This document shows positions 1 through 33,632 of a DNA stretch of 33,632 bases, one piece after another. Source of the stretch: Chthoniobacterales bacterium. Its GTDB lineage: Bacteria; Verrucomicrobiota; Verrucomicrobiia; Chthoniobacterales; JACTMZ01. Each line of letters starts with the position of its first letter. Position 1 is the first letter of the stretch. The DNA lies in contig VEQL01000028.1 of the NCBI GenBank assembly GCA_018883245.1, forward strand, positions 1 to 33,632, written 5' to 3'. Made by a program: the position numbers and the translations under genes. The notes beneath the pieces were generated by a model. That model saw only the letters and a program-made list of their open reading frames with translations, ran no database searches and was not told the DNA's origin.

Positions 1-1
1 G

Positions 2-709
2 ATCTACACCGACGTGGACGGCGTTTACACCTGCGATCCGCGCGTCGTGCCGGCGGCCCGCAAAATCGATACCATCAGCTACGAGGAGATGCTCGAGATG
101 GCATCGTCCGGCTCAAAGGTCATGCAGTCGCGATCGGTCGAGTTCGCCAACAAATTCAACGTCCTTTTCGAAGTGCGCAGCAGTTTCAACAACAACCCGG
201 GAACCATCGTGAAAGCCGAAACACCAGGAATGGAGGACGTCGTGATCCGCGGCGTCAGCATCGAACGCAACCAGGCGAAAGTCACCATCGAGGGCGTCCC
301 CGACAAGACCGGCACCGCGGCGAAAATCTTCAACGCGCTCGCCGCGGCCAATGTCGTGGTCGATGTTATCGTGCAGACCGCGCCCCACGCGGGAAAAACC
401 GACATCTCGTTCACCACGAACAAAGACGAACTGGAAAAAGCGGATGCCGCGCTCAACGCGGTGGCCAAAGAAATCGGTGCGGCCGGTGTGACCCGCACCG
501 CCGGGGTCGCCAAGCTGAGCGTGGTCGGCATCGGCATGCGCTCGCACTCCGGTGTGGCGGCGAAACTTTTCGACCTGCTCTCGAACGGCGGATTCAACAT
601 CCAGATGATCTCGACGTCGGAGATCAAAATCGCCGTCATCCTCGACGAGGATCGCATCGCCGACGCGGCCAAAGTCGTTCACGAAGGCTTCGGGCTTTCG
701 ACCAAATAG
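2..709 (+). CDS. lysC: Aspartate kinase, C-terminal part (5' end outside window)
   Basis: Aspartate kinase phosphorylates aspartate, the first step towards lysine, threonine, methionine and diaminopimelate. The frame is open from the window edge and begins with [17 protein letters not shown], the conserved nucleotide-binding segment near the end of the kinase domain. The next 60 residues finish that domain, with [16 protein letters not shown] and its following helix. Two ACT domains fill the rest, starting near [20 protein letters not shown] and [35 protein letters not shown] is the usual effector-binding strand of the second ACT domain, so feedback by lysine and/or threonine is expected from the family. 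No homoserine dehydrogenase domain follows, so this is a monofunctional enzyme. The gene ends just before a strong terminator. Confidence 0.95.
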
Positions 710-745
710 AAAAACCGGCGGAGCGCTCGGCCCCGCCGGTTTTAT
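710..745. terminator. Bidirectional Rho-independent terminator between lysC and the DUF805 gene
   Basis: The arms AAAACCGGCGG (711-721) and CCGCCGGTTTT (733-743) are perfect inverted repeats around an 11-base centre that can itself pair partly. A T run follows on the plus strand. Five A bases at 710-714 give a U run for minus-strand transcripts. It lies between convergent genes ending at 709 and 762, so one hairpin can stop both. Confidence 0.9.
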
Positions 746-761
746 AAAGACCGGGCGTCTG

Positions 762-1124
762 TCAGGCGCCTTTCGGATTCGGGCCGTATTGGTTCTCGCC
801 CGGTTGGCTGTCTTGGACAAAGAACACGAGCAGGACGATGGGACCGATCAGGGGAATCAAGCCGATAAGAATCCACCATCCGCAACGCCCGGTGTCGTGA
901 AGACGCCGGATGGCAACGGCGAGTCCGGGAAGAATCACCGCCAGCGAATACAGGCCGGACAGGATTCCGTAGCCTCCCTCGCTGCGGAGGCCGATCACGC
1001 CTTCGATGATGTTCAGGACGATGATCGCAATGATGTTGAACAGCACGAACATCCAGTAAGCCTTGCGCCGGGCGCGGCCGGTGAACGTGACGTAGTTTTT
1101 CCAGGCATCAAGATACCAATTCAT
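762..1124 (-). CDS. DUF805 family inner-membrane protein
   Basis: A 120-residue membrane protein beginning MNWYLDAWKNYVTFTGRARR, the typical DUF805 start, where an amphipathic N-terminus precedes the first helix. Hydrophobic stretches follow: AYWMFVLFNIIAIIVLNII, a stretch near GILSGLYSLAVILPGLAVA, and WWILIGLIPLIGPIVLLVFF. The family signature AIRRLHDTGRCGWW lies between the last two, and the C-terminus reads PGENQYGPNPKG, as in YhaH-like proteins. The ATG at 1124 was chosen over an in-frame start 18 residues upstream because it gives the exact family N-terminus. The biochemical role of the family is not known. It is a single gene, convergent with lysC, sharing its terminator. Confidence 0.9.
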   Translation of the reverse strand: MNWYLDAWKNYVTFTGRARRKAYWMFVLFNIIAIIVLNIIEGVIGLRSEGGYGILSGLYSLAVILPGLAVAIRRLHDTGRCGWWILIGLIPLIGPIVLLVFFVQDSQPGENQYGPNPKGA

Positions 1125-1220
1125 AGTTTTTTGATTTTCGGGGTTGTGTTGATACGACGCACTCAAGCTAGGTAGCACTGCCGCACGCGGGAAGCATGAA
1201 ATCGCACGGGGCGATGGGGA

Positions 1221-1928
1221 CTATTCCGACGGCATGCCCGGCACGGTGAGAGCCCTGCCGTTGTCCTTCGGTCCGAGGTCGAGAAGATAGGGTCCGGCCG
1301 CTTTGGCCCATTGATCCGCTGTCGGGTATCGCGCGGCACCATCTTTGCCGAAGCAGGATCGGAGCATGTCCGTGTTGATGATGCCGGGGTTGAGCGCCAC
1401 CGCCGGAAGTCCTTTTGGAAGTTCCTGCGCCAACGCCTGCGTGAGACCCTCGATCGCCCATTTGCTCGCACAGTAGGCGGCCACTTCGGGTGACGTCGAA
1501 CGTCCCCAGCCGGAGCTGAAATTGACGACCACGCCGGAGCCGCGGTGGATCATGGCCGGCAGATAGTGACGCAGCACGTGCGCCGTGCCTTTGATGTTGG
1601 TGTCGATCACGGCATCGAACTCGGGCGCCGGGATGTCCCAAAGCGGTGCGTTTTCCGCCATGACCGCCGCGTTGTTGACCAGCAAATCCGGTGCGCCGAA
1701 ATGCGCGAGCACATCGCAGGCCCAGACGCGCACCGCCTCGTCATCCGAAACATCGACGGCAGAAAAATGGTGCAGCGGGCCGTGTTCCGCGCGCAGTTCG
1801 TCCACCACATCCTGCGATCTTGCGCAACCGGCCACGCGGTGTCCCTCGGCTAGGTAGTGTTCCGCCAACGCGCGCCCGCAACCGCGCGAAATCCCGGTGA
1901 TGACGATTGTTCGCCCGCGCCCGGCCAT
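1221..1928 (-). CDS. Short-chain dehydrogenase/reductase (SDR), classical type
   Basis: A 235-residue NAD(P)-dependent oxidoreductase of unknown substrate. The Rossmann glycine motif TGISRGCG is at residues 11-18, and DVSDD near 59-63 binds the adenine. NNAA is at 85-88, N111 is in helix 4, S138/S139 are in VVNFSSG, and the catalytic YCASK has Y152 and K156. The tetrad N-S-Y-K is complete, so it should be active. PGIINTDM after strand 6 is the usual cofactor-closing segment. The ATG at 1928 lies 5 bases beyond the lipA stop. A TTG at 1937 that overlaps that stop is an alternative adding three residues. Close spacing suggests cotranscription with lipA, but the fold gives no clue that it acts in lipoate metabolism. 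Confidence 0.9.
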   Translation of the reverse strand: MAGRGRTIVITGISRGCGRALAEHYLAEGHRVAGCARSQDVVDELRAEHGPLHHFSAVDVSDDEAVRVWACDVLAHFGAPDLLVNNAAVMAENAPLWDIPAPEFDAVIDTNIKGTAHVLRHYLPAMIHRGSGVVVNFSSGWGRSTSPEVAAYCASKWAIEGLTQALAQELPKGLPAVALNPGIINTDMLRSCFGKDGAARYPTADQWAKAAGPYLLDLGPKDNGRALTVPGMPSE

Positions 1929-1933
1929 GGCGA

Positions 1934-2833
1934 TCAACCCCGCTTTTTCGCTTCGATCGGATTGAAGTCGTCCGCGTGATACGAGCTGCGGACGAGCGGC
2001 CCGCTGGCCACGTGGGCGAAGCCTTTCTTCCGGGCGATGTCGCCGTAAAGTTCGAATGTTTCCGGACGGATAAATTCCACCACTGGCAGGTGCTGCGGTG
2101 TGGGGCGCAGATATTGCCCGAGAGTCAGCACCTGGACATCGTGCTCGCGCAGGTCGTCCATGGCCTGGAAAATTTCGGTCTCCGTTTCCCCGAGACCGAG
2201 CATCATGCCGCTCTTGGTGACGACGTCCGGGCTCAGTTCCTTGGCGCGCCGGAGGAATTGCAGTGAGAGCTTGTATTTGGCGCGCGAGCGCACGAGCGGC
2301 GTGAGGCGTTCGACCGTCTCGATGTTGTGGTTGAAAACATGCGGCGCCGCCTCGAGCACCGTGCGCAGTGAATCGTCCTTGCCGTTGAAGTCGGGCACCA
2401 GGACCTCGATGATGATGGCCGGGTCCTTTTGGCGCACAGCCTCGATCGTGCGCGCGAAATGCAGCGCCCCGCCGTCCGGGATATCATCGCGCGCCACCGC
2501 GGTGATCACGACGTGTTTGAGTTTCATCCGCCCCACGGCTTCTGCCACGCGCTGCGGTTCGTCCTGCTCGAGCGCGAAAGGCTTGGCCGTGGTCACTGCG
2601 CAGAATCCGCAGGCACGGGTGCAGCGGTCGCCCGCGATCATGAAGGTCGCCGTTCCTTGGCTCCAGCATTCCCAGCGGTTCGGGCACTGCGCGCTTTCGC
2701 ACACCGTGTGCAAACGGAGATCGGAAACCAGCGCCTTGGTGGAAAAGAACACCGGGTTGGACGGAAGGCGAACTTTGATCCAGTCCGGCTTCTTCGCTTG
2801 ATGCAAAGAAGGATCAATTTTGCTGCAGCCCAT
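1934..2833 (-). CDS. lipA: Lipoyl synthase (radical SAM)
   Basis: Lipoyl synthase inserts two sulfur atoms into protein-bound octanoyl groups, making the lipoyl cofactor of 2-oxoacid dehydrogenases and the glycine cleavage H protein. The 299-residue length is normal. The auxiliary cluster cysteines are in CESAQCPNRWEC (C45, C50, C56), and the radical-SAM cluster motif is CTRACGFC (C71, C75, C78). HQAKKPDWIKVRLP at the N-terminus and LGLGETETEI and LTLGQYLRPT later are family hallmarks. The C-terminal VRSSYHA carries the serine that ligates the auxiliary cluster. No lipB is visible here. It sits 76 bases downstream of glnD and just ahead of the SDR gene, probably in one leftward transcript. 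Confidence 0.97.
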   Translation of the reverse strand: MGCSKIDPSLHQAKKPDWIKVRLPSNPVFFSTKALVSDLRLHTVCESAQCPNRWECWSQGTATFMIAGDRCTRACGFCAVTTAKPFALEQDEPQRVAEAVGRMKLKHVVITAVARDDIPDGGALHFARTIEAVRQKDPAIIIEVLVPDFNGKDDSLRTVLEAAPHVFNHNIETVERLTPLVRSRAKYKLSLQFLRRAKELSPDVVTKSGMMLGLGETETEIFQAMDDLREHDVQVLTLGQYLRPTPQHLPVVEFIRPETFELYGDIARKKGFAHVASGPLVRSSYHADDFNPIEAKKRG

Positions 2834-2909
2834 AATGTCTTTAATTTACACCAGCCTGCCGCGGGCGGAAGGGAAAAGCGGCTCCTGAGATCTGCCCGCG
2901 GTGAACAAA

Positions 2910-5666
2910 CTATTTCGCCGGCGAGCCGACGGCCGCATCGTGCAGCGCGCGTTGCAGTGCGCGGATGTCGCGGTCGCTCGTGATTTTTTCGCCGTCCTTG
3001 GCGCGCACGAGATAGAAGGTGTCCATGGCCACTTCCTTTTCCGTGGTGATGCGCGCCAGTTCCAGCGACAACCCCAGGTTCGCGATGGCCGCAAACAGAT
3101 CGTAAAGCAGCCCCATCCGGTCGGGCGTCTCGATGTCCACGATGGTGAAGACGGGGTGGCTGCGGTCATCGACCGTGATGCGCGTGGGGATGTCGGCTTC
3201 TTGCGACATGAAGTAGCGCATGCGCTGGCGCGCCTTTTCGATGTGCGGGAGGAAGTCGAAATCGGGATCGAGCAGCGACTCGTCCAGGAGCCGCTCGACC
3301 ATGCGGTGGTCGCGCTCGCTGTCCACCGGACGGTGCTTGGGGTCGCAGACGCGGAAAAAATCCAGCACGAGATTGTCGCCGCGCGTGTAGATGTCCGCGC
3401 TCAGCACGTTGATTCGCGCGGAGAGGAACGCGGCGCAGATGCGCGCGACGAGTCCGGGGTGATCCCAGCCGCAGACGATGACCTCGCTGTGTCCTTTTTC
3501 GGGTTGGTGCACCCACTTGATCACCGGACAAACGCCGCCCGCGCCTTCGCCGAGTTGCGCGGCATAAAATTCCCGGAAAAACCGGATGTGGTCTGCGATG
3601 TCCGGCGCCGGGAACGTGCGGAAGTAGCGCTCGGGCATTTGCGCGAAATGGGCCGCGGTTTCCTCGGCGAAATCGGCGCCCAGCTTTTCGGCGACAGTCT
3701 TTTGCAGGACCTCGAGCCCGACGCGCTGCTGACTGAAGGATTCTTCGCCTTGTCTGAGGAAAGCCGTGGTCGAACGGTAAAGTTGCCAGACGAGCCCTTC
3801 CTTCCAATCCGACCATGCAGCGTCGCTCGTCCCGCGTCCGTCGGCCAGGGTGATGAGCATGAGCGAATCGAGGTCCTCGGAGCTTTGCACGATGCCGGCG
3901 AAGTGCGAGATGGTCGCCGGGTCGTCCAGGTTGCGCGACTGGGCTGTCTTCGAGAGCAGACCGTGGTTGTCCACGAGCAGCAGGAGAGCGCGGCGCTGGC
4001 CGGAAGGCAGCTGCAGCCTGCGGGCGACGCGCGCGGTGAGGAGGGCGCTGGCATCCTCGTGATGCCGGCGGTTTTCCGCCTTGCCCGTGTCGTGCATGAG
4101 CAGCGCAAGGTAGAGGGTGGACGGCGTGTCGCACTGCTGGAACAGCGCGCGGTAGCCCTTGAGCTTCGGGTCGTCGGTGTCGATCAACTCGTCGAGCTTG
4201 TCGATGCAAAGCAGCGTGTGTTCGTCGGCGGTGTAGCGGTGGAAAAACTCGTGCTGCACCAGGCAGGTGAGCCTTCCGAACTCCGGAAGATAACGGCCCA
4301 GAAAGTCGGTCTCGTGCATCATGCGCAGGATGCGCCCGACTTCACCTTTGCGGGAAAGGATGGCGAGGAACACCTCGCGCGCCGCGCGCGAGTATTGGAA
4401 GGTGCGATCAACAAGGTCGAGGCGCTTGCGCACGAGGTCGGCCAGCTCGGGCGAAAGCGCGAGTCGGCGGACCTGCGCGTGCTGGAAAAGGCGCATGAGG
4501 CGCTGCGGGTCCTGGCCGAACACCGAGGGCGTATCCGCGTAGAGCATCCCGTTTTTGGCGTAAAACCCGTCGAAGCGCTCCGGCCGCTCGTCGCGCGCCG
4601 CAAACAGGCCGATCAGTCTGCGTGCGTGGCCCGAAGGCTTCAGCTCCGGCACCATGCGGTGCACGGCGACCTCCATGATCCGGCGGATGTTGCGCGTGTG
4701 CATGTAGTAGTCGCGCATGAAATCCTCGACGCGCCTCAGCATGTGCTTGTGCGGATAGTGGAGGCGCGTGGCCACCTGGCCCTGAAGGTGCAGTGTCAAC
4801 GTGTCGGTCGGACGCTTGTTGATAAAATGCATCTCCGTGCGCACCCGGAGGAGAAAATCGTGGGCTTTGTCGAGCAGTCGTCGCTCGCTCTCGGTGAGGA
4901 TTTTTTTTTCCACGAGCTTCGCCGTGGTCGGCGCGTTGTGGCGCATGGACCCGATCCACAGCAGGTTCTGGTAGTCGCGCAATCCGCCCGCGCCCTGTTT
5001 GATGTTGGGCTCCTGCATCGAGATGATGCGCCCGTATTGTTCGTGAAGTTCCTTTTGGTTGACCAGCCGCCAGGCGGTGTAAGCGTCCTCCTTGCCCTTC
5101 ACGCATTTTTGTTCGAATTCCTTGCGGAACTTCGTGCAAAGGTCCTTGTCGCCGCAGAGGAAGCGCGACTCGAGCATGGAAGTCTTGGTCTGGAGGTCGG
5201 CGTTGGCCTGCGTGATGGCCTCCTGCACCGAGCGCGCCGAGTGCCCGACCTTGAATCCGATGTCCCAAAGCATGCGCACGATGTCCTGGATGATCGCGGC
5301 CTGTTTTTCGTCCGGTCGCGCTTTGCCGTGCAGGAACATGATGTCCACGTCGCTGAAAGGGTTCATCTCCCGGCGTCCGTAGCCGCCGAACGCCACCACG
5401 GCCAACCCGTCGGGTTTGGGGCGCCCGGTGTGTTCGCAGCAAACCTGCGCGTAGAGATGGCGGACGAGCACATCGACCAGATCGCTGCGCTGCCGCACAA
5501 CCTCGCGCCCGCCCGCGCCCGACGATATCCGCAACCGCAGGCGGTGTTCCTCGTGTCGGCGGAAACGATGGTAAGCAGCCAGCGATTCCGCGGCCGTCTT
5601 TCCGCGGGTCTGCCGTTCGAGGTCTTCGGCGGCGTGCGCAAGGCTTTTGTCGGAGGTCGTGGACAT
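2910..5666 (-). CDS. glnD: [Protein-PII] uridylyltransferase / uridylyl-removing enzyme
   Basis: GlnD senses glutamine and adds UMP to, or removes it from, the PII signalling protein, thereby setting glutamine synthetase activity. At 918 residues it is full length. The nucleotidyltransferase motif FGGYGRREMNPFSDVDIMF spans about residues 93-111, with metal-binding D106 and D108. IKQGAGGLRDYQNLLW is the conserved GlnD helix. An HD hydrolase domain follows, with FHRYTADEHTL and LLMHDTGKA near residue 520. Two ACT domains end the protein, starting near EVIVCGWDHPGLVARI (about 725) and VFTIVDIETPDRMGLLY (about 840). The OmpA-like gene ends 21 bases upstream. No glnB is in the window. Translation on the opposite strand is also open over a long stretch, which is a GC effect. 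Confidence 0.96.
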   Translation of the reverse strand: MSTTSDKSLAHAAEDLERQTRGKTAAESLAAYHRFRRHEEHRLRLRISSGAGGREVVRQRSDLVDVLVRHLYAQVCCEHTGRPKPDGLAVVAFGGYGRREMNPFSDVDIMFLHGKARPDEKQAAIIQDIVRMLWDIGFKVGHSARSVQEAITQANADLQTKTSMLESRFLCGDKDLCTKFRKEFEQKCVKGKEDAYTAWRLVNQKELHEQYGRIISMQEPNIKQGAGGLRDYQNLLWIGSMRHNAPTTAKLVEKKILTESERRLLDKAHDFLLRVRTEMHFINKRPTDTLTLHLQGQVATRLHYPHKHMLRRVEDFMRDYYMHTRNIRRIMEVAVHRMVPELKPSGHARRLIGLFAARDERPERFDGFYAKNGMLYADTPSVFGQDPQRLMRLFQHAQVRRLALSPELADLVRKRLDLVDRTFQYSRAAREVFLAILSRKGEVGRILRMMHETDFLGRYLPEFGRLTCLVQHEFFHRYTADEHTLLCIDKLDELIDTDDPKLKGYRALFQQCDTPSTLYLALLMHDTGKAENRRHHEDASALLTARVARRLQLPSGQRRALLLLVDNHGLLSKTAQSRNLDDPATISHFAGIVQSSEDLDSLMLITLADGRGTSDAAWSDWKEGLVWQLYRSTTAFLRQGEESFSQQRVGLEVLQKTVAEKLGADFAEETAAHFAQMPERYFRTFPAPDIADHIRFFREFYAAQLGEGAGGVCPVIKWVHQPEKGHSEVIVCGWDHPGLVARICAAFLSARINVLSADIYTRGDNLVLDFFRVCDPKHRPVDSERDHRMVERLLDESLLDPDFDFLPHIEKARQRMRYFMSQEADIPTRITVDDRSHPVFTIVDIETPDRMGLLYDLFAAIANLGLSLELARITTEKEVAMDTFYLVRAKDGEKITSDRDIRALQRALHDAAVGSPAK

Positions 5667-5687
5667 TTCGGTTGCGGGTGTCCGCGT

Positions 5688-6665
5688 TTATTCTCCGGCG
5701 TCGGTCCGCAGGATGACGATCTCCACGCGCCGGTTGAGCTTTTGCTCCTCGACGGTCCCGCCCAGGGGGGCGAGCGGGCGCGTGCTGCCCAGGCCGCGTG
5801 TTTCGATGCACGAAGGATCGATGGCCATGGTTCCGGCCAGCCATTGTTTCACCGACTCGGCGCGCGCGAGGCTCAGCCGCGCGTTGTATTCTGTGCCGCC
5901 GAAAGAATCGGTGTGACCCTCGATGCGGAAGCGCGCCCGGGGATTGCGGCGGATCAGCTCGCCGAGTTTCTCCAGACTGGTGACGGCCTCGGGTCGCAGG
6001 AAAGATTCGTCGTAGCCGAAGAGGACGTCGGACGGCATGAAGATCGGGGCTTGCGAGGCGGAAAGCCCTCCGCTTTGGCTGAGCAGCTCATCCAGATTGC
6101 TGTAGCCTTCGGGCACCGCATCGCCACCACGGGCGGAGGCTCCGGCCGCGAGTTCGATGGCGGGTTGGGCCGGTGATGCGGCATCCTCGGCCAGCATCGC
6201 TTCGCGCATCGCGTCGAGATCATCTTCGAGCGCGCTGGCTGCGGCGGCGTTCAGCCGTGCGGCGCCCTCGGCGGCGGCGCGTCGGATGTCGGGCGGCGGT
6301 TCCTTTTCCAAGCCGATGTCTCCGGGTTTGGCGGGCGCATGTTGCGTTTGCGGAAGTTCCGCGGTCACGTCCTCGGGCGGCAGATCCACCGGCGCGGGGG
6401 TGTTCATCGTGCGTGCGGCTTCGGGCGCCGGATCATCCTCGAGCAACCGGGAGTCGATCTCGACACGGTCCACTTTGAACGCGCGCGGGACCATCTCCTC
6501 GTAGTAGGAATCACTGAAAGTCTTCACCGGATAGTCGCGTGCCCACCACAGGAAGCCGGCGTGGATGGCCAGCGAAAGCAACAGTGCGACAAGAAGGAAG
6601 CGCGCCCGCAGGTCTTTCTTCGGCGCCTCCTCTTCGAGCTGTTGCATCACGGACGAGCGGTTCAT
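5688..6665 (-). CDS. Membrane-anchored OmpA-family peptidoglycan-binding protein
   Basis: A 325-residue envelope protein. Residues 1-21 are charged and cytoplasmic, and one hydrophobic anchor follows ([20 protein letters not shown], about 22-41). A long acidic, proline- and alanine-rich linker runs to about 210, and an OmpA C-terminal domain fills the rest. That domain starts at [14 protein letters not shown] (214) and contains [23 protein letters not shown] in sequence, with HTD at 251-253, and RGLGSTRPL and LNRRVEI at the end. This architecture resembles periplasmic proteins fixed in the inner membrane and bound to peptidoglycan, not a beta-barrel porin, since no barrel region is present. 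The N-terminal anchor is reminiscent of TonB-like proteins, but there is no TonB C-terminal domain. It heads the leftward group with glnD. Confidence 0.85.
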
Positions 6666-6763
6666 GGGCGTTGAAGCTTACGGCGGCGCGGTGCCGATGC
6701 CAACATGCCGCTGCCGCGGGCTTGAACAAGGTTTTTCCTCGGGTAGTCTCGAGGTTCTTTTCC
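6666..6763. promoter_or_regulatory. Divergent intergenic region between the OmpA-like gene and hisG
   Basis: This 98-base stretch separates oppositely transcribed start codons and must carry at least the promoter of one of them. GAGG at 6751-6754, nine bases before the hisG ATG, is a good ribosome binding site. TTGAAC at 6722 with TAGTCT at 6744 is spaced like a sigma-70 promoter, but would start transcription after the GAGG, so that pair was not accepted. No clear operator is visible. Confidence 0.4.
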
Positions 6764-7642
6764 ATGCAGAAACCCACGCTCAGGATCGGTTTGCCATCGG
6801 GCAGTTTGATGGATCAAACCTTGGCGCTTTTTGCCAAGGCGGGATTCGCCATTTCCGGTGCCAGCCGTTCTTACCGGCCGTCGGTCGATGACCCGGAGTT
6901 GGTGGTCCGCCTGCTGCGGGCCCAGGAAATCAGCCGCTACGTCGAACAAGGCTTCCTCGATTGCGGGATCACCGGCCGCGATTGGGTCGCGGAAAACGGA
7001 TCCGACGTCGCTTCGCTCTGCGACCTGCCTTACAGCAAGGCGACTTCCGCACCGACACGCTGGGTGGTTGTGGTCCCCGAGGACTCGCCCGTGAAGAAAA
7101 TCGAGGATCTTGCCGGCAAGCGCGTGGCCACCGAGGCGGTGGGTCTGACGAAAGAATTTTTCCGCCGCCGCGGGGTCGAGGCCGACGTGGAATTCAGCTG
7201 GGGTGCGACCGAAGTCAAGGTGCCGGACCTCGTTGATGCCATCGTCGATATCACCGAGACCGGTTCCTCTTTGCGTGCCAACAAACTCCGGATCCTCGAG
7301 ACGATCATGGAGTCTTACCCTGTCTTCATCGCCAACCGCACGGCCTACTCGGATGAGTGGAAGCGCGGCAAAATGGACCGCGTTGTTCTGCTGCTTCAAG
7401 GCGCCTTGGCCGCCCGCGACAAAGTCGGCCTCAAAATGAACCTCCCCCAAGCGAGCTTGGAGAATTTGCTTGAGCAATTGCCCGCTCTCCGGAATCCTAC
7501 GGTTTCACCTTTGGCTCACGATGGCTGGGTTGCCGTCGAGACAGTCATCGATGAGAAGGTTGTCCGCGAAATCATCCCGCAACTCAAAGCGCTGGGTGCC
7601 GAGGGCATCATAGAATATCCCCTGAACAAGTTGGTTTATTGA
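6764..7642 (+). CDS. hisG: ATP phosphoribosyltransferase, long form
   Basis: HisG condenses ATP with PRPP, the committed step of histidine synthesis. The 292-residue protein begins [40 protein letters not shown] is the substrate-binding loop region. [20 protein letters not shown] is the conserved PRPP-binding segment. About 75 residues after it form the C-terminal regulatory domain of the long form ([20 protein letters not shown], then [28 protein letters not shown]). The long form is hexameric and inhibited by histidine, and needs no HisZ partner. The ATG at 6764 has GAGG nine bases upstream. An in-frame extension upstream is open but runs over the divergent gene and has no family similarity. 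Other his genes are absent here. Confidence 0.97.
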
Positions 7643-7648
7643 CGCAGC

Positions 7649-7753
7649 ATGGGTTCGATCAAAAAAAAGCGGAAGGCGAAGATCGCCAAGCACAAGCGCC
7701 GCAAGCGCATGAAGCTTAACCGCCACAAGAAGCGTTTGCGCTACAAGAGCTAA
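7649..7753 (+). CDS. AURKAIP1/COX24 (mS38/bS22-like) very basic mini-protein, 34 residues
   Basis: A 34-codon frame starts 6 bases after the hisG stop and ends 17 bases before the TPR gene. The product begins MGSIKKKRKAKIAKHKRRKR and continues MKLNRHKKRLRYKS, so about 60% of residues are Lys or Arg. This matches the short AURKAIP1/COX24 domain family (start MGS/MPS, KKR, K(I/M)xKHKR+KR, then NRHKK). Known members are the mitochondrial small-subunit protein mS38 and the mycobacterial ribosomal protein bS22, so a small-subunit ribosomal protein is the best inference. Genes this short are often left out of annotations. The position behind hisG suggests readthrough expression. Confidence 0.85.
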   Translation: MGSIKKKRKAKIAKHKRRKRMKLNRHKKRLRYKS

Positions 7754-7770
7754 GGGCTATCTTGGCGACC

Positions 7771-9504
7771 ATGGTCGCGCGTTTCCGGTTGCGTTTCGTC
7801 GTAGCCAGATTCACTGCCCTGGCTGTCTGGTTCGCAGCCGGCTTGGCGCCGCATGCCTTTGCGGCTGCGGTCGATGGCTCGGGGGACGACGCCGAGCAAG
7901 TGCGCGAGGCTTCCTTGGCTCCAGAATCGGAGAAGCGCGCCGAAGCCATGGCCCATGTTGCCGCCGGCTATCTCGCGGCCGATACCGATCCCGATCGCGC
8001 CCTGCACCACAACCTGCGCGCCCTCGAGAGGGACTTGTCGAATCACTCACTCGCCCGCGAGGTGTCGGCCGCCTTGCTGCAGCGTGGCGATGTTCCCGAA
8101 GCACTCGCCGTCCTCAAAGACTCGCTCAAGCGCAACCCGGATTCCGCTGCCCTCGCGCTGCGCATCGCCGGCATTTATGCGGTGACATTGCGCAAGCTCG
8201 AGCCCGCGGAACGCTTCGCACGCCAAGCGCTCGCTGCCGATCCCGATCTCATCGAGTGCTACCAGATGCTCTACACCGTGCAGCGCGCGGCGGGGCAACC
8301 GGGCGAAGCCGCGACACTTTTGGATCGCGCGGCTAAGCGTGGCAATGACCGCCCGGAATTTTGGGCCGGACTCGGTGATCTCTGCATCCGCCAACTCCTC
8401 GGCGGTGGTGCGAACGGTGAAAGACTGCGGACCGAGGCTTTGGCGCACTACCGCCGTGCCGCGGAACTCGCGCGGCAGGATCCCGTCGTGCTGGGCCGGG
8501 CCTTGAATTTCTTTTTCGCCGGCGGCCACATGGACGACGCGATATCCGCAGCCAACCGGCTGCTCATCTTGGATCCGTCCGACACCGGAGTCCGCGAAAA
8601 GCTTGCCTTGGCTCTCGTTTCCAAGGGCAAGGACGACGATGCGCTCACCGAACTCACGCGCGTGCAGGCCGACAACCCCGCGAGTCTCATGGCCTACCGC
8701 GCGCACGGGGAGATCCTTCTCAAGCGCGGGGATTACGAAAATGCCGTGGGAAAATACGAAATGGCCCTCGCTCTCAACGACGAGGATCCGCGCCTCTATC
8801 TCGAAGTCGCCGATCTTTGCATCAAGGCGGAGAACTACGACCGCGCGGTGCACTGGCTCGGCGAAGCCCGCGCGAAATTCAACCGCCTTCCCGAGTTTCC
8901 TTTTTACGAGGCGCAGGTGCTCGGGCACCTCAAGCGCTGGCGCGAGGCGCTCAACGCGCTCGATATGGCCGAGTCGCTTGCGAAGCTTTACCAGCCGTCA
9001 TTCCTCGACGCCGATTTCTATTTTCAGCATGGCGTCGCGGCCGAGCGGGCCGGGGAACACGGGGAAGCCGTCCTGCGCTTCCAGGCCTGCCTCGAACGCG
9101 ACGGCAACTACGCCGCCGCACTCAATTACCTCGGCTACATGTGGGCCGACCGCGGCGAGAACCTCGCGCAGGCCGAGGAATACATCCGTCGGGCCCTCGC
9201 GCAGGAACCGGACAATCCCGCCTACCTCGACAGCCTCGGATGGGTCTGCCATCAGCAGGGGCGCTACCACGAAGCGCTCGTGCCGCTCGAGCGCGCCGTG
9301 CAACTCGCCTCCGAGCCCGATGCCACGATCCAGGAGCATCTCGGCGATGTGCTCGAGAAACTCGGGCGCACCAAGGACGCGATCAAGGCATGGGAGCGCG
9401 CGGCAACGCTCGAGGGAGCCTCGCCGGATATCGCGACGAAGCTGCAACGGGCGAAGGGCGGACTCGACCTCTCCGCGAGCAGTGTGACGCCGCCGGCACG
9501 CTGA
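7771..9504 (+). CDS. Exported tetratricopeptide-repeat protein
   Basis: A 577-residue protein with an N-terminal signal sequence (basic MVARFRLRF, hydrophobic core to about residue 33, AFAAA cleavage-like site). Helical repeats fill the rest. TPR-type signatures recur about every 34 residues: ALAVLKDSLKRNPDSAALAL, AERFARQALAADPDLIECYQ, and GDYENAVGKYEMALALNDED. The best cluster is near the end: NLAQAEEYIRRALAQEPDNP, then GRYHEALVPLERAVQLASEP and LGRTKDAIKAWERAATLEGA. The spacing and LNYLGYMWADRG with AYLDSLGWVCHQQGRY resemble periplasmic or outer-membrane TPR proteins that scaffold other envelope proteins. No catalytic domain is seen. ATG 7771 is preferred to a TTG at 7762. Its partner is unknown. 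Confidence 0.85.
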   Translation: MVARFRLRFVVARFTALAVWFAAGLAPHAFAAAVDGSGDDAEQVREASLAPESEKRAEAMAHVAAGYLAADTDPDRALHHNLRALERDLSNHSLAREVSAALLQRGDVPEALAVLKDSLKRNPDSAALALRIAGIYAVTLRKLEPAERFARQALAADPDLIECYQMLYTVQRAAGQPGEAATLLDRAAKRGNDRPEFWAGLGDLCIRQLLGGGANGERLRTEALAHYRRAAELARQDPVVLGRALNFFFAGGHMDDAISAANRLLILDPSDTGVREKLALALVSKGKDDDALTELTRVQADNPASLMAYRAHGEILLKRGDYENAVGKYEMALALNDEDPRLYLEVADLCIKAENYDRAVHWLGEARAKFNRLPEFPFYEAQVLGHLKRWREALNALDMAESLAKLYQPSFLDADFYFQHGVAAERAGEHGEAVLRFQACLERDGNYAAALNYLGYMWADRGENLAQAEEYIRRALAQEPDNPAYLDSLGWVCHQQGRYHEALVPLERAVQLASEPDATIQEHLGDVLEKLGRTKDAIKAWERAATLEGASPDIATKLQRAKGGLDLSASSVTPPAR

Positions 9505-9532
9505 AGCCCCCTGCGTTGTCCGGTTTTTCCTT

Positions 9533-9568
9533 GAGCACGCGTCGGTCACGCCGCATCTTTTCGTGCTC
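9533..9568. terminator. Inverted repeat after the TPR gene, possible terminator
   Basis: GAGCACG at 9533-9539 pairs perfectly with CGTGCTC at 9562-9568 across a 22-base loop, 28 bases after the TPR stop and just before tRNA-Lys. No T run follows, so factor-independent termination is doubtful. It could instead be a processing or regulatory structure. Confidence 0.4.
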
Positions 9569-9577
9569 TCACGCAAC

Positions 9578-9649
<72 letters not shown>

Positions 9650-9707
9650 CGAGCGTTTCCCCCGCCTTGTCCGATGACTTTCACCCGCGGGATTTTCCGA
9701 CGCCTTG

Positions 9708-10238
9708 ATGCGACGCATTTCGTCTTCTCTCACAAGTTGGTATAAGCGCTTCGGCCCGTGGCTCTGGTTCGGATCGCTGGCTGTTGCGACTCTCGTCACC
9801 ACGATCGCTGCAATCCGCGGACAGCTTGACCCGCGCCTCGCTGCCATAGCCCCGGGGATGGCTCTGGTCACTTGGTTTTACATGTGCACGTTCACCTTCA
9901 CGATGGCGGACGAAGTGTGGGACGCCGGCGATACCCTGGTCATCCGCAACAAAGGACGTGAAATGTCGGTGCCGGTGTGCCGTCTGCTGTCGGCGCGGTA
10001 TTCGTGCATCGCGGATCCTCCGCGCATCACGCTGAAATTCCGTCTTTCGGCCTTGGCTGAAGGGCATGTCGAGTTCATTCCCAAGATCGTCCCGCGCATG
10101 TTTGTCTTTCGCGCCCCGCCGATCGCCGCGGATCTTGCCTCGCGCATCGCGAAGGAAAAGGCCAAGCGTGCGGCACTGGAACTTTTGCCGGGAAAAAATC
10201 CGGCCGGTGTCTCTCCTTTGGACCCAACTATTTCTTGA
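9708..10238 (+). CDS. Hypothetical membrane protein with two N-terminal helices
   Basis: A 176-residue protein not assigned to a named family. It starts MRRISSSLTSWYKRFGPW and has two hydrophobic segments close together (WLWFGSLAVATLVTTIAAI, and MALVTWFYMCTFTFTM). A mostly beta C-terminal region of about 110 residues follows, including VWDAGDTLVIRNKGREMSV. Paired helices followed by a beta-rich soluble part resemble small bacterial-PH-like proteins, but that is only a shape resemblance. ATG 9708 is preferred to a TTG one codon upstream. It lies 58 bases after tRNA-Lys and 30 bases before the PDZ gene, so it may be cotranscribed with that gene and cysC. Confidence 0.7.
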   Translation: MRRISSSLTSWYKRFGPWLWFGSLAVATLVTTIAAIRGQLDPRLAAIAPGMALVTWFYMCTFTFTMADEVWDAGDTLVIRNKGREMSVPVCRLLSARYSCIADPPRITLKFRLSALAEGHVEFIPKIVPRMFVFRAPPIAADLASRIAKEKAKRAALELLPGKNPAGVSPLDPTIS

Positions 10239-10268
10239 TCGGGCAAACGCCTTGGTCACCTTTGATCC

Positions 10269-11555
10269 ATGGCTTGGAATTGGAAAACCGGTGCATTTGC
10301 CCTCGTCGCCGCGGCGCTGATTCTCCTCCTCGGCGGCGTGTTCGGTTACCGGCTCGGTGCGGAAGAATCGAAAGAGCGGTCGGCCCGGCCGCCGCAGCAA
10401 CGCGCCCAGTCGGGCTCGCTCCCGTCCGGTGATGTCGCGTCTGCGGATTCCGGTGACATGGCAGACAGCAAGCCGGTGACATTTGTCCCCGGCCGCGATG
10501 ACAGTGCCGAAGAGAAAGATTTTTCGGCTCCAGGCGCCCGGATCGATCGCGCCAACGAGCAGGAAATCGTGGCCGCATTCCGCCGCGCCGCTCTTCTCGA
10601 TCCGCAGGCCGCGATTGCCAAGGTGCGCCAGCTTCCCGATGACAAATCCCGCGAGATCGCCCTGCTCACGTTGCTCGGCGAGTGGTCGGGCATGACCTCG
10701 GCCGACATGCTGCGCAACGAAAACGTGCGGCGTCTCGGCGCGGCTGGCGCGCTGGCGGTTTACCTCATGGAGTCCGGAAAATTCACTCCGCAGCAGGCGG
10801 CCGGCATGGCGGGGGAATTTCTTTCCGGGAGCGAACTTCGCCGCGTGCTCGGGCGCTCCGCGGCCAGACTCGCGCCTTCCGACCCCGCTGCCGCGCTCGC
10901 GCTCGGCAACAGCCTCGACGGATGGCAGCAGTCGCGTTTCCTCGAGAGTTTCGCCGCGGGTTGGGCGTCCGCGGATCCGGTCGCGGCGCGAACGTGGGCC
11001 GCGCAGCTTGGCGACGAGCGCACGCGCAACGCGGTGCTGGCGCGCATTCTGCGTGCCGAAGCCGAGAGCAATCCCGCGCTCGCCGCGCAGAATTTTTCGC
11101 TCGCCGCGTTTCCCGATGCCGGTGAACGCATGCGTGTTGCGCGGCAAATCGCGTCTTCCTGGGCCGGCCGGGACACGCTGGCTGCCATCCAGTGGGCAGA
11201 TGCGCTCACGGACGAAGCCGCGCGCGCCGCGGCCAAACAAGGAATCAGCAGCACCGCGCCCGTTGGTATCGGTGCGGTTCTCAATACTTCGCAGGATGGA
11301 CGACCCGTCTTGCAGCAGGTGGTGCCCGGCGCGCCGGCCAGCGCGGCGCTCAAAGCCGGGGACACCATCATGTCCGTGCAGGGTGCCGACGGCGTCTGGG
11401 TCGATTCCAAGAGCGTGCCTCTCTGGGAGTTGACCTCTCTCATCCGCGGCCAGGCAGGATCATCCGTCTCCCTTCAAGTGCAATCCCCCGGAGATTCCGC
11501 ACCGCGCGCCATCACTCTCCAGCGCCAGCAAATCATCCACCGACCGCAGCAATGA
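10269..11555 (+). CDS. Membrane-anchored helical-repeat protein with C-terminal PDZ domain
   Basis: A 428-residue protein with an N-terminal anchor (WKTGAFALVAAALILLLGGVFGYRLG) and a low-complexity linker to about residue 95. Alanine-rich helical repeats run from about 95 to 325. A recurring unit is seen in FRRAALLDPQAAIAKVRQLP, SAARLAPSDPAAALALGNSL, AAGWASADPVAARTWAAQLG and SSWAGRDTLAAIQWADALTD. Each places a short helix, then W or L, and D-P/x-AA, like TPR- or Sel1-style solenoids. The end is a PDZ domain with GIGAVL, VVPGAPASAALKAGDTIMSV and VPLWELTSLIRG. No protease domain is present, so it probably scaffolds or senses periplasmic proteins. Its stop overlaps the cysC start by ATGA, implying translational coupling, though no functional link to sulfate activation is known. 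Confidence 0.8.
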   Translation: MAWNWKTGAFALVAAALILLLGGVFGYRLGAEESKERSARPPQQRAQSGSLPSGDVASADSGDMADSKPVTFVPGRDDSAEEKDFSAPGARIDRANEQEIVAAFRRAALLDPQAAIAKVRQLPDDKSREIALLTLLGEWSGMTSADMLRNENVRRLGAAGALAVYLMESGKFTPQQAAGMAGEFLSGSELRRVLGRSAARLAPSDPAAALALGNSLDGWQQSRFLESFAAGWASADPVAARTWAAQLGDERTRNAVLARILRAEAESNPALAAQNFSLAAFPDAGERMRVARQIASSWAGRDTLAAIQWADALTDEAARAAAKQGISSTAPVGIGAVLNTSQDGRPVLQQVVPGAPASAALKAGDTIMSVQGADGVWVDSKSVPLWELTSLIRGQAGSSVSLQVQSPGDSAPRAITLQRQQIIHRPQQ

Positions 11556-12154
11556 AAAATATCCATCCCGAACACGGACGGTTCCTCGACCGAGCATCGA
11601 AGGAAAAATTGCTCGGCCAGCGCGGTGTTGTGCTTTGGCTCTTTGGTCTTTCGGGCTCGGGCAAATCGACGATCGCCAACGATGCGGAGCGCGCTCTGCA
11701 CGCCCTGGGTCGCATGACCGTGATCCTCGACGGCGACAATCTGCGCACCGGGTTGAACAGCAACCTCGGGTTCTCCGACGAGGAGCGCACCGAGAATGTC
11801 CGCCGCGTGGCCGAGACGGCCAAGCTTCTCGCGGGGCAGGGGATCATCGTGTTCGTTTCCGTCATCACGCCGCTCCGCCGCCATCGCGCCGCAGCCCGGC
11901 AAATCATCGGACCCGACTTCCACGAGATTTACGTGAAGGCGGATTTCGGCACCTGCGCGCAGCGCGACCCCAAAGGCCTCTACGCCAAGGCCCAAGAAGG
12001 AAAAATCGGACAGTTCACCGGAAAGGACAGCGGCTTCGAGGAGCCCGAGAATCCGGCGCTTGTCCTTGACACGCAGGCCCGTTCCGTCGATCAGTGTGCG
12101 TCCGATTTGCTCGGGTATTGGCGGTCCGTCGCGGACGGCCGCCGGGGGGAGTAA
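11552..12154 (+). CDS. cysC: Adenylylsulfate (APS) kinase
   Basis: CysC phosphorylates APS to PAPS, the donor for sulfate reduction and for sulfotransferases. The 200-residue protein begins MKNIHPEHGRFLDRASKEKL. It has Walker A GLSGSGKST at 32-40 and the APS-binding segment ILDGDNLRTGLNSNLGFSDE. It also has RTENVRRVAETAKLL and IVFVSVITPLRRHRAAAR, the family strands, and DPKGLYAKAQEGKIGQFTG near the C-terminus. All key elements of an active kinase are present. It is a separate gene and not fused to cysN, as it is in many other bacteria. The ATG overlaps the stop of the PDZ gene, and cysD starts 35 bases after its stop. Confidence 0.96.
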   Translation: MKNIHPEHGRFLDRASKEKLLGQRGVVLWLFGLSGSGKSTIANDAERALHALGRMTVILDGDNLRTGLNSNLGFSDEERTENVRRVAETAKLLAGQGIIVFVSVITPLRRHRAAARQIIGPDFHEIYVKADFGTCAQRDPKGLYAKAQEGKIGQFTGKDSGFEEPENPALVLDTQARSVDQCASDLLGYWRSVADGRRGE

Positions 12155-12189
12155 TCTACCGGAAGAGCCCGGGCTGGAGGAAGCGTCCC

Positions 12190-13095
12190 ATGCCGCATTA
12201 CCAGCTAGACCACCTCGACCAGCTCGAGGCCGAAGCAATCTTCGTCCTGCGCGAGACCGCCGCGCAGTTCCAGAATGCGGCACTGCTTTTTTCAGGAGGC
12301 AAGGACTCGATCGTCATGGCCCACCTCGCCGCCAAGGCCTTCTGGCCGGCGAAAATACCTTTCCCCCTTCTCCACATCGATACCGGCCACAATTTCGAAG
12401 AGACGATCGCTTACCGTGATGCCTTCGCCGGGAAACTCGGTGCCCGCCTCGTGGTCGGCAGCGTGCAGGACTCGATCGACAAGGGCAGGGTCAAAGAGGA
12501 GAAAGGTCCGCATGCTTCGCGCAACGCGTTGCAGTCGGTGACGCTGCTCGACACGGTCGAAGAGCACAAATTCACCGCTTGCCTCGGTGGCGGCCGCCGC
12601 GACGAGGAAAAAGCTCGCGCCAAGGAGCGCTTCTTCTCCCACCGCGACGACTTCGGACAGTGGGATCCGAAAAACCAGCGCCCCGAATTGTGGAATCTTT
12701 TCAATGGCCGCCATCATCCCGGCGAGCATTTCCGCGTCTTCCCGCTGTCGAACTTCACCGAGATGGACATCTGGATGTATCTCCGCCGCGAAGAGATCGA
12801 CCTGCCTTCGCTTTACTTCGCCCACGAGCGAGATGTCTTCGCGCGCAACGGCTCGCTGCTCGCTGTTTCCGAGCACATCACCATGCTCGACACCGAAAAG
12901 CCCGAACGGAAAACGGTGCGTTTCCGCACCATCGGCGACGTGACCTGCACCGGCGCGGTCGAATCAAAGGCCGCAACCCTCGACGAAGTCATCGCCGAGG
13001 TCGCCGCCGCGCGGCAGACCGAGCGCGGAACGCGGGCCGACGACAAACGCTCCGAGACGGCCATGGAAGACCGCAAGAAGGAGGGCTACTTCTGA
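12190..13095 (+). CDS. cysD: Sulfate adenylyltransferase subunit 2
   Basis: CysD with CysN forms ATP sulfurylase, making APS from sulfate and ATP. The 301-residue protein opens MPHYQLDHLDQLEAEAIFVL. It contains the PP-loop SGGKDS (35-40), LHIDTGHNFEETIAYRD, and ACLGGGRRDEEKARAKERFF. VFPLSNFTEMDIWMYLRREE and GDVTCTGAVESKA are typical of the family, as is the ending MEDRKKEGYF. The start has an excellent GGAGG (12176-12180), nine bases ahead, one of the clearest ribosome binding sites in the window. Its last base is the first base of the cysN start codon. An open extension upstream in frame overlaps cysC and has no family similarity, so it was rejected. Confidence 0.97.
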   Translation: MPHYQLDHLDQLEAEAIFVLRETAAQFQNAALLFSGGKDSIVMAHLAAKAFWPAKIPFPLLHIDTGHNFEETIAYRDAFAGKLGARLVVGSVQDSIDKGRVKEEKGPHASRNALQSVTLLDTVEEHKFTACLGGGRRDEEKARAKERFFSHRDDFGQWDPKNQRPELWNLFNGRHHPGEHFRVFPLSNFTEMDIWMYLRREEIDLPSLYFAHERDVFARNGSLLAVSEHITMLDTEKPERKTVRFRTIGDVTCTGAVESKAATLDEVIAEVAAARQTERGTRADDKRSETAMEDRKKEGYF

Positions 13096-14342
13096 TGGAT
13101 CTTCTCCGTTTTGCCACCGCCGGATCCGTCGATGACGGCAAGTCCACGCTCATCGGGCGCCTTCTTTACGACTCGAAAAGCATCTTCGAGGACCAGCTCA
13201 GCGCGGTGGAGGAAAGTTCACGCCGCCGCGGCGATGCCGTGGTCAACCTTGCCCTGCTCACCGACGGTCTCCGCGCCGAGCGCGAGCAGGGCATCACCAT
13301 CGACGTGGCCTACCGCTATTTCGCCACGCCGCGCCGCAAGTTCATCATCGCCGACACGCCCGGCCACATCCAATACACGCGCAACATGGTGACCGGCGCC
13401 TCGACTGCGGACCTCGCCATCATTCTCATCGATGCGCGCAAGGGGGTCATCGAGCAGACCAAGCGCCATTCCTTCGTGGCCAATCTCCTGAAAATCCGCC
13501 ACCTCGCGCTGGCGGTGAACAAGATGGATCTCGTCGATTACAGCGAGTCCGTCTTCCACCGCATCGTGCAGGATTTCCACCAGTTCGCCTCGCGTCTCGA
13601 CGACATTGCCGAGATCACGGCCATCCCGCTTTCCGCGCTCAACGGTGACAACGTCGTCGAAAAGTCCGACAAGATGCCGTGGTTCAAGGGTCCTTCGCTC
13701 CTTTATCACCTCGAGACGGTTTACACTGGCGGCACCGAGAACCACGTCGATGCGCGTTTCCCCGTGCAGTGGATCATCCGTCCGCAGTCCAAAGAGCATC
13801 ACGACTTCCGCGGCTACGCCGGACGCGTGGCCGGTGGCGTGTTCAAGCCCGGCGATGTCGTCACGGTGATGCCTTCGGGCTTTTCCACGACGATCGAAAA
13901 AATCCATCTTCCCGGCGGCAAAGAAATCCCCGAGGCCTTCGCCCCGCAGTCCGTGGTTATGACGCTCAAGGACGAGATCGACATCTCGCGCGGCGACATG
14001 CTGGTCAAAGCGAACAATCCCCCGAATGTCGGACAGGATGTCGAGGCCATGGTTTGCTGGTTCTCGCAGAAGCCCATGGAACCGCGCGGCAAATACCTGC
14101 TGCGCCACACCACCAAGGAAACCAAGGCGATCGTGCAGGAACTGCGGTATCAGGTGGACATCGAAACCCTGCACAAGAAAGAGGGCGTGCCCACTCTCGG
14201 AATGAACGACATCGGCCGCGTCGCCCTGCGCACGGCCACCCCGCTTTTCCACGACAGCTACCGCCGCAACCGTCTCACCGGTTCGTTTGTCCTTGTCGAT
14301 CCCGGCACGCACGAGACCGTCGCCGCGGGCATGATTGTTTGA
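13095..14342 (+). CDS. cysN: Sulfate adenylyltransferase subunit 1 (GTPase)
   Basis: CysN is the GTPase subunit that drives APS synthesis by CysD. The 415-residue protein is an EF-Tu-like translation-factor GTPase. G1 is GSVDDGKST (10-18), the switch contains EREQGITIDVAYRYF, G3 is DTPGH (87-91), and G4 is NKMD (142-145). The two beta-barrel domains that follow start near FPVQWIIRPQSKEHHDFRGY. There is no C-terminal APS kinase domain, in agreement with the separate cysC. The start ATG shares one base with the cysD stop (TGATG), so the two subunits are translationally coupled. The group contains cysC, cysD and cysN but no sulfate transporter and no reductase, so the downstream use of APS/PAPS cannot be told from here. 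Confidence 0.97.
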   Translation: MDLLRFATAGSVDDGKSTLIGRLLYDSKSIFEDQLSAVEESSRRRGDAVVNLALLTDGLRAEREQGITIDVAYRYFATPRRKFIIADTPGHIQYTRNMVTGASTADLAIILIDARKGVIEQTKRHSFVANLLKIRHLALAVNKMDLVDYSESVFHRIVQDFHQFASRLDDIAEITAIPLSALNGDNVVEKSDKMPWFKGPSLLYHLETVYTGGTENHVDARFPVQWIIRPQSKEHHDFRGYAGRVAGGVFKPGDVVTVMPSGFSTTIEKIHLPGGKEIPEAFAPQSVVMTLKDEIDISRGDMLVKANNPPNVGQDVEAMVCWFSQKPMEPRGKYLLRHTTKETKAIVQELRYQVDIETLHKKEGVPTLGMNDIGRVALRTATPLFHDSYRRNRLTGSFVLVDPGTHETVAAGMIV

Positions 14343-14396
14343 GCCCCCGCTTTTCGGTTGGTGTAATCGTCTGTCCGTTCCGCTAAGGTCCTGTTG

Positions 14397-16793
14397 ATGG
14401 AAAAGCGGGCCGATCTGCACCTTCATACCCGTCACAGTGCGCGGGCGACCGATTGGCTTCTTCGCAAGGTGGATTTCCCGGCGAGTTGCTCGGATCCGAT
14501 GACGCTTTACCGCGACCTGCGCGGCCGCGGTTTCGAGTTCGTCACGTTCACGGACTATGACACGATCGACGGCTGTCTCGAGATCGCGGGCGAGCCCGGG
14601 GCATTCATCAGCGAGGAGATCACCGCCGTGTTCCCCGAGGACGAGGTGAAAGTCCACCTTCTGGCCTGGGGGATCAACGAGCGGCAGCACCGCGAAATCC
14701 AGGGTTTGCGCGGCAACATCTACGAACTCGCGCCCTGGCTGAAGACGCAGGGTATCGCCCACGCCGTGGCGCATCCGTTCTGGCCGGTGGACGAAAGACT
14801 TTCGATTTCGCATTGGCGCCGACTGGTGCTTCTTTTCCGTCATTTCGAAACGGTCAACGGCTTGCGTGACCCGTTGCTCGGGCGCTCGGCGGAATTCGCT
14901 CTTTCCGGACTCACGCCGGAACGCATCGCGCAATTCGCCGACGCGGAGAAACTTCAACCGCTCTGGGATGACCCCTGGAAAAAGGCTTTCACCGGAGGCT
15001 CCGACGACAAAGGCGGCATTTACCAGGGTCGCGCATGGACCGAATCCGAAGGCGCAAACGCTGAGGAATTTCTCGCTGCGTTGCGCGACGGCCATTGCCG
15101 TCCCGGTGGCCAAGGCGGGGGCCCGCTGATCATGGCGCACAGTCTTTACAGCGTGATTTTCGAATTCGCGGGCCAGCGTCTTTCGAACAACGCGCAGAAG
15201 CCCGCCGCCGCCCTGCTTGAAAAAATGGCGGGGCGGTTCATGGAGGGCAAGGACCCGACGCGCTTCACGCTCTCCGAGAAACTCGGTTTTCTCGCGCAGG
15301 GCATTGCGACAGGGAAGATCTGGGAAATCGCGTTGCCCGGAAACGCTTCGCTCTGGAAGGAACTTGCGGATGCTGTGGGCAAACCCGGCATGCGTTCCGC
15401 GATCGAACAGGCAACCGCCGGCATCGAGGAACCGGAACGCCGGGCATTCCTCACCGCCAACCTGCTCGTCAACCAGCTCGCGTTCCGCTTCTTCTCTCAA
15501 TTCATTGCGCAGCTGCAATCGGGACGCGTCGTCGAGAGCCTGCAGTTCATCGGTTCGATTATTCCTCTCGCGCTCGGGCTTGCGCCGTATTTCTACGCTT
15601 TCCGCTCGCCGGGGCGCGGTGATCTGGCGCCGCTGTGCGAAGCCACCTGCGGCGAAGTGCCCGAGTGGCTGCGCAACCGCAAGCGCGTCTGGTTCACCGA
15701 CACGCTGGAGGATGTCAATGGAGTCTCGACGACCATCCGCAAAATGACCGCGGCCGCGCGCGCCGAAGGATTCGATCTCACCGTGGCCACATCGCGCGGT
15801 GAAGTGGCGCCCAGCAACATCCCGGTGATGAACTTCAAGCCGGTCGGCGAGTTCGAGTTGCCGGAATACGAATTGCAAAAACTGAGTTTTCCCCCGGTGC
15901 TGGAAATCATCGACTGGATCCAGCGCGAGGGATTCACCGAGGTTGTCATCAGCACTCCGGGACCGATCGGCCTTTGCGCGTTGCTCGCGGCCAAAACCCT
16001 CGGGGTCAAGACCGCGGGCATCTACCACACCGATTTCCCCCAATACGTGCGCATTCTCACCGACGACTCGTGGATGGAAACGCTCACTTGGAATTTCATG
16101 CAGTGGTTCTACGAGCAGATGGACACGGTGTTCGTGAATTCGGAGGACTACCGCAAAGCCCTCGAAGGCCGCGGGATCAAAGCCGACCGCATCCACATTC
16201 TGCCGCGCGGCTTGGACACGGAATTGTTTCATCCTTCGCGGCGCGACACGGAATTCTGGAAATCGCGCGGCTTGGCCGGCGGCGAAATCGGCCTGCTTTA
16301 TGCCGGCCGCGTCTCGAAGGAAAAGAAACTCGATCTGTTCGCCGCGGCCGTGCGGCGTTTGCGCGGGGAGGGGCTTCCGGTGCGCGGTTTGGTTGTCGGC
16401 CACGGGCCTTATTCCGAGGAATTCGAAAAATCTTTCCCCGAGGGAATTTTCACCGGGTATCTGAGCGGCGAGGAATTGGCCAAGGCCTATGCGTCGGCGG
16501 ATGTTTTCGTTTTTCCGAGCACGACCGACACGTTCGGCAACGTCATCCTCGAAGCCCAGGCCGCGGCATTGCCCTGCGTGGTATCCGACCAGGGCGGCCC
16601 GCGCGAACTCGTGGGCGACGGCGTGGAAGGGTTTGTGACGCGGGGCGGCGATCTCGAGGAGTTGTGCTCGGCCGTGCGCAAGCTCTGCGCCGACGAAACT
16701 CTGCGCCGCACCCAGGCAAGCGCGGCGCGCAGGAAGGTCGAAGATCGCAGTTGGCCGAACGCCGCGCGGAAATTCTGGGCGATCAGCGCCTGA
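14397..16793 (+). CDS. PHP-domain / GT4 glycosyltransferase fusion
   Basis: A 798-residue fusion. The PHP-like N-terminal part (about 1-245) has DLHLH (6-10), E73/E74, H87, H122 and H126, and GSD (201-203). However, the usual TDHD is TDYD (Y54), and the usual H after GSD is K205, so metal binding may be altered. A helical middle part (about 246-425) includes a hydrophobic stretch near 378-402. A GT4 glycosyltransferase fills 428-790. It starts at RVWFTDTLEDVNGVSTTIRK and has LPRGLDTELFHPSRR, LLYAGRVSKEKKLDLF, and FPSTTDTFGNVILEAQA. The TDTFGN form of the donor-binding motif is typical of glycolipid-type GT4 enzymes such as SqdX and PimB. Donor and acceptor are unknown. ATG 14397 is preferred to a TTG one codon upstream. 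It lies 54 bases after cysN. Confidence 0.85.
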   Translation: MEKRADLHLHTRHSARATDWLLRKVDFPASCSDPMTLYRDLRGRGFEFVTFTDYDTIDGCLEIAGEPGAFISEEITAVFPEDEVKVHLLAWGINERQHREIQGLRGNIYELAPWLKTQGIAHAVAHPFWPVDERLSISHWRRLVLLFRHFETVNGLRDPLLGRSAEFALSGLTPERIAQFADAEKLQPLWDDPWKKAFTGGSDDKGGIYQGRAWTESEGANAEEFLAALRDGHCRPGGQGGGPLIMAHSLYSVIFEFAGQRLSNNAQKPAAALLEKMAGRFMEGKDPTRFTLSEKLGFLAQGIATGKIWEIALPGNASLWKELADAVGKPGMRSAIEQATAGIEEPERRAFLTANLLVNQLAFRFFSQFIAQLQSGRVVESLQFIGSIIPLALGLAPYFYAFRSPGRGDLAPLCEATCGEVPEWLRNRKRVWFTDTLEDVNGVSTTIRKMTAAARAEGFDLTVATSRGEVAPSNIPVMNFKPVGEFELPEYELQKLSFPPVLEIIDWIQREGFTEVVISTPGPIGLCALLAAKTLGVKTAGIYHTDFPQYVRILTDDSWMETLTWNFMQWFYEQMDTVFVNSEDYRKALEGRGIKADRIHILPRGLDTELFHPSRRDTEFWKSRGLAGGEIGLLYAGRVSKEKKLDLFAAAVRRLRGEGLPVRGLVVGHGPYSEEFEKSFPEGIFTGYLSGEELAKAYASADVFVFPSTTDTFGNVILEAQAAALPCVVSDQGGPRELVGDGVEGFVTRGGDLEELCSAVRKLCADETLRRTQASAARRKVEDRSWPNAARKFWAISA

Positions 16794-17871
16794 CGCCCGG
16801 CTTCTCCGTGACCAGATCCCTGATCGTCTGCTCGTAATTGCCGCGCGCGTTCAGAGCGCGCAGACGTCCTTCGGCATCGAAGACAAAAAGCGTGGGCAGC
16901 GCGTTGATTCCGAGTTGCCGTGCCGTCGGATCTTCCCAGCCGCGACCCGCGCAGGCCGTGGGCCAATCCGTGATGCCGAGTTTTTCGAGTGTGCCGCGGC
17001 AATGCGACGTCTGACGGTCGAGACTCACCGTGGCGATGGACACACGTCCCGCGGGCAAAGTGCGCGCGAAGGCGGCGAACTCGGAGAGCCAAACGACCGA
17101 AGGCGGGGACCAGGAAGCCCAGAATGCGAGCGCCGTGACGCGGCCCCGTTGTGCGGCGACTTGGAATTTTCCTCCTTGGATCGTTTCGAAGCCCACGTCC
17201 GGGGCGCGTCCGAGAAGTTCGAGCCGCTTGAGGTCGTCTTGGATGCGTTGTCGGGTTCCGTCGTCGCGCGCCAATGTTGCGGCCTGTTCCAGAATTTTCC
17301 TTTTGCGCGACGGTTGGTCATCGAGCAGCGTGGCCGCTTCGGCCAACAGGCGGGCGGCACGGCGATCTTCGGGATAGCGCGAGGCGAAATTTCCCGCGGC
17401 GTCCAGGATGGTGTTGCGCGCATTGGCCGTTTCCCCCGGGCGGGCCGCGGCGGCGAGGTTCACCGTTTGCATCGTGGTCGTGATGCGCTGGAAGGCGGCG
17501 TCGGCTCTCACTTTCGACGGCACGGAATCCGATCTTTCAAGCGCGGACAATCTCTGCAGCGAACTTTCCACGCGCCGCCGGTCGGACAGCGAAGCGCCGA
17601 GCGACGATGTCACGCCGGCGAGTTCGATTTCGGCTTCGAAACGGCGCGGGTCCGAGGGAAAACGCGCAACGAATTCCGACAGGGCTTTTTCCTGCGCGGC
17701 GAGGTGGGAGCGCGCAAGTTGGACCGCTTTTTCCGGCGCGTCTTCCGGAGGTGCTCCCGGACCCTTGCGCAGCGCCTCGATGCGCACCCACGCCGAGTCC
17801 GCGCTCTCATCAGCGGCAGGCAAAGGCGAAAGCAAAGACAGGAGAACGAGGAGCGGGAAAAGTTTCCTCAT
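16783..17871 (-). CDS. Exported thioredoxin-fold protein lacking CXXC
   Basis: A 362-residue protein with a signal peptide (MRKLFPLLVLLSLLSPLPAA, 1-20) and a helical, TPR-like middle (about 25-225). A TlpA/AhpC-like thioredoxin domain ends the protein. The fold is recognisable from VTALAFWASWSPPSVVWLSE, SIATVSLDRQ, and the cis-proline loop INALPTLFVFD (P326). The active-site position that normally reads WCPPC reads WSPPS, with S255 and S258, so it cannot do thiol-disulfide exchange there. A binding or chaperone-like role is an inference. The ATG at 17871 overlaps the stop of the EEP gene (ATGA). An upstream in-frame start adding 23 residues was rejected because it would bury the signal peptide. 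Its 3' end overlaps the convergent glycosyltransferase by 11 bases. Confidence 0.82.
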   Translation of the reverse strand: MRKLFPLLVLLSLLSPLPAADESADSAWVRIEALRKGPGAPPEDAPEKAVQLARSHLAAQEKALSEFVARFPSDPRRFEAEIELAGVTSSLGASLSDRRRVESSLQRLSALERSDSVPSKVRADAAFQRITTTMQTVNLAAAARPGETANARNTILDAAGNFASRYPEDRRAARLLAEAATLLDDQPSRKRKILEQAATLARDDGTRQRIQDDLKRLELLGRAPDVGFETIQGGKFQVAAQRGRVTALAFWASWSPPSVVWLSEFAAFARTLPAGRVSIATVSLDRQTSHCRGTLEKLGITDWPTACAGRGWEDPTARQLGINALPTLFVFDAEGRLRALNARGNYEQTIRDLVTEKPGVRR

Positions 17872-18806
17872 GGTTTTCGGGAAGTTGCGGATAATTTGAA
17901 TACCGCCACCAGTGGACGGTGGTCGCTGGCCTTCATCCAATCACGTTCGCGAGGAATGCGCGAGTCCCCGTGGTCGAACAGACGGCGCAGCGCGTTGCTG
18001 GCCATCATGTAGTCCACGCGGGTGTAGGTGTCATTCTCGGCCCAATGATAGGTCCATGCATCGCCGCCGCGGTCGGTCAGCGGAAGGATCGTCAGTGCGG
18101 TTGGTGTGCCTCGTCGCCCGGTCAGGCCGGCCACCGCCGGCGAGTTCTTCGCATCGTTGAGGTCACCGACGAGCAGCAGGGGCGTGCCGGGATCCTGGGA
18201 CAGGATGGATACCACGCGTTGCCGCAGGAGCAGCGACTCGCCGCGACGCTGCTCGTCTTGGTCGAACTCCGGGACGACCCGCGGCGACTTCAAATGAGCG
18301 CCAAGAACCCGGAGGGTGAAATCGGGATGCACTGCCACCTTGCAGTCGAGGAAGCCGCGTTGGACGCGACGCGGCAGTCCGCCCGAATTCACCGCTGATG
18401 TTGTGTCATGACCGGCCTCGACCGGAAACCGCGAGAGCAAGGCCAGATGCCGGTGCTGGTCCGCGCCGTCCACCCATTCCGCATGTGGAAGATCGACGCC
18501 CGCCTGTTTCAAACGCCGTTGCAGATCGATCAGATCGCGGCGCGTTCCCACTTCCGCGAGTGCGAGGATGTCGGGTTTGATCCCGGCAACCGTTTCAACG
18601 ATGGAGGCGATGGATTCCGGCGTCTTGGCCGGAGTGAGTGTCCGGCCTTCTTCATCGCGAACGGGTTCGAGAAGGTAATTGCGCAGATTCCACCAGGCGA
18701 CCGTGAGCTTCGGTTCCGCGGACGGGGCGTCGTCATCTGCGTGCAGCGCGCCTGCGACGGACAAGATGGCCAGCGCGGCCGCGAAAATGACGCGCCGCGG
18801 ATGCAC
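17868..18806 (-). CDS. Exported endonuclease/exonuclease/phosphatase (EEP) family hydrolase
   Basis: A 312-residue secreted phosphodiesterase-type enzyme. A signal peptide (MHPRRVIFAAALAILSVAGALHA) is followed by all EEP motifs. These are WWNLRN with N40, ALAEVG with E85, LALLSRFPVEAG, GAHLKS, GDLND near 214, RVDYMMAS, and the terminal SDHRPLV with D295 and H296. The fold covers DNase I-like nucleases, sphingomyelinases and inositol phosphatases. The substrate cannot be named from sequence alone. The metal-binding and catalytic residues look intact. It starts with GTG at 18806, six bases after the tatA stop, and overlaps the thioredoxin-like gene by four bases. Export may be through Sec, since no twin-arginine motif of the standard form is seen. 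Confidence 0.87.
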   Translation of the reverse strand: MHPRRVIFAAALAILSVAGALHADDDAPSAEPKLTVAWWNLRNYLLEPVRDEEGRTLTPAKTPESIASIVETVAGIKPDILALAEVGTRRDLIDLQRRLKQAGVDLPHAEWVDGADQHRHLALLSRFPVEAGHDTTSAVNSGGLPRRVQRGFLDCKVAVHPDFTLRVLGAHLKSPRVVPEFDQDEQRRGESLLLRQRVVSILSQDPGTPLLLVGDLNDAKNSPAVAGLTGRRGTPTALTILPLTDRGGDAWTYHWAENDTYTRVDYMMASNALRRLFDHGDSRIPRERDWMKASDHRPLVAVFKLSATSRKP

Positions 18807-18812
18807 GGGAGA

Positions 18813-19046
18813 TCAGGCGGGGTTGTGCGGCTCCTTGCCAGGAGCTTCCTTCGCCTCGAGAGTCACGGTGGTCTTTTTGACCTCGCGGTCGAATTCGTCC
18901 CGCGCCTTTTTGAATTCGTTCAGGCTCTGGCCGAGCCCGCGCGCCAACTCGGGCAGGCGCTTGGCGCCGAACAAAACGAGGATGATGAGAAGAACGAGCA
19001 GGATTTCCTGCCAACCGGGGGCACCGAGGGCCAAGAGCGGACTCAT
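18813..19046 (-). CDS. tatA: Sec-independent protein translocase subunit TatA/E
   Basis: A 77-residue Tat subunit that helps move folded proteins across the inner membrane. A short periplasmic N-terminus with GAPGWQEILLVLLIILVLFG forms the membrane helix, and the hinge is FGAKRLPE. The amphipathic helix is LARGLGQSLNEFKKARDEFDRE. The charged tail KKTTVTLEAKEAPGKEPHNP ends the protein. These are all features of TatA/TatE; TatB has a different N-terminus and longer tail. No tatB or tatC is nearby, so they must be elsewhere. It lies between the channel gene (74 bases upstream) and the EEP gene (6 bases downstream). Confidence 0.92.
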   Translation of the reverse strand: MSPLLALGAPGWQEILLVLLIILVLFGAKRLPELARGLGQSLNEFKKARDEFDREVKKTTVTLEAKEAPGKEPHNPA

Positions 19047-19120
19047 GGGAGCAACTTAGGCAGCCGATCCTTGGGGCGCAACTTGGAAGTTCGGGCGGGC
19101 GGTCTTCCCGCGGACGGAAC

Positions 19121-19822
19121 CTATTTTTCGCGGTGTTTGGGCCGGTATTCGGTGACCAGACGCGCGAGCAGAATCGCCGGATAAAGCTGCCCGACCAATC
19201 CCTCGAGGGTGACGAGGGATCTCGCCATCGGGCTCACCGCCACGATGTCGCCGTAGCCGAGTGTTGTGAGCGTCACGAAGCTGAAATAAACCATCTCCGA
19301 CGTCGGAGGCTCGAAGGCCTGCGTGCCGGGAGTGAAGAAAAAGCTGTTCGGCCACCCGAGATAAATAAAGAGATAGATGTTCGCCCACAGGAGCCCGAGC
19401 ACGAGGAAAACCGCCACGGCGCCGAGAATCCGGTAAATATGCACCTCGCCCTGCCGGAACACGCGCATCGAAAGAAACCAAGCCTGCATGGCGAAAAACA
19501 GCACGGCCGCACCGGATGCGATCAGGTGCGTCTCGCGTCCTCCCAAGATCACGTTGAGCCAGTGCGACGCGAACGCGATGCCCGCGAGGATGACAATACC
19601 GATGCGCACCGCGTTGTGGTGGGACGTCGCCATGATGCCGGCGACAAGGATGAGCGAGAATGAGACGCTCACGGCGCCGTTGGTCATCTGGTCCCCGCCG
19701 AGCAGCGGGTAGATGACAAAAACGTAAAGGACCAGCAGGGTCAAAAGCGCGGCCATCCCGCGGTCCGAGTCGGTCCACAGGTTCCATTTGTGGCGTGCGC
19801 GTTGGACGTGGTGCCTGATCAC
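19121..19822 (-). CDS. Six-helix ion channel with potassium selectivity filter
   Basis: A 233-residue membrane protein with about six transmembrane helices: AALLTLLVLYVFVIYPLLG, VSFSLILVAGIMATS, IGIVILAGIAFASHWLNVI, ASGAAVLFFAMQAWFLSM, ILGAVAVFLVLGLLWANIYL, and the last after the pore. The pore loop holds TLTTLGYGDIVAVSP with GYGD at 189-192, the K+ filter. Helix 4 lacks an arginine ladder, so voltage gating is unlikely, and there is no RCK or cyclic-nucleotide domain. The start is a GTG at 19822 that overlaps the gpsA stop (GTGA), which shows coupling. A longer in-frame reading reaches into gpsA with low-complexity arginine-rich sequence and was rejected. Confidence 0.85.
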   Translation of the reverse strand: MIRHHVQRARHKWNLWTDSDRGMAALLTLLVLYVFVIYPLLGGDQMTNGAVSVSFSLILVAGIMATSHHNAVRIGIVILAGIAFASHWLNVILGGRETHLIASGAAVLFFAMQAWFLSMRVFRQGEVHIYRILGAVAVFLVLGLLWANIYLFIYLGWPNSFFFTPGTQAFEPPTSEMVYFSFVTLTTLGYGDIVAVSPMARSLVTLEGLVGQLYPAILLARLVTEYRPKHREK

Positions 19823-20826
19823 GGGCCGTTCTCCGGTTTCGGCTCGCGCGCGAGAAGCCGCAGCAACCCTTCGCGCGGCGACAGTTCCTCGAAGAGCACC
19901 GCATGCACCGTGTCGAGCAGGGGCGCTTCCACCCCTTGCTTGCGGGCTTCCTCGTAGGCGCTGCGCGTTGTCGGCACGCCTTCGGCCACCATGACCATCG
20001 ACTTGCGGATGTCTTCGAGTTTTTCCCCCCGGCCCAGACGTTCCCCGACGCCGCGGTTGCGGCTGTGCACGCTGAAGCATGTCACCATCAGGTCGCCCAA
20101 ACCGCTCAGCCCGTAAAATGTCTCCCGGCGTCCGCCGAGCTTTGTGCCCAAGCGCACCAACTCCGCCAGCGAGCGTGTGACGAGTGCCGCCTTGGCATTG
20201 TCGCCGAGGCCGAGACCGTCGGAAATTCCCGCTGCGATCGCGTAGATGTTTTTCAGCGCGCCGCCCAGCTCCACGCCGGCCACGTCGTCGCTTGAATACG
20301 CGCGGAACGCCCCCGTGCAGAAAAGTTTCCGGAGCATGGAAGCCAGCGCCGGCTCGCCTGCGGCCACAACGGCTGCAGCGGGCGTGCCGCGCGCCACTTC
20401 TTCCGCGTGGTTCGGGCCGGACAGCGCCGCGACCGGATTGCTTGGCAGCGCGCCGGAAAGAACCTGTGTCATAAGGCGTCCGGTGTGGTGCTCCAGGCCC
20501 TTCGTGCAGCAGACCAGCGGCGTGTCCGGCCGCACGCCGGCGTCGGCCATCTTTTCGGCCACGCCTTTGAGAAATTGCGAGGGAGGCACCACGACGAGGA
20601 GGTCGGCCCCGGCCGCATTGTTCATGTCCGCCGTCGCGGTGATGCCTTCGGCGAGAGTCACCCCCGGAAGAAACTGGGCGTTGGTGTGCCGGGTATTGAT
20701 CTCTTCGACTTGCGCGGGATCATGGGCCCAGATCGTGACTGCACGTCCGGACGAGGCGAGCAACTGGGCCAAAGCCGTGCCCCAGCCGCCGGCGCCGATC
20801 AGGGAGATGGATTTCGGTTCGTTCAT
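19819..20826 (-). CDS. gpsA: NAD(P)-dependent glycerol-3-phosphate dehydrogenase
   Basis: GpsA reduces dihydroxyacetone phosphate to sn-glycerol 3-phosphate, the backbone for phospholipids. The 335-residue length is normal. ISLIGAGGWGTALAQLL has the dinucleotide motif GAGGWG at 11-16. LVVVPPSQFL, CCTKGLEHHTGRLMTQVL and AALSGPNHAEEVARGTPAAAV follow the family pattern. ALKNIYAIAAGISDGLGLGDNA holds the catalytic lysine region, and GLSGLGDLMVTCFSVHSRNRGVGE is the conserved C-terminal segment. Its ATG overlaps the plsY stop (ATGA), and its stop overlaps the channel start. Pairing with plsY joins production and acylation of glycerol 3-phosphate in one transcript. Confidence 0.97.
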   Translation of the reverse strand: MNEPKSISLIGAGGWGTALAQLLASSGRAVTIWAHDPAQVEEINTRHTNAQFLPGVTLAEGITATADMNNAAGADLLVVVPPSQFLKGVAEKMADAGVRPDTPLVCCTKGLEHHTGRLMTQVLSGALPSNPVAALSGPNHAEEVARGTPAAAVVAAGEPALASMLRKLFCTGAFRAYSSDDVAGVELGGALKNIYAIAAGISDGLGLGDNAKAALVTRSLAELVRLGTKLGGRRETFYGLSGLGDLMVTCFSVHSRNRGVGERLGRGEKLEDIRKSMVMVAEGVPTTRSAYEEARKQGVEAPLLDTVHAVLFEELSPREGLLRLLAREPKPENGP

Positions 20827-21449
20827 GCTTGGCTCTTCGAGGCGAAACGGGGTTCCGTTCCTTCCCGCAGACGCCGGATGTTGGACCGATGGCGCCAGAT
20901 GGCGAGCGCGGAAATCACGAGGGCGAAGACGAAGAGCGGCGCGCTTCCCGCGATCCCGCCCGACCAAAGTGCGCCGATGGAAACGGGCACGGCGACGGAG
21001 GCGGCGATGGACGCGACGGACACGTAGTGCGTGGTCTTGAAGAAAACAAACCACACCACGGTGATAAACAGCACGGTCCACGGCGAGAATGCCAGCAGCA
21101 CGCCGGCCGAGGTGGCGATTCCCTTTCCGCCCTTGAATCCGAGCCACGGCGTGTAGTTGTGTCCGGCGATCACGGCCACGGCGGCGATGATGCCGAGCCA
21201 ATCGGCGGCGGACCCATCGCCGAAGCTCTTCGCGATCCAGACAGCCATGAAGCCCTTCAGCGCATCGACGACAAAAACGAAAATGCCGAGCGGTTTGCCC
21301 AGGGTGCGCAGGACATTGGTCGCGCCGATGTTGCCGCTGCCGTGACGGCGTATGTCCACACCGCGAGCGCGCGCCACGAGGTAACCCGTCGGTATGGAGC
21401 CGAGGAGAAAAGCGCCGAATGCCAGCGTGGGAAAGATCAGGCCGTTCAT
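20823..21449 (-). CDS. plsY: Glycerol-3-phosphate acyltransferase PlsY
   Basis: PlsY transfers an acyl group from acyl-phosphate to glycerol 3-phosphate, giving lysophosphatidate in the inner membrane. The 208-residue protein has several transmembrane helices and the three cytoplasm-facing family motifs. These are GSIPTGYLVARARGVDIRRH with SGNIGATNVLRTLGK, GHNYTPWLGFKGGKG, and RHRSNIRRLREGTEP near the C-terminus. The acyl-phosphate donor is made by PlsX, which is not in the window. It starts 3 bases after the nadE stop and overlaps gpsA by four bases, so nadE-plsY-gpsA is very probably one transcript. Confidence 0.97.
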   Translation of the reverse strand: MNGLIFPTLAFGAFLLGSIPTGYLVARARGVDIRRHGSGNIGATNVLRTLGKPLGIFVFVVDALKGFMAVWIAKSFGDGSAADWLGIIAAVAVIAGHNYTPWLGFKGGKGIATSAGVLLAFSPWTVLFITVVWFVFFKTTHYVSVASIAASVAVPVSIGALWSGGIAGSAPLFVFALVISALAIWRHRSNIRRLREGTEPRFASKSQA

Positions 21450-21452
21450 GGA

Positions 21453-23078
21453 TTATGCGTGGAAGCGCTGTGCGATTGGCACGCGGCGGCCGATGCCGAA
21501 GGCTTTCGATGTCACCTTGATGCCGGGCGCGGCTTGCTGCCGCTTGTATTCATTGGCATCCACCTTGCGCGCCACCCAGCGCACAGTTTCCTCGGCGAAG
21601 CCACGTTCCGCGATTTCCTCCACGGTCAATTGTTCCTCCACGTAGAGCTGGAGAATCTTGTCCAGCACGTCGTAGGGCGGGAGCGTGTCCTGGTCCTTCT
21701 GGTCCGGTCGCAGCTCGGCGCTGGGTGCTTTTTGGATCGTCGCCTGCGGGATGATCTCGCGTCCGCGGTTGATGTAATCGGCCAGCTGGTAAACCATCGT
21801 TTTGGGAACATCGGAAATGAGCGCCATGCCCCCGGCCATGTCGCCGTAGATGGTGCAATAACCCACGGCCAGCTCGCTCTTGTTGCCTGTCGAAAGAACA
21901 AGACGGTTGAACTTGTTCGAGATGGCCATGAGCGTCATCCCGCGCAGGCGCGCCTGCAAATTTTCCTCGGTGCTGTCCGGTGGGCGTCCGGCAAAAACTT
22001 TCTCCAGCTGTTTTCCCATCGCTTCGAACCCCGTATCGATCGGCACCGTTTGGCACTCGATGCCCAGGTTGCGCGCCAGGGCGAGGGAATCGTCCACACT
22101 GCCCGCGGAGGAGAACGGCCCGGGCATCGTCACGCCGAGAACGTTCTCCGCGCCCAAAGCTTCCACCGCGAGGGCGGCGGTCACGGCGGAATCGATGCCG
22201 CCGCTCAGCCCGATGACCACCTGGCTGAACCCGCATTTTCCCAGGTAATCGCGCAACCCGAGAATGAGAGCATCGTGCACCTCGGCGACTGTTTCGCGCG
22301 CGAGACCGGACGCGCGTCCGGGCACCTCCACCGCGGCATGGCACTCAGTGAAGCCCGGCAACAGCGCCGCCGGAGCCCCGTCCGCATTCACCACGAAAGA
22401 ATTCCCGTCGAAGACCAGCTGGTCGTTTCCGCCGACGAGGTTCACGTAAACCAGCGGAACGCGCACCGACTGCGCGATCTTCGACATCATGGCGAGGCGC
22501 CGGGCCGGTTTGCCCGCCTCGAACGGCGATGCGCTCATGTTGATGAGGAGATCGATGCCCGAGCGACGCAGCGACTCGATCGGGCTCTGCCCGTAGTAAT
22601 CGTGGGGCAGGTATTCCGCCGTCCACAGGTCCTCGCAAATCGTGATGCCGGTGCGGCGACCCGCGATCATCGCCGTGGTCACGCGTTTGGCGGGCTCGAA
22701 GTAGCGGCCTTCGTCGAACACATCGTAAGTCGGCAAAAGCGATTTGTGCGCGGTGGCGACGCGCTTGCCGTTCTGCAGCACCACGGCGCTGTTGTGGCAG
22801 GGCCTGCCGTGGCGCGCGGTGTTCGGCTCGATCGTGCCGACAAGCAACGGCACATCGCCGGCATCGACAGCCAGCGCGTTGAGGTGACGCTCCGCCGCGG
22901 CGATGAATCCCGAGCGGAACACCAGGTCCATCGGCGGGTAGCCGCAAAGTGCCAACTCCGGTGTCACCACGAAGTCCGCACCCGCCTTCACCAGTTCGCG
23001 GTAGGCGTGGAGGATTTTGTCGGCGTTGCCGGCGAAATCCCCGACGGTCGTGTTGATCTGTGCGATGCCGGCTTTCAA
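21453..23078 (-). CDS. nadE: Glutamine-dependent NAD+ synthetase
   Basis: NadE amidates nicotinate adenine dinucleotide to NAD+, the last step of NAD synthesis. The 541 residues hold two domains. The nitrilase-type glutaminase has catalytic E41 (TPELALCGYPP), K112 (HKSLLPTYDVFDEGRYF) and C148 (ITICEDLW). The synthetase domain follows from about 270, with PP-loop SGGIDS at 292-297, TGNKSELAVGYCTIYGD, and PSAELRPDQKDQDTLPPYD. Glutamine can therefore be the nitrogen source. The start is a TTG at 23078, chosen because it gives the family N-terminus KAGIAQINTTVGDF. There is no ATG or GTG close by and no clear ribosome binding site, and the upstream bases look like decayed repeat. Confidence 0.96.
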   Translation of the reverse strand: MKAGIAQINTTVGDFAGNADKILHAYRELVKAGADFVVTPELALCGYPPMDLVFRSGFIAAAERHLNALAVDAGDVPLLVGTIEPNTARHGRPCHNSAVVLQNGKRVATAHKSLLPTYDVFDEGRYFEPAKRVTTAMIAGRRTGITICEDLWTAEYLPHDYYGQSPIESLRRSGIDLLINMSASPFEAGKPARRLAMMSKIAQSVRVPLVYVNLVGGNDQLVFDGNSFVVNADGAPAALLPGFTECHAAVEVPGRASGLARETVAEVHDALILGLRDYLGKCGFSQVVIGLSGGIDSAVTAALAVEALGAENVLGVTMPGPFSSAGSVDDSLALARNLGIECQTVPIDTGFEAMGKQLEKVFAGRPPDSTEENLQARLRGMTLMAISNKFNRLVLSTGNKSELAVGYCTIYGDMAGGMALISDVPKTMVYQLADYINRGREIIPQATIQKAPSAELRPDQKDQDTLPPYDVLDKILQLYVEEQLTVEEIAERGFAEETVRWVARKVDANEYKRQQAAPGIKVTSKAFGIGRRVPIAQRFHA

Positions 23079-23138
23079 AAGAATTGAGGTTTTAGGGATG
23101 AGAGTTGAGAGAGGCTGAAACCTGCAAGCTGAACACAG

Positions 23139-23161
23139 AAAACTCCGGCTGCCGAGGCAGC
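23139..23161 (-). terminator. Probable Rho-independent terminator after the CPBP protease gene
   Basis: Read on the minus strand, GCTGC-CTCG-GCAGC (23161 down to 23148) forms a hairpin four bases after the CPBP stop. CGGAG and TTTT follow at 23142-23139. The stem is only 5 pairs, so strength is moderate. It would separate the protease gene from the nadE group. The rest of the gap, about 23082-23135, is purine-rich decayed repeat. Confidence 0.55.
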
Positions 23162-23165
23162 ACGG

Positions 23166-23876
23166 CTACCAGAACCCCCATTGTTTGGTTTGCATGATGT
23201 AGATGCCGAGACCGAGATTCGTGACGGCGTGCGCGATCACACAGCAAGCCAGGCTCCGCGTTTTCACCGCGAGCAAGTTGTAGATCGCCCCGGTCAGCAG
23301 CGCCGGCACGAAATCCGGACCCCAGTGCGCCAGGCCGAACATCACCGTCACGATGCCGAAAGAAAACCACGAGAACGTCCCGAACGGCACCTTGGTGAAA
23401 TCCTCTTTGATCAAGTAGCGCAGCAAAAATCCGCGCCAGAAGATTTCTTCCAGCAACGGCACCACCACGACCAGGCGCAGGAAGCGCATTCCCACGGTCG
23501 TCCACCATAGCGCGGAAGACTCCGCGAAGAGATCCGGATTGAATCCGTCATTGCGGGGCGCCGCGCCCAACAGCCACTGCGGCGAGATCCACAGCGCGAG
23601 GACCAGCAAGCCGGCGGCGATTCCGGCGATGACGTGCCATTTGTCACCCCATTCGTAAGCCTTCCAAAACCACAGCAGCAACGCGCCGCAGGCGATGGTT
23701 TGCAGGGGGTAGACCCAATATTTCGGGTCCGACAGCCAGAGCGGTCCGCCTTCCTCCGGCGCGAAAGATCCCACCGCCGATACGAGGGCCAACCCCGCCA
23801 TGAACACCGCGAAGGGCGCGATATAGGCGACAAATGCGCGGCGCTCGGTGCAAGTCGTCTGTTCCCCGGTTGTCAC
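23166..23876 (-). CDS. CPBP-family intramembrane metalloprotease
   Basis: A 236-residue membrane protein of the CAAX protease/bacteriocin-processing (CPBP) family. Several transmembrane helices precede the motifs. These are EEIFWRGF (E143, E144, R148), GLAHWGPD with H184, and AHAVTNLG with H216 and N220, forming the glutamate-histidine metal site. The long hydrophobic N-terminal part, with PKYWVYPLQTIACGALLLWF, resembles the CPBP subfamily linked with exosortase systems (pepcterm_CAAX type), but no exosortase is seen here. GTG 23876 was chosen because AAGG lies several bases ahead of it. A longer in-frame reading would run into tRNA-Gly. Substrate unknown. Confidence 0.83.
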   Translation of the reverse strand: MTTGEQTTCTERRAFVAYIAPFAVFMAGLALVSAVGSFAPEEGGPLWLSDPKYWVYPLQTIACGALLLWFWKAYEWGDKWHVIAGIAAGLLVLALWISPQWLLGAAPRNDGFNPDLFAESSALWWTTVGMRFLRLVVVVPLLEEIFWRGFLLRYLIKEDFTKVPFGTFSWFSFGIVTVMFGLAHWGPDFVPALLTGAIYNLLAVKTRSLACCVIAHAVTNLGLGIYIMQTKQWGFW

Positions 23877-23941
23877 TCGAAGCCTTGTGCCGCAAAACCG
23901 CCTTGACGCGCAAGCTTCCGCGGAGAATCTGTAGGAAGTTC

Positions 23942-24012
23942 GCGGGCATAGTTTAGTGGTAAAACTCCAGCCTTCCAAGCTGGCTATGAGGGTTCGATTC
24001 CCTCTGCCCGCT
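23942..24012 (+). tRNA. tRNA-Gly (anticodon TCC)
   Basis: This folds as a standard cloverleaf. The acceptor arm GCGGGCA pairs with TGCCCGC. The D arm has AGTTTAGTGGTAAAACT. The anticodon stem CCAGC/GCTGG encloses loop CTTCCAA with anticodon TCC, reading GGA and GGG. The T arm is GAGGG-TTCGATT-CCCTC. The discriminator is T and CCA is not encoded. A T-rich stretch (24013-24024) follows directly and could help end transcription. The region to its right has accessory character, but no copy of its 3' end was noticed further on. Confidence 0.97.
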
Positions 24013-24257
24013 GTTTTTCTTTTTAAGTCGTTAATCCTCTGTAGCTTGGAAACTCATTGAGCGGGGTTGACTCCTCAAAAATCAGGCCAAAACGCCTAAA
24101 ATTTGGCCACTTTTCAACGTCGTTCAAGGACGTCAATGAGGATCGGGATTTGGGGCTGGGGGCCGAGGACTGCGCTAATTTTATTTTTTCGGTCCCCGTA
24201 TGACTCGAAAACCCCTTTTCGGACCGGTCCAAGCCTCTAAACTTGCTGGTCCAAGCC
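24013..24257. promoter_or_regulatory. AT-richer intergenic region with inverted and direct repeats ahead of the first YbjN gene
   Basis: This 245-base stretch has about 45-48% GC on two hand-counted lines, lower than the flanking genes. GGCCAAA (24085-24091) pairs with TTTGGCC (24102-24108) across 10 bases. CGGTCC at 24190 pairs with GGACCG at 24221, and GGACCGGTCC (24221-24230) is a perfect 10-base palindrome. GGTCCAAGCC occurs at 24226-24235 and again at 24248-24257, ending at the start codon. The palindrome and direct repeat near the ATG could be an operator. That is an inference, and no promoter was assigned with confidence. Confidence 0.45.
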
Positions 24258-24953
24258 ATGAGTGACGAAAGCTTCTCTCCCCAGTTCGGATCGCCTTTCC
24301 AAGTTGTCGTGGATCATTGCGAGGAGGCCGGGATCAAGTTTCGAGCCGAACCCGATGTGAAGGGCGTGTTCTTTTCCATGCGCGGCGAGATGGCCATTTA
24401 CGACGTGGCTCTCCTCGTCACGCATGACGATCAGGTATTCCAAATCTACCTCACCATCCCCATTGCAACCACCGAGGAGCGGCTGCGACCCCTCGTCGCT
24501 GAATTTGTCACCCGGGCCAATCACCGCATCGTCATTGGCCATTTCGACTATGACATGGACGAGGGGAGGCTTCGCTACCACATAGGGCATCCGTTTGGCG
24601 AAAGAGGCCTCGATGACGAAACAGTCGGGCGTCTCTTTGCCACAGCCATGGGAACTGCGGACCGGTATTTTCCCGCCCTCATGCGGGCCTTGGTGGGTGG
24701 CGAGACACCTGCTGACGCCGTTTACTTGGCCGAGTTGGATTACCATGCCGAGGCAGCGCATGAGGAAGACCGGGAGACGGCCCATCAATCTTCAAAAGAA
24801 GCTCCGCAGCCCCCGAAACCCTCTCTCAATAAGCGCAACCGGCGTCCTCGCAAGGATCCGCGGTTGAAATCGACCCGCGAGCTGCCGGGGCTTTTCGAGC
24901 GTCCGAAAGAGGAGAGGGGACCCGAGTCCAAAGGAAATCCGCCGGCTTCCTGA
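24258..24953 (+). CDS. YbjN-domain protein, copy A
   Basis: A 231-residue cytoplasmic protein with a YbjN domain (type III secretion chaperone-like fold) over about residues 8-165. Support is the helix PFQVVVDHCEEAGIKF, the strands FFSMRGEMAIYDVALLVTHDD and FQIYLTIPIA, EERLRPLVAEFVTRANHRIV, and MGTADRYFPALMRALVGGET. Family members are poorly understood and often called sensory transduction regulators. The last 60 residues are a charged, proline-rich tail with RRPRK and a terminal LPGLFERP. A second copy at 28045-28707 shares THDD, RANH, GRLF, TADRYF, ALMR, DAVYLAEL, and both tail elements. ATG 24258 is preferred to a TTG at 24243. No clear ribosome binding site precedes it. Confidence 0.78.
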   Translation: MSDESFSPQFGSPFQVVVDHCEEAGIKFRAEPDVKGVFFSMRGEMAIYDVALLVTHDDQVFQIYLTIPIATTEERLRPLVAEFVTRANHRIVIGHFDYDMDEGRLRYHIGHPFGERGLDDETVGRLFATAMGTADRYFPALMRALVGGETPADAVYLAELDYHAEAAHEEDRETAHQSSKEAPQPPKPSLNKRNRRPRKDPRLKSTRELPGLFERPKEERGPESKGNPPAS

Positions 24954-25112
24954 ATTGGTGTTATGACACGCACCGCTCTTGCCGGTGCTGTCTTCGGAAG
25001 GTTGTGCGGGAGCATGGAATTGGGCCGCAAAAAGCCCTGAGCCGGTGCCAAAGCGTTGAAGACGAGCAGCCTGCTCTATGACACGCAAACTGGTTTCCAA
25101 CGCGAATCGCGT

Positions 25113-25129
25113 GCCTACAATCGGTAGGC
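25113..25129 (+). promoter_or_regulatory. Hairpin over the ribosome binding site of the first lipoprotein gene
   Basis: GCCTAC (25113-25118) pairs perfectly with GTAGGC (25124-25129) around a 5-base loop. GGTAGG, the only plausible ribosome binding site, lies in its second half, four bases before the ATG at 25133. The structure could limit translation initiation. The preceding gap (24954-25112) holds no recognisable gene. It does contain an 11-base direct repeat TATGACACGCA at 24962 and 25077. Confidence 0.5.
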
Positions 25130-25132
25130 GTT

Positions 25133-25621
25133 ATGAAAAAACATACCGCCCTCCTGTCCGCATTCACCCTCGTCTTGGTCGGCTGCGCCTCCGTCGTCAG
25201 CAAGTCCGAATACCCTGTCTCGATCACGAGTAATCCCACAGGTGCCGATTTTGTCGTCAAGAAGTCCAACGGCCTTCCAATCGCCAGCGGCGTGACTCCC
25301 GCCACGATCACGCTTGCGGCGTCCGAAGGCTACTTCAAGCCCGCGAAATACACCGTCGACTTCCGACGCAAGGGCGTCGTCCAATCCGTTCCTCTCACCG
25401 CAAAGATCGACGGCTGGTATTTTGGCAACATTCTCCTCGGAGGCCTGATCGGCATGCTCATCGTAGATCCCGCCACCGGCGCCATGTGGGCGCTGAACGA
25501 CACGGTCATCGCCACATTCCGGCAGACGGCCGATGCGGCCCCCGGTCAGCGCTCTTTGCGCATCGTCGATGTCAACGAGCTGCCCGTCGAGTATCGCGGT
25601 CGCTTGGTGGCACTCAACTGA
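25133..25621 (+). CDS. Lipoprotein with PEGA-like domain
   Basis: A 162-residue lipoprotein. The signal MKKHTALLSAFTLVLVGCAS has lipobox LVGC with cysteine 18 as lipidation site. The mature part begins with the PEGA-like strand pattern VSITSNPTGADFVVKKSNG, GVTPATITLAASEGYF, and YTVDFRRKGV. A glycine-rich hydrophobic hairpin follows, GWYFGNILLGGLIGMLIVDP, then ATGAMWALNDTV. The GWYxGN...GGLIG...VDPxTGAMW pattern is common in small lipoproteins of many Gram-negative bacteria, with unknown role. The next lipoprotein starts 5 bases later, suggesting one unit. Confidence 0.82.
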   Translation: MKKHTALLSAFTLVLVGCASVVSKSEYPVSITSNPTGADFVVKKSNGLPIASGVTPATITLAASEGYFKPAKYTVDFRRKGVVQSVPLTAKIDGWYFGNILLGGLIGMLIVDPATGAMWALNDTVIATFRQTADAAPGQRSLRIVDVNELPVEYRGRLVALN

Positions 25622-25626
25622 CCCCC

Positions 25627-25986
25627 ATGTGGCGCGTTCTTCCGGTTGCCGCATTGTTGTTTGCCGGTTGCGCTTCGGCGCCGGAGCCGGAGGTGCGCAC
25701 GGCCGAACCGGTCAAGACGATCGATATCCGCAGTTGGCCGCCGGGGTGCATCGTCGAACTCAACGGCGAATACGTCGGCACAACTCCGCTCGAACTGGTC
25801 GTCGAAACCACGCGTAGCGGCAACTGGACGGCCGACTACGGACGCGGCTACAGCCCGATCATTCTCCGTGCAAGCACGGCGGACGCCTCCGGTTGGGAGC
25901 AAAAGATTTGGTATCCGGGTGACCGTATTCCCTCCCGCGTCCTCTTCCGCGTCCCCGGTGCCATGAAGCGCCTGGCGGTCTACTGA
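25627..25986 (+). CDS. PEGA-type lipoprotein
   Basis: A 119-residue protein starting MWRVLPVAALLFAGCASAPE, with lipobox LFAGC (lipidated cysteine 15). The mature part holds DIRSWPPGCIVELNGEYVGT followed by TPLELVVETTRSG, which fits the PEGA pattern (a small beta domain with P-G-x-V-x-L-N-G-x-Y-x-G-x-T-P). The following half, with YSPIILRASTADASGWEQKI and WYPGDRIPSRVLFRVP, is of unknown fold. It lies 5 bases after the previous lipoprotein and has a very weak start context (ACCCCCATG). The two may act together in the outer membrane; that is inference. An in-frame upstream extension overlaps the previous gene and would hide the signal sequence. Confidence 0.82.
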   Translation: MWRVLPVAALLFAGCASAPEPEVRTAEPVKTIDIRSWPPGCIVELNGEYVGTTPLELVVETTRSGNWTADYGRGYSPIILRASTADASGWEQKIWYPGDRIPSRVLFRVPGAMKRLAVY

Positions 25987-25997
25987 TCCGGGTTTTG

Positions 25998-26012
25998 TAT
26001 TACATTGTAATA
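25998..26012. promoter_or_regulatory. Perfect 15-base palindrome, operator candidate
   Basis: TATTACA-T-TGTAATA is a perfect dyad with 7-base arms, 11 bases after a lipoprotein stop and 75 or 87 bases before the next start. It is wholly AT-rich in a GC-rich genome. It resembles binding sites of small dimeric repressors such as ribbon-helix-helix proteins, but no such regulator gene is seen beside it. It could control the four overlapping genes that follow. Confidence 0.5.
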
Positions 26013-26086
26013 TGTTGCAAGACAAGTGGTTATGACGCTTTTGATCGTTGACCATCCGCGGGTTTCCTGTTCCGATGGGCACCCTT

Positions 26087-26458
26087 ATGAAACCACAAGA
26101 AATCATCAAACGCTGGGCCAAGGCCACCGATCCAAAGATCCGCGTGTCACGGCTCAACCAAGACCACACTATCGATAGCCGCTATCCCGACGTTGTTCCT
26201 ACGGTTCACATCAGCCTGGAACTCGACGCCGATGAAAACGGACACAAACCCCTTCTTCGTGCCTGGATTCCGTTGGGACGGAGAACGCCCCTTTTCGCTT
26301 TCGCGAAAAACAGCGCGCACCCCGAGCAAGCGGACATCGATGCCACGTTTCCGTCCTTCGAAGACGCCGATTCACTGGTCGGAGCTTTGGACAAAGTGCA
26401 CGGCGACTTCCTCAAGCGCTACGGTCGGCAGACCAAAACACAGAAAGGCCGCCTGTGA
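26087..26458 (+). CDS. Hypothetical cytoplasmic protein
   Basis: A 123-residue soluble protein with no signal or membrane segment, starting MKPQEIIKRWAKATDPKIRV. A few hydrophobic strands, TVHISLELDADENG and LLRAWIPLGRRTPLFAFAKN, alternate with charged turns, and a helix near FEDADSLVGALDKVHGDFLK ends it. No family was recognised. ATG 26087 was chosen over an in-frame ATG at 26075 and a TTG at 26048, since all lack a ribosome binding site and the shortest gives a normal N-terminus. Its stop overlaps the GTG of the next gene (GTGA), which implies coupling and supports it as real. Confidence 0.65.
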   Translation: MKPQEIIKRWAKATDPKIRVSRLNQDHTIDSRYPDVVPTVHISLELDADENGHKPLLRAWIPLGRRTPLFAFAKNSAHPEQADIDATFPSFEDADSLVGALDKVHGDFLKRYGRQTKTQKGRL

Positions 26459-26793
26459 AAAAGTCCCTCGCACTCACCGTCGCACTTTGTGCCGCCGCAT
26501 TCTCTTCCGTCCACGCTCAGTGGAACGGACCGGCATGCGACAACCGGCCGGTTAATGTGACGGTCAACCGCTACAATTACTACGGCACCAGCGGATGGGC
26601 CCCCGGTTACGGCGGATGGAACGGCTGCGCTCCTTGGGGCTGGAATGGCTACGGTCAACCGGTCCCCAACGGCCTCGGCTGGACGCTCTACGGTTTCCAG
26701 GCGGCCGCGGCGCTCTTTGCGCCCCGTCCGCGGCCCGTCGTGGTTGTTTATCCGGGTTATCAAGGACCGGCTCCGGTCATCATCGAAAGATAA
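26455..26793 (+). CDS. Small secreted Gly/Trp/Tyr/Pro-rich protein
   Basis: A 112-residue protein with a clear signal peptide (MKKSLALTVALCAAAFSSVHA, cleavage after AHA-like site near 21). A low-complexity aromatic-glycine section follows, with YNYYGTSGWAPGYGGWNGCA and PWGWNGYGQPVPNG. The end is FAPRPRPVVVVYPGYQGPAP. Such composition suggests an extended surface or periplasmic protein rather than an enzyme. There are three cysteines, at the signal (C12), near the start of the mature part, and in NGCAPW. It begins with GTG at 26455 inside the previous stop. No family was recognised. Confidence 0.75.
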   Translation: MKKSLALTVALCAAAFSSVHAQWNGPACDNRPVNVTVNRYNYYGTSGWAPGYGGWNGCAPWGWNGYGQPVPNGLGWTLYGFQAAAALFAPRPRPVVVVYPGYQGPAPVIIER

Positions 26794-26797
26794 CTTT

Positions 26798-26962
26798 ATG
26801 ACAAAAGAAACCTGCGAAAAAGTCGAAGCGATCTGCGACCAGCTGCTCGGCAAGGAGGGAATGGACAAATACCCCTGGCTCCTCGTGATCGGACTGCTGC
26901 TCATCGCTTTTTCCCTCCGCAACCACAGGACCCGGTTGGCTCCGGCCTCCGATAGCTTATGA
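26798..26962 (+). CDS. 54-residue single-helix membrane protein
   Basis: A short frame opening MTKETCEKVEAICDQLLGKE, with one hydrophobic segment (YPWLLVIGLLLIAFSL, about 29-44) and a basic tail NHRTRLAP that would stay in the cytoplasm. It starts 4 bases after the previous stop, and its stop overlaps the next ATG (ATGA). This arrangement supports it as a true coupled gene, though the function is unknown. The start is in the sequence TTTATGACA. GAAAGA about 12 bases before the ATG may be a weak ribosome binding site. Confidence 0.65.
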   Translation: MTKETCEKVEAICDQLLGKEGMDKYPWLLVIGLLLIAFSLRNHRTRLAPASDSL

Positions 26963-27894
26963 CACACGCCACCATGGACACTCCGAGCGGCGTCTGTTTT
27001 ACATCGGGCATGACAAAAAACCTTTCCGAGACTCCCGCGCCAGCCGGCGAAAACTGGCTTATACGCCGCCTCCGCCGATCGGTGCGCTTCCAGTATTTTC
27101 TCCGCCGCGTCGTCATCGACGGCACCCTTCCGGCCAATCCTGCGGCTTGGCTGCCTGTGCTTTTCACCGGCCCTCGTCCGCCCTCGGGCCCGGGCCTCCG
27201 CAAAGCAATCCGCAGCTGGTCCCGCCGCCGTTTTCGCGGGGTCGGCTGTGAGATGCGCGTGGAAGAAGTCGATGCACCGCCGCCTTTGCTCGAGCCGGGC
27301 GGGCAGGGGACACGCGGGGGTGTTGCCTTCTCCGCACGTTGTGCCGATGGAGATCGCATTGCCTGTTTTCTCGCATGGTTGGCTGCGGATGGATCCCGCG
27401 GCACCTATGCCATCTTTGACGAAGGCGCGGACGAAATCACCACCCGCGCGCTCGAGCCTTTCACCGACGAGGGAGAGATCATCGGCCAACTCGACCGCTT
27501 GGCGGCGGGTTTTGTCGGCGAACATGTCATCGGACGCGCTTTCGAGGATTGGCTCGACGAATACACCCCCGCTTGGCTGCTCACCGAACATCGCGTTTCG
27601 CCCGAAGTCGCGCAGCGTCAACAGGAGGAACAATGGACCTATGCCCTTGTGCCGCACGGCAACGGGCAAATCATCATCGGGCGCTCTCCGCTCAGTTGCG
27701 TTGGCGTGGAAGTCGGTGTTTTCTACGCCGACGGCCGTGACATGCTCGTGCGCCAGCATTATGTGGGCCTCGCCGGATCGCCGGCCGCCATGCGCGCTCT
27801 TCTGACCAAAAACTTCGGCACAGGTCCGGATGACACCGTCATTGCCGCCTGGATGCTCCATCGCGTCGTGCCTGCTCTTCAACCCGCCAACTGA
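26959..27894 (+). CDS. Hypothetical 311-residue protein
   Basis: A protein of unknown family. It opens MTHATMDTPSGVCFTSGMTK and has a basic section (NWLIRRLRRSVRFQYFLRRV) and a proline-rich linker. It then has an alpha/beta body with CEMRVEEVDAPPPLLEPGGQ, DGDRIACFLAWLAADGSR and TYAIFDEGADEITTRALEPF. Its end is FYADGRDMLVRQHYVGLAGS, and VIAAWMLHRVVPALQPAN. No signal or transmembrane helix is clear. A start at the internal M18 (MTKNLSETPAP) is also possible. The ATG at 26959 overlaps the previous stop, favouring it. The last 20 bases of the gene belong to a direct repeat that recurs 120 bases downstream, so the C-terminus may have been shaped by the repeat. Confidence 0.65.
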   Translation: MTHATMDTPSGVCFTSGMTKNLSETPAPAGENWLIRRLRRSVRFQYFLRRVVIDGTLPANPAAWLPVLFTGPRPPSGPGLRKAIRSWSRRRFRGVGCEMRVEEVDAPPPLLEPGGQGTRGGVAFSARCADGDRIACFLAWLAADGSRGTYAIFDEGADEITTRALEPFTDEGEIIGQLDRLAAGFVGEHVIGRAFEDWLDEYTPAWLLTEHRVSPEVAQRQQEEQWTYALVPHGNGQIIIGRSPLSCVGVEVGVFYADGRDMLVRQHYVGLAGSPAAMRALLTKNFGTGPDDTVIAAWMLHRVVPALQPAN

Positions 27895-28044
27895 CCTCTG
27901 CCGACTGACGACTGCCAACTGCCAACTCCTACCTTCCCCCATGCCCACTCCTAGTCTCTTGGTCTCTTAATCTCTTAGTCTTTCCGCCACTGATCTCTTC
28001 AACCCGCCAACTGACTCCTGCCAACCGACGACTCTCCTTTCTCT
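27875..28044 (+). repeat. Imperfect 39-base direct repeat with CT-rich degenerate repeat between
   Basis: 27875-27913 and 27995-28033 match at all but four positions and are spaced by 120 bases. The first 21 bases are identical and include CTCTTCAACCCGCCAACTGA. Between them lie tandem GTCTCTT-like units (27953-27983). The first copy straddles the stop codon of the preceding gene, and the second ends 11 bases before the next ATG. The minus strand reads GGCAGT-type units, the style of low-complexity repeats that give false proteins rich in WQLAVVSRQ. The rest of the gap holds no gene. Confidence 0.8.
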
Positions 28045-28707
28045 ATGCAAAACTTCCTCTCTCCCTTCGAGACACTCGTCGAACACTGCAAAGAAAACGA
28101 CATCAAGTGCCATGTCGACCACGGCCGCAAACTCATCGGTTTCTCCATGTGCGGTGATGCCGCCGTCTACAAGATCAAGTGGTGCATCACGCACGACGAC
28201 GAGATGTTGCAGATGGATCTCTCCCTTCCGGTCCAGGCGCGCGATGAAAAGATGCGTCCTTTCGTCATGGAAACGCTCCTGCGCGCGAATCACAAATTGG
28301 TCTTGGGCAACTTCAATCTCGATTTCTCCGACGGCGAAATTGTCTACCATCTCGCTGCGCCGATCGGCGAAGCCGGTCTCGAGGACCGCGTGATCGGTCG
28401 TCTCTTCGGCACCGCTTTGGTCACGGCCGATCGTTACTTCGCCGCGCTCATGCGCGTTATTTTCGGCGGCCACACGCCGGAGGATGCCGTTTACCTCGCG
28501 GAGCTTCCGCTGCACAGCGAGACAGTCTCGGAAGAGACCAAGCCCGGGAAGGCGGGGAAATCCGCGCCCGCGGCAAAACCGTCGTCGAAAAAACCTGCCC
28601 GCCGTCCGCGCAAAGCAAAGCAGCCCCCGAAATCCGACGGCGCGGCTCCCGATCTTTTCAACCCGCCCGCCGGCGAGGGGACCGATCCGGCCAAACGCGA
28701 CCGCTAA
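28045..28707 (+). CDS. YbjN-domain protein, copy B
   Basis: A 220-residue paralogue of the protein at 24258-24953. The YbjN domain runs over about residues 5-155, with FETLVEHCKENDIKCHVDHG, CGDAAVYKIKWCITHDDEML, EKMRPFVMETLLRANHKLVL, and ALVTADRYFAALMRVIFGGH. The tail from about 160 is Lys/Pro/Ala-rich, contains RRPRK like copy A, and ends with PDLFNPPAGEG, parallel to PGLFERP of copy A. The two copies have clearly diverged, so the duplication is not recent. The start ATG lies in a CT-rich repeat context without a ribosome binding site. The function of the family is poorly known. Confidence 0.78.
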   Translation: MQNFLSPFETLVEHCKENDIKCHVDHGRKLIGFSMCGDAAVYKIKWCITHDDEMLQMDLSLPVQARDEKMRPFVMETLLRANHKLVLGNFNLDFSDGEIVYHLAAPIGEAGLEDRVIGRLFGTALVTADRYFAALMRVIFGGHTPEDAVYLAELPLHSETVSEETKPGKAGKSAPAAKPSSKKPARRPRKAKQPPKSDGAAPDLFNPPAGEGTDPAKRDR

Positions 28708-28727
28708 GCGCTTCACCGGGCTTTCCA

Positions 28728-28766
28728 GACTGACTTGACTAATAACTGGACTAATGCTTGACTTAT
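28728..28766 (+). repeat. Spaced GACT/GACTAAT direct repeats just before the Fic gene
   Basis: GACT occurs at 28728 and 28732. GACTAAT occurs at 28737-28743 and 28749-28755, and GACTTAT at 28760-28766. The last three are spaced 12 and 11 bases apart, about one helix turn, and end four bases before the GTG start. Such an array could be an operator for a repressor binding on one face of the DNA. The Fic protein itself carries a winged-helix C-terminus and might bind there. Confidence 0.55.
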
Positions 28767-28770
28767 TTTT

Positions 28771-29778
28771 GTGCCTTACGAGCCGCAATTCCGCATCACG
28801 CCGCGTCTGCTCACGCTGGTCGAGCAGACGGCCTCCTTGCGCGAGCGCATCCAAAGCGCGGCTGTGGAATTGTCGTGGATTCCGGCCCTGCAAAAAGACA
28901 CGCGCACGCGCAACAGTCACGCTTCCACCGCCATCGAAGGCAATCCTCTGACTCTCGAGCAGGTCCGCGCGCTTGAGGAAGGCCGCGAACTTTCCTCCGT
29001 CGAGGCTCGCCCGAAGCGCGAGATCCTCAATTACTTCGCCGGTCTACGTTACGTGGAAAAGCACGCCGGAAAAAAAACCATCCGGCACGAAGATGTCCTC
29101 GATCTTCACCGCTTGCTCGCCGGGCGGGTCATGGACCAAGGCGAGGCGGGCCGCTACCGCACGATCCAAGTCCGTGTCGGCCGGCACTTTCCGCCCGCCG
29201 CGGCCGATGTCTCGGGGCTGATGTTCGAGTTGCTCGACTGGTGGAACAAAAAAGCATCCGCGCTTTCACCGGTGCTGAGTTCCTCCATCCTCCATTACCA
29301 ATTCGAGTGGATTCACCCCTTCGCCGACGGCAACGGACGCACCGGCCGCGCTCTCGCCCTGTGGGAGTTGTATCGCCGCGGCTTCGACAGCCATCACATT
29401 TTCTCCGTGGACGAATACTATTGGGAAGATCGTCCGGCCTACTACCGCGCCCTCGACGCCGTGCGGAAAGATGGCGGAGATTTGACCGGTTGGTTGGAAT
29501 ACTCCGCCCAAGGACTTTGCCAGACCCTCGATCGCGTTTGGACGCGTGTGCAGTCATACCAAGTGCGATCACCCGGCAAGCTCGTCCTGCGACCGCGGCA
29601 GGAACAACTTCTGCGGCTGCTGCGCGATCACGGCAGCATGGCGCCGTCCGAACTATGGTCCGCCCTGCGCATTTCGAAGCAGGGAGCCATGGATCTCCTG
29701 CGTCCCTTGCTTGCCGCGGGCTTGGTCGAAAAAATCGGCACAAAAAAAACTGGCCGTTACGCGCTCAAGAAAGCCTGA
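28771..29778 (+). CDS. Fic family protein with winged-helix C-terminus
   Basis: A 335-residue Fic/Doc protein. The Fic core motif IHPFADGNGRTGR (H182-R193) is complete, so AMP transfer onto a target hydroxyl is predicted. The N-terminal inhibitory helix carries STAIEGN (52-58), the class II [ST]xxxE[GN] motif, with E56 blocking ATP binding until relieved. The 270-335 region has LRPRQEQLLRLLRDHGSMAP and ISKQGAMDLLRPLLAAGLVE, a winged helix-turn-helix. This resembles large stand-alone Fic proteins with an N-terminal Fic_N region and not a phage-type Doc toxin, and no antitoxin gene is beside it. The start is GTG 28771, which gives the family N-terminus PYEPQFRITPRLL. There is no ribosome binding site in the usual place. 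Confidence 0.92.
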   Translation: MPYEPQFRITPRLLTLVEQTASLRERIQSAAVELSWIPALQKDTRTRNSHASTAIEGNPLTLEQVRALEEGRELSSVEARPKREILNYFAGLRYVEKHAGKKTIRHEDVLDLHRLLAGRVMDQGEAGRYRTIQVRVGRHFPPAAADVSGLMFELLDWWNKKASALSPVLSSSILHYQFEWIHPFADGNGRTGRALALWELYRRGFDSHHIFSVDEYYWEDRPAYYRALDAVRKDGGDLTGWLEYSAQGLCQTLDRVWTRVQSYQVRSPGKLVLRPRQEQLLRLLRDHGSMAPSELWSALRISKQGAMDLLRPLLAAGLVEKIGTKKTGRYALKKA

Positions 29779-30233
29779 TTTAGGCGTTTTGCCGGACCGC
29801 TATTTTTAGCCGATGTCAGCCGGCAGGAATCAATCCGTGTCTATTTGAACGCTTCGCTCAACTCTTCGAGTTGTCTGTTTGCCTTCGGCCATCTCCGCTT
29901 CGCTACGGTTCGCTTCGCTCGGCCGATGTTAATCGGTGGCTGGCTTGGATCTTGGATCGGCTTTGCCTTGCTGCATTTGGCCGCTGAAAACTGCCAACTG
30001 ACTCCTGCCCACTGACCTCTGTCTTTTCGTCTCTTTGTCTCTGGTCCCTGGAGCCCTCCAGCCTCGCCATCAGTCTTTTGGTCTCTTCGTCTTTGGTCTC
30101 CAGTCCCTCCAACTTTCCCACGTTCGAACTTCCCACTTTTCACTCCTCCCGCCCACTGCCCACCCCTGCCTACAGCCGGTTATGACACCCTGCAGCCTCG
30201 TCCCGCTCGGGCCTATCTGCTAATTTCATCACC
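29779..30233. repeat. 455-base gap with hairpin and degenerate CT-rich repeats; no gene seen
   Basis: CAACTC-TTC-GAGTTG (29859-29873) forms a 6-pair hairpin 80 bases after the Fic stop, possibly a terminator. TTCGCT units recur at about 29850-29920, and TTGGATC is tandem at 29945-29958. The 17 bases GCCAACTGACTCCTGCC at 29993-30009 also occur at 28006-28022. From 30020 to 30115, GTCTCTT/GTCTTTT-like units repeat imperfectly. The last 60 bases must carry the rmuC start region, where no promoter was assigned. Both strands have open but low-complexity frames, which were judged artefacts. Confidence 0.75.
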
Positions 30234-31535
30234 ATGCCAGAGCAGACTTACCTAGTTTACCTCTTTGCCGTCGGCGGGTTGATCTTCGGGGTCGTGTTGT
30301 GCCTGATCCCGGCCCTTGTCTTCCTTTACCGCAAGACCGTGCAAATTGCCGCGCTCTCTGCCGAGAAAAACGCCCTGCAGACCACCATCGCCGCGCGCGA
30401 TTATGACGAGGTGCGCCTCAAGGAGGCCTTCCACGCCGTCTCCTCCCAAGTCCTGCAGGAGAACAACAAATCTTTCCTTGATCTCGCGCAGCAAAACCTC
30501 GGCCAATTCCAGACCGAGGCCAAAGGCGACCTTGCCGCCCGCGAAAAAGCGATTGCCGACCTCCTGAAACCCATCAACGACCAACTCGGCCACTTCAAAG
30601 AATCCGTCGCCAAAGCGGTCACCGATGCCGGCGATGAGCGCAAAGCTCTCAAAGTCCAGGTCGAGGAACTCGTCAAATTCAGCAATGCCGTCAGCACCGA
30701 TGCCAAAAACCTCACTGAAGCCCTCAAAGGATCCAACAAAGTCCAAGGCGACTGGGGCGAGATGATCCTGGAGCATCTGCTTGAAGCCTCCGGCATCCGC
30801 AAAGGCATCGGCTTCACCGTCCAGAAGCAATACGAGGACGGCGAAGGCAAAAAAGGCAAACCCGACGTCATCCTCAATCTTCCTGCCGATCGTTGCCTTG
30901 TTGTCGACTCGAAGGTCTCCATCGACGCCTACGTCGGCTACGCAGGCACAGACGACCCCACGGAACGTGACGCCCGGCTGAAAGACCACATCCGCTCCAT
31001 CCGCGCGCACATCGACGGTCTTTACGGGCGCAACTACCAGAAGCTTTACGGCATAAAGGAGACACCCGACTTTGTCGTTATGTTCGTCCCCGTCGAGCCT
31101 GCGTTTCTCTTGGCCATCTCGCGCGATGAAAAACTCTTCATGGACGCATGGCACAAGAACGTCCTGCTGGCCAGCCCCTCGACGCTGCTTTACGTGCTGC
31201 GCATCGTGGAAAATCTGTGGCGTCAGGAAAAACAGGCCCTCAACTCCCGCGAGATCGCCGAGCGCGGTGCCAAGCTTTATGACAAATTCGTCGGCTTCGC
31301 CGTCGACTTCGAGCGCATCGGCAAGTCCCTCGACAGCGCGCGCAAGGCCTACGATGACGCGCACAGTGTCTTGGCTACGGGCTCCGGCAATCTTGTTCGT
31401 CAAACCGAGATGCTGCGCGATCTCGGCGTGAAACCCACCAAGAACCTTCCGCCGAAACTCCTCGAGTCCTCCGCCGGGGAGCCTCGATTCCTTCCGGAAG
31501 GGGACGAGGAGCAGAAGGTTGCAGTAGCCAATTGA
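30234..31535 (+). CDS. rmuC: RmuC family DNA recombination protein
   Basis: RmuC limits DNA inversions at short inverted repeats and is thought to be nuclease-related. The 433-residue protein has one N-terminal membrane helix (LVYLFAVGGLIFGVVLCLIPALVFLY). A coiled coil covers about 33-160. The RmuC domain follows, with SNKVQGDWGEMILEHLLEAS, GKKGKPDVILNLPADRCLVV, DSKVSIDAYVGYA, DFVVMFVPVEPAFLLAISRD, and LLASPSTLLYVLRIVENLWR. The DVILNLP...VVDSKVS arrangement is like a restriction-nuclease fold core. It is preceded by the repeat-filled gap, and the PD-(D/E)XK gene follows 48 bases on. No clear ribosome binding site is seen before the ATG. Confidence 0.93.
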   Translation: MPEQTYLVYLFAVGGLIFGVVLCLIPALVFLYRKTVQIAALSAEKNALQTTIAARDYDEVRLKEAFHAVSSQVLQENNKSFLDLAQQNLGQFQTEAKGDLAAREKAIADLLKPINDQLGHFKESVAKAVTDAGDERKALKVQVEELVKFSNAVSTDAKNLTEALKGSNKVQGDWGEMILEHLLEASGIRKGIGFTVQKQYEDGEGKKGKPDVILNLPADRCLVVDSKVSIDAYVGYAGTDDPTERDARLKDHIRSIRAHIDGLYGRNYQKLYGIKETPDFVVMFVPVEPAFLLAISRDEKLFMDAWHKNVLLASPSTLLYVLRIVENLWRQEKQALNSREIAERGAKLYDKFVGFAVDFERIGKSLDSARKAYDDAHSVLATGSGNLVRQTEMLRDLGVKPTKNLPPKLLESSAGEPRFLPEGDEEQKVAVAN

Positions 31536-31583
31536 CGAATCATCACGCAAGTCTCACACTCCGATCTCAGCCTTCCCACCCCC

Positions 31584-32357
31584 ATGCCCCGCACGAAGTC
31601 CGCCGAACCTAAAAAGCCCAAGACCTCGAAGTCTCGCAAGAAGCTCTACGAGCCCGGATCAACTGACCCGTATTCCCTCAGTCGCTCGAAGATCGACCTT
31701 TTCCTGAACTGTCCGCGCTGCTTTTACTTGGACCAGAGGCACGGGATCGGACGCGTGTCCGGTCCGCCCTTCACCATCAACAGTGCCATCGATTCCCTAC
31801 TCAAGAGAGAATTCGACTCCCATCGCATCGCAGGCACGGTGCCGGATGTCCTTGCAGACGCAGGTCTTGATTACGTGCCTTTCCGCCACGAGAAGATCGA
31901 TGATTGGCGCAATTTCCGCCGCGGAGTTCATGCCTTGCACACCGAAACCATGTTCGATGTCTATGGTGCGCTCGACGACGTGTGGCAAAATCCGGCGACG
32001 CAGGAAATTCTCGTTGCCGACTATAAAGCCACCGCCAAGGCGTCCGATGTCGGGATCGATGCCGACTGGCAGATTTCCTACAAGCGGCAGGTCGAGCTCT
32101 ACCAGTGGCTGCTCAGGGCAAATGGCTTCCGGGTGTCGGAAACGGCTTGGTTCGTTTATGCGAATGGCGATGTCTCGGCCCAGGCGTTCGGCGCTCGCAT
32201 GGACTTTAGAATCAGCCTCATTCCCTACGCAGGCGATACCGTTTGGATCGAGCCGACTCTGCGTAAAATCGAAGAAACCCTAGAGTCCGACCAACCGCCG
32301 GACGCGCCCGAGTCTTGTTCTTGGTGTGAATACCGCAAAAAGACGGCTGGCATCTAA
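31584..32357 (+). CDS. PD-(D/E)XK nuclease-superfamily protein with four cysteines
   Basis: A 257-residue protein. A basic, low-complexity N-terminus (1-22) precedes SLSRSKIDLFLNCPRCFYLD. The nuclease core has GALDDVW with D131, EILVADYKATAK with D146 and K148, and the helix KRQVELYQWLLRANGF with Q169. Cysteines C43 and C46 (NCPRC) and C245 and C248 (CSWCEY) flank the core in the manner of Fe-S containing Cas4/AddB-type nucleases. Those usually have one N-terminal and three C-terminal cysteines, so the 2+2 arrangement is a variant. A single-strand exonuclease role is an inference. Its GC content is like the core genes. The Z1 gene begins 40 bases later. Confidence 0.82.
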   Translation: MPRTKSAEPKKPKTSKSRKKLYEPGSTDPYSLSRSKIDLFLNCPRCFYLDQRHGIGRVSGPPFTINSAIDSLLKREFDSHRIAGTVPDVLADAGLDYVPFRHEKIDDWRNFRRGVHALHTETMFDVYGALDDVWQNPATQEILVADYKATAKASDVGIDADWQISYKRQVELYQWLLRANGFRVSETAWFVYANGDVSAQAFGARMDFRISLIPYAGDTVWIEPTLRKIEETLESDQPPDAPESCSWCEYRKKTAGI

Positions 32358-32397
32358 AAACTAAAGACACCTAACCTTAAAAACCCAACGAACCCAT

Positions 32398-33632
32398 ATG
32401 GCTAAATTCAACCCCGACGACTTTGGTAGCACCATTAGCTACCTCAAACAGCAGTATGAGCGCGAAAAAGGTAATTGGGGTAAAATCGCGGCGATGTTCA
32501 ACGCTGCAAAAGCTGCCAATGTTCTGGATCCCGGCATCACGCGTGCAGTTTGGGACCAAGCATTAGAACACGCTAAAAAAGAATTTGCGGAGCAAGAAGA
32601 CGCGGAAAGGTCAGCGGCCGCTGCTCAAGACGACGCGACGCTGTCGGATTACGAAGTTGCCGATGTCAAGTTGAGCACTGATGCAGATTCTTGCTGGCAA
32701 TCTTATAAATCAAAGTTGAGCAAGCGCTATCTTCCCAGCGACATCGCGAACCTTGAAAAGTCTGCATTTTCGGTCCTCCAGCGCCTCGTTCGCAGCAGGC
32801 AGGAAGATTCAAGAAAGGCAGAAAGCCGCCGAAACGATGCCGTGAAAGGCATGGTTATTGGTCACGTTCAGTCCGGAAAAACGGGACATATTCTCGGGCT
32901 CATGTCGATGGCCGCAGACCGAGGCTTTAATTTTTTCATAGTCATCAGCGGGACAATTGAAAATTTGCGCCTGCAAACCGAGCAAAGGGCAATGGAGGAC
33001 TTGTGTGGTGAATCCAGAAAATGGGTAATGCTCACGAAGAACGATGTTGCTCCTCGGGGAAGACGTCCTAGCGAGCTACTCGATGATGCCACGCGACCTA
33101 ACTCACGGCGTCCAGAACGCTACTATCACGTTTGCCTTAAAAACGGGACCCGCTTGAAGCACATTTTACAGTGGCTGAGCAAAGACAAGCATGTTCTCAA
33201 GCGTCTGAGGATATTAATCATCGACGACGAAGCCGATCAAGCCAGCGTCAATACTAGAAAGAGGGGCGCTGATTATGATCCGAACGCTGAGACAACAGCA
33301 CGGAACGCGGTAAACAAGAAAATACTTTCTCTTACCAAACTTCCGGCCGATGCCGTCAACTATATAGGATACACAGCAACGCCGGCTGCAAACCTTCTGA
33401 GCGAACCGCCGGGAGAAAACACGCTATTTCCAAGGGATTTCATCAGAAGCCTACCTGAATCCTCATCGTATCTCGGTCCGAAACAGATTCATGGTGCCGA
33501 TGCATGCCTAGGCCCTAAGCAATTGCCGAATAGTGCGTTGGACGGGCTGCCCATCCTTCGGGAAATTCCCGACGACGACAAGCATTTGGTCGATGAAATC
33601 GAGGGTGGGAAAACGAATGAGTTGCCAAAGAC
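32398..33632 (+). CDS. Z1-domain ATPase, N-terminal part (3' end outside window)
   Basis: The frame is open for 411 codons to the window edge. It begins MAKFNPDDFGSTISYLKQQY, with a charged N-terminal part. Nucleotide-binding motifs of a superfamily 2-like ATPase follow: Walker A GHVQSGKT (155-162), LIIDDEAD (273-280) as motif II, and GYTATPAANLL (324-334), with NYIGYTATPA as the classic Z1 signature. Z1 proteins are known from restriction-modification and related defence loci with MORC/MutL-type ATPases, methylases and nucleases. GC content on two hand-counted lines is about 50%, against about 62% in core genes, and the codon use is looser. The start has no visible ribosome binding site. The partners expected downstream are not visible. 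Confidence 0.88.
   Translation, partial: MAKFNPDDFGSTISYLKQQYEREKGNWGKIAAMFNAAKAANVLDPGITRAVWDQALEHAKKEFAEQEDAERSAAAAQDDATLSDYEVADVKLSTDADSCWQSYKSKLSKRYLPSDIANLEKSAFSVLQRLVRSRQEDSRKAESRRNDAVKGMVIGHVQSGKTGHILGLMSMAADRGFNFFIVISGTIENLRLQTEQRAMEDLCGESRKWVMLTKNDVAPRGRRPSELLDDATRPNSRRPERYYHVCLKNGTRLKHILQWLSKDKHVLKRLRILIIDDEADQASVNTRKRGADYDPNAETTARNAVNKKILSLTKLPADAVNYIGYTATPAANLLSEPPGENTLFPRDFIRSLPESSSYLGPKQIHGADACLGPKQLPNSALDGLPILREIPDDDKHLVDEIEGGKTNELPK

What the first reader, a model, noticed from the sequence alone, without database searches (positions are those of the whole stretch)
32398..33632. Z1 ATPase of low GC at the right edge marks a likely acquired defence locus
The gene has Walker A GHVQSGKT, LIIDDEAD and GYTATPA as in Z1 proteins, and its GC falls to about 50%. 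Established work links Z1 proteins with MORC/MutL-like ATPases, methylases and endonucleases in restriction-modification loci. Only the first gene is inside the window, so the system itself is not seen. The PD-(D/E)XK gene before it may be a neighbour by chance, since its GC is core-like.
Basis: partly seen in the sequence, partly recalled or inferred. Interest (0 to 1): 0.7.

Follow-up and report, generated by a model that had tools for sequence, protein, structure and literature searches.

The report
Truncated restriction-type Z1 ATPase gene
The contig ends inside the gene for a DNA-motor ATPase of a known kind of anti-phage restriction-modification system that this genome probably acquired recently; the gene is real and typical, and the rest of its operon is missing from the assembly.

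Summary
ORF 32398-33630 (+) is open at the contig end. It encodes the N-terminal 411 aa (of about 920) of a Z1-family SF2 ATPase, with Walker A GHVQSGKT, LIIDDEAD and YTATPAAN intact. Its GC is 50.4% against 62.8% for the left part of the window, and its codon usage lies 3.8 SD from the window's other genes. The Pfam Z1 domain itself begins just past the contig end.

The window is the whole contig, so downstream genes cannot be read. The assembly has no hit elsewhere to the Z1 domain, the relatives' GHKL family, DUF4420 or a C5 cytosine methylase.

Relatives supply the missing context. Of 29 relatives in the same clade with at least 6 kb downstream, 26 have a GHKL ATPase and 26 a cytosine methylase, nearly all with DUF4420 or an NgoFVII-type (PLD) endonuclease. 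Two complete systems occur in the same order. No other genome of the genus has the gene (0 of 10). The upstream PD-(D/E)XK gene has no homologue in any of these loci.

Best reading: the motor subunit of a CglI/MORC-type restriction-modification system, acquired by horizontal transfer and cut by the assembly. New member of a known kind; low interest.

The parts
32398..33632 (+). 5' part (411 codons of about 920) of a Z1-family SF2 ATPase gene, open at the contig end
   Evidence: SF2/RecA-like fold in the AlphaFold model
32860..32883 (+). Walker A (motif I) GHVQSGKT, residues 155-162
   Evidence: sequence; Q158, S159, G160, K161, T162 invariant in 35 sequences
33214..33240 (+). Walker B (motif II) LIIDDEADQ, residues 273-281
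   Evidence: sequence; D276, D277, E278, A279, D280, Q281 invariant
33361..33393 (+). Motif III-like YIGYTATPAAN, residues 322-332
   Evidence: sequence; T326, T328, P329, N332 invariant
31584..32357 (+). PD-(D/E)XK (PDDEXK_1, Cas4-like) nuclease gene, 40 bp upstream on the same strand; probably an independent accessory neighbour
   Evidence: PF12705 1.9e-11; no homologue in any Z1 locus; not in congeners
30234..31535 (+). Second rmuC paralogue, absent from congeners (they match only at about 40%, like this genome's other copy); probably not part of the system
   Evidence: PF02646 1.4e-93; native codon use

Best explanation
The gene encodes the ATP-driven DNA-motor subunit (SF2 helicase-like domain followed by a Z1 domain) of a MORC/CglI-type restriction-modification operon acquired by horizontal transfer. 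The assembly broke inside the gene, and the lower-GC remainder was not assembled or not binned. In the inferred mechanism, a partner nuclease (DUF4420 PD-(D/E)XK or NgoFVII-like PLD) recognises an unmethylated site, a C5 methylase protects host sites, and the Z1 ATPase dimerises through its Z1 domain and hydrolyses ATP on double-stranded DNA. That drives translocation or one-dimensional communication along the DNA, which licenses cleavage. A GHKL ATPase encoded next to it probably loops or clamps the DNA. Shown here: intact ATPase motifs and fold, foreign composition, absence in congeners, and operon partners in relatives. Inferred: the partners in this genome, and every biochemical step.
For: MzaC hits. 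80 relatives retrieved; 26 of 29 clade loci with at least 6 kb downstream carry a GHKL ATPase, 26 a C5 methylase, 27 the 230-aa protein, 18 DUF4420 and 10 a PLD nuclease. Pfam names for these partners: DUF4420, DNA_methylase, RE_NgoFVII. Complete systems in two genomes of the same order. SF2 fold, with the Type ISP enzymes LlaBIII and LlaGI and Mfd among the top, tied matches. Composition and codon outlier. Absent in 10 of 10 congeners. Biochemistry of Z1 proteins: CglI/NgoAVII (PMC4267653; PMC5737866). Operon precedent: PMC2292703. A horizontally gained Z1/DUF4420/Dcm island in Corynebacterium: PMC5379612.
Against: No partner gene is visible: the contig ends, and the Z1 domain, GHKL, DUF4420 and C5 methylase models find nothing else in the assembly. 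Relatives are only 31-42% identical. Two clade loci have none of the partners nearby (L014, L026), so a partnerless Z1 gene is possible. Low GC alone can also arise from chimeric assembly.
Confidence: 0.8

Rival explanations
1. A Z1 gene without restriction partners: a Z1 protein working with one small upstream protein or alone, as in the Bacteroidales loci L014 and L026.
For: L014 and L026 lack all six partner families within 10 kb and share a ~220-aa upstream gene with no Pfam hit; L014 is among the closest sequences by tree distance.
Against: 26 of 29 clade loci carry the restriction partners; the query groups, with support 0.82, with loci that use PLD nucleases; the upstream gene here is unrelated to the one in L014.
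Confidence: 0.08
2. The RmuC2, Cas4-like PD-(D/E)XK and Z1 genes form one three-gene operon in which the PD-(D/E)XK protein is the nuclease of the system.
For: All three genes are on the same strand with gaps of about 50 and 40 bp; all are absent from congeners.
Against: The PD-(D/E)XK gene has no homologue in any Z1 locus; the one plasmid homologue sits without Z1 or RmuC; one relative locus (L024) has an rmuC, but more than 1 kb away on the other strand; codon use differs sharply from Z1.
Confidence: 0.06
3. Assembly chimera: low-GC DNA from another organism joined at about 32.4 kb.
For: Abrupt GC and codon shift exactly at the gene; the contig ends 1.2 kb later; no other piece of the system is in the bin.
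Against: The PD-(D/E)XK and rmuC2 genes beside it are themselves accessory, which suggests a genuine variable region; the query segment matches one place only in the assembly; two genomes of the same order carry such systems at similar GC of about 51%.
Confidence: 0.06

Closest known systems
CglI / NgoAVII restriction-modification (N.CglI, also called H.CglI)
   Same: N-terminal SF2 DEAD-like ATPase domain in a Z1-family protein; the loci closest in the tree pair Z1 with an NgoFVII-type PLD nuclease with a B3-like domain and a C5 methylase.
   Different: Relatives of the query add a GHKL ATPase and two further proteins; the partners are not visible in this genome; no direct sequence comparison with N.CglI was made.
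MORC/paraMORC restriction-modification operons (Iyer et al. 2008, PMC2292703)
   Same: Same gene set in relatives: SF2 helicase with a Z1-type domain, GHKL ATPase, PD-(D/E)XK or HKD nuclease, C5 methylase, Vsr.
   Different: In the window only the helicase part is present.
MZA anti-phage system (MzaC)
   Same: Best named family for the protein (NCBIfam and PADLOC MzaC); an AIPR/MzaE-like gene occurs in the same-order locus L137.
   Different: Score 115 bits against a cut-off of 1500; full-length relatives also reach only about 250-280; relatives have a C5 methylase and another GHKL family.

Membership tests
Z1-family SF2 ATPase | Walker A, DExx box and TATP motif of the Z1 helicase group | tested here: met
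   All residues conserved with 34 relatives; model matches SF2 RecA domains
Z1-family SF2 ATPase | Z1 domain (PF10593) after the helicase domain | not testable with these tools
   The domain begins at residue 401-423 in relatives; the contig ends at residue 411; Pfam shows no Z1 hit on the fragment
CglI/NgoAVII-type RM system | Adjacent C5 cytosine methylase | not testable with these tools
   Contig end; none elsewhere in the assembly; present in 26 of 29 relatives' loci
CglI/NgoAVII-type RM system | PLD/B3 (NgoFVII-like) endonuclease partner | not testable with these tools
   Contig end; in sister loci such as L010 RE_NgoFVII 9.4e-24
MORC/paraMORC RM operon | GHKL ATPase gene next to the helicase gene | not testable with these tools
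   Contig end; profile of the relatives' GHKL family finds nothing in the assembly, while it rings in G059 and G261; 26 of 29 relatives' loci have it
MZA system, MzaC equivalog | NCBIfam NF041933 curated cut-off of 1500 bits | tested here: not met
   115 bits for the fragment; even complete relatives reach only 279.5 and 247.5
Horizontally acquired locus | Absent at species level in the genus and compositionally foreign | tested here: met
   0 of 10 congeners; GC 50.4%, codon z -3.84; no junction or mobile-element mark was found

The most novel reading that the evidence does not exclude
The rmuC2, Cas4-like PD-(D/E)XK and Z1 genes form a new three-gene defence operon in which a Cas4-like nuclease replaces the usual DUF4420 or PLD nuclease of Z1 systems.
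Probability: 0.06. Interest if true: 0.5.

Novelty: new member of a known kind. Interest (0 to 1): 0.2.

Why it matters
It adds one more horizontally spread Z1-type restriction motor, in a genus where no other sampled genome has one. The wider comparison shows that the nuclease slot of these operons switches between DUF4420 and NgoFVII-like PLD enzymes while the ATPase, GHKL protein and two unnamed proteins stay. That makes the role of the GHKL partner testable against the well-studied CglI enzyme, whose published description has three genes and no GHKL protein.

Tried and rejected
Search of the same assembly for the rest of the system with PF10593, PF14390, PF00145 and a GHKL profile: nothing (the PF14390 search had no positive control). 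A repeat at the contig end as the cause of the break: the last 2.1 kb match one place only, and start and end do not overlap. The PD-(D/E)XK gene as part of the system: no homologue in any Z1 locus. The ~220-aa protein of the Bacteroidales lone-Z1 loci as an equivalent of the PD-(D/E)XK gene: no similarity. Solved structures by sequence: no meaningful hit for the query, none for a full-length relative. Viral contigs: only six distant relatives, at 27-31%; plasmids 49 records, all under 60% identity.

Full report
What is in the window. ORF 32398-33630 (+) begins with ATG and is open at the end. The window is a complete contig of a draft genome of 2.9 Mb in 84 contigs, C28, 33632 bases. The finding therefore sits at an assembly end, and nothing downstream can be read. 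The 411 residues match MzaC in NCBIfam at 2.7e-33 and in PADLOC at 2.1e-27. A scan of 84,980 genomes gave 460 candidate stretches encoding a relative, of which the best 80 were kept at 31-42% identity. These relatives are mostly 850-950 aa long, so a little under half of the gene is in hand. In an alignment of 35 sequences the residues of GxVQSGKT, IIDDEADQ and the TxTPxxN motif are invariant or nearly so, among 29 invariant columns.

One correction to the naming. In relatives, Pfam's Z1 domain begins at residues 401-423, which is where the contig ends. The window holds the helicase-like ATPase part of a Z1 protein, not the Z1 domain, and Pfam has no Z1 hit on the fragment. An AlphaFold model (mean pLDDT 81) matches SF2 RecA domains. 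The best, mutually tied matches include the Type ISP restriction enzymes LlaBIII and LlaGI (Z 14.8 and 14.1) and Mfd (Z 14.1). Most of residues 1-70 fold confidently as helices, which supports the start codon.

Foreign origin. The gene has 50.4% GC and GC3 of 0.53; the left 24 kb has 62.8% GC. Scored against codon usage of 16 ORFs of the left part, Z1 lies at z = -3.84, the rmuC gene at +0.23 and the PD-(D/E)XK gene at -1.03. None of 10 congeners carries the gene, and the Z1 domain occurs in 9 of 197 sampled genomes of the order. This is the pattern of a sporadic, acquired gene. No mobile element or insertion junction was identified.

Neighbours on the left. The PD-(D/E)XK gene (31584-32357; PF12705, weak Cas4 similarity) is not in congeners and is nearly absent from 388 sampled genomes of the phylum. 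Its one plasmid relative lies without Z1 or RmuC, and no homologue occurs in the fetched Z1 loci. The rmuC gene (30234-31535) is a second copy. This genome has another on C4, and congeners match the window's copy only at about 40%, the same level as the C4 copy. The three genes may lie in one variable region, but there is no evidence that they act together.

What relatives say about the missing part. Profiles were built for the genes that follow Z1. In 29 clade loci with at least 6 kb of downstream sequence, 26 have a GHKL ATPase (motifs RExxQNSLDA, DxxTxG and GGxWGxGKT), 27 a ~230-aa protein, 26 a C5 methylase, 25 a ~312-aa protein, 18 a DUF4420 nuclease and 10 an NgoFVII-like PLD nuclease (names). 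These counts take hits within 10 kb of the Z1 gene on either side. The PLD subset includes the query's weakly supported sister group (support 0.82). Two genomes of the same order have complete systems with two GHKL sets flanking methylase, Z1 and DUF4420. Two clade loci (L014, L026) lack all partners, so the prediction is strong but not certain.

In this genome. The assembly has no hit to the Z1 domain, DUF4420, C5 methylase or the GHKL family. The rest of the operon is thus either absent or, more likely, unassembled or left out by binning, as the differing GC would favour. A chimeric join cannot be excluded without reads.

Mechanism. Z1 proteins are best studied in CglI and NgoAVII. [quoted passage not shown] The nuclease binds the unmethylated site, and ATP hydrolysis is required for cleavage at a fixed distance (PMC4267653). 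Complexes communicate along the DNA, and ATP-driven translocation is proposed (PMC5737866). The proposed role of the GHKL protein is DNA looping (PMC2292703). Transfer of this to the present gene is by homology; no activity has been shown.

Verdict. A genuine, intact, truncated-by-assembly member of a known kind, probably acquired. It is ordinary apart from its absence in congeners.

Noticed in passing
L137:3443-16152 and L160:5487-18086: Two genomes of the same order carry a Z1 system with two GHKL-containing gene sets flanking C5 methylase, Z1 and DUF4420 genes; L137 also has an AIPR/MzaE-like gene. L009 (another group) also has two GHKL sets.
   Followed up: partly
L014:2559-6056, L018:9196-12637, L026:1473-4922: Bacteroidales Z1 genes preceded by a ~220-aa protein with no Pfam hit; L014 and L026 have no methylase, GHKL or known nuclease nearby (L018 ends with the Z1 gene). 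Possibly a distinct Z1 system.
   Followed up: partly
L010, L011, L015, L022, L031, L032, L006 versus L005, L023, L025, L028 and others: The nuclease of these operons switches between an NgoFVII-like PLD enzyme and DUF4420 while the other genes largely keep their order.
   Followed up: partly
window 30234-31535: Second rmuC copy not found in congeners; the genome's other copy lies on contig C4 at about 62250-63242.
   Followed up: partly
window 24243-24953 and 28045-28707: Two YbjN-family genes with Lys/Arg/Pro-rich C-terminal tails in one stretch.
   Followed up: no
window 28771-29778: Fic/DOC-family protein with a MarR-like C-terminal region; 77% identical to one in congener G006.
   Followed up: no
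window 26959-27894: 311-aa ORF with native codon use and no Pfam hit.
   Followed up: no
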